DNA of 64,000 nt from contig JAIQFS010000009.1 in the NCBI GenBank assembly GCA_020073145.1, forward strand, positions 1 through 64,000. Direction: 5' to 3'. The first letter of the stretch is position 1; every line of letters begins with the position of its first letter. This DNA comes from Terriglobia bacterium (lineage in GTDB: Bacteria; Acidobacteriota; Terriglobia; Bryobacterales; Bryobacteraceae). Of this stretch, positions 1-64,000 are shown one piece after another. A model generated the notes under the pieces. That model saw nothing but the letters and a program-made list of their open reading frames with translations. It did not search any database and was not told the DNA's origin. The position numbers and the translations under genes were made by a program.

Positions 1-2
1 AT

Positions 3-908
3 TCGCGCAACCTCGGCAACCTTTTCGTGAGTCCGCTGCGTCTGCACGAGTTCGTCGCAGCGCAGCTGACGATGAGCGTCATGCGCACCCTGATCGGCGT
101 CGGCGGCGCCTGCGTGTTCGCCTGGCTGCTGTTCCGCTACTCCATCTTCTCGATGGGGCTGCCGCTCATCGCCTTCTTCACCTGCCTGCTGATTTTTGGC
201 TGGGCAATCGGCCTCGCGGTGTCTGCGATGCTCCTGCGACAGGGGCTCGGCGCCGAGGAGCTCGCGTGGGCGGCGATCTTCCTGGTCGCGCCGGTGTCCG
301 GCGTCTACTATCCGATCGCCGTGCTGCCGCCGGCGATGCAGGTGATCGCGTACGCGCTTCCGCCGGCACACGTGTTCGAGGGGATGCGCGGTGTGCTGCT
401 GCGCCACGAATTCGACGTCGGGCTGTTCCGCAATGCGCTTCTGCTCGACGCCGTCTATCTGGCGCTTTCCGAAATGAAGAAAGCCAAAAACCCGCGCAAG
501 GCGCTGCTCATCATTTCCGATGGAGGCGATAACAGCAGCCGCTACACCGAGGGAGAAATCAAGAACCTGGTGAAGGAAGCGGACGTCCAAATTTATGCGA
601 TCGGAATCTACGAGCCGCTTGGGTCGCGCAGCCGGACGCCGGAGGAGATGGCCGGCCCGGGACTGTTGTCGGAGATCGCCGAGCAGACCGGGGGCCGCCA
701 ATACCCGGTGGTGAACTTGAACGAATTACCGGACATCGCCGCCAAAATCGGGGTGGAACTCCGCCATCAGTACATTCTCGGCTATTCGCCCCAGAATACG
801 CAGCATGACGGGAAGTACCGGCGCGTGGATGTGAAGCTGATCCAGCCGCGAGGACTGGGCGCTCTCCGGGCTTTCTGGAGACACGGCTATTATGCCCCGC
901 CTCAATAA
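3..908 (+). CDS. Chimeric ORF: ABC-2 permease C-terminal part joined to VWFA-protein C-terminus (5' partial)
   Basis: The frame is open from base 3; the first in-window start is a GTG at 27, but conserved permease sequence (NLFVSPLR) already spans it, so the true start lies upstream. Residues up to about position 465 form a hydrophobic ABC-2 type permease C-terminal half with several membrane segments and the typical APVSGVYYP loop. From about 441 onward the protein matches the C-terminal half of a VWFA-related acidobacterial protein (LLIISDGGDN, QYILGYSPQN, GYYAPP), like the two genes that follow. The N-terminal half of a VWFA protein, including the DxSxS metal site, is missing. The switch falls in the stretch LLDAVYLALS, which fits both families. 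This is either an assembly chimera or a real recombination product; a working protein is unlikely. It overlaps the next gene by 17 bp. Confidence 0.6.
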   Translation, partial: SRNLGNLFVSPLRLHEFVAAQLTMSVMRTLIGVGGACVFAWLLFRYSIFSMGLPLIAFFTCLLIFGWAIGLAVSAMLLRQGLGAEELAWAAIFLVAPVSGVYYPIAVLPPAMQVIAYALPPAHVFEGMRGVLLRHEFDVGLFRNALLLDAVYLALSEMKKAKNPRKALLIISDGGDNSSRYTEGEIKNLVKEADVQIYAIGIYEPLGSRSRTPEEMAGPGLLSEIAEQTGGRQYPVVNLNELPDIAAKIGVELRHQYILGYSPQNTQHDGKYRRVDVKLIQPRGLGALRAFWRHGYYAPPQ

Positions 909-1890
909 AGAACTCCATACCGGTGTGTCGACCGCCATCCTGCTGATGACGGGCCTTCTGCTGCGCGGCCAGCCGGCCCGGCCCGCGGCCGATCCGGAAG
1001 CGCCGCCCCAGAGTGGCCTCATCTTCCGCGCGGACACGCGGGTCGTCGATCTGCACGCCACCGTCGTGGATAAGAAAGGGCATCTGGTCACCAACCTGCC
1101 GAAAGAGGCGTTTACGGTCTTCGAAAATGGCGTCCAGCAGATGATCCGCACCTTCAAACGGGAAGACGTGCCGGTCTCGATGGGCCTCATCGTCGACAAT
1201 AGCGGCAGCATGCGCGACAAGCGCGCCAAGGTAGAAGCCGCCGCGCTCACGTTGGTGAAGGATTCCAATCCAGAGGACGAGGTCTTTGTCGTCAACTTCA
1301 ATGACGAGGCCTTTAACGACCTTCCCCACGGCAAGGATTTCACCAGCGACATCAAGGAAATGGAAGAAGCGCTGACCCGCATCGATTCGCGCGGCGGGAC
1401 CGCCATGCGCGAAGCCATCCGCATGTCCATCGACCATCTCAAAGAGAAAGCCCACAAGGACAAGAAGGTGCTGGTGGTGGTGACCGACGGCAACGACAAT
1501 AGCAGCCTGATCAGCTTGGAGAACTTAGTGAAAGCTTCGCAACAGAGCGGCGTTCTGATTTATTCGGTGGGGCTGCTCAGCGAGGAGGAGCGCGGCGAAG
1601 CCAAGCGCGCCGAACGCGCGCTCAATGCCCTGGCGGTAGCCACGGGCGGCGAGACGTTCTTCCCCAAAGATGTCTCCGAAGTGGAGCGCATCGCGCACCA
1701 GGTGGCGCGCGACATCCGCAACCAGTATTCGATCGTGTACACGCCGTCCAACCAATCCATGGACGGCACTTTCCGGCAGATCAAAGTCGTCGCCAAGGGG
1801 CCCGGCGCCCCTACCGTGCGCACCCGGAGCGGCTACTATGCCACTCCCGATCAGGCCGGCACGGAAGCTCGAACTTCACTCAACAAATAA
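892..1890 (+). CDS. VWFA-related acidobacterial domain protein, copy 1
   Basis: A 332-residue putatively exported protein with a hydrophobic stretch near residues 12-25. It carries a von Willebrand factor A domain from about residue 95 to 280, with a MIDAS metal motif D-N-S-G-S at 102-106 and the second metal-loop region TDGNDN. The part before it (FRADTRVVDLHATV, EAFTVFENG) is the N-terminal signature of the acidobacterial VWFA family, and the C-terminus ends GYYATP as is usual for it. The family is widespread in Acidobacteria but has no established biochemical role; metal-dependent protein binding in the periplasm or outside the cell is an inference. The stop overlaps the start of the next paralogue (TAATG), so the two are translationally coupled. 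The two products are very similar along their length, indicating recent tandem duplication. Confidence 0.9.
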   Translation: MPRLNKELHTGVSTAILLMTGLLLRGQPARPAADPEAPPQSGLIFRADTRVVDLHATVVDKKGHLVTNLPKEAFTVFENGVQQMIRTFKREDVPVSMGLIVDNSGSMRDKRAKVEAAALTLVKDSNPEDEVFVVNFNDEAFNDLPHGKDFTSDIKEMEEALTRIDSRGGTAMREAIRMSIDHLKEKAHKDKKVLVVVTDGNDNSSLISLENLVKASQQSGVLIYSVGLLSEEERGEAKRAERALNALAVATGGETFFPKDVSEVERIAHQVARDIRNQYSIVYTPSNQSMDGTFRQIKVVAKGPGAPTVRTRSGYYATPDQAGTEARTSLNK

Positions 1891-2882
1891 TGCGCCACAT
1901 ACCCAGGCTTTCTTTTTCAGCGCTCGCGGCCGCCATCGCGGCCGTGGGCCTCTCTCTTTGGGGCCAGCAGGTTCAACCGCCCGCGCCCCCGGACGCGCCG
2001 GAGGACAGCGGAGCGGTGTTTCGCGCCGATACCCGCGTGGTCGATTTGCACGTGACCGTCATCGACCGCAACGGGCACCTGGTCACCAACCTTCCGCGGG
2101 AAGCCTTCACCGTTTATGAAAACGGCGTGATGCAGCAGGTCCGCAGCTTCAAGCGGGAAGACACCCCGGTTTCCATGGGATTGATCGTCGACAATAGCGG
2201 CAGCATGCGGGACAAGCGCGCCAAAGTGGAAGCCGCCGCGCTCACATTGGTGAAGGATTCCAACCCCAGCGATGAAGTCTTCGTTGTCAATTTTAATGAG
2301 GAGGCCTATAAAGACCTCCCCAACGGCAAGGATTTCACCAATAACATCAAGGAAATGGAGGAGGCTCTGACCCGCATCGATTCGCGCGGCGGGACCGCTA
2401 TGCGCGACGCCATCCGCCTCTCCATCGATCACCTCAAAGAGAAGGCGCACAAGGACAAGAAGGTGCTGGTGGTGGTGACCGACGGCAATGACAACGCCAG
2501 CCTGGTGAGCCTGGAGAAGCTGGTGAAGGCTGCCCAACAGAGCGGCGTTTTGATTTATTCGGTGGGTCTGCTGAGCGAAGAGGAGCGAGGCGAAGCCAAG
2601 CGCGCCGAAAAGGCCCTCGATACCCTCGCGGAGGTTTCGGGCGGCGAGACGTTCTTCCCCAAGGATGTTTCCGAGGTGGAGCGCATTGCGCACCAGGTGG
2701 CGCGCAACATCCGCAACCAGTATTCCATCGTCTACACGCCCGCCAACCAGTCCATGGACGGAACGTTTCGGCAAATCAAAGTCTCCGTCAAGGGGCCGGG
2801 CGGTCTGACCGTCCGTACCCGCAATGGCTATTACGCCACCCCCGACCAGGGCAGCAGCCCCTCGCGCCCCTCGCCGAAGTAA
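1890..2882 (+). CDS. VWFA-related acidobacterial domain protein, copy 2
   Basis: A 330-residue paralogue of the preceding gene with the same layout: signal-like N-terminus (LSFSALAAAIAAVGLSLWG), VWFA-family lead (FRADTRVVDLHVTV), MIDAS motif DNSGSM and the ending NGYYATPDQ. Its start codon shares a base with the previous stop (TAATG), and its own stop overlaps the next small gene in the same way. Near-identical DNA blocks between the copies, for example around each MIDAS motif, suggest duplication followed by gene conversion. The copies differ mostly in the signal region and a few surface residues, so they may be partly redundant or form a pair; this cannot be decided from sequence. The function of the family is unknown. 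Confidence 0.9.
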   Translation: MRHIPRLSFSALAAAIAAVGLSLWGQQVQPPAPPDAPEDSGAVFRADTRVVDLHVTVIDRNGHLVTNLPREAFTVYENGVMQQVRSFKREDTPVSMGLIVDNSGSMRDKRAKVEAAALTLVKDSNPSDEVFVVNFNEEAYKDLPNGKDFTNNIKEMEEALTRIDSRGGTAMRDAIRLSIDHLKEKAHKDKKVLVVVTDGNDNASLVSLEKLVKAAQQSGVLIYSVGLLSEEERGEAKRAEKALDTLAEVSGGETFFPKDVSEVERIAHQVARNIRNQYSIVYTPANQSMDGTFRQIKVSVKGPGGLTVRTRNGYYATPDQGSSPSRPSPK

Positions 2883-3124
2883 TGCTGGGTCTCCTCTGGC
2901 GCCTGACCCGCGGGTATCGCCTGCGCCCCTGGTGCAGTCCGTATTTGCGCTGGCGCATGGAGACGTACGGGGGCCTGCATGCCGCCGAGATCACCTTCGC
3001 CGGGTTCTGGAAATTTGCGTGGAAACAGAGGCGGGATCTGCTGCGGTATCTGCGCTGGGCGGAAGGAATGCGGATCCGGGCGGGGAAACAACGGAGCCCC
3101 GCCAGTCCTCGTGGGGAAGGCTGA
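2882..3124 (+). CDS. Small basic protein of unknown function coupled to the VWFA genes
   Basis: An 80-residue Arg- and Trp-rich protein beginning MLGLLWRLTRGYRLRPW. Its ATG overlaps the stop of the second VWFA gene (TAATG), exactly as the two VWFA genes overlap each other, which argues for a real co-translated gene. The central part (SPYLRWRMETYGGLHA, EITFAGFWKF) looks constrained, with many aromatic and arginine residues, while the last 15 residues are low in complexity. There is no signal peptide or clear membrane segment. I recognise no domain and assign no function. The alternative, a spurious ORF in GC-rich DNA, is less likely because of the start-stop coupling and the unusual but coherent composition. 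Confidence 0.65.
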   Translation: MLGLLWRLTRGYRLRPWCSPYLRWRMETYGGLHAAEITFAGFWKFAWKQRRDLLRYLRWAEGMRIRAGKQRSPASPRGEG

Positions 3125-3170
3125 CGGGGCCCGTGACGGGCGCGCCCGGTTCCGCTGGAAATCCCGAGCC

Positions 3171-3195
3171 GCGCCAGGCTACCTGCCGCTGGCGC
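3171..3195. terminator. Possible bidirectional terminator hairpin
   Basis: GCGCCAG (3171-3177) and CTGGCGC (3189-3195) form a perfect 7-bp stem with an 11-nt loop between two convergent genes (stops at 3124 and 3200). A second short inverted repeat, GCCCGT-G-ACGGGC, lies at 3129-3141. There is no T-tract, so intrinsic termination is uncertain. Confidence 0.35.
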
Positions 3196-3199
3196 TGCG

Positions 3200-3376
3200 T
3201 TACTTCGCAGCCGGCTTGGTGGCCTTGGGAGCCTTGTGGCCCTTCTTGACGTGCTTTTTGGTCTTCTGCGTGGTGGCCGTCTTGGCAGCGGGCGCGGTGG
3301 TGCTGGCCTGCGGAGCGGCGAAAATGAACGGCGTGCTGGCCAGAGCCAACCCGATCGCAAGTAAACTTTTCTTCAT
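3200..3376 (-). CDS. Small secreted Lys/Ala-rich protein (58 aa)
   Basis: A short gene reading MKKSLLAIGLALASTPFIFA, then a mature part of about 37 residues made almost entirely of Ala, Lys, Thr, Pro and His (for example TKKHVKKGHKAPKATKPAAK). The first 20 residues are a textbook signal peptide ending FAA. A perfect AGGAGG ribosome binding site (3384-3389) lies 7 nt before the ATG, which makes this a well-supported gene despite its length. The mature product would be a very basic, disordered periplasmic or secreted peptide, resembling small histone-like or Lys-rich exported proteins that turn up in Acidobacteria. Its function is unknown; binding to DNA, LPS or polyanions is only an inference from charge. 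It is convergent with the VWFA cluster and divergent from the histidine kinase gene. Confidence 0.75.
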   Translation of the reverse strand: MKKSLLAIGLALASTPFIFAAPQASTTAPAAKTATTQKTKKHVKKGHKAPKATKPAAK

Positions 3377-3571
3377 GATGGTTCCTCCTGGCGGGTCCTG
3401 CGCCCGCTTACATCCTCATCATGAGGCCGGCGGCCCGGAAACACGATAGCCTCGGTAGGCTAGCCGCTCCCCCGAATCTGGGGCTACGACGGTTAATGTT
3501 TATTAGTCTGCCCGTCTAGCCGATTGGGGGGATGCCCCGGAAACGCCTCCGGCGCGATACTGGAAACGGCT

Positions 3572-4882
3572 ATGCCCCCGCGCCCCATCACGCATCAGAA
3601 CATCTTTCGGGTCCTCATCGCCGGCTTCGCGCTGGTCATCCTGCTCTTGCTGGCGGCCGCTCTCGTGGGGATCCGGAACATCCGCTCGATCCAGGAGAAC
3701 GCGGCCAGCATGGTTCGCGAGCAATCCGTCGCCAACCGCCTGATCGACGAGTTGCAGAAGCAGCAGACCAGCCTGAGCGAGGTGTTTTCCATCCTGGCGC
3801 GGGACCCCGACTCGTTGGATTACGACCACATCATGAGTCAGCTCCAGCAGGCCGATACCGACCTCGACCGCATCGCCTCCCAAGGCGCGCAGACCGCCGA
3901 CTCGGCTCTGTGGGGCAGGCTGAGACAGGCGTCTCTGGAGTTCTCCAACGAAGCCCGCCGCCTGCTCAACGATGAAAACGTCGAAACCTATGCGCCCATC
4001 GAGCTGTTCCGCGATCACGAAGCCTTCGTTTCCGTGATCGGAAAACTGATCGCCGCCGAATACCGCAAGGCAAGCGCCGCGCAGGCGCAGATCGATCGCC
4101 GCTCGTCGCGCCTGCTCTCGGCCTCGTTCCTCTTTGCCTCCCTCAGCATCCTGCTGGCCCTGCTGTTTGCCGGAGCCACGGTCAAGCTGGTATCGAGCCT
4201 CGTGCGCCAGATGGAATGGCAGACCGCGGAGCTGAGCCGCGTTTCCTGGCATCTGTTGGAAGACCAGGAAGCCACCGCCCGGCGTTTCTCGCACGAACTG
4301 CATGACGAGCTGGGCCAGTCCCTGACCGCTGTGAAAACCAACCTGGCGGCCTTCCAATCCGGCGGCCCGGTCGACCCCGCTCGCCTCGCCGACTGCCTCC
4401 GCCTGGTGGATGATTCCATCGGCAACGTCCGCCAGATGTCCCAGCTCCTGCGGCCCACCATCCTCGACGATTTCGGCCTCGAAGCCGGCCTGCGCTGGCT
4501 CTGCGACGGTTTCGCCGCGCGCACCGGTATTGCCGTCGATCTGCAGTCGAGTTATTCCGGCCGGCTGCCTGACGAAACCGAGACCCACCTGTTCCGCATC
4601 GCGCAGGAGGCGCTCACCAACGTGGCCCGGCATGCCCATGCCCGCCACGTTCGCGTAGCGCTGAAATCCGGCGGCGACCAGATTGATCTCTCGGTGAGGG
4701 ATGACGGAGACGGCCTGCCCGAGACTCCCGCCAACGGCCGCGGCATGGGGATGATCGGCATGCGTGCCCGCGCCCGCAGCGCCGGCGGCGATGTCAGCGT
4801 CCGCTCCCGCCCCGGCCAGGGTGTTGTAATTGAGGTGCGGGTCCCCATCCGGCATGAAACGTATTCGCATACTTCTGGCTGA
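3572..4882 (+). CDS. NarL-type sensor histidine kinase (HisKA_3)
   Basis: A 436-residue membrane histidine kinase. A first membrane helix is at about residues 13-33, then a helical periplasmic domain of about 145 residues, then a second membrane helix at about 180-200. The dimerisation and phosphoacceptor motif SHELHDELGQS places the phosphorylated histidine at 241. The ATP-binding domain follows, with the N box (QEALTNVARHAH) and glycine boxes (RDDGDGLP, GMGMIGMRAR). It should phosphorylate the response regulator encoded immediately downstream, whose ATG lies 29 bp inside this gene. The stimulus is unknown; the periplasmic part is a helical bundle without a recognisable ligand pocket. The ATG at 3572 is preferred over a TTG at 3524 because it places the first helix at a normal distance from the N-terminus. 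Confidence 0.9.
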   Translation: MPPRPITHQNIFRVLIAGFALVILLLLAAALVGIRNIRSIQENAASMVREQSVANRLIDELQKQQTSLSEVFSILARDPDSLDYDHIMSQLQQADTDLDRIASQGAQTADSALWGRLRQASLEFSNEARRLLNDENVETYAPIELFRDHEAFVSVIGKLIAAEYRKASAAQAQIDRRSSRLLSASFLFASLSILLALLFAGATVKLVSSLVRQMEWQTAELSRVSWHLLEDQEATARRFSHELHDELGQSLTAVKTNLAAFQSGGPVDPARLADCLRLVDDSIGNVRQMSQLLRPTILDDFGLEAGLRWLCDGFAARTGIAVDLQSSYSGRLPDETETHLFRIAQEALTNVARHAHARHVRVALKSGGDQIDLSVRDDGDGLPETPANGRGMGMIGMRARARSAGGDVSVRSRPGQGVVIEVRVPIRHETYSHTSG

Positions 4883-5489
4883 CGATCACCCCGTGGTGCG
4901 CCAGGGCTTCAAGATGATCCTCGATGCCCAGCCCGACATGGAGATCGTTGGCGAAGCCGGCAACGGCCGCGAGGCCGTCGAACTGGCCGAGTCCTTGAAA
5001 CCGGACGTGGTGGTGATGGATGTCGCCATGCCGGAATTGAATGGCATCGAGGCCACACGGCGGGTGGCGGCCTCCGTCCCCCACGCCCGCGTCGTCGCTC
5101 TCAGCATGCACAAGGATTCGGTCTATGTGCGGGAAGTGCTGCGCGCCGGAGCGCGCGGCTACCTGCTCAAGGATTCCGGCGCCAACGACCTGGTGGCCGC
5201 CGTGCGCGCCGTGGCACAGGGCGAAGGCTATCTCAGCCCCGGCGTCTCCGACGCCGTTCTCGATGACTACCGCAAGCACGTCACCAACCCCATCGACCTG
5301 CTCTCCAGCCGGGAGCGGGAAGTGCTGCAGATGCTGGCGGAAGGGAAGACCAATAAGGAAATCGCCGGCGTGTTGAACTTGAGCGTCTATACGGTGGACG
5401 CGCACCGTGGCCGCATCATGGAGAAGCTCAACCTGCACAGCATCAACGACCTGGTCCGCTTCGCCGTGCGTAACGGCATGATCGAGTAG
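4854..5489 (+). CDS. NarL/FixJ-family response regulator
   Basis: A 211-residue regulator with an N-terminal receiver domain (acidic pair D10-D11, phosphoacceptor D56 in VVVMDVAMPELNG, conserved lysine in YLLKDSG) and a C-terminal LuxR-type helix-turn-helix (LSSREREVLQMLAEGKTNKE). It overlaps the upstream kinase gene by 29 bp, so the two form a translationally coupled two-component system. It is expected to bind DNA as a dimer after phosphorylation. Target genes cannot be read from the sequence; the neighbouring genes on the opposite strand are not obviously part of a regulon. The start at 4854 gives the usual N-terminus (MKRIRILLADDHP). Confidence 0.92.
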   Translation: MKRIRILLADDHPVVRQGFKMILDAQPDMEIVGEAGNGREAVELAESLKPDVVVMDVAMPELNGIEATRRVAASVPHARVVALSMHKDSVYVREVLRAGARGYLLKDSGANDLVAAVRAVAQGEGYLSPGVSDAVLDDYRKHVTNPIDLLSSREREVLQMLAEGKTNKEIAGVLNLSVYTVDAHRGRIMEKLNLHSINDLVRFAVRNGMIE

Positions 5490-5513
5490 GGTTTTCCCAG
5501 ATCGATGCTCCCG

Positions 5514-6743
5514 CTAGCCGTTCGCGTACACGGCCCGCTCGAAGTCGCCCAGCAGGCCGACGCCTTCTTTGTCCGCGAACGGCAGGAACTGCATCATCAC
5601 CACCGCGCACAGATCGCGCCGCGGGTCGATCCAGTAGTAGGTGTTGTAGACACCGGCCCAGGCCAGGCTTCCGGCCGAACGCCCGCCTTTGTACGCGGCG
5701 GGATTCATCAGGAAGCCAAAGGTATATTTGTCTTCAAAGCCGGGATGGAAGTCCACGTCGCTGGAGAGGGCGGGCCGCGCGGTCTTCAGCCTTCCGGCCC
5801 CGAGCGGTCCGATCTGATTGGACGCCATCATCTGGACCGTCTTCGCCTGCAGGATTTGCTCTTTTGCGGGGCCGCGCCCGTGCCGCAGAATCATCTGCAT
5901 GAAGCGCACGTAGTCGGGCGCGGTGGAGTTCAGTCCGCCGCCGCCGTTGTACGCCTTGGGCGGTGCAGGCTGCGTCCGAGGATTCTCTTTGAGCACGCCG
6001 TCGCCTTGACGCTGGGACACGCTGACCAAGCGGTCGAACTTCTCCGGAGGCAGAATGAAACTGGTGTCTTTCATGCCCAGCGGCTGCAGGATGTTGCTTT
6101 GGAAGTACTGCTCGAGCGTCTGGCCGCTGACGGTTTCCACCAGCCGTCCCGTCCAGTCGAGCCCGTAGCCGTACTGCCAGCGAGTGCCCGGCTCGAACGC
6201 CAGCGGGATCAGCGGCGCCACGGTGCCCGGCGTCAGATTGGCTCCGGCCTGCGCGGTGTATTTCGCGATATCGGCATCCCACGTGTCATAGGCGAAACCC
6301 GAAGTGTGCGTCATCAGGTTGCGCAGCGTGACCGGCTTGGTGGCCGGCCGCAGGATGGGCTTTCCGGCGGCGTCGAAACCGGTCAGCACCTGCACCTTGC
6401 CCAACTCGGGCAGGTGCTTGGACGCCGGTTCGTCCAGCGTCAGCTTGCCGCGCTCCACCAGTTGCAGGGCCGCGGTTGTCGTGATGGCCTTGGTCATCGA
6501 CGCGATGGCAAAGATGGAATCGATGGTCACGTCCACCCCGGACTCCGCATCCCGCTTGCCGAAGGCGCCGGAATAGGTGGTCTTGTCGGCCGTGGCCGTC
6601 ATCGCCGTGACCATCGGGATTTTTCTGCGCCGCATACTCTCGCGCAGCGTCTCATCGAGGCTCGGAGCGCCCCATAGCTGACCCGCCTGCGCGCCCAGAA
6701 TCGCGAGTGCGCCGCCGAATTCCCGCCGGCTGATGATCGTCAT
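5514..6743 (-). CDS. Serine hydrolase, class C beta-lactamase/esterase fold
   Basis: A 409-residue exported protein of the beta-lactamase-related family (PF00144-type: class C beta-lactamases, esterases such as EstB, and D-aminopeptidases). The nucleophile motif S-M-T-K sits at residues 82-85 and the second motif Y-G-Y at 191-193. A WAG triad near the C-terminus takes the place of the KTG motif, which points to an esterase or peptidase more than a true beta-lactamase. The N-terminus SRREFGGALAILGA looks like a twin-arginine signal, so the enzyme is probably exported folded. The closest named group is serine hydrolases acting on esters of small acids. It stands alone, convergent with the two-component genes and 43 bp downstream of the O-methyltransferase on the same strand. 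Confidence 0.88.
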   Translation of the reverse strand: MTIISRREFGGALAILGAQAGQLWGAPSLDETLRESMRRRKIPMVTAMTATADKTTYSGAFGKRDAESGVDVTIDSIFAIASMTKAITTTAALQLVERGKLTLDEPASKHLPELGKVQVLTGFDAAGKPILRPATKPVTLRNLMTHTSGFAYDTWDADIAKYTAQAGANLTPGTVAPLIPLAFEPGTRWQYGYGLDWTGRLVETVSGQTLEQYFQSNILQPLGMKDTSFILPPEKFDRLVSVSQRQGDGVLKENPRTQPAPPKAYNGGGGLNSTAPDYVRFMQMILRHGRGPAKEQILQAKTVQMMASNQIGPLGAGRLKTARPALSSDVDFHPGFEDKYTFGFLMNPAAYKGGRSAGSLAWAGVYNTYYWIDPRRDLCAVVMMQFLPFADKEGVGLLGDFERAVYANG

Positions 6744-6786
6744 AGTTCTTTCTTTGATACCACGAATGGCCCGCCGTGGGGAGGCC

Positions 6787-7449
6787 TCAGAGCTTGCACG
6801 CCAGCATCAGCCCGTCGCCCATGGTCGCCAGGCTGAGGGCCACGCGCGCGTCGCCGTGCAACTTGCGGTTGAACGCGCGGATGGCTTCGGTATCCGGGTC
6901 GCGGACACTCGGGTCGATCACGGCCCCGTGCCAGAGCACGTTGTCCACCGCGATCAGGCCGCCTTTCCGCACTAAAACCAGCGCGCGTTCGTAATAATTG
7001 TCCGAGTTGGTCTTGTCGGCGTCGATAAACGCCAGGTCGAACGTCCCCGCCTCGCCGCTCGCGATCAGTGCATCCAGAGTGAGCAGCGCCGGCCCCACCC
7101 GCAGGTCGATCTTGTCTTCCACTCCGGCTTCGCGCCAGGTGCGCTGGGCGGCTGCCGCCCATTCGCTACTGCGTTCGCAGGCAACCAATCGGCCGCCGGG
7201 CGGCAAAGCCAGTGCCACCCAGGTCGAGCTGTAGCCCAGGAACACCCCGACTTCCAGAGTCTTCCTGGCCCCAACGAGCCGGGCCAGCAGGTGCAACAAC
7301 TGCACCTGTTCCGGCGCCGAACATAAGGAAGCGTTGGGATGGTCCGTGGTCGCCTCCCGCAAGCGCCTTAGGACCTCGGGCTCGCGGAGGGTCACGCTGG
7401 CGATGTATTCCGCCATCTCGTCGGTGATCGCTGTGTGAGTTCGGGACAT
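6787..7449 (-). CDS. SAM-dependent O-methyltransferase (caffeoyl-CoA OMT family)
   Basis: A 220-residue class I methyltransferase of the O-methyltransferase_3 family. The SAM-binding motif I is TLEVGVFLGYSS, with the acidic residue of strand 2 in VACERSSE. Motif FIDADKTNSDNYYERA carries the conserved metal-binding aspartates, and VDNVLWHG follows. Bacterial members methylate catechol-like or flavonoid hydroxyls with Mg2+; the natural substrate here is unknown. The frame stays open far upstream, but the family N-terminus starts at the ATG at 7449 (MSRTHTAITDEMAEYI), and the upstream extension has no similarity to the family and runs into the divergent gene. Confidence 0.9.
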   Translation of the reverse strand: MSRTHTAITDEMAEYIASVTLREPEVLRRLREATTDHPNASLCSAPEQVQLLHLLARLVGARKTLEVGVFLGYSSTWVALALPPGGRLVACERSSEWAAAAQRTWREAGVEDKIDLRVGPALLTLDALIASGEAGTFDLAFIDADKTNSDNYYERALVLVRKGGLIAVDNVLWHGAVIDPSVRDPDTEAIRAFNRKLHGDARVALSLATMGDGLMLACKL

Positions 7450-7606
7450 GAAGAAAGCCCATTCTAGCCCGTCGCAAGTCAGGTTACCGTTCTCCGACGG
7501 CAGGTTGCAAAGCCGCGGCCAAAGATATGACAATAGGTCAAGGTGCCATATGCCGGTTTGAGCGCCTTGGTGCTCGCCGCCGGTCCCTGAAGACCGCTCG
7601 AAGCTG

Positions 7607-8053
7607 ATGTTGCCCATGACCCTCGACACCGCCCTGAACCTGATTTGGCTCGGACTGGGTGTTGCTGCGCTCATCCTGCTTGCATTCCTCGAGAAGCGCC
7701 GTTTCCCGCATAGCGCGTTCCGCTCCCGGTGCAAACGTTTTTTCGTCGTTCTCATTGTGACGGTCGCGTTGTTTCCCAGCGTTTCCACCAGCGACGACCT
7801 GTTCAGCTTTTCGCTGCTCAACAGTCATCTGGGTAAACACGGTGGCGTCGGCAACACGGTGCCGGAAGATTCCAAGGAGAAAGCCAACCTTCAGCTGTTC
7901 CGGCTCCTGGAGTCCCTGAGTCATTTTCAACTTTCGTTCGTCTACGCTCTCGCGCTGGCCTTGTGCTGCGTCTCGTTTGTACTTACGCTGCGCCGGCAGG
8001 TGCTGAGCCGCCCGGTGCTCTGCCGGTCTGGACGCGGCCCTCCGCTCGCCTGA
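7607..8053 (+). CDS. Small membrane protein at the head of the metal-efflux operon
   Basis: A 148-residue protein with probable membrane helices at about residues 9-28 (LNLIWLGLGVAALILLAF), 43-60 (FFVVLIVTVALFPSVS) and 110-128 (FVYALALALCCVSFVLTL). Polar, charged stretches separate them. It lies 75 bp upstream of the TolC-like gene on the same strand and probably shares its transcript. I do not recognise a named family. The position before an RND efflux system suggests a role in metal stress or in assembly of the pump, but that is inference only. It lacks the Cys/His/Met clusters expected of a metal-binding protein. Confidence 0.7.
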   Translation: MLPMTLDTALNLIWLGLGVAALILLAFLEKRRFPHSAFRSRCKRFFVVLIVTVALFPSVSTSDDLFSFSLLNSHLGKHGGVGNTVPEDSKEKANLQLFRLLESLSHFQLSFVYALALALCCVSFVLTLRRQVLSRPVLCRSGRGPPLA

Positions 8054-8128
8054 ATTCCGTCCCAGGTTTGGTGCCGATGCTCGATGGCGTTGGGCCTTCG
8101 TGTTCCGTGCATGGAAGTCAGGTGAAGA

Positions 8129-9478
8129 ATGAGAATCGCAAAACGATTGTGGAAGGTTCGCGTTGCGCGTGGCCGGCAAGCTGTGCCGGCGGCTCCGCGC
8201 CGATGGGCTCTCTGCGTGGGGCTGGCCGGCCTCGCAGTCAGTTGCGGGCTGCCCGCCGCGTTCGCTCAGACGGCCCTGACCTGGCAGCAGGTGAAGGACC
8301 GTTTCGAAGCCGCCAACCCCACGCTCCAGGCCGCCCAGATCAATGTGCTGGAATCCAAGGCGCAAGAGGTCACCGCCTATCTTCGCCCCAACCCGGACTT
8401 CACGGCGGCGATCGACCAGGTGAACCCGTTTTCCAAGCAGCCCACGCTGAACGGCAGCGGGGACGCCTACCGTCCCTTCCAATACGCCCTGCCTGTCGCA
8501 TCGGCCAACTATCTGCATGAGCGGCAGCATAAACGCGAGTTGCGCCGGGAAAGCGCGCAGAAGGGAACCGCCATCGCGCAATCCCAGGTTTCCGACCTGG
8601 AGCGGAATCTGCTCTTCAACCTGCGCAGCGCCTTTGTCCAGACGCTGCAAGCCAAGGCCTTGCTGGCCAACGCCAAAGAGAACCTCGACTACTACGATCA
8701 AGCGCTGAGCATCAATCGCGACCGGTTCCGCGCCGGTGACATTTCCCAGCTCGACCTCAATCGGCTGGTCCTGCAACGGGTTCAATATGAATCCGACCTC
8801 GCCTCCGCCCAGGTGAATCTGCGGACCGCCAAGATTACCCTGCTCACGCTATTGAACAGCCGGACCCCGGTCGATCAGATGGACGTCTCCGGGCCGTTTG
8901 ACTTCTCGGACCGGGTGATGCCGCTCGAAGAGTTCCGGATGCTAGCCCAGGATGCCCGGCCCGATCTGAAGGCGGCCGTCCAGGCCATCGACAAGGCCCA
9001 GACCGACCACCGGCTGGCGGTCGCCAACGGCTCCACCGATCCCTCCTTCGGGTTGGACGTGTCGGCGCAAAACCCGCCCATCCCGGCTTATCTGGGTTTC
9101 AGCATCAACATTCCCCTCCGCATCTTCGATCGCAATCAGGGCGAGAAGACGCGCACGCAAATCGATATTCGGCGCGCCGAGCGCGCGCGGGACGCCACCC
9201 AGGCCCAGGTTTTCAGTGACGTAGATTCCGGTTATTACACCTTGATGAGCGCCTTGAGTCTCTTGAAGCCGTATAAGGATACGTACCTGCCAACCGCCAC
9301 CGCCGTCCGCGACACCATGTCCTTCTCCTATCAGCGCGGCCAGGCGGCTCTGGTCGATTACCTCGACGCCCAACGAGACTACCGGGCGACCCAGGTGGCC
9401 TACATCAATCTCGTGGCGTCGTATCTCACCGCCGCGGCTCAGTTGAACCTTGCGATCGGACGAGAAGTTATCCCATGA
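8129..9478 (+). CDS. TolC/CzcC-family outer membrane efflux protein
   Basis: A 449-residue outer-membrane channel subunit of a tripartite RND efflux system. After a basic N-terminus and a signal peptide (CVGLAGLAVSCGLPAAFAQ) come two repeated OEP domains of long alpha-hairpins, with signature stretches DLERNLLFNLRSAFVQTLQA and SYQRGQAALVDYLDAQRDYR. Trimers form the outer-membrane barrel and periplasmic tunnel. The gene is followed by the adaptor with an ATGA overlap and then by the pump, so all three are co-expressed. A ribosome binding site AGGTGA lies just before the ATG. The substrate class follows from the downstream pump, which belongs to the heavy-metal subfamily. Confidence 0.92.
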   Translation: MRIAKRLWKVRVARGRQAVPAAPRRWALCVGLAGLAVSCGLPAAFAQTALTWQQVKDRFEAANPTLQAAQINVLESKAQEVTAYLRPNPDFTAAIDQVNPFSKQPTLNGSGDAYRPFQYALPVASANYLHERQHKRELRRESAQKGTAIAQSQVSDLERNLLFNLRSAFVQTLQAKALLANAKENLDYYDQALSINRDRFRAGDISQLDLNRLVLQRVQYESDLASAQVNLRTAKITLLTLLNSRTPVDQMDVSGPFDFSDRVMPLEEFRMLAQDARPDLKAAVQAIDKAQTDHRLAVANGSTDPSFGLDVSAQNPPIPAYLGFSINIPLRIFDRNQGEKTRTQIDIRRAERARDATQAQVFSDVDSGYYTLMSALSLLKPYKDTYLPTATAVRDTMSFSYQRGQAALVDYLDAQRDYRATQVAYINLVASYLTAAAQLNLAIGREVIP

Positions 9479-10614
9479 AATGCTCTGTTTGGTGGATCGT
9501 CATTCTCTCTCTGTTACTGGCCTTCGGGCTGGCCGGCTGCAACGCCGAAGGCAAGATCGATCCCACGGCCGCCGCTCCGCCGCCCGCCCAGGTGGAGCAT
9601 GAAGGCGACGTCAATGTGTTCAAGGTCGATCGCCCCGAACAGTTTCCCATTGCCACCGCCCTCGAACTCAAGGTGACGCCCGAGTTGAAAGTCACCGGCT
9701 TGGTCAGTCCCGACGTTTCCCGGAACGTTCCTGTGGTGTCGCTGGCTTCCGGGCGCGTCATGGAAATCCACGCGCGTCTGGGGGATTCCGTGACCAAAGG
9801 CCAACTGCTCGTGCGCGTCCAGAGCAACGACATCTCCGCCGCTTTCTCCGACTATCGTCGCGCCCAGGCGGACGCAAGGCTGACGGCCTCGCAACTGGAC
9901 CGGGCCAAGCTCCTGTACGACCGGGGCGCCGTTGCCCAGAAGGACGTCGAAGTGGCCGAGGATGCCGACGCCAAAGCCAAAGTGGATGTCGATACCGCGC
10001 GCGAACACCTGCGCCTGCTCGGAGCGGACGCCGACCGTCCTTCCGCTCTGGTGGATATCACCGCGCCGGTTTCGGGAGTCATCACCGAACAAAATGTCAC
10101 GGCGGCCGCCGGCATCAAGACCCTCGACAATTCTCCCAACTTGTTTACGATTTCCGACCTTTCCGAAGTCTGGATCGTGTGCGACGTCTATGAGAACGAT
10201 CTGGCCAAAGTGCATGTCGGCGATGGGGCCGATATTTACCTGGATGCCTATCCCGGCCGGGTGTGGAAAGGCCGGATCAGCAACGTCGGCCCCATTCTCG
10301 ATCCCAACATCCGCACCGCCAAAGTCCGCATCCAGGTGAGCAATCCCGGTACCTTCCGGATCGGCATGTTTGTGACCGCGACCTTCCACGGCGAGGCCCG
10401 GCAGATCCGCGCCTCCGTGCCGGCGGCGGCCGTCCTGCATCTGCACGATCGCGAGTGGGTCTATCTCTTCGAAGGCGATCGCCAGTTCCGCCGCGTGGAG
10501 GTGGTCGGCGGCGACATGCTCCCCGGGAACATGCAGGAAATCGTTTCCGGCATCAAACCCGGCGATCGCGTGGTCTCCAACGCCCTGGTCCTGGAAAACA
10601 TGCTGGAACCGTAA
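9475..10614 (+). CDS. RND efflux periplasmic adaptor (CzcB/CusB-like lipoprotein)
   Basis: A 379-residue membrane fusion protein. The N-terminus is a lipoprotein signal with the lipobox LAGC (Cys22), so it is probably anchored in the inner membrane. The order is beta-barrel/lipoyl half, alpha-helical hairpin (about residues 120-185, ending near QKDVEVAEDADAKAKV), lipoyl half (TAPVSGVITEQNV), beta-barrel (VWIVCDVYENDLAKVHVG) and membrane-proximal domain. It bridges the pump and the TolC-like channel. It overlaps the channel gene by ATGA and the pump gene by TAATG. It has no Met- or His-rich N-terminal extension of the kind that marks copper or zinc-specific adaptors, so the metal cannot be named. 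Confidence 0.92.
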   Translation: MKCSVWWIVILSLLLAFGLAGCNAEGKIDPTAAAPPPAQVEHEGDVNVFKVDRPEQFPIATALELKVTPELKVTGLVSPDVSRNVPVVSLASGRVMEIHARLGDSVTKGQLLVRVQSNDISAAFSDYRRAQADARLTASQLDRAKLLYDRGAVAQKDVEVAEDADAKAKVDVDTAREHLRLLGADADRPSALVDITAPVSGVITEQNVTAAAGIKTLDNSPNLFTISDLSEVWIVCDVYENDLAKVHVGDGADIYLDAYPGRVWKGRISNVGPILDPNIRTAKVRIQVSNPGTFRIGMFVTATFHGEARQIRASVPAAAVLHLHDREWVYLFEGDRQFRRVEVVGGDMLPGNMQEIVSGIKPGDRVVSNALVLENMLEP

Positions 10615-13600
10615 TGATTCGGGCGCTCATCGACAATTCCCTGAAAAACCGGTTTCTGGTGGTGGTGGGCGCGGTTGTGCTGCTGGTCTGGGGCGCAATC
10701 TCCTTCCATAATCTTCCCGTCGAGGCTTATCCGGACGTCGCCAACAACTACGTTCAGGTCATCACGCAGTGGCCCGGCCACGCCGCCGAAGAGGTCGAGC
10801 AGCAGGTCACCATCCCCACTGAGATCGTGATGAACGGCATTCCTCACCTCGATCACCTCCGCTCCTTTTCCGTGTTCGGGCTCTCGAGTCTCATGCTGAT
10901 CTTCGATGATGAGTCCACCGATGACTCGAATCGCCAGAAGGTCCTCGAACGCCTCTCCCAGCTCACCCTGCCCGCCGGCCTGCAGCCCCAGATCGGCTCC
11001 GATTACAGCCCCGTCGGCCAGATCTACTGGTATACGCTGCACAGCACCAATCCCCGGTACGATCCCATGGACCTGAAGTCGCTCCAGGATTGGACCCTGG
11101 AAAAAGAATTCAAGTCCGTTCCCAACGTAGTCGACGTCGTCAGTTTCGGCGGGATCACGCGCGAGTATCAGGTCAGCATCGATCCTGATAAGTTGATCGC
11201 CTACGGTCTCTCGATCGGCCAGGTCGAACAGCAGCTGTCCAACAATAATGTGAACGCCGGCGGCAGTTTTGTGGAGGCCGGCCTGCAGCAGATCAACGTT
11301 CGCGCCATCGGGCTGGTCCGCAACGTCCGCGATATCCAGAGAATCGTGGTCAAGACCCAAAGCGGCACGCCGGTTCGGATCGAAGACATCGGAACCGTAT
11401 CGCAGGGGCCGAAGATCCGGCTCGGCCGCATCGCCAAGGCCATTCACCGCGAGGATGGCAAGATTGTCGACAACGGCGACGTCGTCGAGGGCATCGTGCT
11501 CCTCCGCAAGGGCGCCGATTCCGACACCACCCTCGACGCCATCCACGAAAAGGTGGACGACCTGAACCAACACGTTCTGCCGCGCGGCGTGAAGATTGTG
11601 CCCCACCTCGACCGCAGTAACCTGGTGCACTACACCACGCATACGGTGCTGCACAACCTCACGGAGGGCATCATTCTCGTGGCCCTCATCCTCCTGCTTT
11701 TTCTCGGCAACGTGCGCGGCGCGCTGATTGTCGCCCTCACCATTCCGTTTTCCCTGTTGTTCGCCTCCACCTGTCTCAACTTGAATAAAATTCCCGCCAA
11801 CCTGTTGTCCCTGGGGGCGCTGGATTTCGGCATGGTGGTGGAAGGCGCCGTGGTGATGGTGGAGAACATCGTGCGTTATCTGGGCCATGAGGAGAATCAG
11901 TCCGGCACCAAAATGGACCGGATTCGGCGCGCGGCCCATGAGGTCCAGCGCCCCGTGTTTTACTCGATCGGCATCATTATCACCGCGTACCTGCCCATTT
12001 TCACGTTGCAGCGCGTCGAGGGGCGCTTGTTCAAGCCCATGGCCTGGACCGTGTCCTTTGCGCTTCTCGGGGCCCTGATTTTCTCCATGCTGATCGCGCC
12101 GGTTCTCGCCAGCTTCGTTTTTAGCGCGAACGTCCGGGAATGGCGCAATCCGGGTATGGAACTGATGACCAACCTGTATCGCAGGACGTTGAGCTACGCC
12201 ATTCGATTTCGCTGGGTGACGGTGGCCGCTGCCGCGGGCGCCCTGGGCGTTTCCGCCTACCTGGGCCTGGGCGGTGCCATCGGCTCGGAATTCCTCCCGC
12301 ACCTCGACGAAGGCGCCGTCTGGGCCCGCGGCACCCTGGCGCCCAGCACCGGCCCCACCGAAGGCACCCGTGTGGCCGACCAGGCCCGTCTGATCTTTGC
12401 CTCATTCCCCGAAGTCACCCAGGTGGTAAGCCAGGTGGGGCGTCCCGACGACGGAACCGACGTGGCCGGCTTCTTCAATACCGAGTACTTCATCGACATG
12501 AAGCCCAAGGAACAGTGGCGGCCCGTCTTTCGCCAGGACAAAGAAGCCCTCATCGCGGCCATGGATCGCGAAGTGGAGAAGATCCCCGGCGTGCTCTGGA
12601 ATTTTTCCCAGCCGATTGCCGACAACATGGAGGAGGCGGTCAGCGGCGTCAAGGGCCAATCCGCCATCAAGATCTACGGAGACGACCTCAAGCAGTTGGA
12701 AGAGACCGGCGACCAGATTGTGGATGTTCTGAAGACCGTGAAGGGGGTTGCCGATCTCGGCCTGTTTCGCGTGATCGGCCAGCCCAACGCGGAGTTCGAA
12801 GTCGATCGCGATGAGGCCGCCCGGTTCGGCATCAACGTGGCGGATGTGCAGGACGCCATCGAGACCGCCGTCGGCGGTAAGGCCGTCACCCAGGTGCTGC
12901 AGGGCGAGCGGCGCTACGATCTGGTGGCGCGCTATCAGCGCGACGATCGCGATACCAAGGAGGCCATCGAAAAAATTCGGATCCTCAGCCCCTCCGGCGA
13001 GCGCGTTTCCCTGGCGCAGTTGTGCCACGTGAACGTGCTCGATGGCGCCTCGGAAATTTACCGCGAGGGCAGTTCGCGCTACGTCGCCATCAAGTACAGT
13101 GTCGAAGGCCGCGATCTCGGAAGCACCGTGGAAGAGGCCATGGCGAAAGTCCGCCAGAAGGTCAAGCTCCCCGAAGGCTACCGCATCGATTGGGCGGGCG
13201 AATACGAGAGCCAGAAGCGATCGTCCCAGCGGCTCATGGTGGTGGTGCCGGTGACCCTCCTGGTCATCTGCATGATCCTCTTTACCATGTTTAAGTCGTT
13301 GAAGTGGGTGGCGTTGATTTTCGCCAATGTCGCCATGGCGCCCATCGGAGGCCTGCTGGCGTTGCTGCTCACCGGCACCCATTTCAGCGTCTCCTCCGGA
13401 GTCGGGTTCCTGGCGCTGTTCGGCGTGTCCGTGCAGACCGGGGTCATCATGCTCGAGTACATCAACCAGCTGCGCGCCCGCGGATTCAGCATCGTGGACG
13501 CCGCCATTCAAGGTTCGGTGCAGCGTCTCCGTCCCATCAGCATGACCATGCTGGTGGCCAGTCTGGGATTGCTGCCCGCGGCCCTCTCGCGCGGAATCGG

Positions 13601-13757
13601 ATCCGACTCCCAGAGGCCGTTCGCCATCGTGATTGTGGGCGGTCTGGTGGCGGCGTTGGTCCTGGGGGTTTATCTTCTCCCCACCTTGTATGTTTGGGTC
13701 GCGGGAGATCGAGACGAACTCCCGCCCGCCGAAGAACACCGGATCGGAGAAGACTGA
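10614..13757 (+). CDS. Heavy-metal RND efflux pump (CusA/CzcA family)
   Basis: A 1047-residue inner-membrane proton/substrate antiporter of the HME subfamily, with the usual duplicated layout: 12 membrane helices and two large periplasmic loops. The helix-4 charge cluster reads LDFGMVVEGAVVMVEN, placing D404, E410 and E417 at the positions of the CzcA proton-relay acids D402, D408 and E415. The middle residue is Glu where CzcA has Asp. The ATG at 10614 shares a base with the adaptor stop (TAATG); the frame is open further upstream inside the adaptor gene, but that part is out of frame with it and is not coding. The family exports Zn, Cd, Co, Ni, Cu or Ag, or sometimes other compounds; the metal cannot be decided from sequence. 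Confidence 0.93.
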   Translation: MIRALIDNSLKNRFLVVVGAVVLLVWGAISFHNLPVEAYPDVANNYVQVITQWPGHAAEEVEQQVTIPTEIVMNGIPHLDHLRSFSVFGLSSLMLIFDDESTDDSNRQKVLERLSQLTLPAGLQPQIGSDYSPVGQIYWYTLHSTNPRYDPMDLKSLQDWTLEKEFKSVPNVVDVVSFGGITREYQVSIDPDKLIAYGLSIGQVEQQLSNNNVNAGGSFVEAGLQQINVRAIGLVRNVRDIQRIVVKTQSGTPVRIEDIGTVSQGPKIRLGRIAKAIHREDGKIVDNGDVVEGIVLLRKGADSDTTLDAIHEKVDDLNQHVLPRGVKIVPHLDRSNLVHYTTHTVLHNLTEGIILVALILLLFLGNVRGALIVALTIPFSLLFASTCLNLNKIPANLLSLGALDFGMVVEGAVVMVENIVRYLGHEENQSGTKMDRIRRAAHEVQRPVFYSIGIIITAYLPIFTLQRVEGRLFKPMAWTVSFALLGALIFSMLIAPVLASFVFSANVREWRNPGMELMTNLYRRTLSYAIRFRWVTVAAAAGALGVSAYLGLGGAIGSEFLPHLDEGAVWARGTLAPSTGPTEGTRVADQARLIFASFPEVTQVVSQVGRPDDGTDVAGFFNTEYFIDMKPKEQWRPVFRQDKEALIAAMDREVEKIPGVLWNFSQPIADNMEEAVSGVKGQSAIKIYGDDLKQLEETGDQIVDVLKTVKGVADLGLFRVIGQPNAEFEVDRDEAARFGINVADVQDAIETAVGGKAVTQVLQGERRYDLVARYQRDDRDTKEAIEKIRILSPSGERVSLAQLCHVNVLDGASEIYREGSSRYVAIKYSVEGRDLGSTVEEAMAKVRQKVKLPEGYRIDWAGEYESQKRSSQRLMVVVPVTLLVICMILFTMFKSLKWVALIFANVAMAPIGGLLALLLTGTHFSVSSGVGFLALFGVSVQTGVIMLEYINQLRARGFSIVDAAIQGSVQRLRPISMTMLVASLGLLPAALSRGIGSDSQRPFAIVIVGGLVAALVLGVYLLPTLYVWVAGDRDELPPAEEHRIGED

Positions 13758-13795
13758 TCGACACGCTCCGCCAGCGCAGCCAGAGTGACTTTGCT

Positions 13796-14458
13796 ATGAC
13801 TAAGGAACAAGTTCGAGCCCGCATCGAAGAGATCGGCATCATTCCAGCCATTCGCGTTTCCGCTCCGCAGGACGCGATCTTCGCCGCCGAGACGGTCGCG
13901 CATAGCGGCATCCCCATCGTCGAAGTCACCATGACCATCCCCGGCGCCGTCGAAGTGATCGCGGAATTGGCGCGGAGCAATCCGGATGTCATTACCGGAG
14001 CGGGCACCGTCTCCGATCTCGAAACCGCCAACCGTTGCCTGGATGCGGGCGCGCAGTTCTTGACCAGCACCGGTCTCGATCTGGAAATCGTCGAGTTCGC
14101 CGTAAAACACAATCTCGTCGTGTTCCCGGGCGCGTTGACGCCCACCGAGGTGATGGCCGCGGAGAAGGCCGGTCCGGACTTCATCAAGATCTTTCCCTGC
14201 GCCCCGGTCGGAGGCCCTGGCTACATCCGCGCCTTGAAGGGGCCGTTCCCGCACCTGAAGTTCATCGCCGCGGGAGGCGTCAACCAACAGACCGCCGCGG
14301 ACTTCATCGCGGCGGGCGCGGTCGCCTTGGGCATTGGAAGCGAACTCATCCCTCAGGAGGCCATCCACCTGCGGCAGGACCACTGGATTGGCGAGTTAGC
14401 GCGCCGCTTCGTCGCCATGGTGCATCAGGCCCGCGCTCAAAGGCCATCGCAGCACTGA
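13796..14458 (+). CDS. eda: KDPG/KHG aldolase (2-keto-3-deoxygluconate-6-phosphate aldolase)
   Basis: A 220-residue class I aldolase that splits 2-keto-3-deoxy-6-phosphogluconate into pyruvate and glyceraldehyde-3-phosphate (Entner-Doudoroff pathway), or the related hydroxy-ketoglutarate. The start motif IIPAIRVS carries the conserved Arg. VEVTM contains the catalytic Glu, GAGTV the phosphate loop, and FIKIFPCAPVGGPGYI the Schiff-base Lys. AAGGVN and ALGIGSEL complete the TIM barrel. Members of the family also process 2-dehydro-3-deoxy-phosphogalactonate, so the precise sugar acid is open. It lies 38 bp after the pump gene, perhaps by chance, since no other sugar-acid gene is nearby. The frame is open far upstream inside the pump gene; the ATG at 13796 gives the family N-terminus. 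Confidence 0.9.
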   Translation: MTKEQVRARIEEIGIIPAIRVSAPQDAIFAAETVAHSGIPIVEVTMTIPGAVEVIAELARSNPDVITGAGTVSDLETANRCLDAGAQFLTSTGLDLEIVEFAVKHNLVVFPGALTPTEVMAAEKAGPDFIKIFPCAPVGGPGYIRALKGPFPHLKFIAAGGVNQQTAADFIAAGAVALGIGSELIPQEAIHLRQDHWIGELARRFVAMVHQARAQRPSQH

Positions 14459-14472
14459 CTGGAATGCTGCGG

Positions 14473-14502
14473 TTGCCCGAAGCGGACTTTCAGAGCTATA
14501 AT
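14473..14502 (+). promoter_or_regulatory. Sigma-70-like promoter for the 35-aa microprotein
   Basis: TTGCCC (14473-14478), an 18-nt spacer and a perfect TATAAT (14497-14502) lie just after the aldolase stop. Transcription would begin near 14509, leaving a leader of about 13 nt that contains AGGAGG (14511-14516) 5 nt before the ATG at 14522. Confidence 0.7.
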
Positions 14503-14521
14503 TCTGGTTGAGGAGGCCTTT

Positions 14522-14629
14522 ATGGCCAGCCTGGATATCCCCGCGGTGCTGATTCTGGTGATGCTGGTCGGGGCGCTGATGTGGGCGCTGTACAATTGGA
14601 CGCACCCCATGACAGGCTCGCGCCGTTAA
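14522..14629 (+). CDS. 35-aa single-pass membrane microprotein
   Basis: Translation gives a hydrophobic peptide beginning MASLDIPAVLILVMLVGALM and ending WTHPMTGSRR: a short acidic start, one membrane helix (about residues 6-24) and a basic C-terminal tail, giving an N-out/C-in preference by the positive-inside rule. The evidence for a gene is the tight arrangement of a good promoter, a strong AGGAGG site at 5-nt spacing and the ATG. I know of no family match. Size and shape recall small membrane proteins that regulate pumps or respiratory complexes (KdpF, CydX and AcrZ are such examples), but any partner is unknown. It ends 33 bp before the convergent hpnI stop. Confidence 0.65.
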   Translation: MASLDIPAVLILVMLVGALMWALYNWTHPMTGSRR

Positions 14630-14662
14630 GCCATTGCGCCGCACCCCGCTCGCGTTTCCCGG

Positions 14663-15769
14663 TCACGATTCTTCCGTGATCCTGCCGTCTCTCCGTAGCC
14701 GAAGCGTCCTGCCCCGCCAGTCCACCGTCGACCCGAAGCATCCGCCCATCCAGACCGCGAACCCGAACAGATCTCGAAAAGGAATCAGCCAGAACCAGCG
14801 CCACACCTGCCGATCCTCCAGAATCACGCCCCCGGCCAGCGCGGCCGCCACCAGCCGCAGAGCCAGGGCCGCCGTTCCCGCCCACCACTGCCCCGCCAGG
14901 AAGGCGACCAGCGCCCAGACCGTCGCGTGGGTCACCACCGATCCGTAGTAGCCCGGCGGCTGCGACACGCGGATCGTGCGGGACCAGCGCAACTGGTGTC
15001 TCCACATTCCGCCCCACGATGCACGGCCGCCGCCTCCGGTTTCGACCACCGCCGAAGCGAATTCCACGCGGTAGCCGCGCGCGGCCACCCGCCGGCCCAG
15101 TTGATAGTCGTCAGCCAGATAATCGGCGATCGCTTCAAAGCCGCCGATCTCCCGCAGCGTCTCGGCCCGCACCGCCATGGTGGAGCCCAGCGCGAAATCC
15201 GCCACTCCCAGCAGCCGCGCCACCATCACGCTCGGCGCAAACTCGGTGGCGATTCCCAGGCCTTCGATCAGGGAAGGGAATGACCGCGCCGGCGCCCGAT
15301 ACAGGCAGGTCACCAGGCCTGTTTGCGGATTCGCGAACGGCGCCACCACCGAGCGCAGGTAACCGGGGCCGGCCACAATGTCGTCATCGTTCACCACCAG
15401 CAGACCGTATCGCGCCTGCCGGGCCAGTTCCGCCAGTACCGCGACCTTGGCATTCGGCGCATCCGGCCGGGCCACGATCGCGCGCAGGCTCCGCCCGGGA
15501 AATTCCTGCTGCAGCCGTTCCACTTCGGCGCGCGCGGGGTCGTCCGCATCCCCGAAGCCGAAAAGAATCTCGAATTCGGGATAGTCCTGCGCGGCATGCG
15601 AGCGGATGGCCTCGTACAGCCCTTCCTCGGTCCCATACATGGGCTTGAGGATGGAAACCGGCGGCAGGGCGAGCGGCCCGCTGGCGGACCTGCGCCACAG
15701 AATCGCCGCCACGATCGCCAGCAGGTAGTAGGCGGCCGCCGCCAACGCGGGCACGGCCAGCCCGATCAC
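14663..15769 (-). CDS. hpnI: Hopanoid-associated glycosyltransferase HpnI
   Basis: A 368-residue membrane glycosyltransferase of the GT21/ceramide-glucosyltransferase type. An N-terminal membrane helix precedes the GT-A domain with SILKPMYGTEEGL, the metal-binding acidic motif NDDDIV, and the processive-type DYLADDYQL and HQLRWSRTIR (a Q/RxxRW signature). Two or three C-terminal membrane helices follow. HpnI is known to transfer N-acetylglucosamine to bacteriohopanetetrol. I choose the GTG at 15769 because it overlaps the upstream stop as GTGA, the style used throughout this operon; a GTG at 15817 would add 16 residues and a 52-bp overlap. hpnJ lies upstream in the same operon, which supports the hopanoid assignment over generic ceramide glucosyltransferase. 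Confidence 0.85.
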   Translation of the reverse strand: MIGLAVPALAAAAYYLLAIVAAILWRRSASGPLALPPVSILKPMYGTEEGLYEAIRSHAAQDYPEFEILFGFGDADDPARAEVERLQQEFPGRSLRAIVARPDAPNAKVAVLAELARQARYGLLVVNDDDIVAGPGYLRSVVAPFANPQTGLVTCLYRAPARSFPSLIEGLGIATEFAPSVMVARLLGVADFALGSTMAVRAETLREIGGFEAIADYLADDYQLGRRVAARGYRVEFASAVVETGGGGRASWGGMWRHQLRWSRTIRVSQPPGYYGSVVTHATVWALVAFLAGQWWAGTAALALRLVAAALAGGVILEDRQVWRWFWLIPFRDLFGFAVWMGGCFGSTVDWRGRTLRLRRDGRITEES

Positions 15770-16128
15770 AGCGAGACCAGCGCCACGCCGCAGACCACCA
15801 GTGACGCCCCCGCCCACCGCAGCCAGTTCACCTGCTCGTGCAGCACGTATTTCGCGAGCACGGTCTCAAACACATAGGTGGCCGCCGACGCGGGCACTGC
15901 AAAACTGAGTTCGGAGACCGTCAACAATCCCAGGTAGGCGAAGAACGAAACCGCCATCGCCACCACCGATGTCACCACGTGCCAGTTGCGCGCCAGAACG
16001 GTCACCGCGCGGCCGATCGCACCCGGACGGAAATCGTGGATCTCGCCATGGCGTCGCATGCCCATGGCTTGCAGCACTTCGCCCACCGTGGTGGCGGCCA
16101 CCATGATTCCCAGCAGCACCCACTTCAT
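15766..16128 (-). CDS. SMR/EamA-like small transporter, second of a pair
   Basis: A 120-residue protein with four predicted membrane helices (MKWVLLGIMVAATTVGEVLQ; residues about 43-63; FAVPASAATYVFETVLAKYV; LRWAGASLVVCGVALVSL), the size and layout of small multidrug resistance proteins. Glu17 in the first helix sits about where EmrE has its essential Glu14. It overlaps the previous SMR gene by ATGA and hpnI by GTGA. Paired SMR-like proteins such as ArnE/ArnF move lipid-linked sugars across the inner membrane; between two hopanoid-modifying genes, flipping of a glycosylated hopanoid is a reasonable inference. The alternative is an ordinary drug/metabolite exporter. Confidence 0.8.
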   Translation of the reverse strand: MKWVLLGIMVAATTVGEVLQAMGMRRHGEIHDFRPGAIGRAVTVLARNWHVVTSVVAMAVSFFAYLGLLTVSELSFAVPASAATYVFETVLAKYVLHEQVNWLRWAGASLVVCGVALVSL

Positions 16129-16547
16129 CGGCTGCCTTCCGTGCCATCGGCGTTCGGACGCGTGGTTTGCGGCGTCGTGCCCCCGCCGACCAGCACGACT
16201 CCCAACATGATCAGCGCGATTCCTGCCCAGCGTGTCGTGGTGATCTGTTCGTGAAGCAGAACCCTTCCCGCGATCGCCACCAGCACATACCCGACGGCTG
16301 TCACCGGTAGCACATAGCTGAGGTCCGCCCAACTGAGCAGCGCCATCCGCGAGGCCAGCCAGAGAATGAGCAGCAGCACCCCCAGCGCCACTACCGGCCG
16401 AAACAAAACCGTGATGTAAGCCAGCGGCGTGGGTAATTCCGCCGGCATGCCCCACTTCAGAAGGAAATTGCCGGCGACGTTGGAGACGATCACCACCAAC
16501 GCGCAGACCCAGGTTTTCCAGCGCAACCGAGCCGATTCGCTGCTCAT
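16125..16547 (-). CDS. SMR/EamA-like small transporter, first of a pair
   Basis: A 140-residue four-helix membrane protein (VCALVVIVSNVAGNFLLKWG; RPVVALGVLLLILWLASRM; DLSYVLPVTAVGYVLVAIAG; WAGIALIMLGVVLVGGG) related to EamA/SMR transporters. It has no acidic residue in helix 1 where its partner has Glu, which fits an unequal heterodimer like ArnE/ArnF. The ATG at 16547 is used; a GTG at 16598 is possible but adds a polar 17-residue tail with no ribosome binding site. The gene starts 53 bp after hpnJ and overlaps the second transporter by ATGA. Confidence 0.8.
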   Translation of the reverse strand: MSSESARLRWKTWVCALVVIVSNVAGNFLLKWGMPAELPTPLAYITVLFRPVVALGVLLLILWLASRMALLSWADLSYVLPVTAVGYVLVAIAGRVLLHEQITTTRWAGIALIMLGVVLVGGGTTPQTTRPNADGTEGSR

Positions 16548-16600
16548 GTGCGGTGAAGACGTTCCAGCGGCGCCGGTCTGGTGCGCAGCGGCCGCCACGC

Positions 16601-18070
16601 TCAGTCGCCGGATACCGCGGCTGGCGCCGACGGGCGGGCGCTCTTGCTGGCCGTCACGAATTTCTTCCGCTTCGCGCGCAGCGCCATGTATTCCCGGGCT
16701 TCTTTGTAGAGCCGCTTCCGCTCGTACCCGTCGAACACGGCTTTCCGCATGATCCGCCAGGCGACCCGCGGCCGGAAGAAGTATTCGCCGTAAAAGCGCT
16801 CTACCCAGTCCACCAGGTCCGCTTGGTCCAGGCCCGGATAGGAAAAATTCGGAAGCTGATGCCCGGCGTCGTCCGACATGCTGCCATCAATCTTGATCAA
16901 CCCGTTGTTTTGCAGGTAATCGTACAGCTCCGTCCCGGGGTACGGTGCCGCGATCGAAACCTGAATGGTCTCGGTGTCCATCCGCTTGGCGAATTCAATG
17001 GTCGTGCGGATGGTTTCGTGTGATTCCCCGGGCAGCCCGATGATGTAATCGCCGTGGATCACCAGGCCGAGCTTCTTGCAGTTGGCCGTGAAGCGCGCGG
17101 CCATCTCGATGGTGGCGCCCTTCTTGATGTTCTTCAGAATCTGCTGTTCGCCCGATTCATACCCCACGATCAGCAGCCGGCAGCCGGCGTCTTTCATGGC
17201 CTTCAGCGTGTCGTAGTCGGTGGTGACGCGCGACGTGCACGACCAGGTGAAATTCAGCGGCTTCAGCTTCTTGCAGAGTTCGATCGTCCGTTCTTTGCGG
17301 TAATTGAAGGTATCGTCGTCGAAGAAGATTTCCTTGATGCCGGGGAACTGCTCGAGCGCATACCGCACTTCGTTGGCCACGTCGTCCGTGGAGCGCAGCC
17401 GCCAGCGGTGCCCCGAGGTGGTCTGCGGCCATAGACAAAACGTGCACATCGCCGGACATCCGCGCGAGGTGTAAAACGAAATGAACGGGTGTAGCAGGAA
17501 CGGAACCGTGTAGCGCGACACGTCCAGATCCCGATGATAGACCTTGGTCACCCAGGGCAGCTCGTCCAGATTCTCGATGGCGGGCCCCTCCGGGTTGTTG
17601 ATGATTTGTCCGTTCTTGCGATAACTGACGCCCGGAAGCTCCTCCAGCGGTTTTCCCTGGGCGTATTGCGCGATCTGGTAGTCGAACTCGCGCCGCACCA
17701 CGAAATCGATGGCTTTGCCCTGGCGCAGCGATTTCTCCGGCTCAGTCGTCACCGGCGGCCCGACGAACGCCACCTTCAGCTTCGGATTGGCGTCCTTCAT
17801 CCTCTCGGCGATCTTCAGATCCACCGTGAAGCCCGGCGTCGACGTGTACAGAACCAACAGCTCGAAATCGCCCGCCATCGCCACTGTTTGCTCGATCGAG
17901 ATCTTGTGCGGCGGCGCGTCCACCACTTTGCTGTCGGCCAGCAAGCCGGCCGGATAGCACAGCCACACCGGATACCAGTACGACTCGATCTCGCGCGAGG
18001 CGGGCCAGCGCGATCCGGCGCCGCCGTCGAAACCTTCAAACGACGGCGGATTCAGAAACAGTGTTCGCAT
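16601..18070 (-). CDS. hpnJ: Hopanoid-associated B12-binding radical SAM protein HpnJ
   Basis: A 489-residue radical SAM enzyme. The N-terminal part (MRTLFLNPPSFEGFDG to about residue 165) is a cobalamin-binding-like Rossmann domain. The radical SAM core follows with the cluster motif SRGCPAMCTFCLWP (CxxxCxxC) around residues 203-212, and IFFDDDTFN and VGYESGEQ further on. HpnJ is known to act after HpnI and HpnK, converting the glucosamine headgroup of bacteriohopanetetrol into a cyclitol ether by ring contraction. The strict match to the HpnJ start and the nearby hpnI support this over other B12-radical SAM families. No hpnK is in the window. A LolA-like gene lies 45 bp upstream on the same strand. 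Confidence 0.88.
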   Translation of the reverse strand: MRTLFLNPPSFEGFDGGAGSRWPASREIESYWYPVWLCYPAGLLADSKVVDAPPHKISIEQTVAMAGDFELLVLYTSTPGFTVDLKIAERMKDANPKLKVAFVGPPVTTEPEKSLRQGKAIDFVVRREFDYQIAQYAQGKPLEELPGVSYRKNGQIINNPEGPAIENLDELPWVTKVYHRDLDVSRYTVPFLLHPFISFYTSRGCPAMCTFCLWPQTTSGHRWRLRSTDDVANEVRYALEQFPGIKEIFFDDDTFNYRKERTIELCKKLKPLNFTWSCTSRVTTDYDTLKAMKDAGCRLLIVGYESGEQQILKNIKKGATIEMAARFTANCKKLGLVIHGDYIIGLPGESHETIRTTIEFAKRMDTETIQVSIAAPYPGTELYDYLQNNGLIKIDGSMSDDAGHQLPNFSYPGLDQADLVDWVERFYGEYFFRPRVAWRIMRKAVFDGYERKRLYKEAREYMALRAKRKKFVTASKSARPSAPAAVSGD

Positions 18071-18115
18071 GTGCTCTCCCAGGATTCGAAAGGGCGCCGT
18101 CGCGGCGCCGGCGCG

Positions 18116-18910
18116 TTACTGGCCGCCACCGGCGGCCACTCCCGTGCGCTGCGGGGCATCCACGGAAAAATTGCTGAAATCGATGGTCAATTCCGCCTTC
18201 CCTACCAGGCGGGTCTCTACTTCGCTTTGCACTTGCCGGGGCACCGAGATTCCGTCGCGAATCTCATAGGTGCGCGTAAACGCCACCCGCTTTAGAAAAA
18301 TCGAGGGGCTCTTCACCAGGGTGCCGGTTTCCTCGACCCGCAAATACGTCGCCGCGTCGATCCACAGCTCTCCCTTATACAGGCCCACTCGCTTCTTCTT
18401 CGGCGTGACCTGAAAGACATAGGTCTGCCGCCCGTCCGGTTCCACCGAGCCCTTGTACTTGAATTTGTAATTGGCGGGCGTCACTGCCATGGACGGCGCC
18501 TGGCTCTTTTGCGCCTCAATCTCCGCGGTCAAATAACGCGCAATCACCTGGTTCTTGATGGTGCCGTCCCCTTCGAAAAATAGGTGCTCGTACGTAATCC
18601 GGCCCAGCGCCGAAATGCGCCGAAGGGCGTGCAGCCGCCCCTGTTTCTTTAATTTGGGAAGCGAGGCCTGGATCTCCACGTCCATCGACGCGTTCTGGAT
18701 CGACAATTCCTGATCCCGCGTGGCCGCGCAGTAGCTTTCCACGATGGCGTCCGCCGGCGACGCCAGCGGCTCCGCCACCGCACTACCCGCGACAACCAGG
18801 AACAAGCCGAATAGGCAGAACTTCAATGAATGACCCCGTTTCCGAGATTGGGCACCAGAAACATTGAGTTTACCAGGATCAGAGGGCTGGAGCAATTCCA
18901 TTTCAGACAC
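18116..18910 (-). CDS. LolA/outer-membrane-lipoprotein-sorting-like exported protein
   Basis: A 264-residue exported protein: hydrophobic signal segment (KFCLFGLFLVVAGSAVA) followed by a beta-rich domain of about 200 residues (DAIVESYCAATRD, TYVFQVTPKKKRVGLYKGEL, WIDAATYLRVEETG). The pattern of an initial helix and then an incomplete barrel of long antiparallel strands resembles the LolA/LolB fold, which carries acyl chains through the periplasm. Similarity is only structural in feel, so the call is tentative. It is the first gene of the minus-strand set that continues with hpnJ, the SMR pair and hpnI. The start is uncertain: a GTG at 18910, an ATG at 18901 or a TTG closer to the signal peptide are all possible. 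Confidence 0.65.
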   Translation of the reverse strand: MSEMELLQPSDPGKLNVSGAQSRKRGHSLKFCLFGLFLVVAGSAVAEPLASPADAIVESYCAATRDQELSIQNASMDVEIQASLPKLKKQGRLHALRRISALGRITYEHLFFEGDGTIKNQVIARYLTAEIEAQKSQAPSMAVTPANYKFKYKGSVEPDGRQTYVFQVTPKKKRVGLYKGELWIDAATYLRVEETGTLVKSPSIFLKRVAFTRTYEIRDGISVPRQVQSEVETRLVGKAELTIDFSNFSVDAPQRTGVAAGGGQ

Positions 18911-19011
18911 ATCGCGCTGGAAGGATTACGGAGTTTCCCTGGGCCTGCGACCTTATTTTTGCAGGAAAACGCCGGATCACCCGCTCCCTCCCCCGGGTGC
19001 TACGCTTGGGC

Positions 19012-21768
19012 ATGGCCCGGTATCAGATTGAAACCGGCCGGCGTCCCCGCAAATCGCCGGCAGGCCGCATTACCCTCATCGTCCTTCTGCTGGTCCTGCT
19101 CGTGGGGGCCCGCTCCATTGCTTCCTACACCATCGATTTCCAATGGTGGAAAGAAATGGGTCAACTCAATACCTGGCTCAGCATGCTCACGTACAGCTTG
19201 GCCCCCGTGTTGGCCGCCACCCTTCTGGCGTTTGCCGTTCTCTGGATCGCTCACGCCCGCGCTGTCCGTTTTGCCGGCGCCCGTTTGCGCGAACACCGGA
19301 TCTACGCGCGCATCTCCGCCCTGGCGCTGCTGCTACTGGGATATGTGATTGCCGCCTCCTCGGTGGATACCTGGACTGTCGTTCGCTTCGCCGGCTCGCG
19401 CGGTCTACCGGCAGAAACCACTGCCTGGCATGATGCCGTGTTCGGCAAACCGCTTTCGTTTTATCTCTTCGATCTTCCTTTTTACGATCTACTGCGCAGC
19501 TATGTGCTCGCTCTGGCGGTAGTCTCGATCGTGCTTTATTGGCTGGCTGCGCGCGGCTGGCAACTGCGCCACCGGGTTTCCGAGATCCGCGATACCCAGC
19601 AGTTCGATCCGTCTCTGCTGCGGCTCGAGGGCGGCCTGGAATCGAAATTTCTTCGCGGCGCGGCGGTCGTCCTGCTGCTGGCCGTGGCCGTCAACTACTT
19701 CCTCGGCCGCTACGAGATGGTCTATAACGAACACGGCACCTTCCTGGTCGGCATCGATTATGTGGACCTCAACATTGGCCTGCCCCTGCAATGGCTGGTG
19801 ATTCTGGCCTGCTTTGCCGCCGCCGTCTTTGTGTGGATGGGCCGCTGGCTCTTCGCCGCCTCCATGGCCTTGTCGCTGGTGGTGGCATTTCTGGTTCCGC
19901 GCGCCGTCTCGGCCCTCTATGTCCGGCCCAACGAAATCTCGCTCGAGCAGCCCTATATCCAGACCCATATTCACGCCACCCGCAGCGCCTACGGCCTCGA
20001 ACAGCACGTTCGCGAAGTGGAATTCAAGGCGCAGCCCGACGCCTCCATCGACGCCTCCCTGCACCAGGCTACGCTCGATAACGTCCGTCTCTGGGACACC
20101 CGCGCCTTTCACGACACCATCACCCAGATTCAGGCTCTGCGCCCCTACTACGCTTTCCACGATAGCGACGTCGAGCGCTATACCATCGACGGCCAGTACC
20201 GCCAGGTCCTGCTCGCCCCGCGCGAACTCGATGTCTCCCAGCTTCCCGCCGGCGCCCGCAACTTCATCAATTCCGCTTTCATCTACACCCATGGCTATGG
20301 CATGGTGATGGCCCCCGTGAGTCAGATCACTCCCGACGGACTGCCGGTCCTGCTCATCGATAATGCTCCGGCCGAAGTCAAAGCCAAGAGCCTCAAACTC
20401 ACTCGGCCCGAGATCTACTACGGCGAGCTGACCCATGAGCCCGTCTTCGTCCACACCGCGCGCCCGGAATTTAACTATCCCTCCGGCGAGAAATATGAGA
20501 CTTCGCAATATGAGGGCAAGGGCGGCTTTCCCATTTCCTCCATCGCCATGCGCCTGGCCGCCGCCATCCGCGAAGGCGAGCCGAATATCCTGCTCACCGA
20601 CTATCTCACCGACAACAGCCGCATGATGATTCACCGCAAGGTCCGCGAGCGCTTGCAGGAACTGGCCGGCTTCTTGTCCTGGGATGAAGATCCGTATCTG
20701 GTGATCGACTCGAACGGACGGTTGGTGTGGATGGTGGACGGCTACACCACCTCCGATGTCCATCCTTATTCGCGCGCGCTCGATCTGGGCGATATGGGGC
20801 GCGTCAACTACATCCGCAACGCCATCAAGGCCACCGTCGACGCGTACGATGGCGAAACCCACATGTATATCTTCGCGCCCGACGATCCCATCATCACCGC
20901 CTACCAGCGCCTTTTCCCCACCCTGTTCAGTCCCGCCTCCGCCATGCCCGCCGACCTGCGGGCCCACGCGCGGTATCCGGAAATGCTGTTCCGCGTTCAG
21001 GCCGAGATCTACCGCACCTACCACATGCTCGATCCGCAGTCCTTCTATAACAAAGAAGACTTGTGGGATTTGGCCCGCCACGGCACCAGCCAGTCCGGAG
21101 GCGCTGACGTCGTCACCCCCACCTACGTCATGGCCTCGCTCCCCGGCCAGGACAAGGCCGAGTTCCTTCTCCTCATCCCGTTCACTCCGCGCAACAAGGA
21201 CAACCTCATCGGGCTGATGGTGGCCCGCTGCGATGGTCCGAACCTGGGCGACATGGTGGTCCTCCAGCTCTCCAAACAGGAGTTGATTTTCGGCCCCATG
21301 CAGATTGCCGCCCGCATCAACCAGGATCAGAATATCTCCAAGGACCTGACTCTGTGGAATCAGCAGGGCTCGCAGGTGCTGCGCGGCCAAACCCTGGTCC
21401 TGCCGGTCGGCAACACGTTTTTGTACGTCGACCCCATCTACATCCAGGCCACCGAGGCCCGCATGCCCCAGTTGAAGAAGATCGTCCTGGCTGTCGGCAA
21501 CCGCCTCATCTATGCTGACACCTACGATCAAGCCTTATCTCAGCTTTCGAGCGGCGCCCAGGAACTGGTGCGGCAGGCCAATGCGCCGCCCACGGTGTCG
21601 AATGCCCCGCCCGGAGCGGGGCCCGCCCGCCTCGAGCTGACTCCGGCCAACGACCCGCGCCTCCAGCGCGTCCGCGATCACCTGAAGCGTTACCGCGACC
21701 TCGCCGCCCAAGGCAAATGGTCCGAAGCCGGCAAGGAGCTCGAAGCCGTCGAGGCCGAAGTGAAATAG
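19012..21768 (+). CDS. UPF0182 family membrane protein
   Basis: A 918-residue protein of the UPF0182/COG1615 family. About seven membrane helices occupy the first 310 residues, with family-typical stretches DFQWWKEMGQLNTWLSMLTY and GKPLSFYLFDLPFYDLL. A large extracytoplasmic domain follows (IQALRPYYAFHDSDVERYTI, EISLEQPYIQTHI, EGKGGFPISS, VYLFPTLF-like region near residue 650) and a Pro/Ala-rich tail with a charged helical end. The family is widespread in Actinobacteria, Cyanobacteria and Acidobacteria and its biochemical role is unknown. The ATG at 19012 (MARYQIETGRRP) is preferred to an upstream in-frame start at 18997. It is divergent from the LolA-like gene, about 100 bp apart. Confidence 0.9.
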   Translation: MARYQIETGRRPRKSPAGRITLIVLLLVLLVGARSIASYTIDFQWWKEMGQLNTWLSMLTYSLAPVLAATLLAFAVLWIAHARAVRFAGARLREHRIYARISALALLLLGYVIAASSVDTWTVVRFAGSRGLPAETTAWHDAVFGKPLSFYLFDLPFYDLLRSYVLALAVVSIVLYWLAARGWQLRHRVSEIRDTQQFDPSLLRLEGGLESKFLRGAAVVLLLAVAVNYFLGRYEMVYNEHGTFLVGIDYVDLNIGLPLQWLVILACFAAAVFVWMGRWLFAASMALSLVVAFLVPRAVSALYVRPNEISLEQPYIQTHIHATRSAYGLEQHVREVEFKAQPDASIDASLHQATLDNVRLWDTRAFHDTITQIQALRPYYAFHDSDVERYTIDGQYRQVLLAPRELDVSQLPAGARNFINSAFIYTHGYGMVMAPVSQITPDGLPVLLIDNAPAEVKAKSLKLTRPEIYYGELTHEPVFVHTARPEFNYPSGEKYETSQYEGKGGFPISSIAMRLAAAIREGEPNILLTDYLTDNSRMMIHRKVRERLQELAGFLSWDEDPYLVIDSNGRLVWMVDGYTTSDVHPYSRALDLGDMGRVNYIRNAIKATVDAYDGETHMYIFAPDDPIITAYQRLFPTLFSPASAMPADLRAHARYPEMLFRVQAEIYRTYHMLDPQSFYNKEDLWDLARHGTSQSGGADVVTPTYVMASLPGQDKAEFLLLIPFTPRNKDNLIGLMVARCDGPNLGDMVVLQLSKQELIFGPMQIAARINQDQNISKDLTLWNQQGSQVLRGQTLVLPVGNTFLYVDPIYIQATEARMPQLKKIVLAVGNRLIYADTYDQALSQLSSGAQELVRQANAPPTVSNAPPGAGPARLELTPANDPRLQRVRDHLKRYRDLAAQGKWSEAGKELEAVEAEVK

Positions 21769-21970
21769 CCGGTTCGCGAGGGCCCTTGATGATGCCGCTT
21801 GCCATCGTGAGCATGTGCGCGATGCCGGGCATTCCCCCGGGCGTCCGCTCACACTAACCGCAGTTAGCCTCGCGCTAGCATCCAAAGAGCACTTCCAAGT
21901 CGACTGACACCTCGCTTACACTGAGCCCGAAACAGGACATTTGCCGCAAGGCAACAGGAGCCAGCACTGA

Positions 21971-22894
21971 ATGAAACGTAACCTGAGAAACTCACTACTC
22001 GCTCTTTCCGTGATGATCTCCACGTCTTTGGTCGCCTATGGCGCGCCCTCGGGAGCAATTTTCACGACCATCGCGGATGGGACGATCGTGAACGCCAACA
22101 CCCAATACACCTCCAAGTGCGCGGTGTATCTGGATGGCGGCCCCGGCCAGAATGCGCCTGCGAAAGCGGCCGGATTGCCCGCCGGCGACTATTTCTTCCA
22201 GGTTACCGATCCGAGCGGCCAGACTCTGTTGAGCACCGATGTGGTCAGCAATCGCCGGTTTCATGTTTCAGCGGACGGGGTGATCACAGCCTACACCGGC
22301 ATTGGAGGGCCAGTTCACCCGACTGGCAGTGACCAGGTCCACCCCGAGTTAGGCGCGATTACCATCAGTCTTGCGAACACCAGTTGCCCGGCCGACTACC
22401 TGAATACTCCCAACAATGGAGGCGTCTACAAGGCGTGGGTGACTCCAGTGACCAGTTTTGTGGGCGACTCCACCAAGGTCGATAACACCTGCGGGAATGG
22501 ATGCTATCACGGGTTCCTGTCGTCCGCCTCGAAGACGGACAACTTCAAGGTTGCGCCCACACTCCCGACGTTCTGCCTGACAATTACCAAGCAACTCATA
22601 GACCAGTTCGGGGGAGTCTCTCAAGGCACCCTTTGGCCGGTCGCTCTCACCGATCCCGATGGAGTCACCAACAACTTCTTCACCAGCGATACCGATGGTT
22701 CGATCACCAAATGCGGTCTCGTGGCCGGAGCTTACACGGTCACGGAGGACCCTCAGGGACTTGATGTGGTTGGCTTGGTCGTCAACGGCGTCAACGTTAC
22801 ACCCCCCGACGTGGTGTACTCATTCAGTTGGTCGGTCGGCAAGCCCAATCCGATGGTGGTTGTGTTCCAGAACTTCAACAACATACCCCAGTAG
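21971..22894 (+). CDS. Secreted protein of unknown function with a prealbumin-like C-terminal part
   Basis: A 307-residue exported protein with a clear signal peptide (LLALSVMISTSLVAYGAPSG). The mature part has four or more cysteines in two spaced groups (including CGNGCYHG), suitable for disulphides. The last 100 residues (TLPTFCLTITKQLIDQFGG to VFQNFNN) read like a Cna-B/SpaA-type beta-sandwich, with CGLVAGAYTVTEDP as the typical strand. No sortase, PEP-CTERM or lipobox anchor is visible, so it is probably released. A ribosome binding site AGGAG lies 10 nt before the ATG. I recognise no specific family and assign no function. Confidence 0.75.
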   Translation: MKRNLRNSLLALSVMISTSLVAYGAPSGAIFTTIADGTIVNANTQYTSKCAVYLDGGPGQNAPAKAAGLPAGDYFFQVTDPSGQTLLSTDVVSNRRFHVSADGVITAYTGIGGPVHPTGSDQVHPELGAITISLANTSCPADYLNTPNNGGVYKAWVTPVTSFVGDSTKVDNTCGNGCYHGFLSSASKTDNFKVAPTLPTFCLTITKQLIDQFGGVSQGTLWPVALTDPDGVTNNFFTSDTDGSITKCGLVAGAYTVTEDPQGLDVVGLVVNGVNVTPPDVVYSFSWSVGKPNPMVVVFQNFNNIPQ

Positions 22895-23276
22895 GCTCGC
22901 TCGACGAACGCCAGCAGACGCTGGGATGCGTCTGCTGGCGTACACAATCGTTGGTTAAAACCGCGGCCTCGGTCTCAGAGACGGCTGGCCGATGCAGGCC
23001 AGTTCCCAAGTGCGGCCAATCTCGATGGAGCGGGCCCCGCCGTGGTTGCGTACACTCAGTCGATCAACCCTGCCAGAGCCCATGACCGGCACAACCGCGA
23101 AACGCCACTCCGATGCAGGACTTCGGTACCAGATGAAGCCGATGAACTAATACCGGTCCTGAAGCTAAAGTACCGAAAAGCGCCGAGAGTCCCTTGCCCC
23201 GCTCCTCCCACCTGTCCTAGCATCCCAACAAGGGGATGATAGACGGGGAAAAACACCACGTCGAAAGAAAACAACG
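22895..23276. other. Intergenic region, 382 bp
   Basis: No convincing ORF. It holds the strong hairpin at 22908-22941 and otherwise the leader of the small PEP-CTERM gene. The last 40 bases are A-rich compared with the surroundings, but I see no clear ribosome binding site or sigma-70 promoter. Confidence 0.6.
22908..22941. repeat. Perfect 14-bp inverted repeat (REP-like hairpin or terminator)
   Basis: ACGCCAGCAGACGC (22908-22921) and its exact reverse complement (22928-22941) flank a 6-nt loop, 13 bases after the secreted-protein stop. There is no T-tract. It could terminate transcription or be a dispersed REP-like element; its GTAC tail resembles the palindrome at 51741. Confidence 0.6.
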
Positions 23277-23474
23277 ATGAAACTTCACAGGCACCTTTTC
23301 TCAGCGGCTTTGCTGATCCTGATGGGCTCCACGATCGCCGGCGCCAGCGTCTTACCTTCTGGTGGGTTTCCGGCTCTATTGACTGTGGATGTTCCCGAAC
23401 CCGGCACGGTGGTCCTTCTGGGGTCCGCGCTTCTCGGGGCGGTGGGCTTCGCGCGGCGTAAGTCCAAATCGTAG
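23277..23474 (+). CDS. Miniature PEP-CTERM protein (65 aa)
   Basis: A 65-residue protein made of a signal peptide (HLFSAALLILMGSTIAGAS, residues 6-24), a 14-residue spacer and a complete PEP-CTERM sorting signal. The signal has VPEP at 39-42, a hydrophobic helix at 44-58 (TVVLLGSALLGAVGF) and the basic tail ARRKSKS. PEP-CTERM signals are known targets of exosortases, which act on proteins sent to the exopolysaccharide-rich surface. After both cleavages almost nothing would be left, so this may be a peptide precursor, a decayed gene or a minimal anchor. No exosortase is in the window. The stop is 12 bp from the convergent tsaD stop. Confidence 0.75.
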   Translation: MKLHRHLFSAALLILMGSTIAGASVLPSGGFPALLTVDVPEPGTVVLLGSALLGAVGFARRKSKS

Positions 23475-23486
23475 GTGGGAGTCTGC

Positions 23487-24566
23487 TCAGGCCAGCGTCA
23501 GGTTGGCCTGAGCGGCAATATCCAGAGCCGCGAATTCTCGGCGCCTGAGCTTGGGAAAGGCTGCCGCCGCGATCATGGCGGCGTTGTCGGTGGAAAGTCC
23601 CGGAGAAGGGAAGTATACCGGACAGGGCAGCCGGGCCAATTCCGCCGCCGCCCGCAAACCCGAATTGCAGGCGACTCCGCCGGAAATCATCACCGAGCGC
23701 GCTTCCATGCGATTCGCCGAAGCCGTCGCCCGCGTGAGCAATTCGGTGATCACCGCCTGCTGGAACGAAGCCAGCAGGTCCAGCGTGTCTTGCGGCGTTG
23801 CCGCTAGCCACTCTTCGTCGGTAGGATGAGCCTGGGTGCGGACCAGCGCCCGCCGCGCCGCGATCTCCGCCTCCAGGTCGCGCGCCTGCACCCAGCGCAG
23901 CACCGCCGTCTTCAGCCCGCTGAAACTGAAATCCAGCGCGTTGCCCTTCATCTTGGCAAACGTGAACCGCACGGCTGTTCCATTGCCGTAACGCGCCAAC
24001 CGGTCGACGATTGGCCCTCCCGGATACCCGAACCCCAGCAGCTTGGCCACTTTGTCGAACGCTTCGCCCGCCGCGTCATCCCGCGTTCTCCCCAGCAGGC
24101 GGTAGCGCCCGTCCCCGCTGACCTCGAATAAGTGCGTGTGCCCCCCGCTGACCACCAACGCCAGCGCCGGGAATTCCACCGGGGTTCCGGCGCGCCGCGC
24201 TTCCAGGATCACCGCGTGGATGTGCCCTTCGATGTGGTTGACCGCAATCAGCGGAAGCCCGCTGGCGAAGCTCAACGATTTCGCGTAAGTCAGCCCCACC
24301 AGCAGCGATCCCACCAGGCCCGGACCGGCCGTGGCGGCAATCGCGGCCAGATCGTTCATCCGCGCGCCGGCCTGCTCCAGGGCTTCCCGAACCACCGGCA
24401 CGATCGCCCGCAGATGTTCGCGCGACGCCAGTTCCGGCACCACCCCGCCGTATTTGCCGTGCGTGCTCATCTGCGAGGCCACCACCGAGGACAGAATCTT
24501 CTCTCCGTCCTCCACCACCGCGGCCGCGGTTTCATCGCATGATGATTCAATCCCGAGGATGCGCAC
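23487..24566 (-). CDS. tsaD: tRNA N6-adenosine threonylcarbamoyltransferase TsaD
   Basis: A 359-residue universal enzyme that, with TsaB and TsaE, transfers the threonylcarbamoyl group to A37 of tRNAs reading ANN codons. The start [20 protein letters not shown] is the family signature, the iron-binding histidines are H111 and H115 in the HIEGH motif, and the ATP-fold loops VSGGHTHLF and [10 protein letters not shown] are present. Length is slightly above the usual 335-345. It is the distal gene after the small DHp-domain gene on the minus strand (19 bp apart) and is convergent with the PEP-CTERM gene. Confidence 0.95.
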
Positions 24567-24585
24567 TCCTTCTAAGGTAGCGCGC

Positions 24586-24855
24586 TCAGTCTTCCTCGAT
24601 CAGACGCTCCAATGAGGTCCGCGTGGCCGGGCCGCCGCGTTTGAGTCCGTACCGCAGCAACCCCGACGTCTTGCGCGCACAACGCTGCGCTGCATCCTGC
24701 AGCTCGAGCGCCCTCCGCCGCGCCGGATGCCCCGGCCCCAGCTCTCCGATCAACGTCGACGCGCTGCTCAGAATCACGGTCAGTTCGTTATTGAAGTCGT
24801 GTGCCGTTGCCGCCGCCAAGGCGCACGCTGGATCGATTTTCGAAAAGCGTTCCAC
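24586..24855 (-). CDS. Stand-alone histidine-kinase dimerisation (DHp) domain protein
   Basis: An 89-residue protein whose centre reads [18 protein letters not shown], the H-box of hybrid-type sensor kinases (usually AHDFNNLLTVI), with the phosphoacceptor at His19. A second amphipathic helix follows ([20 protein letters not shown]), so the whole is a complete two-helix DHp hairpin. The ATPase domain that should follow is absent: the ORF ends 26 residues later and the next gene is tsaD. It begins with GTG. It could be a phosphotransfer-like protein, a dominant-negative partner of a kinase, or a remnant of a kinase gene. I cannot tell which. Confidence 0.6.
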
Positions 24856-24995
24856 AACACAGCATAGCGTTCCAACCCGCCGATTTTCCTTTTGATTCTT
24901 ACTAACCGGCTCGAAATCAGTAACTTAATGCTCTGAAAAAGGCTGTGACCGGAACGCGGTAGTACAATGAAAGGCAACTGGAGTTGCCAACCCAC

Positions 24996-26864
24996 ATGAA
25001 TATGCGAATTGTCGCGATGCTGTTCGGTATCGCGGCCGCGGCTTCACTCCTCCCTGCGAGTGAACTTCCCCCCTCTCGCCCCAAGGCCGGCAAAGTGGAA
25101 ATCATGCGCCTGAGCGAGATCAAGCCCGGCATGAAGGCCACCGCCTGGACCGTGTTTCAAGGCACCGAGCCCGAGCCCATCCCCATCGAAATCCTCGGCC
25201 GCTGGAAGAATCAATGGGGCCCCAAGCAGGACGTGATCCTCGGCAAAATGGGTGGCAAGGCCGCCCGCACCAACGTCGCCGGCGGCATGAGCGGCAGCCC
25301 CGTATATATTGACGGAAAGCTGATCGGCGCGGTGGCCTTGCGGCTCAGTGTCTTCTCCCCCGATGCCATCTGCGGCATCACCCCCATCGAGCTCATGCTC
25401 GAGGTCAAGGATTTCGATTCCTCGCGCCCCTCCGACGCGCGCACGCCGGAAAAACTTCTGGCGCTGGGCGGCCTGTCCACCATTCCCGGCGATCCGCTGG
25501 CTCAGTTCGTCGCCGCCGGCGCTCCGGCTCCTCTGCCGCAACCCGCGCCCCTGATGGTGCCCATCGAAGCGCCTCTCCAGTTCTCCGGCTTCACTTCCGA
25601 AACCATGCGCGCGTTCGCTCCCGCGCTCCAGCAGCTTGGCATCACGGCCGTGCAGGGCGGCGGCGCCGGCAGCGGCCTGCTCACCAACAAGCCCGTGGCC
25701 GGCTGGCAGCATGCGCTCAATCCGGGGGAGCCCGTGGCCGGCGTACTGATCGATGGCGATCTCGGCGTCACCGGCCTCGGCACTGTCACCTACAACGACG
25801 GCAAGCGCGTCCTGGCCTTCGGCCATTCCTTCTTCAACCTCGGCCCCGTCAGCATGCCCATGAGCCAGGGCGAAGTGGTGATGACCCTGGCCTCGCAATA
25901 CCAGCCCAATAAGTTCGCCAACGCCACTGGTATCGTCGGCGCCCTCCACCAGGACCGGCACAGCGGCATCATGGGCGTGCTCGGCGATGAATCCGACATG
26001 ATCCCCGTCACCGTCAAGGTCCGCGCCCTCAAGGAAGACGAGAGCGTCATTCGCGAGAAGGATTTCCATTTCAATGTCTTCGTGCAGCAGAAGTGGACCC
26101 CCAGCCTCATGATGATGACGCTGTTCAATAGCCTCTCCGATCTCAATGAGTTCGCCGACGAGGCCACCTACCGGCTTCACGGCAAAGTCGAAATGAACGG
26201 CCAGCCCAATCTGTCGCTGACCAATATGCAGGCTTCCAGCGAGCAGCCCGTCCCCGCCCCCATGATGCTGGCCAACTGGTGGGGCGATAAGTTCAACCGC
26301 CTCTACCTCAACAACGTCAAGACGCCCGATGTGAAGCGCGTCGATGTCACCGTCGACCTGCTCCCCGTGCGCCGCGTCGCCACCATCGAAAACGCCTGGG
26401 TCGCCAACCCGGATCTGCGCCCCGGCGATGAGGTCCCTGTCAAAGTCTTCCTCCGCCCCTATCGCGGAGAGGCCCTCACCCGCGAATTTAAAGTGAAAAT
26501 CCCCCTGGGCATGGCTCGGGGCGACCACCGCATTCTGCTCAGCGACGCCGACACCCTGAACCGCGTGCAGAACCAGGCCGGACTGGCCAATACCTTCCTC
26601 GACCTGCCCGAGACCGTCTCGCTCATCAACCAGGAGCGCAGCAACAACAAGCTGTATGTCTCGCTGGTCGATTCCAGCCCCACCGCGTATCTCGACGATA
26701 AGACCATGCCCAGTCTGCCCGCTTCGGTGTTGAACGTCATGCAGGCCGGCCGCGCCGCCAACCAGCGCGTGGTCACCTCGCCGCAAACCGCCACCGAGCA
26801 GATGGCTCTGCCTTTCGATTACGTGGTCACCGGCAGCTACTCGCTCCGGATCCACGTGAATTAG
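24996..26864 (+). CDS. SpoIVB peptidase S55-domain-like exported protein
   Basis: A 622-residue exported protein with a short signal peptide (MLFGIAAAASLLPAS). The N-terminal half contains the S55 signature VAGGMSGSPVYIDGKLIGAV around residues 95-114, with the likely nucleophile in GMSGSP. GITPIE follows and, near residue 277, RVLAFGHSFFNLGP carries the probable catalytic His. The C-terminal half (from about 400) is beta-rich without a recognised domain. In SpoIVB the His precedes the Ser, so the order here is reversed. Start choice: ATG 24996; an ATG at 25002 and a TTG at 24984 are alternatives. The beta-propeller gene begins 21 bp downstream, so the two are probably co-transcribed. Substrate unknown. 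Confidence 0.8.
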   Translation: MNMRIVAMLFGIAAAASLLPASELPPSRPKAGKVEIMRLSEIKPGMKATAWTVFQGTEPEPIPIEILGRWKNQWGPKQDVILGKMGGKAARTNVAGGMSGSPVYIDGKLIGAVALRLSVFSPDAICGITPIELMLEVKDFDSSRPSDARTPEKLLALGGLSTIPGDPLAQFVAAGAPAPLPQPAPLMVPIEAPLQFSGFTSETMRAFAPALQQLGITAVQGGGAGSGLLTNKPVAGWQHALNPGEPVAGVLIDGDLGVTGLGTVTYNDGKRVLAFGHSFFNLGPVSMPMSQGEVVMTLASQYQPNKFANATGIVGALHQDRHSGIMGVLGDESDMIPVTVKVRALKEDESVIREKDFHFNVFVQQKWTPSLMMMTLFNSLSDLNEFADEATYRLHGKVEMNGQPNLSLTNMQASSEQPVPAPMMLANWWGDKFNRLYLNNVKTPDVKRVDVTVDLLPVRRVATIENAWVANPDLRPGDEVPVKVFLRPYRGEALTREFKVKIPLGMARGDHRILLSDADTLNRVQNQAGLANTFLDLPETVSLINQERSNNKLYVSLVDSSPTAYLDDKTMPSLPASVLNVMQAGRAANQRVVTSPQTATEQMALPFDYVVTGSYSLRIHVN

Positions 26865-26885
26865 GAATCGCGCGCTGGCTTCCCC

Positions 26886-29090
26886 ATGATGAAACGCATC
26901 CGCTCCTCACGCCTCGCCCTCCTGGCCTGCCTTCTCTCTACGGCCTTGTTCGCCGCTCAGACCCGCACCTGGTCGCAGGGGAGTTTGATTGACTTCGAAA
27001 AGGGCGTGATCAAGAACCTTTCGCTGCGCAGCGATGGCGTCCTCACTCTGGCGCCCCGTTCCAAAGAGTTCTTCGACACGCCATCCATGTATCTGTGGAG
27101 CCTGGCGCGCGATTCCAAAGGCAACGTATACGCCGGCGGCGGCAGCGGCGCCAAGCTCTACCGCATTGGCGCCGACGGCAAGGGCAAAGTGCTCGCCGAT
27201 CTGGACGCGCTCGAAATTCACGCCATCGCCATCGATTCCAAAGACCGCGTCTACGCCGCCACTGCCCCCGATGGCAAGGTCTACCGCGTGTCCGCCAATG
27301 GCAAGGCCGACGTTTTCTACGATCCCAAAGCCAAGTACATCTGGGCCCTCGCCTTCGACCGGCAGGATAACCTCTTCATCGCCACCGGCGACCAGGGCGA
27401 AATTCACCGCGTCACACCCGATGGAGCCGGAAAAGTCTTCTTCAAATGCGAAGAAACCCACGTCCGCTCCCTGGCTCTCGATCCGTCCGGCAATGTGATT
27501 GTCGGCACCGAGCCCGGCGGCCTTGTGCTGCGCGTCTCGCCCGCCGGTGAAGGCTTCGTGCTCTACCAAATGCCCAAGAAGGAAGTGACCGCTGTGGCCG
27601 TTGGTCGCGATGGCTCCATCTACGCCGCGGGTGTTGGGACGCGGCAGGCCCCGCCTGCTCCGGCTCCCGCGCCCGCTCCGGCTCCCGCTCCGGCCCAGGC
27701 CCCTGGCCAGGCCGCCCCGCGGCCGGCCAATCCTGCGCCTGCTCTCACCGCCGCTCCCCTGGCCGTGACCGGCGGCAGTGAGGTCTATCGCATCCCATCC
27801 AATGCCGCCCCGCGCCGCCTCTGGTCTAGCTCCCAGGAAGTCGTGTACGCCATTGCCTTCGATCCCTCCGGCCGCTTATTGCTCGGCGCCGGCAACAAAG
27901 GGAACATCTACCGCGTCGAATCGCCCACCGTCTACACGGTGTGGTTGACTGTGCCTGCCACCCAGGTGACGGCCCTTCTTCCTGGCCTCGATGGCCGTCT
28001 GTACGCCGCCACCGGCAACGTCGGCAAGGTCTATGAGATCGGTCCCGGAGTGGAACCGCAAGGCTCTCTCGAAAGCGATGTCTTCGACGCCGGCTCCTTC
28101 ACCGAGTGGGGCCGTTTGAGTTTCGAAGCCAGCCTCAACGGCGGAGGAATCGCCATCCAGACGCGCAGTGGCAATCTCGATCAGCCGCAGAAGAACTGGA
28201 GCCCCTGGTCGGCGCCCATCACCGCCGCCGCCGGTGGCCGCATCGCTTCGCCGGCCGCGCGCTTCATCCAGTGGAAGGCCACTCTCACGGCCGAGGCTGG
28301 CAAAATGCCTGAGCTCGATTCGGTCGATACCGCCTATCTGCCGAAAAATGTCGAGCCGCACGTCGACGAAATCGAAATCACCCCGGCCAATTACCGCTTC
28401 CCCGCCGCTCTGTCCGTGACCCAGGTCCAGACTATGGCCTTGCCGCCGCTCCTCGCCGCCGCTGCGCGCACCGAAAGGCCGGCGGCCGTGGCTGCCGCCG
28501 ATAGCGCCGCTGCCGTCACTCCCGCCACGCTCACGCCGGCTCTCCAGTTCGCCAAAGGATTCCTGGGCGCGCGCTGGACGGCCGGAGACCCCAACGGCGA
28601 TGCGCTCGTCTACACCGTCGAAATCCGCGGCGTCCGCGAGACGCAATGGAAGCTGCTCAAGGACAAGGTGCCGGAAAAGTATTACTCCTGGGATTCCACC
28701 GCCTTCCCCGACGGGGAATATCGCATCCGCGTCACCGCTTCGGACGCGCCGTCGAACCCGCCCGCCGAGACCCTGACCGGAAGCCTGATCGGCGATCCGT
28801 TCACCATCGATAACACCCCGCCCCAGATCACCGGCCTGACCGCGGCGCGCACCGGCCCCAAACTCGAAGTCCGCTGGCATGCCGCCGACGCGCTCAACCA
28901 CATCGCCAAAGCCGAATACTCGCTCGATGGCGGCGAGTGGACCATCGTCGTGCCCACCACCGGCCTCTCCGATTCGCTCGAGCTTGATTACCATCTTGTT
29001 CTCGACGCCCCCGCCGGCGAGCACACCATCGCCGTCCGTGTCGAAGACGCCAATGCCAACCAGGCCGTGGAGAAGACCGTCGTCCAGTGA
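26886..29090 (+). CDS. Exported beta-propeller protein with Pro/Ala linker and C-terminal beta-sandwich
   Basis: A 734-residue secreted protein (signal ALLACLLSTALFAAQ). Residues about 60-250 and 295-390 hold repeated four-strand blades of the NHL/SMP-30 type (GKVYRVSANGKADVFYDP, GEIHRVTPDGAGKVFFK, GKVYEIGPG). A low-complexity Pro/Ala linker of about 40 residues (around 255-292) interrupts the propeller. The C-terminal third has Ig/fibronectin-like strands (GEYRIRVTASDAPSNPP, AGEHTIAVRVEDANANQAV). Such proteins usually bind ligands or other proteins at the cell surface; I cannot name the partner. Gene order suggests it works with the S55-like protein upstream. The start is ATGATG; the first ATG is used. 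Confidence 0.8.
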   Translation: MMKRIRSSRLALLACLLSTALFAAQTRTWSQGSLIDFEKGVIKNLSLRSDGVLTLAPRSKEFFDTPSMYLWSLARDSKGNVYAGGGSGAKLYRIGADGKGKVLADLDALEIHAIAIDSKDRVYAATAPDGKVYRVSANGKADVFYDPKAKYIWALAFDRQDNLFIATGDQGEIHRVTPDGAGKVFFKCEETHVRSLALDPSGNVIVGTEPGGLVLRVSPAGEGFVLYQMPKKEVTAVAVGRDGSIYAAGVGTRQAPPAPAPAPAPAPAPAQAPGQAAPRPANPAPALTAAPLAVTGGSEVYRIPSNAAPRRLWSSSQEVVYAIAFDPSGRLLLGAGNKGNIYRVESPTVYTVWLTVPATQVTALLPGLDGRLYAATGNVGKVYEIGPGVEPQGSLESDVFDAGSFTEWGRLSFEASLNGGGIAIQTRSGNLDQPQKNWSPWSAPITAAAGGRIASPAARFIQWKATLTAEAGKMPELDSVDTAYLPKNVEPHVDEIEITPANYRFPAALSVTQVQTMALPPLLAAAARTERPAAVAAADSAAAVTPATLTPALQFAKGFLGARWTAGDPNGDALVYTVEIRGVRETQWKLLKDKVPEKYYSWDSTAFPDGEYRIRVTASDAPSNPPAETLTGSLIGDPFTIDNTPPQITGLTAARTGPKLEVRWHAADALNHIAKAEYSLDGGEWTIVVPTTGLSDSLELDYHLVLDAPAGEHTIAVRVEDANANQAVEKTVVQ

Positions 29091-29168
29091 GCCCGTTCAG
29101 CCCCGCCACGAATGGCGCGGGCGCGTCACCCGAAGAAGGAGCGTGACCGCATCGCCCATATTCGTACC

Positions 29169-29600
29169 CTAGCCGCGAGGCCTCGCCACGAGCTCCACCG
29201 CGCTCGACAGGGTTGCTGCTCCGCGGTCCAGAGTCGCCAGGATGCCGCCATGCGCGGTAGCCAGCGCCGCCAGATAAGCGTCGGTAACTTGCCGATGACC
29301 GGCCAGATGCGGAATCCTGCCCATCGCCTGTTCGAACGTCAGGTCGTCCGGCCAGAACCCGTGTTCTGGCAGCCCCGTGATTTCCGCCAGCAACTGCGCC
29401 GCGTCGGCAGGTGAGACCGCCTCGGGGCTAAATTTGGGGTTGCTCGAAATGCGGACAAATCCCGCTTGAGTCAGCGGGCACGTGCGAAATCCGGATTTGC
29501 CTTTCCGCGCGAACCACTGCTGCGCCTCTCTGTGATGAACGTGGGAAGGCCAAGCCAATGCAACGAGCAGGTTGACGTCTAATAAGTACGGCTTGGTCAG
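29169..29600 (-). CDS. PIN-domain RNase toxin (VapC-like)
   Basis: A PIN-domain protein of about 143 residues: LTKPYLLDVNLLVALAWPSH at the start (first catalytic Asp in LLDVN), TDAYLAALA (third acidic residue) and ILATLDRGA (fourth). The family normally starts four to eight residues before LLDVN, which here lands on a CTG at 29600 overlapping the antitoxin stop as CTGA. The only standard in-frame start is a GTG at 29669, which would add 23 unrelated residues and overlap the antitoxin gene by 73 bp. The known activity is Mg2+-dependent cleavage of RNA, held inactive by the antitoxin encoded just upstream. Confidence is high for the family and moderate for the start. Confidence 0.82.
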   Translation of the reverse strand: MTKPYLLDVNLLVALAWPSHVHHREAQQWFARKGKSGFRTCPLTQAGFVRISSNPKFSPEAVSPADAAQLLAEITGLPEHGFWPDDLTFEQAMGRIPHLAGHRQVTDAYLAALATAHGGILATLDRGAATLSSAVELVARPRG

Positions 29601-29821
29601 GGTTCGTCCTCGGCTTCGAGCGTCTGTTCGAGCGTGATGGGGCGGGCGTCGGGAGAAACCGCGAAGCACGGAAACGCCTTCTTTTTCCTGGATAGTGCGG
29701 CCGGTTTGAGTCCCTGGCGGGCGAGTTGCGCCACCGCCTCCCCCAACGAAACACCGCGGGCATGCGCCACCGAGCGGGCGATCTCGTAAATATCGTCGGG
29801 CAGGTTGAGAGTGGTGCGCAT
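29597..29821 (-). CDS. Ribbon-helix-helix antitoxin (VapB-like)
   Basis: A 74-residue protein starting MRTTLNLPDDIYEIARSVAH, a ribbon-helix-helix DNA-binding strand and helix pair, then a flexible charged tail (ending TLEQTLEAEDEP) that should wrap the toxin active site. The frame is open to 30052, but the RHH fold begins exactly at the ATG at 29821 and a TATAAT box lies 7 nt upstream of it, so transcription probably starts at or next to the ATG (leaderless). The gene pair with the PIN protein is a type II toxin-antitoxin system. A perfect palindrome just upstream is the likely autoregulatory operator. Confidence 0.85.
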   Translation of the reverse strand: MRTTLNLPDDIYEIARSVAHARGVSLGEAVAQLARQGLKPAALSRKKKAFPCFAVSPDARPITLEQTLEAEDEP

Positions 29822-29828
29822 CACGATG

Positions 29829-29846
29829 ATTATAGCATCATGATGC
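29829..29846 (-). promoter_or_regulatory. Leaderless promoter -10 box with palindromic operator for the vapBC-like pair
   Basis: On the minus strand TATAAT (29834-29829) ends 7 nt before the antitoxin ATG. Directly next to it lies the 12-bp perfect palindrome GCATCATGATGC (29835-29846), a natural half-site pair for a ribbon-helix-helix dimer. I see no good -35 box at standard spacing. Confidence 0.6.
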
Positions 29847-29981
29847 GACATGGGCCACCAAGCTGGAACCGACCGAAGAGCCTGGTTGAGAACCTTGTCA
29901 TCGATCACGTCGAAAAGCTCTCGGGAAACTGAACCTACGCGCGTAACGACCGGCGCAGGCGCGGCGGGCTTTGCGCCCTGG

Positions 29982-30000
29982 GGGCGAGTTGCGCCACCGC
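29982..30000. repeat. 19-bp direct repeat of a segment of the antitoxin gene
   Basis: GGGCGAGTTGCGCCACCGC occurs here and at 29719-29737 within the antitoxin gene, in the same orientation and preceded in both places by CCCTGG. It may be the trace of a partial antitoxin duplication. Confidence 0.6.
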
Positions 30001-30093
30001 TTGAGGGTGTCATCGGATGGCTCTGGAGCCCTCCTGGCGTAGGGCAGGGCACGACGAGGCGGGGAAGGCGCCGTAACGCTTGAAGAGCCCCCG

Positions 30094-30117
30094 GCGCGAG
30101 ACCGCAACGGCTCGCGC
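30094..30117 (-). terminator. Possible smc terminator hairpin
   Basis: GCGCGAG (30094-30100) pairs with CTCGCGC (30111-30117) over a 10-nt loop, 9 bases downstream of the smc stop on the minus strand. No T-tract follows. Confidence 0.35.
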
Positions 30118-30125
30118 GTCCGCCC

Positions 30126-33100
30126 CTATGCCGCCGCTTCCCGCGCGTTGAACTTCACCGACACCAGCCGCGACACCCCCGGCTCCTGCATGGTCACCCC
30201 ATACAGCGCCTGTGCCGCTTCCATGGTCCGCTTCGAGTGCGTGATCACGATGAACTGCGTGCCGTGCGACATCTCCTGCAGCATCTTCACCAGACGCCCG
30301 ATGTTGGCCTCGTCGAGCGGCGCGTCCACTTCGTCCAGCACGCAGAACGGGCTCGGCTGGTATTTGAAGATCGCCATCAGCAGCGCCACCGCCGACAAGG
30401 CCTTCTCGCCGCCCGAAAGCAGCAGCACGTTCTGCAGCTTCTTGCCCGGAGGCGAGCAGATGATGTCGATCCCCGATTCGGTCACGTTCTCTAGATCGGT
30501 CAGGCGCATTTCGCCCGTGCCGCCGCCGAACAACGTCTGGAACGAGATCCGGAAGTTGGCGTTGATGGCTTCAAAGGCCTCGGTGAATTTCTGGCGCGAG
30601 ACTACGTCGATTTCCTGAATGGCTTTCTCCGTGTCGCGGATGGAATCGATCAGGTCCTGCCGCTGCGCGCTCAGGAAATCGTGGCGTTGCTGCGCTTCCT
30701 GGAACTCCTCCATCGCCGCCGGATTGACCGCGCCCAGCGCCTCGATGCGGTTCCGCACGTCCGCCGCGGCCTGCTCGGCTTCCTCGATCGCCTCTGGCGC
30801 CGGCACAGGCTCGTCCGCCGGCGCCAGTTCCTGCACCGGACAGTTCAGCTCCTTGCGGCTGGTCTCGTCCAGGAACCCCAGCTCCGCCTGCTTCTTCACC
30901 AGCTCCACTTCAATCTGCGACCGCTTCTCGAGGCGCTCCTGCACGCCCGACCGCAGCGCCTTCAATTCCTCTTCGGTGGCCCGCAGCGCCTCGCGCCGCA
31001 CCATCTCCTCGGCCGCCATCCGGTTGACGTTCGCTTCCAGCTCGACAATCTCCTCCGCCAGTTCCGCGGCCCGGCGGCTGAGCTCGATGTTGTCGGCCAG
31101 CAGCCGCGCCCGCTGTTCGCCCAGCCGGTCGGCCTCCGCCGCGATCGCGCTCCGCCGCTCTCCGGTCTCGCGGAATTGCTGCTCGGTCCGCGCCAGCGTG
31201 CTGCGTCCCGCCCGGTCGCGCTCCTCCAGCCCCGCCAGTTCCGCCCGGATCGCCGCGTGCTCCTCGCCCACGTGAACGGCTGCGGCTTCCAGCTTCTCCA
31301 GTTCCTGCCGCTCGCCTTCCACCGCGGCTTCGCGTTCGGCCCGCAGTTGCTCTTTCTCCTCCACCGCGGCTTGGTTCTTTTCCCGCTGTTCGGCCGATTG
31401 CGCCGCGTCGCGCCGCAGCCGCTCCAGTTCCAGCCGCGCTACGGAGACCCGCGAGTTCGAGCGCGCCAGATCCTCGCCCAGCTTGCGCATTTCGTGGTCC
31501 AGCGCCACCCGGTCTTTTTCGCGAGACTGTTGCAGCGTCCGCAGCCGCTCCAACTCCCCTTCGAGGGCCGTGATCTCCTGGCTGAGCGCGTCGAACTGTC
31601 CCACGCGGCTGTCCAGAGCGGCCTGCCGCTGTTCCAGCACCCCTGCCAGCTCGCGCAATTCGCGCTTCATCGCCAGCGGACCCGCCCCGCTCTTCTTGCC
31701 GCCGCTCACTGTGTGCCCGTGATAGCAGACCCCATCCGGCAACAGGAAATACAGGTGCGGATACGACACCGCCAGCCGCTGCGCCGCGCCCCGGTCCTCC
31801 GCCAGGAAGCACTGCGACACCCGCGGCAGCAGGTCCACCGCCCGGTCGCGAAACCCGTTGGTAAGCCGCAGCGAATCGCTCAACCGCGCCGCAATCCCCG
31901 TCGCCGGTCCGATCGCCGGTTCCGGCAGAGGTCGTGTGCCCTGGCCGTTCGATTCCGGATGCACCAGGAACGTTGCCCGCCCGTCGGTCTCCGCCCGTAG
32001 AAAGTCCAGGCCGCGCTCGGCCTGCTGCCAGCTCTCCACCACCACGTATTCCAGCTCTTCGTGCAAAAATTCTTCCGCCGGCTTTTCGTACTGCGGGTCC
32101 ACGTCCACGTAGTCCGCCAGCACACCCTGCAGCTTGAGCTCCTTCGCCTGGTCTTGTTCCAGCGATGCGAACAGCCGCTTCACCGACTCTGTGGTGTAGC
32201 TGCGGTGCGCCAGCACTTGTTCCAGCGATTCCTTGCGCGCGCGAACTCCTGAAACCTCGCTCTTGAGCCCGTCGATCTCCCGCCGCATCTCCTCGGCCGC
32301 CCGCCGCTGCCCTGCCAGGTCTTCTTCGGCGTGCTGCCGCTCCGACGTCACTGTTTCCAGTTCCAGCTGGCGCTGCGCCATCGTCTCCGAAACCTGCCGG
32401 CTCGCCGCCTCCAGCCGCTCGATCTCCGCCGCCGCCACCTGCTCCTCGCGCTGCGCCCGCGCCGTCTCGCGCTCGATCGCCGCCAGGTACTCCTGCACTT
32501 GCGCCAGTTGATTGCGCAGCGTCGAGGCCTCGCCCAGCAGCCGCAGCACCACCTGCCGGCCCGCCTCCAACGCCCGTTCCCGCTCCCGGATGCGCGTCTG
32601 TAGCGATTCCCGCTGCTGGTTGATCTCCAGCATCCGCCCGCGCGTCTGTCCGATCTGCGCTTCCAGCGCCTCCACCGCGCTCTTCTGGACCGCGATTTCT
32701 TCGCCCAGTTGATCGTGGCGCCCGCCCAGCTCCTGCGCTTCCTTTTCGGCTTGCGCGATGCGCTGCTCCATGGCCGCGCTCTCGCGCACCTGCGATTCCA
32801 CCCGCCCGCGCGTCCGCTCCGCGTCCACGTTCTTTTCCGCCAGCTGTTGCCGCGCGCCCGTCAGCTGCTGCTCCAGCCCGTAACAGGCCGCCCGCTCCTG
32901 CTCGTGCGCCTGCTCCCGCTCCGCCACCTGTTGGGTGAGAGATTTCAGTTCCGACGCCGCCAGGTTCAGCTCGATCGCCGTCTGCGCCGCATCCCGCTCT
33001 AGCAGCCGGTACTTGCCTGAAAGCACCACCCGCAGCCCGCTCTCCAGCTCAGCCTGCAGCTCCGCGTACCGCCGCGCTTTCGATGCCTGCCGCTTCAGCG

Positions 33101-33758
33101 AATTCACCTGCCGGGTGACTTCTTCCAGAATGTCGTACACCCGCGCCAGGTTCTGCTTGGCGCCCTCCAGCTTGGCCTCCGCCAGCCGCTTCCGCGTCTT
33201 GAATCGGGTGATGCCGGCCGCTTCCTCGATGATCGCCCGCCGGTCTTGCGGCTTCGAGCTCAGAATCTGCCCGATGCGTCCCTGCTCGATAATCGCGTAG
33301 CTCTCCGGTCCTAACCCCGTCCCCATGAACAGGTCCTGGATGTCGCGCAGCCGCGCCAGCCGCCCGTCGATCAGGTATTCGCTTTCCCCCGACCGGAACA
33401 GCCGCCGCGTGATGGTCACTTCGCCGGTCTTGGGGGGCTGCCCGTCTTCCACCGCCTGCAGCTTGTGCCCGCCGCTGTCCTTGTGCACCTCCGGGTCCAC
33501 TAGCGTCATCGTCACCGCTGCCATCCCCAGCGGCTTGCGGTCGCGCGTGCCCCCGAAAATCACGTCTTCCATCCGCGCCCCGCGCAGCGACTTGGCCGAC
33601 TGCTCCCCCAGCACCCAACTAATCGCGTCGCTGATGTTCGACTTGCCGCAGCCGTTGGGCCCGACGATGCCCGCAATGCCGTCGCCGTTGAACCGCAGTT
33701 CGGTGCGGTCGCAAAACGATTTGAATCCTTGCAGTTCGACGCGTTTGAGTCTGAGCAA
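30126..33758 (-). CDS. smc: Chromosome segregation ATPase SMC
   Basis: A 1210-residue SMC protein with the complete layout: N-terminal ATPase half with Walker A GPNGCGKSN (residues 33-41), a long coiled coil rich in Glu, Gln, Arg and Ala (about 165-500), a hinge (about 520-660, with GVLADYVDVDPQYEKPAEEF), a second coiled coil (about 670-1020) and the C-terminal half with the ABC signature LLSGGEKALSAVALLMAI and Walker B FCVLDEVDAPLDEANIG. It forms a dimeric ring that, with ScpA and ScpB, organises and separates chromosomes. scpA/scpB are not nearby. The gene is next to an enoyl-CoA hydratase gene on the same strand with a 109-bp gap. Confidence 0.96.
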   Translation of the reverse strand: MLRLKRVELQGFKSFCDRTELRFNGDGIAGIVGPNGCGKSNISDAISWVLGEQSAKSLRGARMEDVIFGGTRDRKPLGMAAVTMTLVDPEVHKDSGGHKLQAVEDGQPPKTGEVTITRRLFRSGESEYLIDGRLARLRDIQDLFMGTGLGPESYAIIEQGRIGQILSSKPQDRRAIIEEAAGITRFKTRKRLAEAKLEGAKQNLARVYDILEEVTRQVNSLKRQASKARRYAELQAELESGLRVVLSGKYRLLERDAAQTAIELNLAASELKSLTQQVAEREQAHEQERAACYGLEQQLTGARQQLAEKNVDAERTRGRVESQVRESAAMEQRIAQAEKEAQELGGRHDQLGEEIAVQKSAVEALEAQIGQTRGRMLEINQQRESLQTRIRERERALEAGRQVVLRLLGEASTLRNQLAQVQEYLAAIERETARAQREEQVAAAEIERLEAASRQVSETMAQRQLELETVTSERQHAEEDLAGQRRAAEEMRREIDGLKSEVSGVRARKESLEQVLAHRSYTTESVKRLFASLEQDQAKELKLQGVLADYVDVDPQYEKPAEEFLHEELEYVVVESWQQAERGLDFLRAETDGRATFLVHPESNGQGTRPLPEPAIGPATGIAARLSDSLRLTNGFRDRAVDLLPRVSQCFLAEDRGAAQRLAVSYPHLYFLLPDGVCYHGHTVSGGKKSGAGPLAMKRELRELAGVLEQRQAALDSRVGQFDALSQEITALEGELERLRTLQQSREKDRVALDHEMRKLGEDLARSNSRVSVARLELERLRRDAAQSAEQREKNQAAVEEKEQLRAEREAAVEGERQELEKLEAAAVHVGEEHAAIRAELAGLEERDRAGRSTLARTEQQFRETGERRSAIAAEADRLGEQRARLLADNIELSRRAAELAEEIVELEANVNRMAAEEMVRREALRATEEELKALRSGVQERLEKRSQIEVELVKKQAELGFLDETSRKELNCPVQELAPADEPVPAPEAIEEAEQAAADVRNRIEALGAVNPAAMEEFQEAQQRHDFLSAQRQDLIDSIRDTEKAIQEIDVVSRQKFTEAFEAINANFRISFQTLFGGGTGEMRLTDLENVTESGIDIICSPPGKKLQNVLLLSGGEKALSAVALLMAIFKYQPSPFCVLDEVDAPLDEANIGRLVKMLQEMSHGTQFIVITHSKRTMEAAQALYGVTMQEPGVSRLVSVKFNAREAAA

Positions 33759-33867
33759 AACGGTTACCTCGCCTGCTTCCGGGGGATCGTAACTATACTA
33801 AACGCGTGTCGCGGAAAAGTAAAGCACATCCACCACTGCTAATAGTACTATGCCCCACCGGCCTACG

Positions 33868-34638
33868 CTATCTAGTGGACGATAGGGAGGGCCACCGGGG
33901 CGCCCGTTTCTCCAAAAAAGCCTGTAATCCTTCTCTAAAGTCTTTGCTTTCAAATACTTCATCACGGATCCGCCGCGCGATTTCGCCCGCCGTCTTCCAG
34001 TCCCGCCCCCGCACTTCCTGCACGAACGTCAGCCCGCTCCGGAGCGCCGTCGGTGACGATTCGGCCAGCGCCAGGGCCAGTTCCGTCGCCCGCCCTTCCA
34101 GGTGCGGGGTCACCTCGTGAACCAGCCCCATTTCCTTGGCCTCCGATGCCCCGAAGATGCGGCCGGTCAGCGCCAATTCTACCGCCCGCCGCTCCCCCAC
34201 CGCCGCCGACACCGAGCGGAACACCACGAACGGCCACAACCCCAGCCGGATCTCGGTCAATCCGAAAACTGCATCCTCGCGCGCCATCACAATGTGGCAG
34301 TTCGCCGCCAGGCCCGTGCCCCCCGCCAACGCCGCATTCTGCACCGCCGCCACCAGCGGCTTCCCCAGCCGCGACCCGATGGTGAACAACTGTTCCTGGA
34401 TGGCCGTAATTTCCCCGGTATCGCCCGAGGCCACTTCGCTCAGATCCATCCCCGCGCAAAAGCATTTGCCGTTGCCCGTAAGCAAAATGGCGCCCACCGA
34501 CGGATCCTGCTCGGCCCGCTCCAGCGTGTGCACCAGCTCGCGGCACAACTGCACGTTCAGCGCGTTGCGCTTCTCCGGCCGGTTGAGCGCAATGCGCAGC
34601 AGCCGTCCGTCGTGGTGGGTCTGCAAAACGTCGCTCAT
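33868..34638 (-). CDS. Enoyl-CoA hydratase/isomerase family protein
   Basis: A 256-residue crotonase-fold enzyme. The oxyanion-hole loops are FCAGMDLSEV (first) and NAALAGGTGLAANCHIV (second), the latter with GG in the usual place. The typical acidic residue of hydratases is replaced in part (FGLTEIRLGLWP), so hydratase, isomerase or methylglutaconyl-CoA-type activity cannot be separated. It lies directly downstream of the AtuA C-terminal-domain gene on the minus strand. AtuA-type proteins and crotonases occur together in acyclic terpene and leucine degradation operons, which suggests a branched-acyl-CoA substrate. Confidence 0.88.
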   Translation of the reverse strand: MSDVLQTHHDGRLLRIALNRPEKRNALNVQLCRELVHTLERAEQDPSVGAILLTGNGKCFCAGMDLSEVASGDTGEITAIQEQLFTIGSRLGKPLVAAVQNAALAGGTGLAANCHIVMAREDAVFGLTEIRLGLWPFVVFRSVSAAVGERRAVELALTGRIFGASEAKEMGLVHEVTPHLEGRATELALALAESSPTALRSGLTFVQEVRGRDWKTAGEIARRIRDEVFESKDFREGLQAFLEKRAPRWPSLSSTR

Positions 34639-34714
34639 GAGAAATCTCCGAAAGGAAGGCGCGGATGCGTGAGGCGTGCGGAGCTCACGCCGTTGGCTAG
34701 AATCGCTGTTCCAA

Positions 34715-35038
34715 TTATAGACCCGCCGGGACTTCGATTTCCAGGCTTAATAGCGCCGCCCCGAAGGTCTTCCCCTGCGCGTCGGTGCGCAGCGAAACGG
34801 TCCCGCCGCCGCCCAACGCCTCATGCAGCAGGAAGTTCAGGGCCCCCAGATTGGGCAATTCGTAGCGTTCCACGGCCCCCGCCACCAACGCGCCGAAGTG
34901 CCGTTGGACGCGCTCCGCGGTGAGTTCCCGAACCAGGATGGGATAGAACCGCTCCTCCCAGGCGATCACCCCGATATTGCAGGTATCGCCCTTATCACCA
35001 GAGCGAGTATGCGCGAGGCGTGAGAGCGGAACCGTCAC
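34715..35038 (-). CDS. AtuA-like C-terminal (ferredoxin-fold) domain protein
   Basis: A 107-residue protein matching the small C-terminal domain found in full-length AtuA/DUF1446 proteins: RLAHTRSGDKGDTCNIGVIA at the start, ALNFLLHEALGGGGTVSLRT in the second half. In many genomes this domain is fused to the AtuA catalytic part; here that part is encoded separately at 37017-38354. The two pieces are probably subunits of one protein. Four unrelated-looking genes separate them. The reaction of AtuA itself is not established; it belongs to the acyclic terpene utilisation pathway. Confidence 0.85.
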   Translation of the reverse strand: MTVPLSRLAHTRSGDKGDTCNIGVIAWEERFYPILVRELTAERVQRHFGALVAGAVERYELPNLGALNFLLHEALGGGGTVSLRTDAQGKTFGAALLSLEIEVPAGL

Positions 35039-35057
35039 GCCGTCTATTGTGCGCTGG

Positions 35058-35708
35058 TTACGCGTCGCTCCGCAAGCGCTCCAGGTCGATGCCGTGGCGT
35101 CGCAGCAGTTGCGCGGCTAGCGTCTGCTCCTGTTGCACGATGCCGATGAGCAGATGGCGGGCGGTCGCTTCCGGTGCGCCTCGTCGCGGAGCCTCTTCCT
35201 TCGCCAGCGCGACGGCTGACCGGCAGAAGGCATCCAGCGGCAGGTCTGTCGCCAGGCGAATCCGGCGCGGCGCCGCTTCGCGGCTTTCCATCTCCCGCCG
35301 CATTCCTTCCACGGCCTCGGCGCTCCCCGCCAACTCCTGGACCTGCGGATCCTCCCGCAGAATTCCCATCAGCAGATCTTCCGTCGTGATCGCCCGGCGT
35401 CCAAACGAATTCGCTTCCACGCAGGAGAGGAAGACCGCCCGCCGTGCCGATGAGTTCCACGGCGCCGAAGGGACCCTCAACGCGTCCTTCAATCCGTAAT
35501 GGGAATTGGGCGTCTCGGCATGGCGCGCCGGCACTGTCCGTAGGAAATCCCCCAGCGTTCTCAACCACAGCGCCGCCAGCTTACGCCCGGTATCCGCCGC
35601 CCGCAGTTGGTCCGCGAATAACTGCGCCATCGCTTCTTCGTACTGGCGCCGGTACCGTTCGGGGTACGCCTTCAACAGCTTCCGGTAGATTCGTTCCGAG
35701 AGTCTCAT
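35058..35708 (-). CDS. Fusion of ADOP permease-prefix segment with a Clp-N-type repeat domain
   Basis: A 216-residue protein. Residues 1-60 (MRLSERIYRKLLKAYPERYR, AQLFADQLRAADTGRK) match the cytoplasmic prefix found at the N-terminus of the acidobacterial duplicated permeases (ADOP). The membrane part of the permease is missing. Residues about 85-216 resemble the double helical repeat of the Clp ATPase N-domain: ARRAVFLSCVEANSFGRRAI, TTEDLLMGIL, then HLLIGIVQQEQTLAAQLLRR, each with the Clp-N TEHLLLGLL-like turn. Clp-N repeats bind substrates or adaptors of AAA+ proteases. It starts 9 bp after the PadR regulator gene, the usual partner of ADOP genes. An adaptor that joins a signal to proteolysis is an inference. 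Confidence 0.72.
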   Translation of the reverse strand: MRLSERIYRKLLKAYPERYRRQYEEAMAQLFADQLRAADTGRKLAALWLRTLGDFLRTVPARHAETPNSHYGLKDALRVPSAPWNSSARRAVFLSCVEANSFGRRAITTEDLLMGILREDPQVQELAGSAEAVEGMRREMESREAAPRRIRLATDLPLDAFCRSAVALAKEEAPRRGAPEATARHLLIGIVQQEQTLAAQLLRRHGIDLERLRSDA

Positions 35709-35717
35709 CGCTTCCTC

Positions 35718-36065
35718 CTAGGCCCGCTGCGGCCGCTTGAGCAGCGATTTCGCGCGCGCCGCCCGCACCAGCGCTTCCAACCGCTCCGCCTCCTGCACCG
35801 CCGCGCGATGCCCCGGGCGCGTCAGGCGATAATACCGCCGCCGCTGATCGTCCAGCGCCGGATCCGGCCGCTCCCCTGATTCCTCCACCAGCCGCGCCTC
35901 CAGCATCCGCTTCAGCGTCCCGTAAAGCGTCCCCGGCCCCATGATCACGGCGTCGTTGGTGCGCCCTGCGACTTCCTGCATGATCCCGTACCCGTGCTTC
36001 TCCCCATCCGCCAGCGAAAGCAGAATGTGAAACACCGCCGGGGTGAGAGGCTCCTTGGGATGCAT
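35718..36065 (-). CDS. PadR-family transcriptional regulator
   Basis: A 115-residue regulator with the PadR winged helix: EPLTPAVFHILLSLADGEKH at the start, then the signature GYGIMQEVAGRT and GPGTLYGTLKRMLEARLVEE, followed by the wing (RRRYYRLTRPGH) and a short dimerisation helix. PadR proteins usually repress their own operon and a transporter or stress gene. The promoter upstream is near consensus and the start codon overlaps a perfect inverted repeat, so autorepression is very likely. The next gene on the strand is the ADOP-prefix/Clp-N fusion. In Acidobacteria PadR genes typically sit directly upstream of ADOP permease genes. Confidence 0.92.
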   Translation of the reverse strand: MHPKEPLTPAVFHILLSLADGEKHGYGIMQEVAGRTNDAVIMGPGTLYGTLKRMLEARLVEESGERPDPALDDQRRRYYRLTRPGHRAAVQEAERLEALVRAARAKSLLKRPQRA

Positions 36066-36104
36066 CCGTTACGGATATAGTAGCACTTCCCGGCAGCTTG
36101 TCAA
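36064..36104 (-). promoter_or_regulatory. padR promoter and overlapping operator
   Basis: On the minus strand a perfect TTGACA (36104-36099), a 16-nt spacer and TACTAT (36082-36077) form a strong sigma-70 promoter. The 13-bp inverted repeat ATCCGT-T-ACGGAT (36064-36076) covers the expected transcription start and touches the ATG (36065-36063). This layout is typical of autorepression. Confidence 0.75.
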
Positions 36105-36114
36105 GAGTCGCTCC

Positions 36115-37020
36115 TTACTGCCGCTTCCGGTACTCGTCGAGAATCCACTGCGGCTCGGAAGGTTCCCCCTTCGGCGCCATCCCCTTGGTCTTCGACCAGC
36201 GGTGGATCCACGAAAACCCGCCCGTCCCCGCGTATTCTTCCGGTAGCCGGTACGCTGCATCGCGCAGCGCCGTGTCGAGCGTGACGAACTGGTAGCCGCG
36301 CCGCCGCATCATCTCCAGCAGCGCCGGCATCGAGTCCGCGTTCAATTGATTGGTGTGCAGCAGCAGCACCTGCGCGATCTCGTGCCCCGCCACTTCCTTC
36401 GAACGCGCTTCAAAGAACGCGAAGATCGATTCCATGTACGGCACGTACGCGTCCTTCACGCGCTGCGCCAGCTTCGGGTCGTCCGCCAGCGCGGTCGCGT
36501 ATACCCGCGCCAGCACGTAGTCGTCGTCATCCAGCGTGACCGGGGCCACTCGGTATCCGTGTTGCGCCAGGAATTCAGCCAAGCTGCGTTTGGTCGCCGC
36601 ATCTTTCCCCGTGAGCAGAAACGGATGCCGGAAGTAGACCGGCCGGTGCCCCAGGGCTGCCGTGACGGCCGGCTCTCCGCGCAGAACATCCGCCGTGTAT
36701 TCCGCCAGCGGCGCCTGGTTGATGTTCAGATGCGAGTAGGAGTGATTGCCGAGGTCGGCGCCGTGCTCAAGCCAGATCTTCAGAATGGACTGCAGTCCGG
36801 CGTCTCCGATCTCCGGCACGCGTCCCGCATTCACAAACCCGATCGTCGGAACCCCGCCGAGCGCCCTCAGCAGCTTCTCCGTCATCGCGCGGATCGATTC
36901 CAGATCGCGGGCTTTGGCGCTATCGCCGCCGCGCGGCAAATCGTCGAAGGTAATCGCCACCTGCCGCGTCTGGCCGCCGGCTGCCGCCACAAGAAGCAGC
37001 GCCGGGAGAAACCGCCTCAC
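36115..37020 (-). CDS. Exported polysaccharide deacetylase (NodB homology)
   Basis: A 301-residue carbohydrate esterase family 4 protein with a cleavable signal (RRFLPALLLVAAAGGQT). Motif 1 is AITFDDLPRGG (catalytic and metal-binding Asp pair), motif 2 HSYSHLN (the two metal histidines), motif 3 YFRHPFLLTG, motif 4 VTLDDDDY and motif 5 LLLHTNQ. The family removes N- or O-acetyl groups from chitin, peptidoglycan or other polysaccharides; the substrate is unknown. It begins with GTG overlapping the AtuA stop (GTGA), so it is translated with that gene. It is not HpnK, which belongs to a different deacetylase family. Confidence 0.9.
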   Translation of the reverse strand: MRRFLPALLLVAAAGGQTRQVAITFDDLPRGGDSAKARDLESIRAMTEKLLRALGGVPTIGFVNAGRVPEIGDAGLQSILKIWLEHGADLGNHSYSHLNINQAPLAEYTADVLRGEPAVTAALGHRPVYFRHPFLLTGKDAATKRSLAEFLAQHGYRVAPVTLDDDDYVLARVYATALADDPKLAQRVKDAYVPYMESIFAFFEARSKEVAGHEIAQVLLLHTNQLNADSMPALLEMMRRRGYQFVTLDTALRDAAYRLPEEYAGTGGFSWIHRWSKTKGMAPKGEPSEPQWILDEYRKRQ

Positions 37021-38354
37021 GCCGTCACCACCTGCACCTCGGTCGCAATCTCTTCCCGCGGCACCAGCGCCGACCAGTACGCCACGATCTCCCGCACCGC
37101 CGGCCGCCCTTCGCCGAAACCGGTCGCCCCCGGCGGCCCGTTCAACACCAGCGGGATCAGCTCGCGCGTGAAGCGGTCCACCGCCTTGCGGTCCGGCCCG
37201 CGCACCCCGATCCGCACTTGCACCTCCGGCGGATCCGCGTTGGCCGGCGCCGCCGCTCCGTGGCAGGCATTGACCCCGAAGAACTCGGTGTAGATTTCAT
37301 CGAACGAGAGTCCCAGTCCTTGCAGCCGCTCGCGCACTATGCGGTCGGCCGCGCGCGCTTTCTCGAGCGCCTGCGGCCAGCTGTACACCAGCGTGCCGGT
37401 CGCTTTCCAGCCCGCTAAGTAGCTGATCGAGAGCTTCAGCGTGGGCGGCCGCGGCCCGCCACGGATTCCGCTCACGCGCACCCGGTCCGGCCCGGCGTCC
37501 TCCAGCCGGATGCTGGTGAAATCGGCCACGCAATCCGGCGTGATATAGCGCATCGGGTCGCCCAGTTCGTACAGCAACTGCTCCTTGATGACGTGCGGGT
37601 TGATGCGCCCGCCCGCCACCGCGTGCTTGGTCACCACGAAGGTTCCATCCGCCTCCGCCTCCACGATCGGATAGCCGATATTCGCCATGTCCGGAATCGT
37701 CTGCCAGTCCACCTGGCAGTTGCCGCCGGTCGATTGCGCCCCGCACTCGATGATGTGCCCGGCGATGGTCCCCGCCGCCAGCTTGTCGAAGTCGTTCGCC
37801 GTCCAGCCGAAACGGTGCACCATGGGCGCCAGCGTGAGTGCCGTATCGGTCGACCGCCCCGCCACTACCACGTCCGCGCCCGTCGCCAGCGCCTCGGCCA
37901 GCGGAAACGCTCCGATATACGCGTTCGCGCTCTGGATCGCGGCGCGAATCCGGGTGATCGGCTCGCCCGTATCCATGTCGCGCATCTCGTAGCCCTTGGC
38001 GAGGAACTCATCGAGCCGCGGGTACACGTCGTCTCCCCGCACCACCGCCACCTTCAGGCCGGGCGCCAGCCGGATCACTTCGCGCGCACACGCCACCGGG
38101 TTCACGCCGCCGGCGTTGGCGATCACCTTCACCCCGCGCTCACGGATCGCCCCTGCCAGCCGCGCCACCAGTGGTGGAAAGTCGCGCGCGTAGCCCAGGC
38201 TCGCGTCGGCCTGCTTCTGCTTCTGCAGGATCGACATCGTGATCTCGGCCAGGTAATCGAGCGCGAGATAATCGATCGGCCCCTGCTCCACCAGGCGCAC
38301 TGGGGCCTCCAGCCAGTCGCCCCAGAAGCCCTGGCCGTTGGCAATGCGGATCAT
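37017..38354 (-). CDS. AtuA-family protein (DUF1446), catalytic part
   Basis: A 445-residue protein of the acyclic terpene utilisation AtuA family: MIRIANGQGFWGDWLEAPVR at the N-terminus, YLALDYLAEITMSILQKQ, IANAGGVNP, the VVAGRSTDTALTLAPM block, CGAQSTGGN and GGPRPPTLKL. AtuA is needed for growth of Pseudomonas on citronellol-type terpenes, although its reaction is not defined. The usual C-terminal ferredoxin-fold domain is absent here and is encoded alone at 34715-35038. The gene sits 4 bp after the NIPSNAP gene and overlaps the deacetylase by 4 bp, so it is in one operon with them. Confidence 0.9.
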   Translation of the reverse strand: MIRIANGQGFWGDWLEAPVRLVEQGPIDYLALDYLAEITMSILQKQKQADASLGYARDFPPLVARLAGAIRERGVKVIANAGGVNPVACAREVIRLAPGLKVAVVRGDDVYPRLDEFLAKGYEMRDMDTGEPITRIRAAIQSANAYIGAFPLAEALATGADVVVAGRSTDTALTLAPMVHRFGWTANDFDKLAAGTIAGHIIECGAQSTGGNCQVDWQTIPDMANIGYPIVEAEADGTFVVTKHAVAGGRINPHVIKEQLLYELGDPMRYITPDCVADFTSIRLEDAGPDRVRVSGIRGGPRPPTLKLSISYLAGWKATGTLVYSWPQALEKARAADRIVRERLQGLGLSFDEIYTEFFGVNACHGAAAPANADPPEVQVRIGVRGPDRKAVDRFTRELIPLVLNGPPGATGFGEGRPAVREIVAYWSALVPREEIATEVQVVTA

Positions 38355-38358
38355 CGCG

Positions 38359-38739
38359 TTATTTCAGCTTGGAAAACTCGGTCGGGTCCATGAAGACCCG
38401 GTCCACTTTCAGCACGATCTTCCCGTTGGCTTCCGACGCCGCCGCTACTTTCTTCCACTCCGGATCGTCCTGGAATTCCTTCCAGTTCTTGTCGGCGGCT
38501 TCCTTGCTGGGGTGCGCCACAATATAGATCAGCGTGTTCTTGGAGCGCTCGTCCTGCGGCACCCAGTAGCCGATGCTCTCAATGCCGTGCTTGTTGAAAA
38601 TGCGGATGGTGTCGTCGCGGAAGCGCGCCTTCAACGCCTCCAGCTTGCCTTCGGCGCAGGTATAGGTGCGTAGCTCGTAGATCTTGCCGAAGGCCATGAC
38701 GCTCATCAGCAACAACAGGGGTAGCAGTTTGCGAATCAT
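38359..38739 (-). CDS. Exported NIPSNAP-family protein
   Basis: A 126-residue protein with a signal peptide (LLPLLLLMSVMAFG) and a single NIPSNAP alpha/beta-barrel domain: YELRTYTCAEGKLEALKARF, HGIESIGYWVPQDE, LIYIVAHPSKEAADKNW, FQDDPEWKKV. The family forms dimers and is often found in Acidobacteria and Planctomycetes; no enzymatic activity is established. It heads the operon with AtuA (4-bp gap). Confidence 0.9.
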   Translation of the reverse strand: MIRKLLPLLLLMSVMAFGKIYELRTYTCAEGKLEALKARFRDDTIRIFNKHGIESIGYWVPQDERSKNTLIYIVAHPSKEAADKNWKEFQDDPEWKKVAAASEANGKIVLKVDRVFMDPTEFSKLK

Positions 38740-38767
38740 CCCCTTAGTGTAGGAGATTTTCGCCGCG

Positions 38768-39427
38768 TTAGTGCGCGGATTTGCGCTCGCGATCCTGCTC
38801 GGTGACCATCTGCCGCATCATGGCTTCCAGTTCGGCCACCCGTTGTGCCAGATCTTCCAGGGCCTGGCCGGTCGGATCGGGCAGCCGGCCGTGCTCCAGC
38901 ACCCCGTCTTCATCGCGCATCCGCACCACCCGCCCCGGAATCCCGACCACCGTCGACTTGTCCGGCACCGGATGCACCACCACCGAGCCCGCACCAATTC
39001 TTACGTGGTTGCCAATCCGGATATTGCCCAGGATTTTCGCGCCCGTCCCCACCACCACGTTGTTGCCCAGCGTGGGGTGTCGCTTGCCGGTCTCGTTGCC
39101 CGTCCCGCCCAGCGTCACGCCCTGATACAGCAGCACGTCGTCGCCGATCTCGGTCGTCTCCCCGATCACCACGCCCATCCCGTGGTCGATGAAGAAACGC
39201 CTCCCAATCGTAGCCCCGGGGTGAATTTCGATTCCCGTAAAAAAACGGCTGATCTGCGAAATCATTCGCGGCGCCAGCGGCACCCCCCACCGGTACAGCC
39301 GGTGCGCCAACCGGTGCGCCAAAATGGCATGCAAGCCCGGATAGCAAAAGAAGATCTCGACCATGCTCTTGGCTGCGGGATCTTCGCGGAAAATCGTATC
39401 GAACTGCTCGCGAATCGTGCGAAACAT
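38768..39427 (-). CDS. cysE: Serine O-acetyltransferase
   Basis: A 219-residue enzyme that makes O-acetylserine from serine and acetyl-CoA, the first step of cysteine synthesis. The N-terminal helices are short (EpsC-type length), followed by the left-handed parallel beta-helix of hexapeptide repeats: [20 protein letters not shown] (with the catalytic His and Asp-His region), [55 protein letters not shown]. The C-terminal helical tail of 45 residues ([20 protein letters not shown]) is coiled-coil-like and longer than usual. Cysteine synthase is not in the window. Confidence 0.93.
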
Positions 39428-39581
39428 AACGGTTTCTGCCTGATGAGATGGCTGCGGAACCTGAAAAGATGCGTCTACCGAATAGGATACTGGATTTCAG
39501 CGTCGCTGGCGGGGCGGGCGATGCGCCTGCCCGGAGCCGTTCCCGCCCAGTGCGCGGCCGATAGGCTGCCCGGGTGTTGGC

Positions 39582-40079
39582 TTAGTGCGCGGCTGCTTCT
39601 TCCGCTGCGATCACCGGAGCGTGCGCGCCCGGCGGCACTGGCGCCAGCATATCCTCTTTGCGTTTGATCAGCGTCGAGGTGTTATAACTGGCCAGTTCGA
39701 AACCGTGCCCGTGCGTGATGGCGTCCGTCGGACAGGCCTCCACGCAGTACCCGCAAAAGATGCAGCGGTTGTAATCGATGTTGTAGACCTTGGCGTAACG
39801 CTCGCCGCCGGAAATGCGCGTGGTCTCGGTATTCTCCGCCGCTTCGATGTAAATGCAATCGGCGGGACACGCGGCCGCGCACAAGAAGCAGGCCACGCAC
39901 TTTTCCATGCCGTTTTCATCGCGCTGGAGGATGTGACTGCCTCGGAACCGCTCCTCGAACTTCGGCGGCTCGTCGGGGTAGTTCTCCGTCACCGTCGGAG
40001 ACATCATCTCTTTGAAGGTGACACCCAGTCCCTTGGCGATCGCGCCCGCCGCACCCAGAATATCGATTTTCTCAGCCAT
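39582..40079 (-). CDS. nuoI: NADH-quinone oxidoreductase subunit I
   Basis: A 165-residue iron-sulphur protein with two 4Fe-4S ferredoxin motifs: CVACFLCAAACP (around residues 61-72) and CIFCGYCVEACP (around 106-117), flanked by the NuoI-typical HILQRDENGMEK, CIYIEAAENT and YNIDYNR. It passes electrons between the N3-side clusters and N2 in complex I. All other nuo genes are absent from the neighbourhood, so this is a separate copy or the complex is scattered. The C-terminus carries an Ala-rich tail. The next gene on the strand is cysE, 154 bp away. Confidence 0.92.
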   Translation of the reverse strand: MAEKIDILGAAGAIAKGLGVTFKEMMSPTVTENYPDEPPKFEERFRGSHILQRDENGMEKCVACFLCAAACPADCIYIEAAENTETTRISGGERYAKVYNIDYNRCIFCGYCVEACPTDAITHGHGFELASYNTSTLIKRKEDMLAPVPPGAHAPVIAAEEAAAH

Positions 40080-40132
40080 CCTGTTTCTCTTATCTTAACG
40101 TGACTCCGGCCCGGAGCCTAATTGCGCGCCCC

Positions 40133-40621
40133 TCAACCCGCCTTCGCCTCCGGCACCGAGTCCGTCGGGCGGAACGGGTTCACGCCCGACCGCGCGCCCA
40201 GCCGCTCGATTTCGCTCTTCCGCCACCCTTCCGTGACCTCCGCAATCGTGCCGTCCTGCTCCACCAGGAACAGCGTGGGCACACTCGAAATCCCGTAGGC
40301 ATTGCTCGCCGGGAAGCCGCTACCTTCGGGATCGAGCAGCATCGGAAACGTGATGCCGAAGTGCCGGTTGAACGAGACCGTGTCTTCCACGCAGTTCTGC
40401 GAGATGCCGTATACCGGCAGCCGGCCGGGCGTCTGGAGCCGCTCCAGGAAGGGAAACGTCATCTGGCACACCGGGCAGTTCACCTTGAAGAACGCCAGCA
40501 ACGCGGGCCCTTTCGCCACCAGTTCGCGCAGCGTGACTTCGCCGCCCCCGAGGTGTTGCAGGCGGAAGTCCGGCGCAGGCGCGCCCGCCTGCAGCAGTTT
40601 CAGGTGCTTTCCGTGCGCCAT
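40133..40621 (-). CDS. Thioredoxin-fold redoxin (AhpC/TSA or TlpA-like)
   Basis: A 162-residue cytoplasmic-looking thioredoxin-fold protein: APAPDFRLQHLGGGEVTLRE start, redox motif NCPVCQMTFP (CPVC), then YGISQN, GITFPMLLDPEG, YGISSVPTLFLVEQDG with the cis-Pro. The CxxC in place of a single peroxidatic Cys favours a thiol-disulphide reductase over a peroxiredoxin. There is no signal peptide. It lies 32 bp downstream of the STAS gene and 53 bp before nuoI on the minus strand. Confidence 0.88.
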   Translation of the reverse strand: MAHGKHLKLLQAGAPAPDFRLQHLGGGEVTLRELVAKGPALLAFFKVNCPVCQMTFPFLERLQTPGRLPVYGISQNCVEDTVSFNRHFGITFPMLLDPEGSGFPASNAYGISSVPTLFLVEQDGTIAEVTEGWRKSEIERLGARSGVNPFRPTDSVPEAKAG

Positions 40622-40653
40622 TCCTTCGATTCTACGACGATCCCGTCCATCGC

Positions 40654-41061
40654 TTACCCGTCTCTTTTCAAGTCCTGCACGAAGCTCAGAATGTCGAACG
40701 CCTTGATCTTGCGGTCGGGGTAGAAGCTGTTCACGGAGTCTTGTTCGTCAGTGAAGATCTCAAATACGGTCGCCAGCTTGGTCATCACCAGTAACTCGAT
40801 GTTGCGGCGATTCAGGTTCAACAGTTTGACGTTGCCGTTGTTCTTGCGCAGGCTGGTGGCGCACATCACCAGGGCTCCCAGACCCGTGCTGTCGATGTAA
40901 TCGACCCCGCCCAGGTTCAGCACCAGATTCTGGACTCCCTTCTGGTTCAACGCGGCCAGGGTGTCACGGAAAGCCGTGCACTCCGGCCCTGCCGTCAGCC
41001 GGCCTTTGAGCACCACAATGGTGACTCCTTCGCGCTCGCGTTGCGTGATGTCCAATGCCAT
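40654..41061 (-). CDS. STAS-domain anti-sigma factor antagonist
   Basis: A 135-residue SpoIIAA-like STAS protein: MALDITQREREGVTIVVLKG at the start, the conserved DYIDSTGLGALVM with the phosphorylatable Ser, and RKNNGNVKLLNLN. Typical antagonists bind a serine-kinase anti-sigma factor in the unphosphorylated state and free the sigma factor. An extra 30 residues at the C-terminus (ending ILSFVQDLKRDG) are longer than in SpoIIAA. No anti-sigma kinase is adjacent. The frame is open 68 codons upstream, but the family starts at the ATG at 41061, 82 bp from the divergent ada gene. Confidence 0.9.
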   Translation of the reverse strand: MALDITQREREGVTIVVLKGRLTAGPECTAFRDTLAALNQKGVQNLVLNLGGVDYIDSTGLGALVMCATSLRKNNGNVKLLNLNRRNIELLVMTKLATVFEIFTDEQDSVNSFYPDRKIKAFDILSFVQDLKRDG

Positions 41062-41143
41062 AGGTCTGTGGGCGCCCCTTCCCCTGCGTTCCCCCATTGT
41101 ATGCCCGGAGCCCCGCTGCCCGGAATTCCGCCGCAACAATCGG

Positions 41144-42235
41144 ATGGAATCGCATCCCGTCATGGGGCATCCTGATCCTATGCTCGATGCCGAACAATGT
41201 TGGGAGGCGGTCCGCCGGCGCGACCGCGGTTTCGACGGCCTGTTCTTTTTTGGCGTGCGCACCACGGGCGTCTACTGCAAGCCGTCGTGTCCCGCCCGCC
41301 AGCCCCTGCGCCGCAACGTTCGCTTCTACTCCACCACGGCCGCCGCCGAGCGCGAGGGCCTGCGGCCGTGTAAGCGCTGCCGGCCGGAATCCGCCCCGGG
41401 CGCCGGCCTGACGCGGATTCACGAGTTGTGCCGCTACATCGAGACCCACCGGGACGAGCCGCTGACGCTGGAGCACTTGGCCGCGTACGCCGGCCTCAGC
41501 CGGTTTCACCTGCAGCGAACCTTCAAGGCTGCGGTCGGGCTCTCGCCCAAACAGTATGCCGACGCCTGCCGCGTGCAATCGCTCAAAGGCGCGCTCAAGG
41601 AATCGAAAGATGTGGCGGCTGCGGTCTATGAAGCCGGTTTTGGCTCCAGCAGCCGGGTCTACGAGCGCTCCGATGCGCGGCTCGGCATGACTCCGAACCG
41701 CTACCGGCAGGGCGGGCGCGGGCTCCAGATCACCTATGCCACCGCCCCGTCCCCGCTTGGCCTCTTACTCATCGCGGCCACCGATCGCGGCGTGTGCTTC
41801 GTCCAATTCGGAAAGACGGCCACCGCCCTGCGCGAGGCCTTGAGCCAGGAATACCCGGATGCCGCGCTGGAGCCGATGCGCCAGCCGCCCAGCCGCGAAT
41901 TCCACCGCTGGATGGAGGGTCTCCGCCGCTACCTCGAAGGCGGCCAGCCCATCCTCGCGCTCCCTCTCGACGTGCGCGCCACGGCGTTCCGGATGCGCGT
42001 GTGGAACTATCTGCAAACCATTCCGTATGGCGAAGTCCGCTCGTATCGCGACGTGGCCGCGGCCCTCGGAAAACCCACCGCCGCCCGAGCCGTGGCGCGC
42101 GCCTGCGCCTCCAACCGCGTGGCCTTGGCCATCCCTTGCCACCGCGTGATCCGCGGCACGGGCGAGCTGGGCGGCTACCGCTGGGGCCTCGACCGCAAGC
42201 GCGCCTTGCTGGCCATGGAAAAGGCGCAACTATAG
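41144..42235 (+). CDS. ada: Ada: bifunctional alkyl-DNA repair methyltransferase and transcription activator
   Basis: A 363-residue protein with all three parts of E. coli Ada. Residues about 18-85 form the zinc-binding N-domain with Cys45, Cys49, Cys76 and Cys79 (GVYCKPSCPARQ, PCKRCRPE); Cys45 should accept methyl groups from phosphotriesters and so activate the protein. Residues about 90-185 are an AraC-type HTH (LAAYAGLSRFHLQRTFKAAV). Residues about 195-363 are the O6-alkylguanine transferase with IPCHRVIR as the active site and GYRWGLDRKRALL. ATG at 41144, 41162 or 41180 are all possible. No alkB or alkA is adjacent. Confidence 0.93.
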   Translation: MESHPVMGHPDPMLDAEQCWEAVRRRDRGFDGLFFFGVRTTGVYCKPSCPARQPLRRNVRFYSTTAAAEREGLRPCKRCRPESAPGAGLTRIHELCRYIETHRDEPLTLEHLAAYAGLSRFHLQRTFKAAVGLSPKQYADACRVQSLKGALKESKDVAAAVYEAGFGSSSRVYERSDARLGMTPNRYRQGGRGLQITYATAPSPLGLLLIAATDRGVCFVQFGKTATALREALSQEYPDAALEPMRQPPSREFHRWMEGLRRYLEGGQPILALPLDVRATAFRMRVWNYLQTIPYGEVRSYRDVAAALGKPTAARAVARACASNRVALAIPCHRVIRGTGELGGYRWGLDRKRALLAMEKAQL

Positions 42236-42243
42236 GAGCCGCC

Positions 42244-44196
42244 GTGGCAGTCGGAACCCAACTCGGCAGTGTGGCGAGCGATCGCGGATCGTGGCTGGCC
42301 CTGCTTTGCATCCTGGTGGGCGTGCTGGTGCCCACGGCGGGCGTGCTCTGGTTCATGAATGAAGCCATGACGAACCAGCGCGATGCCGCCCGGGAGAAGC
42401 TGGAAGCCGCCTACCGCGCGCAACTGACTCTGGTCACGGACCGGCTGAATTCGAGTTGGGAGAAGCGCGCCGGCGAACTGGCCCGGCGGGCCTCGGCCGG
42501 CCCGGCGCCGGCAGCTTTTGAGAGCATCGTCCGCGACCAACTGGCCGAGGCCGTCGTGATTTTCGACCGCGCGGGGCACGTGACCTATCCGGCCACCGGG
42601 CGGTCACCCGAGGCCGAACCTGGGGAGCACCGCGACCAATGGCTGAATGCGCGGGCCCTCGAACGCACGCCCGGCCGGTTGCGGGCGGCGGCCGAGGCCT
42701 ACGGACGCATCGCCGCACAGGCTACCGGCGAGTCGGAAGCCGCGCGGGCACTCCAGGCGCAAATTCGTTGCCTGGTGCAGGGCGGCGATGCGCCGTCGGC
42801 CCTGCGCGCGATCGCGCGGCAATTCAGTCGCGGCCGCCTCGTGCGAGCCCTCGATCTGCAAGGCCGTCTCGTGGCAGCGGACGAACAATTGCTGGCCGTG
42901 CATCTCACCAGCGGCGCCGACCATCGGGCCGCGGTGCGCGGTCTCCAGGCATGGCTTCAGAACTACAGCTTACCCATGCCGTCCGCGCAACGCCTGTTTC
43001 TGATGGATGAAGTGCGCGCCGCGGACCCGTCGGCCGACTTGCCCACGTATGAGGCAGAGCGCCTGGCGGCTCGCTGGCTCGACGCGCAGCCCGCTGAGTC
43101 CGCCATCCGTACGCGAGAGGCGGTTCTGCTTCCGGCCGCCCTTCCCGGCGTCTGGCAGTGGACCGCGCCGGATGGCCGCGCCATTGCGCTATACCATACC
43201 CCCACACTGGTGGCGGCCTTCGAGCGCGTCCTCAACGGGCCGAACCCGTCGTCCGACCCCATCTTTGGAGTGGCGGCGCCCGGCTCCTCAGTCAAAGGTA
43301 CCGAGGAGCCTGCGCCAGCCGGCCCGATGCTGCCGGGGTGGTCCACCACGCTGCGCCTGCGCCGGCCGCTCGAAGGAATCGTCCGCGGTCCGGCGGCGTC
43401 GTATGCCTGGGTGGGCTTTCTGGTGATCGCGACGATGGTCGTGCTGGGCGCCATCGCCGGCCAGGCCATCCAGCGGCAGATGCGGCTGGCACGCCTGAAA
43501 ACCGATCTGGTCGCCGCCGTCTCGCACGAGATCAAGACTCCGCTCTCCTCCATGCGTCTGCTGGTGGACGCGCTGCTCGAAGACGGCGAACTCGATCTGC
43601 GCAAGACGCGCGAGTACCTGACGCTGATCGCGCGGGAAAATGTGCGGCTGAGCCGCCTGATCGACAATTTCCTGACCTTCTCCCGCATGGAACGCAACCG
43701 CCAGCGGTTCGAGTTCGCCGAGACGGAGGCGTCGAAGGTTGTGGACGCCGCGGTGGAGGCCGCCGGGGAGCGGTTTCAGGCGCCAGGGTGCCGTTTTGAC
43801 GTCGAGCTGCTGCCCGGGTTGCCGGCGCTCCGCGCCGACCAGGATGCGCTGGTGGCCGTGCTGCTGAACCTGCTGGACAACGCCTATAAATTTTCGCCGG
43901 AAGAAAAGCACATCCGGCTGCGCGCCTTTCCCGAGCCCGGCCGCGTGTGCTTCGCCGTGGCGGATAACGGGATCGGCATCGCACCGCGCGAACGGAAGAA
44001 GATCTTTCGCCGCTTCTACCAGGCGGACCAGCGGCTCTCGCGGGCGGCCGGCGGCTGGGGCTTGGGATTGAGCATCGTCGAGTTCATCGTCCGGGCGCAC
44101 GGCGGCCAGATTCTGGTGGAAAGCCAGCCGGGCGTGGGCAGCACGTTTATGATCGCGTTGCCGTGTGCCGGCGCGCCCGAAGGAGTGGCGGCGTGA
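42244..44196 (+). CDS. Membrane sensor histidine kinase (HisKA/OmpR-type)
   Basis: A 650-residue kinase with a first membrane helix at about residues 17-37, a large extracytoplasmic or periplasmic domain of about 350 residues without a recognised fold, and a second helix near residues 395-415 (VGFLVIATMVVLGAIAGQ). The H-box AAVSHEIKTPLSSMR gives the phosphoacceptor at His428. N box LLDNAYKFSP, G1 VADNGIGIAP and G2 GGWGLGLSIVEFIVRAHGG follow. The start is GTG at 42244, with AGGAG overlapping the ada stop at 5-nt spacing. The regulator follows with a GTGA overlap. The sensor part is Ala/Arg-rich and its ligand is unknown. Confidence 0.92.
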   Translation: MAVGTQLGSVASDRGSWLALLCILVGVLVPTAGVLWFMNEAMTNQRDAAREKLEAAYRAQLTLVTDRLNSSWEKRAGELARRASAGPAPAAFESIVRDQLAEAVVIFDRAGHVTYPATGRSPEAEPGEHRDQWLNARALERTPGRLRAAAEAYGRIAAQATGESEAARALQAQIRCLVQGGDAPSALRAIARQFSRGRLVRALDLQGRLVAADEQLLAVHLTSGADHRAAVRGLQAWLQNYSLPMPSAQRLFLMDEVRAADPSADLPTYEAERLAARWLDAQPAESAIRTREAVLLPAALPGVWQWTAPDGRAIALYHTPTLVAAFERVLNGPNPSSDPIFGVAAPGSSVKGTEEPAPAGPMLPGWSTTLRLRRPLEGIVRGPAASYAWVGFLVIATMVVLGAIAGQAIQRQMRLARLKTDLVAAVSHEIKTPLSSMRLLVDALLEDGELDLRKTREYLTLIARENVRLSRLIDNFLTFSRMERNRQRFEFAETEASKVVDAAVEAAGERFQAPGCRFDVELLPGLPALRADQDALVAVLLNLLDNAYKFSPEEKHIRLRAFPEPGRVCFAVADNGIGIAPRERKKIFRRFYQADQRLSRAAGGWGLGLSIVEFIVRAHGGQILVESQPGVGSTFMIALPCAGAPEGVAA

Positions 44197-44918
44197 AAGG
44201 GCGTCGGATCCTGATTGTGGAAGATGAGCCGGCGCTGCTGCGCGGCCTGGCCGACGTCTTCCGGTCCAAAGGCTGCGAGGTGGTGACGGCGGCCGACGGC
44301 GAGGCCGGGCTGGAGCGCGCTCTCGCGGCGAACCCCGATCTGATCCTGCTCGACATCATGCTGCCCAAGATGAATGGCTACGAGATCTGCCGGGAGCTGC
44401 GCCAGCACGGTCTCGACCTGCCGATCATCATGCTCACGGCCAAAGGACAGGAGCGGGACATCATCCTCGGGCTCAACCTCGGCGCCGATGATTATGTCAC
44501 CAAGCCCTTCAAACTGGGGGAAGTGGTGGCGCGCGTCAACGCGTTTCTGCGGCGTCGCAGTGCTTCCGAAGCCGAGATCTGGCGTTTCGGCGACTTCGAA
44601 CTGCGGGTGGCCGCGCGCAAGCTGTACCGCAGCGGCCGTGAGGTGGAATTGACCTCGAAGGAATACGGCCTGCTGGCGTACCTGGTGGCGCGCCGCGGCC
44701 GGGCGCTGGCCCGCAACAAGATCCTGGACGCCGTCTGGGGCAACTCCGTGATCGTGACGGAGCGCAGCGTGGATCGCTGTGTGACCACGCTGCGCTCCAA
44801 GATTGAGCCCGATCCGCGCAATCCGACGTACATTCGCACGGTACGGGACATCGGCTACCGCTTCGAGCCGGATGACGAAGCCACTGCTGGGACTGGCGCA
44901 TCGCCTGCACCAAGATGA
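44193..44918 (+). CDS. OmpR/PhoB-family response regulator
   Basis: A 241-residue regulator: receiver domain with E10-D11, phosphoacceptor D54 (LILLDIMLPKMNGYE), Thr in MLTAKG and Lys in YVTKPFKLGE, then a winged-helix output domain (about 130-230) with VELTSKEYGLLAYLVARRGR and RSVDRCVTTLRSKIEPDPRN. It overlaps the kinase stop as GTGA and is its cognate partner. The start codon is GTG. The next gene, 40 bp downstream, encodes a secreted protein and could be a target of or part of the same transcript. Confidence 0.93.
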   Translation: MKGRRILIVEDEPALLRGLADVFRSKGCEVVTAADGEAGLERALAANPDLILLDIMLPKMNGYEICRELRQHGLDLPIIMLTAKGQERDIILGLNLGADDYVTKPFKLGEVVARVNAFLRRRSASEAEIWRFGDFELRVAARKLYRSGREVELTSKEYGLLAYLVARRGRALARNKILDAVWGNSVIVTERSVDRCVTTLRSKIEPDPRNPTYIRTVRDIGYRFEPDDEATAGTGASPAPR

Positions 44919-44958
44919 AGCCACGGGGCGGCTCGTGGGGATTGAGAAAGGGGAACAG

Positions 44959-45720
44959 ATGAAGACGGGGATGATGATTGGTTTGCTGAGTGCGCTGGTC
45001 GCAGGCGGCCTTTGCGCGCAAGACATCGTGGGCGACTGGCATGGGACGATCAAGACCCCGGCCACGGACCTTCGAATCGCCCTACACATTACCAAGGGAG
45101 ACAACGGCGGATTGAAGGCCACCATGGACAGCGTAGACCAGGGAGCGAACGGCCTGGTGGCGAGTTCGGTGAAGATCGAGAATGGCAAGCTTACGTTCGA
45201 TGTGGACGTTGTGAACGGCAGCTACGAGGGAACGGTCAGCAAGGACGGAAGCTCGATTGCGGGCGCCTGGTCGCAGGGCCAGGCGATGCCGTTGGAATTT
45301 CAGCGCGGAGCGTTCCCCGCCCAAGCGCCGCCCAAACCCGGCAAACCTTCCGACATTGACGGCACATGGTTGGGAACGCTCGACGTGGGGGGAATGAAAC
45401 TGCGGCTCGTGTTCCACATTGTGAATACCGAAGCGGGGCTCACGGCGACGTCCGATAGTCCGGATCAAAACGTGAAGGGGATTCCGGTTTCGTCAGTCAC
45501 TCGGGACGGCTCGTCGCTGAAACTCGAAATGAAAGGCCTGGCGGCGGGTTTTGAGGGGAAGATCTCCGCCGATCTCATGACCATCGACGGGACGTTTTCG
45601 CAAGGCCCCAACAGCCTCCCTTTGGTGCTGAAGCGAACCAAGGAGGCGGCCGGATTGGAGCTGCGGCGGCCGCGGAACCCGGTGAAGCCTGATCCGTCTC
45701 GCGAGGATGAAGTCGCCTAA
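44959..45720 (+). CDS. Exported protein with two lipocalin-like repeats
   Basis: A 253-residue exported protein (signal MMIGLLSALVAGGLCAQ) with two copies of a domain of about 100 residues: DIVGDWHGTIKTPATDLRI to MPLEFQRG, and DIDGTWLGTLDVGGMKLRL to LPLVLKRT. Each runs through the same order of strands, with a GxW start and a final LPL/F. The domain is also found once in the protein at 52119-52520 (DVDGKWAGTV). In Acidobacteria it often precedes alpha/beta hydrolases, but no hydrolase is attached here. It starts 40 bp after the two-component operon. Function unknown; ligand binding is an inference from the beta-barrel-like pattern. Confidence 0.75.
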   Translation: MKTGMMIGLLSALVAGGLCAQDIVGDWHGTIKTPATDLRIALHITKGDNGGLKATMDSVDQGANGLVASSVKIENGKLTFDVDVVNGSYEGTVSKDGSSIAGAWSQGQAMPLEFQRGAFPAQAPPKPGKPSDIDGTWLGTLDVGGMKLRLVFHIVNTEAGLTATSDSPDQNVKGIPVSSVTRDGSSLKLEMKGLAAGFEGKISADLMTIDGTFSQGPNSLPLVLKRTKEAAGLELRRPRNPVKPDPSREDEVA

Positions 45721-45780
45721 GAGAGCTGGTCGATGACAAGGGCGCCGGATGAGTGGTGAAAGCGACCGGCTGAGGTATAC

Positions 45781-46833
45781 TTGGTCCCGGTGCAACACCT
45801 GGGATGCAGGGCCGGTTGTCCGGACCGGCGGACGTTTCTCGGCGGCCTCGCCGCGGCGGCGGCCGGCGTTCTGGTTTCGGGGCGGGAGGCGGAAGCGGCC
45901 GCCCCGCCGCAGCGCATCGATGTCCACCACCACCTGTCCCCGCCGACGTATCTGACGGAGCTGCGGAGCACCCTGTCGCGAGCGACGCTGGAGTGGACGC
46001 CCGCGAAGGCCCTCGAAGACATGGATCGCGCGGGCGTGACCACCGCCCTCACATCGATCACCACGCCGGGTCTGTGGCACGGCAATGACGCCGCGGCACG
46101 GCGGCTGGCGCGCGAGAGCAATGAATATGCGGCGCGGCTGGCGGCGGATCATCCCGGGCGTTTTGGCCTGTTCGTGGCGCTGTCGATGCCGGATCTCGAG
46201 GGAAGCTTGCGGGAAGTGGAATACGGCCTCGACACGCTCAAGGCCGACGGCGTCGGTTTGATCACGAGCTACGGCGACAAGTGGCTGGGCGATCCGGCCT
46301 GGGGGCCGCTCTACGAGGAGCTGAACCGGCGCAAGGCGCTGGTGTACACGCATCCGACCGCGGCCAACTGCTGCCGCAATCTGATTCCGGACGTCTCCGA
46401 TGCCTCGATCGAGTACGGCACCGATACCACACGCGCCATCGCCCGCTGGGTGTTCGGCGGGGCGGCCGCGCGCTACCCGGACGTGCGCCTGATTTTTTCG
46501 CACGCGGGCGGCACCATGCCATTCTTGAGCGAGCGCTTCATCAACCTGGCCAAAACGCCGGCCATGGCGCCCCAGTTTCCGCAAGGGTTTCTGCCAGTGG
46601 CGCAGAAATTCTATTACGATACGGCGCAATCCTCCAATCCGCCCGCCATGGCGGCGCTGCGCAAGGTCATCCCCCTGTCGCAGATCGTCTTCGGGACCGA
46701 CTACCCGTTCCGCACCGCTTCCGAACACGTGCAAGGGCTGAAGGAGTGCGGCGTGTTCAACGGGAAGGAACTGCGGGCGATCGACAGCGAGAACGCCCTG
46801 CGCCTGCTGCCGCGATTCCGAACCGCGAAATGA
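45781..46833 (+). CDS. Exported amidohydrolase (ACMSD-like metal-dependent TIM barrel)
   Basis: A 350-residue amidohydrolase-2 family protein: metal motif DVHHHL (HxH), later GLFVALSMPD, THPTAANCC, LIFSHAGG (metal His) and the C-terminal GTDYPF (metal Asp). The family includes 2-amino-3-carboxymuconate semialdehyde decarboxylase and gamma-resorcylate decarboxylase, so either hydrolysis or decarboxylation is possible. The N-terminus has a twin-arginine-like signal (DRRTFLGGLAAAAAGVLVSG). The start is open: TTG at 45781 has GAGGT upstream, while a GTG at 45790 lies where a TATACT box (45776-45781) would place a leaderless transcript. It overlaps the cyclase gene by ATGA. Confidence 0.85.
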   Translation: MVPVQHLGCRAGCPDRRTFLGGLAAAAAGVLVSGREAEAAAPPQRIDVHHHLSPPTYLTELRSTLSRATLEWTPAKALEDMDRAGVTTALTSITTPGLWHGNDAAARRLARESNEYAARLAADHPGRFGLFVALSMPDLEGSLREVEYGLDTLKADGVGLITSYGDKWLGDPAWGPLYEELNRRKALVYTHPTAANCCRNLIPDVSDASIEYGTDTTRAIARWVFGGAAARYPDVRLIFSHAGGTMPFLSERFINLAKTPAMAPQFPQGFLPVAQKFYYDTAQSSNPPAMAALRKVIPLSQIVFGTDYPFRTASEHVQGLKECGVFNGKELRAIDSENALRLLPRFRTAK

Positions 46834-47630
46834 CATCTCTCTTCGACCTGGCGGCCGGCGCGACGGTCTACGACCTCGCCCAGCCGTATTTTGTGGGTAT
46901 GCCGCACTACCCGACGCACCCGCCGTTTTCGTTCAGCTTGACGCGCGGCCACGGCGAGTATCCGGGGCCGGAAGGCCACGGCTCGTCGGCGGAAGCCATC
47001 GCGCTGGGCGGTCACGTGGGGACCCATATCGATGCGCTCTGCCATTTTTCGTATCGCGGCAAGCTGTACGGCGGGATCGCGGTGGAGCAATCGACGGCGA
47101 GCGGCCATGGGCAGCTGACGGTCGATACGATTGCTCCCATCCTGCGGCGCGGCGTGCTGCTGGATATCGCGGGGCTGGCGGGTGTGAGCGCGCTGGAGGA
47201 GGATTTCGAAGTCACGCCGGCGCATCTGGACGCCGGAGCGCGCGGCCTGGAAATTCGCCCGGGGGATGTGGTCCTGCTGCGGACGGGTTGGGCCTCTTCT
47301 TTTCGCGAGCCGGTGCGATTCTTGGCGCAGGGACGCGGGCCAGGGCCATCGCTCGCAGGGGCGCGGTGGTTGAGCGGCCGGGGTGTCTTTGCCGCCGGTT
47401 CGGATACGTTGGCTTTCGAAAAAATCCCGATGCCGGCCATGCCGGTGCATGTGCACCTGCTGGTGGAGAAAGGCATACACATCATTGAGTGTCTCAACCT
47501 GGAGGAATTGGCCGCGGCCGGGGTGCGGGAGTTTCTGTTCGTGGCCGCGCCGCTGAAGATTCGCGGCGCGACGGGCGCGCCCATGCGGCCGCTGGCGCTC
47601 TATTTGGCTCCGGCAGTTGCGGATCGGTAG
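46830..47630 (+). CDS. Cyclase-family metal-dependent hydrolase (kynurenine-formamidase-like)
   Basis: A 266-residue protein of the cyclase family (PF04199-type), which includes kynurenine formamidase and isatin hydrolase. The metal-binding signature HVGTHIDALCHFSY is intact; the start YDLAQPYFVGMPHYPTHP and the RPGDVVLLRTGW-like stretch (EIRPGDVVLLRTGW) are also typical. Together with the amidohydrolase upstream (ATGA overlap) it could carry out successive steps on an aromatic amide or lactam. The substrate cannot be read from sequence. The true start is the overlapping ATG at 46830; the same frame is open upstream but lies inside the previous gene. Confidence 0.85.
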   Translation: MTSLFDLAAGATVYDLAQPYFVGMPHYPTHPPFSFSLTRGHGEYPGPEGHGSSAEAIALGGHVGTHIDALCHFSYRGKLYGGIAVEQSTASGHGQLTVDTIAPILRRGVLLDIAGLAGVSALEEDFEVTPAHLDAGARGLEIRPGDVVLLRTGWASSFREPVRFLAQGRGPGPSLAGARWLSGRGVFAAGSDTLAFEKIPMPAMPVHVHLLVEKGIHIIECLNLEELAAAGVREFLFVAAPLKIRGATGAPMRPLALYLAPAVADR

Positions 47631-47660
47631 CGGATCCGTGGCTGGCCGCGCGGATGCCTG

Positions 47661-48944
47661 TTATTGCCGCCGGTAAATGCCGCCGCCCAGCATCCGCATC
47701 ATCTTTCCCCAGAGCGCTTGGCCGAGTTCATCCTGGTCGCTGGCGCGCACGGGCAAGACTTCCAGATGCAGGCCGGCCATCTCGTCAGTGCTGGCCGCGC
47801 CGTATTGGACACGGCGGGGCGGGTGGTTGGGATTGCGGGGATTGTTCTCGGAGTTGTCGTAAGTGAACTCCATCTCGACGCGCGTGCCTGCCGGCAGCCG
47901 GACTGGCGTGCGGTAGCGATACTGATCCTGCCAATTGAAATTCCAATCCGGGATGTGAATCAGCATGCGGCGCGCGCCGTTCGGTAGAATCGCGGTGCCG
48001 AGCATGTCGCGACAGATGTAATGCGCGTGCGGGATGACGCCGAACACGTCCACGTCCACGGGCAGCGTGAAATGGTCAGTGACCTTGTAGCTGCGTTCGC
48101 CGGCCGGAATGTCGATGCGGTTGGAAGTGAGCGGGACATCGGTGAGGTGCTGGCGCGGTTTTTCCTGGGTGAAGTAAAGGGCCACGCGGGTGCGGTCGGT
48201 CTCCGGTTTGCCGGTGGGATGGTAGTGGACCTGGAGCACCAGGTCGGCGCCGGGATCGAGGGTTTCGGCCATGCCAGGCAGGGAAGGGACGGGCTGTTTG
48301 CCGGGAGTCCAGCCGCCCAGGCCGCGCGCGGGCAGAAACCCGGGCGTGCCGAAGCACGGGTAGCCGCCGCCGGTGTCGCGCCGGCGGGCCTCGCCCGTGA
48401 CGTCCTGGAACAAGAGGGCGTGGTGCACCGCGCGGGTGTTGCCGGGTTGGATGTCGATGGCGCGAACGTAGCGTTGGGGCGCGCGGGCCAGCGGGATCGC
48501 GAAGCATCGATAGCGGTCCGGCCCATCCGCGGGGATTTCGAACGGCTGGCGCATGGCCGCTTCCAGACCGGGCGGGCCCAGCGGCCAGCCCGAGGCGAAG
48601 GCCGGGGGCAGGGGAGCCGCCGACGGGTCCCCTTGGGGCGCTCCAGCGGAGACCCACTGTTGGAGCGTGGCGATTTCGGCTGCACTGAGGCGCCGCTCTC
48701 CTTGAAAGTGAGGGGCACTCGGCAACCAGGGCGGCATGAATCGCCTGGCCGTCACGGCCGCTATCAGAGGAGCGCGCTTGGAGGCATCCCGAAAGGTGAG
48801 GAGCGGGAACGGTGCGACCGCACCGGCATGGTGGCACTGGGCGCAGTGCTGGTAAAGAATCGGCGCGACATCCCGCGAGAACGTGGGCGCCGGGCCGTTC
48901 GCCCAAGCGGCTACCGCGACGAAGACGAATGCCGCGGTGCGCAT
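47661..48944 (-). CDS. Exported cytochrome c / copper monooxygenase-like protein
   Basis: A 427-residue exported protein (signal RTAAFVFVAVAAWANG). Near the N-terminus a c-type heme motif C-A-Q-C-H lies at residues 34-38 (planctomycete-type cytochrome domain). From about residue 130 the sequence matches the PHM/ascorbate-dependent monooxygenase fold, with the copper ligand motifs AVHHALLFQD (HH), LQVHYHPTG (HxH) and GVIPHAHYIC (HxH). Such heme-monooxygenase fusions are common in Acidobacteria and Planctomycetes; peptide hydroxylation is known only for the animal enzyme. The final Met ligand cannot be placed with certainty. It lies 7 bp after the rhodanese gene. Confidence 0.82.
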   Translation of the reverse strand: MRTAAFVFVAVAAWANGPAPTFSRDVAPILYQHCAQCHHAGAVAPFPLLTFRDASKRAPLIAAVTARRFMPPWLPSAPHFQGERRLSAAEIATLQQWVSAGAPQGDPSAAPLPPAFASGWPLGPPGLEAAMRQPFEIPADGPDRYRCFAIPLARAPQRYVRAIDIQPGNTRAVHHALLFQDVTGEARRRDTGGGYPCFGTPGFLPARGLGGWTPGKQPVPSLPGMAETLDPGADLVLQVHYHPTGKPETDRTRVALYFTQEKPRQHLTDVPLTSNRIDIPAGERSYKVTDHFTLPVDVDVFGVIPHAHYICRDMLGTAILPNGARRMLIHIPDWNFNWQDQYRYRTPVRLPAGTRVEMEFTYDNSENNPRNPNHPPRRVQYGAASTDEMAGLHLEVLPVRASDQDELGQALWGKMMRMLGGGIYRRQ

Positions 48945-48951
48945 GATGAGG

Positions 48952-49386
48952 CTACTTGGCGGGAGTGCCTTCTTCCACGGGGTAGCCATGGTCTACCCAA
49001 TCGGCGCCGAAGTTGGTGGGGATCACCATCGCCTTGACATGCGTAAAGCCCAACTGGCGGAGCGCCTCGATGGCCGGCTTGACGTTGGGACAGCGGTCGA
49101 ACGGGCAACAGCCGCAATAGACGACGATGTCGCTGTCTCGCGGCAACTTGGCGGCCGCGGTCTTGAGCGCGGCTAACCCATCGGCGGTGGACGCCGGTCC
49201 CGCATAGATCGAGGCAGGAATGTGCTTGCTCCGGTACATCACCCCGAACCCGACGTGGAGCAGAACAGGCTTCGGACCCTTGGCCTGAAGCTGGGCTGCC
49301 ACATCCTGGGGAGCGACCGTAACCATCTCCGCCGCCAGCGCGATGGTCAGCAACGTGCCTGTAAGGCCGAGTATCCGTAACTTCAT
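48952..49386 (-). CDS. Secreted rhodanese-like protein
   Basis: A 144-residue exported protein (signal LRILGLTGTLLTIALAAE) with a single rhodanese domain: VAAQLQAKGPKPVLLHVGFG at the start, active-site loop IVVYCGCCPFDRCPNVKPAI, and the end GFTHVKAMVIPTNFGADWVD. The catalytic Cys region reads C-G-C-C, giving extra cysteines, with another Cys in DRC, so thiosulphate sulphurtransferase activity is possible but a redox or metal role is also conceivable. Its gene overlaps no other and is co-directional with the cytochrome/monooxygenase gene 7 bp downstream. The start is ATG 49386, 69 bp from the divergent SBBP gene. Confidence 0.82.
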   Translation of the reverse strand: MKLRILGLTGTLLTIALAAEMVTVAPQDVAAQLQAKGPKPVLLHVGFGVMYRSKHIPASIYAGPASTADGLAALKTAAAKLPRDSDIVVYCGCCPFDRCPNVKPAIEALRQLGFTHVKAMVIPTNFGADWVDHGYPVEEGTPAK

Positions 49387-49455
49387 GACTCCATGGTAAA
49401 CCATAGGGCGGAGGCTGCTACACTGAGTCTTTACAGCCACATTTACGGGAATCGT

Positions 49456-51636
49456 ATGCTTGTTCGAAAGTCTTTTCTGTCATTATCGGTGTGCGCCGTT
49501 TCGGCGCTGGCGGCCGCGGCTCCGGCGCCCGGGATCTCTGCCGCCCAGGCGGCTTTGGCGCGGCTGCCGCTGCGGTTTGAAGCCAACCAGGGACAATGGA
49601 GCCGCGAAGTCCAATACGCGGGGCGCTCCTCACGCGGCACGCTGTTCTTCACGGCGCAGGGACCGTCTCTGAGCGGCGGTGCGGGGCGCGTGGATCTCTC
49701 CCTCTTGCGCGGGAATCCAACGCCGGTCCTGGAAGCTCTCGACCCGCTGCCCGCGCGGACCAGTTACTTCGTCGGTTCCCGGGAACGGTGGCGCCGTGAC
49801 GTGCCCAACTTCGGGCGCGTGGCGTATCGCTCCGTCTACCCCGGAATCGACGTGGTGTACTACGGAAGCCAGGAGCAACTGGAGTACGACTTCGTGTTGC
49901 AGCCGGGCGCTGACGCCAGCTTGATCCGGCTGCAGTTCCGCGGCGCGGAGCGTGTGCGACTCACGCCGGAAGGGGATCTTTCGGTGGAATCGGCGGGCGC
50001 GCGGTTCGTGCAGAAGCGCCCTGTCATTTACCAGCAAGATGCACGCACCGGGAAACGCCGCCCCGTGCAAGGCCACTACCAACTGCTGGCGGGCGGCGTG
50101 GTGGGGCTCAGGCTGCGGGCTTATGACCGGTCGCTTGCGCTCACGATTGATCCGGTGCTGACGTTCTCCAGCTTCGTGGGCGGGGGCGCCACGGATGTGA
50201 TTACCACGGTGCAGAGCAATGCTCTCGGTCAGATCGTGGTTGCCGGGTCCACCACCACCACCGACCTGGTCCCGACTCCCGATTCCTTGCAAGTCTACGA
50301 AACCGGCGGAGTGGACTGCTTTGTCGCGATTCTGGACCCCTCGTTATCCGGGGCCGCGTCGCTGGTTTACCTGACGTACCTGGGCGGAGGCCGGGACGAC
50401 GTTCCGACCGCCATGACGCAGGACTCGTCCGGTCTCATCTATCTGACCGGCACGACGACCTCAAGCGATTTTCCGCTGCGTGGCAACAGCGTGCAAACCA
50501 CGCTTTCCATCAGCACCAGCACAACTTCCTTAGTCTTTCCCAAGGACGCTTTCGCAGCGGTGCTGAGCCGGGGCGGGCTATTTTACACCACCTATTTTGG
50601 AGGAACGGCGGACGAAACGCCCAACGGGATTGGAGTGGATGCGAGCGGCCTCATCTACATTCTGGGAACGACCAACTCTCCCGACATGCCGGTGACTGCG
50701 AACGCGATGGGGAGCGTCTCGTGGGGCCCCAGCGACCTGTTCATTGCCGTGCTCAATCAGAATTCCACTACAACGGTCTATTCCAGCTATTTGGGCGGAG
50801 AGGGGAGCGATGACGGGCGGGGGATGGCGGTATCGCCCAGCGGGCTGGTGTATTTCGCGGCATCGACCAATTCGCAGGCGTTTCCGCTGGCCGGGCCGTC
50901 GTACCGCAGCGCGCTGCCGGGCTCCCGGAACCTGGTGATTGGAACGCTCGATGTGACGCAGTCCGGGATCGCCGCGCTGACGTATTGCACGTACTTCGGT
51001 GGGTCCACGGCGGACGAGGTGCGTGATGTCGCGCTGGACTCCCAGGGGCGGCTGCTGATCACGGGGTGGACGCTATCGCCAGATTTCCCAACTACGACGA
51101 CGGCGCTACAGCGCCATTACGGAGGATCGGGCAACGCCTTTGTGACGCGAGTCCACCCGGGGGCGCAACCCGGCGCGTTTTTGGACTATTCGACGTATCT
51201 GGGGGGATCCGGCGGCGACGTGGCGTACGCAATCACCAGTGACGCGGCCGGCTCCATCTACGTGACCGGCTACACGCTGTCTCCTGATTTCCCGGTAACG
51301 GGCGATGCCGCGCAATTGCAGTGGGGTGGCGGGATCGACGCGTTTCTGGTCAAGTTCAACCCGGCGGTGGCGGGCCTGAGCGGGCTGCAATACGGGACCT
51401 ATCTCGGCAACGCCGGGATTCACGTCGGGCAGGCCCTGGCGCTGGCGCCAGACGGCAGCGTCTTCATCGGCGGGTACACGACCTCGGATCTCACAACGAA
51501 CGGGCTGCAGAACGGGTATGCCGGCGGGTCGACCGATGGTTTTGTGGCGGTGGTGAAAATGGGGGCGAGCGCGCACGATTCGGGGGGATCGGGGATCGTC
51601 AGACACACTTCGGGCAGACAGCCGGTGGAGAGGTGA
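49456..51636 (+). CDS. SBBP-repeat secreted protein
   Basis: A 726-residue exported protein (signal LSLSVCAVSALAAAAPAPG). The first 230 residues are the conserved lead domain of the family (LPLRFEANQGQWSREVQYAG, GIDVVYYGSQEQLEYDFVLQ, RPVIYQQDARTGKRRPV). From about 235 on come SBBP-type beta-propeller repeats with motifs such as YLGGGRDDVPTAMTQDSSGL, YLGGEGSDDGRGMAVSPSGL, YFGGSTADEVRDVALDSQGR and YLGGSGGDVAYAITSDAAGS. There are about nine repeats of roughly 45-50 residues. The C-terminal Ig-like or sorting domain seen in many relatives is missing, and the last 20 residues look non-conserved. Adhesion or surface binding is an inference. Confidence 0.88.
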   Translation: MLVRKSFLSLSVCAVSALAAAAPAPGISAAQAALARLPLRFEANQGQWSREVQYAGRSSRGTLFFTAQGPSLSGGAGRVDLSLLRGNPTPVLEALDPLPARTSYFVGSRERWRRDVPNFGRVAYRSVYPGIDVVYYGSQEQLEYDFVLQPGADASLIRLQFRGAERVRLTPEGDLSVESAGARFVQKRPVIYQQDARTGKRRPVQGHYQLLAGGVVGLRLRAYDRSLALTIDPVLTFSSFVGGGATDVITTVQSNALGQIVVAGSTTTTDLVPTPDSLQVYETGGVDCFVAILDPSLSGAASLVYLTYLGGGRDDVPTAMTQDSSGLIYLTGTTTSSDFPLRGNSVQTTLSISTSTTSLVFPKDAFAAVLSRGGLFYTTYFGGTADETPNGIGVDASGLIYILGTTNSPDMPVTANAMGSVSWGPSDLFIAVLNQNSTTTVYSSYLGGEGSDDGRGMAVSPSGLVYFAASTNSQAFPLAGPSYRSALPGSRNLVIGTLDVTQSGIAALTYCTYFGGSTADEVRDVALDSQGRLLITGWTLSPDFPTTTTALQRHYGGSGNAFVTRVHPGAQPGAFLDYSTYLGGSGGDVAYAITSDAAGSIYVTGYTLSPDFPVTGDAAQLQWGGGIDAFLVKFNPAVAGLSGLQYGTYLGNAGIHVGQALALAPDGSVFIGGYTTSDLTTNGLQNGYAGGSTDGFVAVVKMGASAHDSGGSGIVRHTSGRQPVER

Positions 51637-51740
51637 GAATTTCGTTGCGGCGGCCGGGGCCTGAGGATGCCGTTCCCTCCGGCTTTTCGCCGTGCGTGTT
51701 TCCGGCCGCCCATGGTGAGAGCCGCATCGCCGGCGCCAGA

Positions 51741-51762
51741 GGGCAGGCTGAATGGCCTGCCG
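51741..51762. repeat. REP-like palindrome, copy 1
   Basis: GGGCAGGC-TGAATG-GCCTGCCG: a 7-bp perfect stem (GGCAGGC/GCCTGCC) around a 6-nt loop, followed by TACG. It shares its arms with the palindrome at 52091. Confidence 0.55.
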
Positions 51763-52090
51763 TACGCTCCGATTCGATGCTCTGACTCGCTGAAAACCGC
51801 GGAGCCGATCATGCGACCGGTCCACGGTGGAATGGAATCGATTCCAAAGTCTCCCGTCCCCGCCTCGGGTGCCCGGGAGTTCAGTACCACTATCAACTGC
51901 AACGCTTCGTGGCCACGAAGAAAACCGCTGGGCTTCCGCAGTGGAGGGCGAAAGCCTCTTTCCAATTGCAGGATAACAGGCGGGTCGTGCCACTCCCGCG
52001 GCAAAGGCGGGCAAGTGATTGAATTCCCGAGGGAGATTTTTTTCGCGGGATCGTGATTGAAAGGAAAGGCCTGACCGTTCCCGCAGCCCC

Positions 52091-52112
52091 GGGCAGGCGA
52101 ATCGCCTGCCCC
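52091..52112. repeat. REP-like palindrome, copy 2 (may act as terminator)
   Basis: GGGCAGGCGA (52091-52100), one unpaired A and TCGCCTGCCC (52102-52111): a perfect 10-bp inverted repeat just downstream of the minus-strand gene ending at 52119. No T-tract. Confidence 0.6.
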
Positions 52113-52118
52113 ACGCGA

Positions 52119-52520
52119 TTAGGAAGCGGCTTTCTTCACCACGAGTTGGAAGGCTTGGCCGGCGGCATCGCCGGTCAGTTTGATCTGGTCGGCAGCAACC
52201 ACGCCTTTGAAACTCAGGGTGAAGGGCATGCCGCCGAAATCGAGAGTCACCGAGAACGAAATGTTGGCGCCATCCACCTTGCCGTCTTTGATGGCGATCT
52301 GGGCGCCGTCCATGCCGGTCATGGAGCCGGTGAGGGTGGCGCCGTCGGCCTTGAAGGTAAAGGCTTGTGGAATATCGCCGTTGGGAGTGGAGACGGTGCC
52401 GGCCCACTTGCCGTCCACGTCGGCGGCGAAGGCCGAAACGGCGAGCAAGAGGGCGGCCGCGAGGCCGAGAAACCTCCCGGACGATCCCGTCCGCAAGAAA
52501 TTCGAAATGAAATGGTTCAC
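52119..52520 (-). CDS. Small exported protein with one lipocalin-like domain
   Basis: A 133-residue exported protein (signal GLAAALLLAVSAFA) with a single copy of the domain that occurs twice in the protein at 44959: DVDGKWAGTVSTPNGDIPQA, ATLTGSMTGMDGAQIAIKDG, FKGVVAADQIKLTGDAAGQA. The start is taken as the GTG at 52520 because AAAGGA lies 6-7 nt upstream; the frame stays open for 29 more codons but those look unrelated. Function unknown. It may bind a small hydrophobic ligand in the periplasm. Confidence 0.75.
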   Translation of the reverse strand: MNHFISNFLRTGSSGRFLGLAAALLLAVSAFAADVDGKWAGTVSTPNGDIPQAFTFKADGATLTGSMTGMDGAQIAIKDGKVDGANISFSVTLDFGGMPFTLSFKGVVAADQIKLTGDAAGQAFQLVVKKAAS

Positions 52521-52629
52521 GTGTATCCTTTCTGATCCGTCTGAAGGCGCGGCCGCTGGGAACAACAGCGGCTTATCGGACGGGACTTGTGTGGAGACGC
52601 GGCCCACGGGCGGTTCTTAGCGGGAAAAT

Positions 52630-53481
52630 TCACTTTTTTACTGGGCCGGCCCGGCCGCCGGTTCTTGAGGAGCGGCGGGCGGGCAGGGACGACAGGCGCA
52701 GAAAGCCGGCCGCAGCGCGCAACCGGACTCCCTGCTTCTTATCAGTGAGTAGCGGCTCCAGATCGGCCCGGAGAGCCGGATCGTTGCGCAAGGCGACGGA
52801 ATGAGCGGCGGCGGCGCGCACCGACCAATCCTTGTCCTGAAGCGCCTGGCGCAGCGCGTCGAGCGCGGCCGGACTCTGGTCTTTGCCCAGAAGCAGAGCC
52901 GCGGCCGCGCGGCCGGAAATGTCGGGGTCATTTAACAGGGCCTGGAGGGACGAGATCCCCTCCCCCAATCCGGGGACTGGCGCCATGCCTGCTCCTTGCA
53001 GGAGGGCAAACAGGAACAAGGTACGGGGGGTGTGGAGCATGCGCAAGGTGTCGCGCTTCTCGCGGGTGAAGAAAGACGAGGAGGTCTTCGACTCGCGGGC
53101 GAGCACGGCCAGGAGCGCCTGCTCGCCAGCCGGGTCGTGAAGGGCCCACAAGGCTTTGGCCGCGGCGAAGCTCACCTCCGGGACAGGGTCCTCGAGGGCC
53201 TGGCGGAGGGCCTGATGGGCCGGCTTGTTCTGGACTTGGGAAAGGCTGGCGACGACGGCGAGCCGGACCTCGACATCCTTGTCGTGCACCATCTCCTCCA
53301 GGTGCGGGAGCAGGAAGCCGCGGGACCCGGCCAGACTTAAAGCGACCGCGGCCTGCTTGCGGGTGTCGGGATTCTTGTCCTGGAGCGCCTGGTCCAGGAT
53401 GCGCTCGCAGTCGGCGCTGGTGGCGGCGAGGGCGCGGAAGAGCAGGAAAGGCGCCAGCAGTAACCACTTCCGGGTCATCAC
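52630..53481 (-). CDS. Exported HEAT-repeat protein
   Basis: A 283-residue protein with a signal peptide (WLLLAPFLLFRALAAT) and four to six HEAT/PBS-lyase-type helical repeats: ALQDKNPDTRKQAAVALSLA, MVHDKDVEVRLAVVASLSQV, ALEDPVPEVSFAAAKALWAL, then LLNDPDISGRAAAALLLGKD and ALQDKDWSVRAAAAHSVALR. The middle (about 120-170) is a non-repeat insert. HEAT solenoids bind proteins or peptides; as an exported one the partner would be periplasmic. The C-terminus is a short basic, Gly/Arg-rich tail. It lies 109 bp from the lipocalin-like gene and 24 bp after the GNAT gene, same strand. Confidence 0.85.
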   Translation of the reverse strand: MMTRKWLLLAPFLLFRALAATSADCERILDQALQDKNPDTRKQAAVALSLAGSRGFLLPHLEEMVHDKDVEVRLAVVASLSQVQNKPAHQALRQALEDPVPEVSFAAAKALWALHDPAGEQALLAVLARESKTSSSFFTREKRDTLRMLHTPRTLFLFALLQGAGMAPVPGLGEGISSLQALLNDPDISGRAAAALLLGKDQSPAALDALRQALQDKDWSVRAAAAHSVALRNDPALRADLEPLLTDKKQGVRLRAAAGFLRLSSLPARRSSRTGGRAGPVKK

Positions 53482-53505
53482 ACCTCCATACGGCTGCCGT
53501 CCCGG

Positions 53506-54066
53506 TCAGGGCCGGGACCGGCGTTTGCGACGCCAGTCTTCTTCGAGGATTCCCCAGACCACGAGGTCCACCCAGCGGTCGTTGACCCACTCGGATTCCC
53601 GCACCACGCCTTCGCGGGAGAAGCCCAGGCGCTGAGGGACGGCGCAGCTTCGTTGGTTGGCGGTGCCGCATCGGATTTCGGCGCGGTGCAGGCCCAGCTC
53701 GTCGAACGCAAAATCCAGCAACGCGGCGCAACACCGGGTGATCACGCCCTTGCCTTCCTGCGCGGAGTCGATCCAATAGCCGAGGCTGCAATTGCGGTTG
53801 CCCCAGTCGATGGGATGGAGACCGACGGTGCCGCACAACACGCCGTCGACCCAGATGCCGGTCTGCGGCCCGAGGTTGGAATGATATTGTTCCAGCACGC
53901 GCAGAATGAACAAGCGGACGTCCTCGGCGGCGCGGGTCTGATCGACCCAGGGAAGCCAGCGGCGCAAGCGGTCGCGGTTGCGATCGGCCACCGCGAACAA
54001 AGCCTTGGCTTCAGCCGCCTCGAGCAGCTTGATTTCGATTCCGGGCGCGACGGTTCGGCGGAACAT
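53506..54066 (-). CDS. GNAT-family N-acetyltransferase (RimJ/RimL-like)
   Basis: A 186-residue acetyltransferase: VAPGIEIKLLEAAEAKALFA, DRNRDRLRRWLPWVDQTRAA at the start and the acetyl-CoA site YWIDSAQEGKGVITRCCAAL, then the family-typical LHRAEIRCGTANQRSCAVPQ and LGFSREGVVRES. RimJ/RimL-type enzymes acetylate the N-terminus of ribosomal proteins; many relatives act on other amines, so the substrate is open. The start is the ATG at 54066 (a TTG sits one codon earlier). It lies 64 bp from the LOG-family gene on the same strand. Confidence 0.9.
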   Translation of the reverse strand: MFRRTVAPGIEIKLLEAAEAKALFAVADRNRDRLRRWLPWVDQTRAAEDVRLFILRVLEQYHSNLGPQTGIWVDGVLCGTVGLHPIDWGNRNCSLGYWIDSAQEGKGVITRCCAALLDFAFDELGLHRAEIRCGTANQRSCAVPQRLGFSREGVVRESEWVNDRWVDLVVWGILEEDWRRKRRSRP

Positions 54067-54130
54067 CAATCCTCCGACGGCGCCCCGGGGCGCTCGGGCT
54101 CGAGGGCATGGCTGGGGGCAGGCCGCCGGT

Positions 54131-54934
54131 TCACAGGCTCTCCGGTTTCTGAAAATGCCGCGATTTGGAAATCGACGGCGTCTCGGGAGTTTCGGGCTGC
54201 ATCGCGTGGGCCATGAGCGCGGTTTTCAACATCTCGAAAGCGGTCTGCGGATCGTCGGCATACTGGAATAAGTTGAGATCCTCGGGAGAGATCATCTGGT
54301 ACTTGACGAGCGCATCGAAGTTGATGATCTCTTTCCAGTAGGCTGAGCCGTAGAGCACGATGGTGATTTTCTTGGCGAGTTTCTGAGTCTGGGAGAGGGT
54401 GAGCAGCTCCATGAGCTCGTCCATGGTGCCGTATCCGCCGGGAAAGACCACCAGGGCTTTGGAGAGGTAGGCGAACCAGAACTTGCGCATGAAGAAGTAG
54501 TGGAACTCGAAACTCAGCTCCGGGGTGATATAGGGATTGGGAAGTTGCTCGAAGGGCAACCCGATGTTGAGCCCGACGGTTTTGCCCTTGGCGTCATGGG
54601 CGCCGCGGTTGGCGGCCTCCATGATGCCGGGTCCACCGCCGGAACAGACCACAAAGCGATAGGTACTGTTGGTGAACTGGTCGGCCCATTGGGTCAGCAG
54701 ACGGGCCAGTTCGCGGGCTTCGTGGTAGTAGCGGGCCAGGGGGCCGTCCTCGGTCAGGCGGGCCGACCCGAAGAACACGACCGTGTCGCGGATTTTTTCG
54801 CGGCGGAAATGGGCCAACGGCTCCAGGAACTCGGCCAGGATGCGGAGCGCCCGGGCGTCGGGGCTGTTCATGAATTTTTCGTCGAGGTAGGCGATGGGCC
54901 GCCGGGCGTTTTCAGGTGGCGTTGGGTTTGACAT
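54131..54934 (-). CDS. LOG-family (TIGR00730-type) nucleotide-processing protein
   Basis: A 267-residue Rossmann-like protein: VVCSGGGPGIMEAANRGAHD and VVFPGGYGTMDELMELLTL are the two signature motifs (GGGPGxMEA and PGGxGTxxE). The known activity in the plant and actinobacterial LOG group is phosphoribohydrolase cleavage of cytokinin nucleotides to free bases; many bacterial members were misnamed lysine decarboxylases. Whether this protein acts on cytokinins or other nucleotides is not clear. The length exceeds the short LOG enzymes by 60-70 residues at the N-terminus, a form common in this group. It overlaps lpxD by 23 bp. Confidence 0.88.
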   Translation of the reverse strand: MSNPTPPENARRPIAYLDEKFMNSPDARALRILAEFLEPLAHFRREKIRDTVVFFGSARLTEDGPLARYYHEARELARLLTQWADQFTNSTYRFVVCSGGGPGIMEAANRGAHDAKGKTVGLNIGLPFEQLPNPYITPELSFEFHYFFMRKFWFAYLSKALVVFPGGYGTMDELMELLTLSQTQKLAKKITIVLYGSAYWKEIINFDALVKYQMISPEDLNLFQYADDPQTAFEMLKTALMAHAMQPETPETPSISKSRHFQKPESL

Positions 54935-55943
54935 GGCTCTCCAGCTCTTCCACTTTTCTCTTCAACTCGCGGAGGGTTCTCAATAATTCCGGCAGCCTGG
55001 GAAAGGCGGTAATGGCGCGCAGCCACTCGTTGGCGGCGAAGGCCGGCGAACCGGAAATGCGTGCGCCGGCGGCCACATCGCCGCCGATCCCGCTCTGGGC
55101 GTAGACCTCGGCGCCCTCATGGATGGTCAGATGGCCGGCCGAACCCACCTGGCCGGCCAGCACGACGTTGCGCTCGATCACGGTGCTTCCGGCGAGGCCG
55201 GTCTGAGCGCAGATGATGTTGTCTTCTCCGACCACGCAGGCATGCCCGACCTGGACGAGGCTATCGATTTTGGCGCCGCGCCTGACCCGGGTTTCGCCCA
55301 CGGTGGCGCGGTCGACACTGGTGAGCGCCTGGATTTCGACATCGTCTTCGATGACGGTGACGCCAGATTGCACGATCTTGAACTGGGCGCCGTCGGCTTG
55401 TTTGGCGAAGCCGAAGCCGTCGCCGCCCACCACCACGCCATTCTGCAGGATGACGCGGTGGCCGACGCGGCAGAATTCGCGAACCACGGCGTGGGAGTGA
55501 GCCAGGAAATCGTCGCCGATTTCGGCGCCCTCGTAGAGGACCACGTGCGGATGGAGGACCGCGTTGCGCCCGAGGCGGACGCGCTCGCCCACGACCGCGA
55601 AGGGCCCAATGGAGCAGTTCGCGCCGATCTCGGCGGTGGGGGCAACCGAGGCGAGAGGGTGGATTCCCGGGGGCGGCCGCGGCGGTTGATAGAACAAAGC
55701 CAGCGCCCGGGCGAAATCCAGGTAGGGGTTGACGGAGACCAGGCAGGCCAGGGAGGGCACGGGTTTGGCGATCAGGATGGCGCTGGCCCGGGTTTGGCGC
55801 ACCTTGGGAGCGTATTTCGGGTTGGCAAGGAAGGTGAGCTGGCCCGGGCCGGCTCGCTCCATGCCGGAGACACCGGTGATTTCCAGGCCTGGGTCGCCTT
55901 CCAGACGGCACCCCAAGGCGGCGGCAATCTCGCTTAGTTTCAT
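54912..55943 (-). CDS. lpxD: UDP-3-O-acylglucosamine N-acyltransferase LpxD
   Basis: A 343-residue enzyme of lipid A synthesis, which adds the N-linked hydroxyacyl chain to UDP-3-O-acyl-glucosamine. The N-terminal uridine-binding domain (residues 1-100) has the family phrases ITGVSGMERAGPGQLTFLAN and LVSVNPYLDFARAL. The left-handed beta-helix then runs through IHPLASVAPTAEIGANCSIG, GGDGFGFAKQADG and DSLVQVGHACVVGEDN (catalytic His in VGHA), GHLTIHEGAEVYAQSGIGGD. A coiled C-terminal helix ends the protein. It shows that the organism makes LPS; lpxA and fabZ are not adjacent, unlike in many Proteobacteria. Confidence 0.95.
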   Translation of the reverse strand: MKLSEIAAALGCRLEGDPGLEITGVSGMERAGPGQLTFLANPKYAPKVRQTRASAILIAKPVPSLACLVSVNPYLDFARALALFYQPPRPPPGIHPLASVAPTAEIGANCSIGPFAVVGERVRLGRNAVLHPHVVLYEGAEIGDDFLAHSHAVVREFCRVGHRVILQNGVVVGGDGFGFAKQADGAQFKIVQSGVTVIEDDVEIQALTSVDRATVGETRVRRGAKIDSLVQVGHACVVGEDNIICAQTGLAGSTVIERNVVLAGQVGSAGHLTIHEGAEVYAQSGIGGDVAAGARISGSPAFAANEWLRAITAFPRLPELLRTLRELKRKVEELESHVKPNAT

Positions 55944-56045
55944 GACGCTCCGGGCAAATTTCCAGAGTACCGCAGGCCGAAGGCGCGCGGCCCCGGAGTT
56001 TGGCGACCGCGAGAACTCATTGGATGGAAATTATCTAAATAGGGC

Positions 56046-56074
56046 TTGCAGGTATTAAAATCTTGAGATACTCT
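56046..56074 (+). promoter_or_regulatory. Candidate promoter of the TonB-receptor gene
   Basis: TTGCAG (56046-56051), a 17-nt spacer and TACTCT (56069-56074). A start near 56081 would give a leader of about 157 nt before the ATG at 56238. The surrounding sequence is unusually AT-rich for this window. Confidence 0.5.
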
Positions 56075-56120
56075 AAGGCTACAGCAGATCGACTGGCCGT
56101 ATTGGCCATTGGTTCTGGCG

Positions 56121-56149
56121 CGCCTCACGGAGAGGCGTAACACGTTACG
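56121..56149 (+). promoter_or_regulatory. Hairpin and inverted repeat in the TonB-receptor leader
   Basis: CGCCTC-ACGGA-GAGGCG (56121-56137) is a 6-bp hairpin and CGTAAC-AC-GTTACG (56136-56149) a perfect 6-2-6 inverted repeat sharing two bases with it. The second could be an operator, the first an RNA structure. Confidence 0.45.
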
Positions 56150-56237
56150 GGGTCTTGAATCTAAGGTTGAACCTGCGGCCAGACGGCCCATCGCGGCAGG
56201 CGGAGTCTGCAGGCAGAGTTGGAGAGAAGAGGCTAGT

Positions 56238-59200
56238 ATGAGTTCTCGCCGAGCAATCCTTTTGTTGGCAGTATTTCTGATCGCCACGACCGCAGCCTCT
56301 GCTCAGGTTGCGGGCAGCCTGAGCGGCAGCGTAATCGATCCCTCCGGCGCAGTGGTTCCCAACGCCACGGTGAACATCTACCTGGCGGGCGGCAAAGAGC
56401 CGGTCCTGGCCGGGAAGACCAACGAGGTCGGATTATTCGTGTTCATCGCGATGAGGCCCGACACCTACGATGTGGGCGTCGAGGCTCAGGGCTTCATCAA
56501 GACGACGGTTCGCCTGGTGAAGGTATCGCCTCTGCAGCAAGTGGAACTGCCAGCGATCCAGTTGGAACTGCAAACCGCCGCGCAGACGGTGGAAGTCACC
56601 TCGAATGTCCAGAGCGTACAAAGCACGAACGCGGAGGTGGCGTCCACGATCACGAACACCATGGTGCAGAACCTGCCGGTGTTGGGCCGGCAAGTGACGA
56701 CGTTCTTTCAGTCGCAGCCGGGGGTGAGCGTGGGCGGTGACGCGACTTCTGTGAACGGGCTAAAGAGCTCGTTTTCGAACGTGACGCTAGATGGCATCAA
56801 CATCCAGGACAACTTCATCCGCACCAACGGTTTGGACTATGCGCCGTTTCGAACCACGATCGACCAGGTCGCGGAGATCACGGTAGCGACGTCGAACCAA
56901 AGCGCGGCCATTGGAGGCGGCGCGTCGCAGTTCATTCTATCGACCAAGTCTGGGTCTAACGCCTTCCACGGCTCGGTCTACTGGTACAACCGCAACAACG
57001 CGCTGTCGGCCAACGACTGGTTCAATGACCGGGATGGGGTCGCGCAGCCGAAGTTGAACCTGAACCAGCCCGGGGCCGCGGTGGGCGGGCCGATTAAGAA
57101 GGACAAGCTGTTCTTCTATGCGAATGTAGAGCTGTACCGGGATAAAGAAGACGATTCCATTACCCGGACGGTGCTCACCGATTCAGCACGGAACGGCATC
57201 TTCACCTATGTGGACACGTCGGGCAATACGCGCACGGCGAATCTGCAGACCCTGCGCGGTTATACCCCCGATCCGACCATAAAGGCGATGATCTCTCAAC
57301 TACCGGAGCCGAATTCGACGGGCGGAGATGGGCTCAACACGTCGGGCTACCGCTTCAATGCGAAGAGTAACGAGTACCGCGATCAATTTGTGTACAAGGG
57401 CGACTACTACATCACCCAGAAACACAGCATCACGGGGACGTACAACTACATCAACAACCCCACCGACCGGCCGGACATCACCACGAGCCAGTTCTATACC
57501 GTGACGCCGCCGGTCACCAATTCGCTCCGGAACCACCTGCTCTCGGTGGCGCTGCGCTCGACGATTTCGCCGACATTCACCAACGAGGTACGCGCCGGCT
57601 TCGCGCGCACGCATGGAAATTTCGATGACAACGTGGCGTACCCGAAGTTCGCGATTTCCAACACGAATCTGCTGTTTTCCAACCCGGTGAACACGTTTCT
57701 GAACCAAGGGAGAGACACGAACACGTACCCGGTGCAGGACAACGCGAACTGGATCAAGGGAAAGCACCAGATCGCGTTTGGCTTCCAGTTTCAACGGATT
57801 ATCACGACGCCGTTCAACGACGGGAACGGGGCCAGCGAGACGGGGATCATGCCGACCTACCGGCTGGGAATCAGCGCGGCCAATACGACCGGTTTGACCA
57901 CCGCCGATCTGGCGGGCATCCGATCAACCGACTTGACGCGGGCCAACAACCTGTACGCGAATCTGGCGGGCATTATCACGCAGGCGACGCAGACTTTCAA
58001 TGTGACCAGCGCAACTTCCGGATTTGTGCCAGGCGCGACGAATCTGCGCAACCTAAGCTACTCCACTTATGCCGGCTACATCCAGGACAGCTGGAAGCTG
58101 CGACCAAACCTGACGATCAACCTGGGAATGCGGTACGAGTACTGGACACCGCTGGATGAAAAGAACGGGCTCTACCTGGCTCCGGTCCTGGAGAACAACA
58201 GCGCGAAGACGACGCTGATGGATCCGAACGCGGTGCTGAATTTCATCGGTGGGCCGTCGGGGCGACCGTTCTATAACGCGGACAAGAACAATTTTGCGCC
58301 CAACGTGGGTTTTGCCTGGGACCCGTTCAAGCAGGGAAAGACCTCGATCCGGGGCGGCTATATGATGGCATACGTCAACGACAACGTTGTCACGACGGTA
58401 CGAAACAGCGTGAACACCAATAGCGGGCTGACGTTTCCGAACACCGTCTCGAACCTGGTGGCCTTCCTGTCGAGCCCGCCGACGGTTCCTGCGCCGACCT
58501 ATAAGGTGCCGCGAACGCTGGCGGATAACTACGCGATATCCAAGACCAGCGCGATCGGACTTCCGGACCCGAACCTGACGACGCCCATGGTTCACCAGTG
58601 GAATCTGAGCGTACAGCAGGAAGCGAAAGGATTCCTCTTCGCGGCGCGCTATGTCGGCAACAAGGGAAGCGACCTGCTGCGAGCCGTCGATTACAACCAG
58701 GTGTTGTACAACGCCAATGGTTTCCTGGCCGATTTTCAGCGCGCGCAGAGCAATGGGACGCTGGCCCAAACGGCGACCGGAGCGTACAATCCAGCCTACA
58801 ACGCGAGCGTCCCGGGCAGCCAGCCGCTGACGGTGTTTCCACTGCTGGGGAGCGGCGGCCTGCTGACGAATGCCACCATTCAGTCGTATATCCGAAACGG
58901 GCAAATTGGACAGCTTGCCGATACCTACATGACGAACGGTCTGAATGGCTCGGTGAATTTCTACACGAATCCGGTGATCCAGGGCGGGAATGCGCTGTTG
59001 AACGGCGGCAGTTCCATCTTCCATTCGCTGCAACTCGAAGCCACGAGGCGCACGCGAGCGGGCCTACAGATGCAGTTCAGTTACGTGTATGGCAAATCGC
59101 TGGCGAACGTCACGGGAGACGGGCAGACCAACTTCGAGCCGCTGCTGGATAACGCCAACCCGAACCTGGAATGGGCGCGCTCGCCATACGACATCCGGCA

Positions 59201-59870
59201 CGCGTTCAAAGCCAATTATTATTACGAGCTGCCGTTCGGCGCTGGCAAGAAATGGAGCAGCACGTCGGCGGTCAACCGGCTAATCGGCGGATGGGCCCTG
59301 AGCGGCATCTGGAGCTACTATTCCGGATCGCCCTATTCCATCCTGACGGGGGCCAGCGGAGTCGGCTGGGGAACCTTTAACCGGGACGCGCGTTCGACCT
59401 ACACCAACACCGCGTCTGTTGCAGGCACCACATGGCCGCAATTGCAGGGGTTGACGAGCGGGGTGTTCAAGACCGGCGACAACATTTATTTCCTGTCTCC
59501 GACGCTGCTGGGCGCCGATGGCCGCGGCACGTCCCAGCCCGGGACCGCGCCGTTCGCCGGCCAGGTCCTGTTCAACCCGAATGCGGGGACGGTGGGCAAT
59601 CTGCAGCGGCGGATGTTCTCCGGTCCGTGGGACTGGTCCTGGGACGTCTCGGTGAAGAAGACGGTTGCTTTTACGGAGCGCCACACGCTCGACCTGCATT
59701 TCGACTTCTTCAACGTGATTAACCACCCGACGTTCTACATGTATCCCACGACGGCTGGAGACTACAGTGCTGCGTCGCCCTATCAGATCAACAACACGAC
59801 GTTTGGGCAGTTCGACACCATGAACCACAACCCGAGGGTGCTTCAGATCGGAGCATACTACCGGTTCTGA
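56238..59870 (+). CDS. Oar-like TonB-dependent receptor with carboxypeptidase-regulatory domain
   Basis: A 1210-residue outer-membrane protein. Signal peptide (LLAVFLIATTAASAQ), then a carboxypeptidase-regulatory-like Ig domain (GSLSGSVIDPSGAVVPNATV, residues about 25-105), a plug domain (FQSQPGVSVGG, SNVTLDGINIQDNFIRTNG, STKSGSNAFHGSVYWYNRNN) and a barrel ending QIGAYYRF with the terminal aromatic. This is the Oar/TonB-receptor type that is much expanded in Acidobacteria and thought to import or bind large nutrients, commonly glycans. The start at 56238 has AGAGG 6 nt upstream; the frame is open 43 codons further but that part is not a signal peptide. It is a single-gene unit preceded by a long leader. 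Confidence 0.92.
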   Translation: MSSRRAILLLAVFLIATTAASAQVAGSLSGSVIDPSGAVVPNATVNIYLAGGKEPVLAGKTNEVGLFVFIAMRPDTYDVGVEAQGFIKTTVRLVKVSPLQQVELPAIQLELQTAAQTVEVTSNVQSVQSTNAEVASTITNTMVQNLPVLGRQVTTFFQSQPGVSVGGDATSVNGLKSSFSNVTLDGINIQDNFIRTNGLDYAPFRTTIDQVAEITVATSNQSAAIGGGASQFILSTKSGSNAFHGSVYWYNRNNALSANDWFNDRDGVAQPKLNLNQPGAAVGGPIKKDKLFFYANVELYRDKEDDSITRTVLTDSARNGIFTYVDTSGNTRTANLQTLRGYTPDPTIKAMISQLPEPNSTGGDGLNTSGYRFNAKSNEYRDQFVYKGDYYITQKHSITGTYNYINNPTDRPDITTSQFYTVTPPVTNSLRNHLLSVALRSTISPTFTNEVRAGFARTHGNFDDNVAYPKFAISNTNLLFSNPVNTFLNQGRDTNTYPVQDNANWIKGKHQIAFGFQFQRIITTPFNDGNGASETGIMPTYRLGISAANTTGLTTADLAGIRSTDLTRANNLYANLAGIITQATQTFNVTSATSGFVPGATNLRNLSYSTYAGYIQDSWKLRPNLTINLGMRYEYWTPLDEKNGLYLAPVLENNSAKTTLMDPNAVLNFIGGPSGRPFYNADKNNFAPNVGFAWDPFKQGKTSIRGGYMMAYVNDNVVTTVRNSVNTNSGLTFPNTVSNLVAFLSSPPTVPAPTYKVPRTLADNYAISKTSAIGLPDPNLTTPMVHQWNLSVQQEAKGFLFAARYVGNKGSDLLRAVDYNQVLYNANGFLADFQRAQSNGTLAQTATGAYNPAYNASVPGSQPLTVFPLLGSGGLLTNATIQSYIRNGQIGQLADTYMTNGLNGSVNFYTNPVIQGGNALLNGGSSIFHSLQLEATRRTRAGLQMQFSYVYGKSLANVTGDGQTNFEPLLDNANPNLEWARSPYDIRHAFKANYYYELPFGAGKKWSSTSAVNRLIGGWALSGIWSYYSGSPYSILTGASGVGWGTFNRDARSTYTNTASVAGTTWPQLQGLTSGVFKTGDNIYFLSPTLLGADGRGTSQPGTAPFAGQVLFNPNAGTVGNLQRRMFSGPWDWSWDVSVKKTVAFTERHTLDLHFDFFNVINHPTFYMYPTTAGDYSAASPYQINNTTFGQFDTMNHNPRVLQIGAYYRF

Positions 59871-59881
59871 AGAATCCGCGT

Positions 59882-59918
59882 GAAACGGCCGGCGGCGCCG
59901 CGAGGCTCCGCCGGTTTC
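59882..59918. terminator. Bidirectional terminator candidate between convergent genes
   Basis: GAAA...CCGGCGG (59882-59895) pairs with CCGCCGG-TTTC (59908-59918), an 11-bp interrupted stem with a 3-nt bulge and a 12-nt loop, in the 47-bp gap between convergent stops. The A and T runs at the stem base would act as the weak part for each strand. Confidence 0.45.
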
Positions 59919-60805
59919 TATCGTGCGGTGAGCAATCGCTCGAGATTCTCGCCGAGGATGAGGCGCGCGTCCGCTGTGCTTGCGCCGAGGCCGGATAGCG
60001 CGGTGGTCTGCTGTTCGAAGATCTGCCGGTGCCAGCCGCGCGGGAAGAAGGAAGAATCGGTCCCGAAGAGCAGGCGCGTGGGGCCTGCCACGTCGAGGGC
60101 GCGGCGGAAGACGGTTTTCAGGTCCAGGCCTTCATACTGCATCCAGCGATTGCTGCTCGAGGTGTCGAGGTAGACGTTCGGGCAGAGTTCGGTCAGCATG
60201 AGCGCTTCGCGAAAATAGCCTGCGCCGAAATGCGGCACCACGAAGTTCAGCTTGGGGTGGCGCAGCGCCACGGCATGAAGGTCGATGGGGCTGGAATAGC
60301 GCATGTCGAAGGGGGAGGGCAGCCCGAGCTTGGTCCGAAACCCGACCGTGAGCAGGCCGCAGTGCACGAACACGAGGGAACCTTGGGCCTCTGCGCGGGC
60401 CAGGAGAGTAGCGACGCGCTCGTCGTGCATGAAATAGCGGTGCATCGCGGGGAACAAGCAGACGGCATGAAGGCCGGCGAGGGCGGGCGGGTTCTCCGCC
60501 AGCGGATTCACCATGGCGTAGGCGAAGAAGCGGTCGGGCCGGATCGCCACCGCGGCGGTGACCGAGGCCTCATCGCCGGGGAGACTGGCAATCAAGGCCG
60601 CGCGGTCGACGCGGTGGGCATCGAGTTCGGCGGCCCAGCGGGCGGCCAGATCCGCCGGATCGGCGAGAGGGAGTTCCCAGCCGAGGGCGGCAGCCACGTC
60701 AGTGGGAGTCCGGCCTGCCTGCGCGGCCAGTGCCTCGAAAAATCGCCGGGAAAAGTAGTGAACGTGCGCGTCCCAAACGGCGCACTCACCCCACCGAGTT
60801 TGCAT
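59918..60805 (-). CDS. Amidohydrolase-2 family metal-dependent hydrolase
   Basis: A 295-residue TIM-barrel protein: start WDAHVHYFSRRFFEALAAQA (HxH metal motif HVH), middle VHCGLLTVGFRTKLGLPSPF and VVPHFGAGYFREAL (metal His), and end RLLFGTDSSFFPRGWHRQIF (metal Asp). There is no signal peptide. The family covers decarboxylases and hydrolases of small carboxylic acids. It overlaps the response regulator gene by 20 bp, so the three minus-strand genes kinase, regulator and amidohydrolase form one unit. Substrate unknown. Confidence 0.88.
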   Translation of the reverse strand: MQTRWGECAVWDAHVHYFSRRFFEALAAQAGRTPTDVAAALGWELPLADPADLAARWAAELDAHRVDRAALIASLPGDEASVTAAVAIRPDRFFAYAMVNPLAENPPALAGLHAVCLFPAMHRYFMHDERVATLLARAEAQGSLVFVHCGLLTVGFRTKLGLPSPFDMRYSSPIDLHAVALRHPKLNFVVPHFGAGYFREALMLTELCPNVYLDTSSSNRWMQYEGLDLKTVFRRALDVAGPTRLLFGTDSSFFPRGWHRQIFEQQTTALSGLGASTADARLILGENLERLLTAR

Positions 60806-61463
60806 CGGGATTGTTCCACGAAGCCAGTCCCGCAGCCAGCGCCAGTTGCGTCAGGCCGGCCACGTTATTGACCCCGAGTTTCTTCATCATGGTCTTGCGA
60901 TAGCTGCGGACGGTTTGCAAGCCGAGATCGAGCATGACGGCGATGTCCTTGCTGGTTTTGCCTTCGGCCACCAGGCGCAGCACCTGCAGCTCTCGCGGCG
61001 AAAGCGATTCGAGCTTGCTGCGGTCGTGGGTCTCGAGATCACCGCGCTGGATGCGGTTGAGCAGCCGGTCGGAAACCTGGGAGCTGAGATAGGAGCCGCC
61101 GCGCGCCACGGTGCGCAGCGCGTCGAGCAACTCGCTGGAAGAGGCTTTCTTGAGGACGAAGGCGCGCGCGCCGGAGCGGAGGGCGCTGACCACGGAGTTT
61201 TCGTCGTCATACATGGAGAGGATCACGATCTTGATGCCGGGGCAATGCCGCACCAGTTCGGTGGTGGCTTCGATGCCGTTCATCCCGGGCAGACCAATGT
61301 CCATGAGGACGATATCGGGCTGGGATTTGCGGCAGAGATGCACGGCGTCGGCGCCGTTTTCGGCTTCGCCCACGACGCGAAATTCTGCGCCGCGCTCGAG
61401 GATGGTCTTGACGCCATCGCGGACCAGCTTGTGATCATCCACCAAAACGATATTGAACGCCAT
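60786..61463 (-). CDS. NarL/FixJ-family response regulator, second system
   Basis: A 225-residue response regulator: receiver with D9-D10, phosphoacceptor D55 (IVLMDIGLPGMNGIEA), Lys in AFVLKKASSS, then a LuxR HTH (LSPRELQVLRLVAEGKTSKD). The start is the ATG at 61463, 10 bp after the kinase stop, giving the family N-terminus MAFNIVLVDDHK. It forms a two-component system with the kinase upstream. The C-terminal 10 residues overlap the start of the amidohydrolase. Confidence 0.92.
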   Translation of the reverse strand: MAFNIVLVDDHKLVRDGVKTILERGAEFRVVGEAENGADAVHLCRKSQPDIVLMDIGLPGMNGIEATTELVRHCPGIKIVILSMYDDENSVVSALRSGARAFVLKKASSSELLDALRTVARGGSYLSSQVSDRLLNRIQRGDLETHDRSKLESLSPRELQVLRLVAEGKTSKDIAVMLDLGLQTVRSYRKTMMKKLGVNNVAGLTQLALAAGLASWNNPDANSVG

Positions 61464-61473
61464 TTTCGTCCAT

Positions 61474-62469
61474 TCAGGAGACACCCTCGACGCGCACCTC
61501 GGTGCCCGCACCCCGATGGCTGGAGAAGGAAAGCTCCAGGGCGGCCTGCGAGGCGTAATGCTCCATGCTCAATAACCCCAGTCCCCGGCGGACACCCAGG
61601 ATGTCTTCGGGGTCGAAGCCGCGCCCGTTGTCCCGAACCTCGAGAATCGGACCTGTACGTGTGGACTTTACCGCGATTTCGATGGCGGAGCAACCGGCGT
61701 GGTGGAGGGCGTTCTCGACGGCTTCCTGAGCGATATGGTAAAAGGCCGTGGCGACCTTGGGATCGATCTTCGTCGACAGATCGGCGTGGAGACGCACGGA
61801 GCCGACAAAGCGCGCCTGGGTGCGGCTGACCAGGCGTTCGAGGGCAGGCTGCAAACCAGCCCGTTCGACGATGGAGGGATTCAGCTCGTAGCTGTACTCG
61901 CGCACCTGCTCCATCATGGTCTCGAGCACTTTCTGAATTTCGGCCAGGCGGCCGGAGGTTTGCGGGGCGGGGGCTTCCAGGTCCATACGGACGAGGTCGA
62001 TCTGCAAGCCGAGCGCGGTCAGGTTTTGTCCCACCGAATCATGGAGGAAGCGGGAAGCGGTTTGGCGATCGGCCTCCTGGGCCTTGAGTGCGCCGAGAAC
62101 GGTATGGCGTAACTCCTGCTCAGCGGTGCTCCAGGGAGTGATTTCGCGCGCCATGCCTCCCGCGAAGAGAATGCGGCGCCGGCGGCGGAGGGGAAACAGG
62201 CTGATGTACCAGGTGGAATTGCCGCGGCGCTCCCGCAGCAGGAGAGTCTCTCCCGCGAGGGCGCGGGCAAAACGGCTGTCCCAGGTTCTCGCCAGGCTCA
62301 GGCGGAGAACCGCGGCTGCGGTCTTGCCCTTCATCTGTGCGGCGGGTTTTCCAAACAGAGACGACGGATCGCCGTAGATGGAGCGGAAGACGCCCTTGGG
62401 ATCGACGATCCAATAACAAGCCGGGCTCTGCTCAAGCAGGGCTTGCGGCAGCCATGCGGTGTCCTCCAT
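61474..62469 (-). CDS. Soluble NarL-type histidine kinase with PAS-like sensor
   Basis: A 331-residue cytoplasmic kinase without membrane helices. A PAS-like domain (about residues 5-115: LLEQSPACYWIVDPKGVFRS, STWYISLFPLRRRRRILFAG) precedes the HisKA_3 helix with RFLHDSVGQNLTALGLQ (phosphoacceptor His143). The ATPase has AFYHIAQEAVENALHHAG, VRDNGRGFDPED and GLGLLSMEHYA. It should sense an intracellular signal and pass phosphate to the regulator 10 bp downstream. It follows 7 bp behind the transketolase C-terminal gene, so it is part of that transcript. Confidence 0.9.
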   Translation of the reverse strand: MEDTAWLPQALLEQSPACYWIVDPKGVFRSIYGDPSSLFGKPAAQMKGKTAAAVLRLSLARTWDSRFARALAGETLLLRERRGNSTWYISLFPLRRRRRILFAGGMAREITPWSTAEQELRHTVLGALKAQEADRQTASRFLHDSVGQNLTALGLQIDLVRMDLEAPAPQTSGRLAEIQKVLETMMEQVREYSYELNPSIVERAGLQPALERLVSRTQARFVGSVRLHADLSTKIDPKVATAFYHIAQEAVENALHHAGCSAIEIAVKSTRTGPILEVRDNGRGFDPEDILGVRRGLGLLSMEHYASQAALELSFSSHRGAGTEVRVEGVS

Positions 62470-62476
62470 ACGGGGC

Positions 62477-63445
62477 TCAGCGGCGTTTGCGCGCCAGGAC
62501 GCGCCGCGCGGCGGCGGCAATATCGCGGGCGACCAGACCGTACTTGTTCATCAATTCCTCGGGCGTGCCGGATTCGGCATACGTATCGCGGATGCCGACG
62601 AATTCCATGGGGCAGGGCTGGAGCTCGGCCACGACTTGGGCGATGCGGACGCCCATGCCGCCATCCACGAGATGTTCTTCGGCGGAGACGAGGGCGCCGG
62701 TTTCGGCCGCCGCGCGACGGATGGCCTCGCGATCGAGCGGTTTGATGGTGTGCATATCGATCACCCGCGCCGAAACTCCCTCGGCTTCGAGGGCATCGGC
62801 GGCCCGGAGGGCTTCGGCCACCAGCAGGCCGTTGGCAATGAGGGAGACATCGGACCCTTCCAGCAGCTCGACGGACTTGCCGATTTCGAACTTCTGATCG
62901 CCGTTGTAGATGAGGGGAGTCTTGGGCCGGCCGGTGCGGATGAAGACCGGGCCGGAGTGCGCGGCGGCCGCCCGTACCAGGGCTTTGGTGGACGCCTCAT
63001 CGGCCGGCGAGAGGACCACGAAGCCGGGCAGGGAACAGGCCAGGCCGGTTTCTTCGACGCTCATTTGCGAGGGGCCATCTTCACCAATGGAGATGCCGCT
63101 GTGCGTGCCGACGACTTTCACGTTGGTACTGGGGTAGGCCACGCAGACGCGCAATTGTTCGAAGCCCTTATTGATGGCGAAGGCGGAGAAGCTGGCGACG
63201 AAGGGGATCTTGCCGGCGTAGGCCATGCCGGCGGCCTGAGCCACCATGTTGCTTTCGGCGATGCCGTAGGAGAAGAAGCGGTCGGGAAACTCCTTGGCGA
63301 AGTAGGTGGTCATGGTGGACTTGGCGAGGTCGGCGTCGCAGACGACGATGTCGTTGTTTTCGCGGCCGAGATCCACCAGAGCGCGGCCGAACGCTTCGCG
63401 GGTGGCGGGGCCGGGTTTCAGTTCGAACTTGGTTTTGGCCGGCAT
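62477..63445 (-). CDS. Transketolase, C-terminal subunit
   Basis: A 322-residue half-transketolase containing the pyrimidine-binding and C-terminal domains: ATREAFGRALVDLGRENNDI, VVCDADLAKSTMTTYFAKEF, FFSYGIAESNMVAQAAGMAY, GTHSGISIGEDGPSQMSVEE (with the family His and Asp), VFIRTGRPKTPLIYN. With the N-terminal subunit encoded 2 bp upstream it makes the complete thiamine-diphosphate enzyme that exchanges two-carbon units between sugar phosphates. Split transketolases are well known in many bacteria and archaea. Its stop is 7 bp from the kinase start. Confidence 0.93.
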   Translation of the reverse strand: MPAKTKFELKPGPATREAFGRALVDLGRENNDIVVCDADLAKSTMTTYFAKEFPDRFFSYGIAESNMVAQAAGMAYAGKIPFVASFSAFAINKGFEQLRVCVAYPSTNVKVVGTHSGISIGEDGPSQMSVEETGLACSLPGFVVLSPADEASTKALVRAAAAHSGPVFIRTGRPKTPLIYNGDQKFEIGKSVELLEGSDVSLIANGLLVAEALRAADALEAEGVSARVIDMHTIKPLDREAIRRAAAETGALVSAEEHLVDGGMGVRIAQVVAELQPCPMEFVGIRDTYAESGTPEELMNKYGLVARDIAAAARRVLARKRR

Positions 63446-63447
63446 GA

Positions 63448-64000
63448 CTACTGCAGCTCCTTTAGGGCCAGCTCCATTTCGGCGGGAGTTGGGGCCATTC
63501 CGTGGAACTTAGGGTTGTTTTCCATGAAGGACACGCCTTTGCCTTTCACGGTGTGGGCCACGATGCAGCTCGGCTGACCCTTGGTCGCCTGAGCTTGTTC
63601 CAGGGCCTTGCGGATGGCGGTGAAATCGTGGCCGTCGATCTCGAGAGTATTCCAGCCGAAGGCGCGCCACTTGTCGGCTAGCGGCTTCACTTCCATGATG
63701 TCCTTGACGAAGCCATCGAGCTGAATGCCGTTGTAGTCGACGATGGCGACCACGTTATCGACCTTGTGGAAGGTGCCCGACATGGCGGCCTCCCAAATCT
63801 GGCCCTCTTGAATCTCGCCGTCGCCCATCATGACGTAGGTGCGGTTCGGGCGGCCGTCGAGGCGGTCGGCCAGGCCCATGCCGAGGGCCATGGAGAGGCC
63901 TTCTCCGAGCGAGCCGGTAGAGGCTTCCAGGCTAGGAAGGAAGCGAACATCGGGATGGCCTTGGTAGACCGAGCCGAGCTTGCGCAAGGTATTCAACTGA
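63448..64000 (-). CDS. Transketolase, N-terminal subunit (partial at the window edge)
   Basis: The C-terminal 183 or so residues of the pyrophosphate-binding subunit: TLRKLGSVYQGHPD at the edge, SLEASTGSLGEGLSMALGMG, the thiamine-diphosphate motif MMGDGEIQEGQIWEAAMSGT, IVDYNGIQLDG, and EIDGHDFTAIRKAL. The true start lies beyond base 64000; a TTG at 63996 is not it because conserved sequence continues through it. It is upstream of the C-terminal subunit by 2 bp and pairs with it. Confidence 0.93.
   Translation of the reverse strand, partial: QLNTLRKLGSVYQGHPDVRFLPSLEASTGSLGEGLSMALGMGLADRLDGRPNRTYVMMGDGEIQEGQIWEAAMSGTFHKVDNVVAIVDYNGIQLDGFVKDIMEVKPLADKWRAFGWNTLEIDGHDFTAIRKALEQAQATKGQPSCIVAHTVKGKGVSFMENNPKFHGMAPTPAEMELALKELQ

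Follow-up and report, generated by a model that had tools for sequence, protein, structure and literature searches.

Hopanoids are sterol-like membrane lipids of bacteria. The described systems closest to the locus reported here are the HpnI/HpnK/HpnJ pathway for composite hopanoids, the paired SMR proteins ArnE/ArnF, HpnL (TIGR03476; flippase-like, MprF-related) and the LolA/LolB proteins. ArnE flips undecaprenyl-P-Ara4N, and in lipid-transporting SMR proteins the central Glu is often replaced by Asn, according to one source (PMC9574504). The function of HpnL is not established according to another (PMC12583986), and for strain KBS83 a 2017 paper noted 'two additional genes' in the vicinity of hpnJ. 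Acidobacteria of subdivisions 1 and 3 are described in PMC5462960 as lacking hpnK and so as seemingly making no bacteriohopanetetrol (BHT) cyclitol ether. A literature search confined largely to open-access papers found no known protein for flipping sugar-bearing hopanoids, and, in keeping with the initial annotation of this locus, no report of an SMR pair for hopanoids.

A recurrent operon of hpn and SMR genes

The window, the whole 64 000-nucleotide stretch of Terriglobia DNA analysed, carries a minus-strand operon at positions 14663–18910. The five genes initially annotated were all present on that strand, in the following order of transcription:

LolA-like gene, 18116–18910, minus strand: LolA/LolB-type fold predicted, mature part from ∼18772
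hpnJ, 16601–18070, minus strand: radical SAM protein of the BHT cyclitol ether synthase family, with a B12-binding domain
SMRa, 16125–16598, minus strand: first SMR-type protein, likely ATG start at 16547
SMRb, 15766–16128, minus strand: second small SMR-type protein, four helices, 120 aa
hpnI, 14663–15817, minus strand: glycosyltransferase matching TIGR03472, likely GTG start at 15769 giving 368 aa

The overlapping frames claimed for the SMR pair were read directly: the SMRa stop and SMRb start share ATGA (16128–16125), and the SMRb stop and hpnI start share GTGA (15769–15766). The assignment of hpnI and hpnJ was upheld by curated equivalog cut-offs, HpnI scoring 363.6 bits against TIGR03472 (cut-off 310) and HpnJ 777.9 bits against TIGR03471 (cut-off 577.6), as expected of the composite-hopanoid pathway. 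A second HpnI copy in the window genome (G000:C18) scored 360 against TIGR03472.

Neighbourhoods were surveyed at 100 hpnJ loci in the class and at 80 named loci, two overlapping sets that together yielded 144 distinct SMR pairs. Both SMR domains were encoded on the hpnJ strand at 89 of the 100 class loci and 69 of the 80 named loci (158/180 over the overlapping sets), including loci from Myxococcota and Nitrospirota MAGs, and the tie to hpnI and hpnJ extended to SMR–HpnI fusions. The first SMR stop lay 300–700 bases past the hpnJ stop in 145/158, and the two SMR genes shared a 4-base stop/start overlap in 127/158. Because the same arrangement recurs across genera and phyla, the operon is more than a chance assembly. 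Granulicella and Silvibacterium both have the order hpnJ-SMR-SMR. In KBS83 (L214) the SMR pair follows hpnJ and could be the 'two additional genes' of that strain, but a trehalase gene also precedes hpnE there.

Co-occurrence was scored in 200 genomes. SMR and HpnJ were found together in 146, HpnJ only in five, SMR only in nine and neither in 40. The corresponding counts for SMR and squalene-hopene cyclase (SHC) were 150 with both, five with SMR only, 10 with SHC only and 35 with neither. Within the hpnJ stretch, hpnE-like gene clusters were seen at 11/100 and hpnD-like ones at 10/100 loci; one representative of each was checked, HpnE falling over its cut-off and HpnD under. A search with an HpnN profile gave no match at E ≤ 1e-30 in any of the 200 genomes, and the control was likewise without any match.

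At five class hpnJ loci (L051, L060, L066, L115 and L123) SMRb formed an in-frame fusion with HpnI, at the N-terminal end of the enzyme, with E-values of 1e-39 to 1e-43 for the SMR domain and 1e-141 to 1e-153 for the HpnI domain. The same fusion was present at two Myxococcota hpnJ loci (L212 and L227), making seven hpnJ loci in total, and a further SMR–HpnI fusion was found in a second SMR locus, L268. The class and Myxococcota fusions occupied separate places in the HpnI tree; most simply, the fusion arose two or more times.

Some loci depart from this pattern and count against a hopanoid flippase function for the pair. Five genomes with HpnJ had no SMR match (G020, G062, G084, G108 and G116), and hpnJ and hpnI occurred together without SMR at L112, L118 and L122, which represent three of these five, and at L108 and L155. 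The genome with L108 (G012) had weak SMR matches only, elsewhere in the genome. No replacement transporter was found among the eight neighbours tested at L108, L112 and L122. Conversely, the SMR pair stood beside HpnI without HpnJ at L281 and L282, and, when 20 further SMR pairs were looked at, nine had no HpnI within the stretch examined.

An asymmetric SMR pair

In profile searches SMRa and SMRb matched solely EamA, TMEM234 and SMR-type transporter models, SMRb scoring above and SMRa below the EamA gathering score. The AlphaFold2 model of SMRb (pLDDT 88.4) had as its best Foldseek matches EmrE and Gdx-Clo, with TM-scores to the query of 0.63–0.69, a best E-value of 0.015 and none below 0.001. 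The size, helix number and predicted fold of SMRb are those of the SMR family (∼100–120 aa, four transmembrane helices, EmrE-like), and these results bear out the initial reading of the two small open reading frames as SMR-type proteins. SMRa and SMRb were related to one another with a profile–profile probability of 99.9%, and in a tree the subunits grouped by operon position, separate from the SMR proteins of E. coli.

The two subunits differed in their conserved residues. The central position of the first transmembrane helix (TM1) was Asp or Glu in 143/144 SMRb proteins and aligned with EmrE Glu14 in hhalign, at a probability of just 43%. The central position in SMRa was Asn in 81/144 and Asp in 58/144, and alignment position 85 of SMRa was acidic in 144/144. 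Loop charges of SMRb fitted an N-out/C-out topology in all 144 distinct pairs. The charge bias of SMRa was close to zero (47 positive, 41 zero and 56 negative), so that its charges gave no sign of an orientation opposite to that of SMRb.

When six E. coli SMR proteins were compared with the pair, ArnE came closest (28.2 and 33.4 bits, against 16.8 and 15.6 for the next best), with an hhalign probability of 96.6% against SMRb. Like ArnE/ArnF, the pair consists of two overlapping SMR genes within an operon for a sugar-bearing lipid, here an aminosugar lipid, and Asn, often seen in their lipid-transporting subtype, takes the central position in part of the SMRa proteins. Unlike ArnE/ArnF, the window proteins fell below the ArnE equivalog cut-off (NF011625; 22.5 and 24.9 bits, cut-off 92), their partners are hpnJ and hpnI, and the second subunit is fused to a glycosyltransferase in some lineages. 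The acidic central residue of SMRb, where lipid SMR proteins commonly have Asn, also differs and counts against a hopanoid flippase. The comparison with ArnE/ArnF made initially stands as a resemblance; that the pair flips a hopanoid is an inference.

The SMR pair resembles HpnL in that both are membrane proteins encoded near hpnI and hpnJ, but the two belong to different protein families. No HpnL was found over the cut-off (TIGR03476, >195.65 bits) in the 200 genomes of the class, and the window genome gave no match at E ≤ 1e-10. Among proteobacterial hpnJ loci (16 records found), the four examined, from Burkholderiaceae and Methylobacterium, all carried HpnL near hpnI, hpnJ and hpnK, and none carried SMR genes. 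The exclusion was not clean, as few HpnL loci were compared and sub-cut-off HpnL-like matches were present in 22/200 class genomes, some of which also had the SMR pair (e.g. G042, G056 and G096). A single HpnL-like gene was seen among the 180 loci, in an Omnitrophota locus with no SMR pair (L223; 148 bits, under the cut-off).

Components that vary between lineages

By inspection, the LolA-like protein begins with what appears to be a signal sequence. Its predicted model (pLDDT 91.6) gave Z-scores of 10.7 to 3bk5 and 4z48, and of 9.1 to LolB (8cm1) and to 3buu, and the same entries led the sequence-profile search (3bk5, E 0.001; 4z48, E 0.03). Structure prediction thus agreed with the initial assignment to the LolA/LolB fold. 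The protein differs from LolA/LolB and the wider superfamily in its identity of 11–16%, in its score against Pfam LolA_like (PF17131; 26.2 bits, below the gathering score of 30) and in lying near hpnJ at part of the loci only.

The gene was found near hpnJ at 20/100 class loci, these being 20 of the 40 loci of the window's family (f1) and none of the other 60, and at 21/80 named loci; in five of these 41 loci it lay 0.5–2.9 kb from hpnJ. A general part for the LolA-like gene in the system is accordingly not supported. The earlier proposal of a dedicated system to make, flip and carry hopanoids is in part supported, since the SMR linkage holds and the LolA part is weaker: the fold of a possible carrier is predicted, and its linkage to hpnJ is limited to part of the loci. 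Weak LolA-like genes (E 1e-6 to 2e-7) also flank second SMR–HpnI loci in family f6 (L271, L272, L275 and L276), the L271 protein scoring 22.9 bits, under the Pfam cut-off. In other families OEP/TolC-type outer-membrane efflux, HlyD-type or MacB-type genes were often near hpnJ. The commonest gene upstream of hpnJ in those families was considered as a diverged LolA and rejected, the LolA profile being unmatched in 30/30; one representative was an OEP/TolC-type protein.

The absence of hpnK noted initially is true of the window locus, in which respect the operon departs from the HpnI/HpnK/HpnJ pathway, but does not extend to the genome or to other lineages. An unlinked YdjC/HpnK homologue is encoded elsewhere in the window genome (G000:C5:56465–57271), scoring 218.7 bits against the YdjC Pfam model (cut-off 29.7) and 188.1 bits against TIGR03473, under the HpnK cut-off of 232.6. 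Elsewhere hpnK lies within the operon: the order hpnJ-hpnK-SMRa-SMRb-hpnI was found at L199, L205, L206 and L211, with HpnK over the cut-off at both loci tested (L199 and L206).

In a YdjC alignment of 40 rows, the G000:C5 copy among them, two Asp columns, four His columns and a single Glu column were invariant throughout; the conserved Asp/His positions, which form the metal site, are common to HpnK, ChbG and this copy. HpnJ and YdjC co-occurred in 143 genomes (remaining classes 8, 14 and 35). Co-occurrence was not accepted as identifying the unlinked YdjC with HpnK, since the G000:C5 copy fell outside the betaproteobacterial HpnK clade, in the half of the tree containing ChbG, and the YdjC gene adjoins a conserved gene at L244–L247, a GT4-type transferase resembling BshA where tested (L244).

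Discussion

These data make it probable that an asymmetric SMR heterodimer flips an HpnI-derived hopanoid glycolipid in the place taken elsewhere by HpnL, with a LolA-fold carrier possible in the window's family. HpnI would make bacteriohopanetetrol-GlcNAc, which a YdjC deacetylase (HpnK or, in the window genome, the unlinked homologue) and HpnJ may modify on the cytoplasmic side. SMRa and SMRb would form one heterodimer, probably antiparallel. Its cargo would be bacteriohopanetetrol-GlcNAc itself or the amino form that results from deacetylation or from conversion by HpnJ, and this lipid would cross the inner membrane from the cytoplasmic leaflet to the periplasmic one. In the window's family the LolA-fold protein may carry the lipid onward. 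The pair would thereby fill the position of the MprF-flippase-like HpnL in proteobacterial hpn loci.

It is unlikely that the pair instead flips some other lipid-linked sugar or aminosugar produced by transferases of the HpnI family, such as a polyprenyl- or glycerolipid-linked donor for a PMT_2/ArnT-type transferase, with hopanoids not among its cargo. HpnI paralogues do adjoin PMT_2-type genes at L092, L107 and L267, the last also with an epimerase and an SMR pair; one genome (G008, locus L281) has SMR-SMR-HpnI with neither SHC nor HpnJ, and the substrate reported for ArnE, the closest named relative, is an undecaprenyl-linked sugar (PMC9574504). Against this, SHC accompanies the pair in 150 of 155 SMR genomes, the main loci hold hpnJ, with hpnK too in several lineages, and the hpnE-like and hpnD-like clusters fall within the hpnJ stretch at some loci; no PMT_2-type gene was noted directly beside the window operon.

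The repeated fusion of SMRb to HpnI, and the existence of HpnI without SMR in other lineages, would also suit a pair that transports nothing and serves as a membrane scaffold or activator for HpnI. We regard this as improbable, since two co-inherited subunits with conserved acidic residues would appear to exceed the needs of an anchor. An ordinary drug or polyamine exporter placed in the operon by chance is more improbable still and was rejected as the main reading: against the EmrE/Gdx-Clo fold and the low-probability Glu14 alignment of SMRb stand the linkage, the presence of SMR in 146 of 151 HpnJ genomes, the HpnI fusions and the closer relation to ArnE than to EmrE, MdtI, MdtJ or Gdx.

For flipping by the SMR heterodimer, a wider corollary can be offered tentatively, its chances lying just short of even: that a dedicated flippase regularly belongs to the composite-hopanoid pathway and was invented at least twice, as the MprF-like HpnL in Proteobacteria and, in Acidobacteriota, Myxococcota and Nitrospirota, as an SMR heterodimer that is sometimes fused to HpnI. 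If so, the SMRb–HpnI fusions would physically couple headgroup addition to flipping. With a candidate of two genes, which in some lineages is fused to HpnI and in others takes the position of HpnL, the question of flipping can be put to the test, and a role for HpnL is predicted too. In view of the unlinked YdjC homologues, the statement in PMC5462960 on hpnK and BHT cyclitol ether in subdivisions 1 and 3 is open to question again. This bears on hopanoid biomarkers, which serve geochemists as records of bacterial groups.

Organization of the hpnJ and hpnI cluster

The window derives from contig C22 of a 6.3 Mb genome (G000) whose nearest named relatives are acidobacterial. The initial annotation had proposed a candidate system to make, flip and carry functionalised hopanoids, and its five genes were found on the minus strand:

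18910-18116, minus: LolA-like gene
18070-16601, minus: hpnJ (radical SAM protein, BHT cyclitol ether synthase family)
16598-16125, minus: SMRa, first small SMR-type protein (ORF; likely ATG at 16547)
16128-15766, minus: SMRb, second small SMR-type protein
15817-14663, minus: hpnI (glycosyltransferase; ORF, likely GTG at 15769)

HpnI and HpnJ both score above curated cut-offs and EamA/SMR-type models are the sole matches of SMRa and SMRb. The gene set had been observed correctly. SMRa overlaps SMRb by ATGA and SMRb overlaps hpnI by GTGA; we infer coupled translation, of which such overlaps are a usual sign. At 18997-21768, 86 bases from the LolA-like ORF, is a divergent ORF of 923 aa for a UPF0182 membrane protein.

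Linkage of the SMR pair to hpnJ

Of 200 genomes from the class, 151 had HpnJ, at 154 places (E ≤ 1e-120). The class locus set covered 100 of these, including flanks of up to 6 kb, and was non-random, comprising the 40 best-scoring places (window's own excluded) and 60 picked for diversity. Both SMR domains lay on the hpnJ strand in 89 loci: 84 had two separate ORFs, and five had a single ORF and a fusion. The other loci had a single SMR at a contig end (L109, L138), hpnJ-hpnI without SMR (L108, L112, L118, L122), or neither SMR nor hpnI (L071, L078, L093, L098, L124); the genomes of L071, L078 and L124 carry a second hpnJ with an SMR pair, and those of L093 and L098 carry the pair at another place (L279, L280).

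Among named genomes, the pair was present in 69 of the best 80 of 585 loci. Contigs end less than ~1 kb from hpnJ in six pair-less loci (L169, L177, L193, L196, L203, L226), and five (L155, L188, L189, L215, L223) are without a full pair in the stretch covered, L215 having one weak match. Linkage to hpn genes elsewhere, on which the initial annotation depended, was thus borne out in both sets, which overlap and jointly hold 144 distinct pairs. A Verrucomicrobiota record (L225, Tous-C9LFEB) has SMR proteins that nest with those of Granulicella, indicating transfer or mis-assignment.

Over the 200 genomes, SMR and HpnJ occurred together in 146, HpnJ only in 5, SMR only in 9 and neither in 40. 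The corresponding counts for SMR and squalene-hopene cyclase (SHC) were 150 with both, 10 with SHC only, 5 with SMR only and 35 with neither; the genomes are kin to each other and some are incomplete, so Fisher values for co-occurrence overstate independence.

SMRb-HpnI fusions and comparison with HpnL

In five loci, all of family f6 (L051, L060, L066, L115, L123), the second SMR and HpnI form one open frame of 526-596 residues with the SMR domain N-terminal. Fusions were also found elsewhere:

L212, Myxococcota MAG: SMR residues 151-276, HpnI 299-678
L227, Myxococcota MAG: SMR residues 6-130, HpnI 153-519
L268, second SMR locus of genome G110: SMR residues 26-153, HpnI 176-547

The f6 and Myxococcota fusions are placed apart in the HpnI tree, which is most simply explained by at least two origins, and repeated fusion of a partner is strong evidence for joint function. 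Together with the contrast to HpnL, an MprF-like candidate flippase, the fusions exceed what had been predicted.

HpnL exceeded its cut-off near hpnI/hpnJ/hpnK in 4/4 proteobacterial hpnJ records (Paraburkholderia, Mycetohabitans, Caballeronia and Methylobacterium; 4 examined of 16 plasmid-collection records with hpnJ), with SMR in none, and in none of the 200 genomes of the class. Weaker HpnL matches occurred in 22/200, some alongside an SMR pair. An Omnitrophota locus (L223) has hpnJ-hpnK-hpnI without the SMR pair and, ~1.1 kb after hpnI, an HpnL-like gene of 148 bits, under the cut-off of 195.65. The NCBIfam flippase-like model also matches some HpnL proteins, and a 2025 paper (PMC12583986) gives hpnL function as not established. 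With few HpnL loci behind the comparison, these data are suggestive of the SMR pair acting in HpnL's stead. In five f5 genomes (G042, G056, G096, G116, G120) a weak HpnL-like gene (60-93 bits) directly adjoins an HpnK-like YdjC gene, on a contig other than that of hpnJ.

Predicted structure and topology of the SMR pair

The predicted model of SMRb has an EmrE/Gdx-Clo fold, and ArnE is the closest to both subunits among six E. coli SMR proteins. One TM1 position of SMRb is Asp or Glu in 143 of the 144 distinct pairs, and at the matching position SMRa has Asn in 81 pairs, with Asp in another 58. hhalign places the SMRb position opposite EmrE Glu14 (probability 43%) and an ArnE Gln (96.6%). Lipid SMRs often have Asn here and are perhaps not proton-coupled, according to a review (PMC9574504); compared with these the pair is mixed, its second subunit keeping an almost invariant acidic residue that could bind the headgroup amine or a proton.

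Loop charges place SMRb N-out/C-out in 144/144 pairs. SMRa has no overall bias (positive in 47 pairs, zero in 41, negative in 56), and the putative dimer would probably be antiparallel. A C-out SMRb fits fusion to the HpnI N-terminus provided that HpnI begins on the outer side and crosses the membrane in a single helix ahead of the cytosolic domain, which we take to be its topology from related transferases. The second subunits group together in the SMR tree (branch support 84/99), and first and second subunits sort by position with 2 changes, where shuffling gives a mean of 24; joint inheritance of the pair would give this pattern.

Candidate deacetylase genes

In a 2017 survey (PMC5462960), subdivision 1 and 3 Acidobacteria are described as having hpnI and hpnJ, with hpnK, the YdjC-type deacetylase gene, absent. 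Among the loci examined, hpnK separates hpnJ from the SMR pair in L199, L205, L206 and L211, and precedes the fused SMR-HpnI in L212 and L227; the two checked, L199 (288.8 bits) and L206 (278.4 bits), exceed the HpnK cut-off. The f4 loci L113, L114, L116 and L117 have a YdjC gene after hpnI, that of L116 scoring 211 bits, below the cut-off.

The one YdjC protein of G000 (C5:56465-57271) reaches 188 bits, short of the 232.6 needed for HpnK, and is above the YdjC Pfam cut-off. HpnJ and HpnK-like proteins (E ≤ 1e-3) occurred together in 143 of the 200 genomes, HpnJ only in 8, HpnK-like only in 14 and neither in 35; just 8/200 passed the HpnK cut-off. A tree built from 40 YdjC proteins split into two halves. 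One contained 17 of the 22 unlinked copies, including that of G000, together with the operon copies of f4 and with E. coli ChbG, whose long branch makes its placement unsure. The other half held betaproteobacterial HpnK, the ten remaining operon copies and five unlinked copies. From sequence, the unlinked YdjC is a plausible substitute deacetylase in G000.

Members of a conserved MlaE-ABC-MlaD (MCE lipid transport) set lie upstream of the unlinked YdjC/HpnK-like gene in 7/8 examined genomes of the window's family, f1 (L236-L243; G000 at C5 and seven others). The set was called by clustering, with Pfam confirming MlaE and ABC in G000 and MlaD in G109, and could be a link between aminated hopanoids and MCE transport. 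In four f10 genomes (L244-L247) YdjC adjoins a conserved gene, which in L244 is a GT4-type glycosyltransferase. Another f1 genome, G169, has no HpnJ match at E ≤ 1e-120 but encodes SHC and a strong HpnK (C6, L145; 371 bits), and has one SMR match.

The LolA-like protein and other neighbours

The proposed place of the LolA-like gene in the set had weaker support. The protein model has a LolA/LolB fold (Z 10.7), which would suit lipid carriage, but general membership of the gene is not supported: it was near hpnJ in 20/40 f1 loci and 0/60 others, and is therefore at most a lineage-specific addition. In other loci, OEP/TolC-, HlyD- and MacB-type gene clusters, with identity checked on one representative each, occurred near hpnJ, mostly upstream, in 30, 24 and 21 of 100 loci respectively.

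Proposed cargo of the SMR pair

SMR is missing in the five genomes with HpnJ only, and the pair is also found with HpnI alone and, in genome G008, without SHC. HpnI paralogues adjoin PMT_2-type (ArnT-like) genes at L092, L107 and L267, possibly a second, Arn-like sugar system. At L267 the PMT_2-type gene, an epimerase and an SMR pair are arranged as in ArnT-type systems for sugar donors, which makes a non-hopanoid cargo the chief rival explanation. G000 itself encodes another HpnI on C18 (360 bits), and the next gene is for a radical SAM protein that binds B12 (L044:11326-14259), ~7 kb before the SHC gene at C18:141587.

In the favoured reading, with a hopanoid cargo, the amino headgroup would be built inside by HpnI, a deacetylase and HpnJ, and the SMR pair would then flip the lipid. 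BHT-glucosamine and the cyclitol ether each have a free amine, a feature shared with the cargoes of ArnEF (Ara4N lipid) and MprF (lysyl-PG), which makes comparison with these two flippases natural. We propose that the SMR pair is a variant of the known SMR glycolipid flippases, with a putative role in hopanoid transport.
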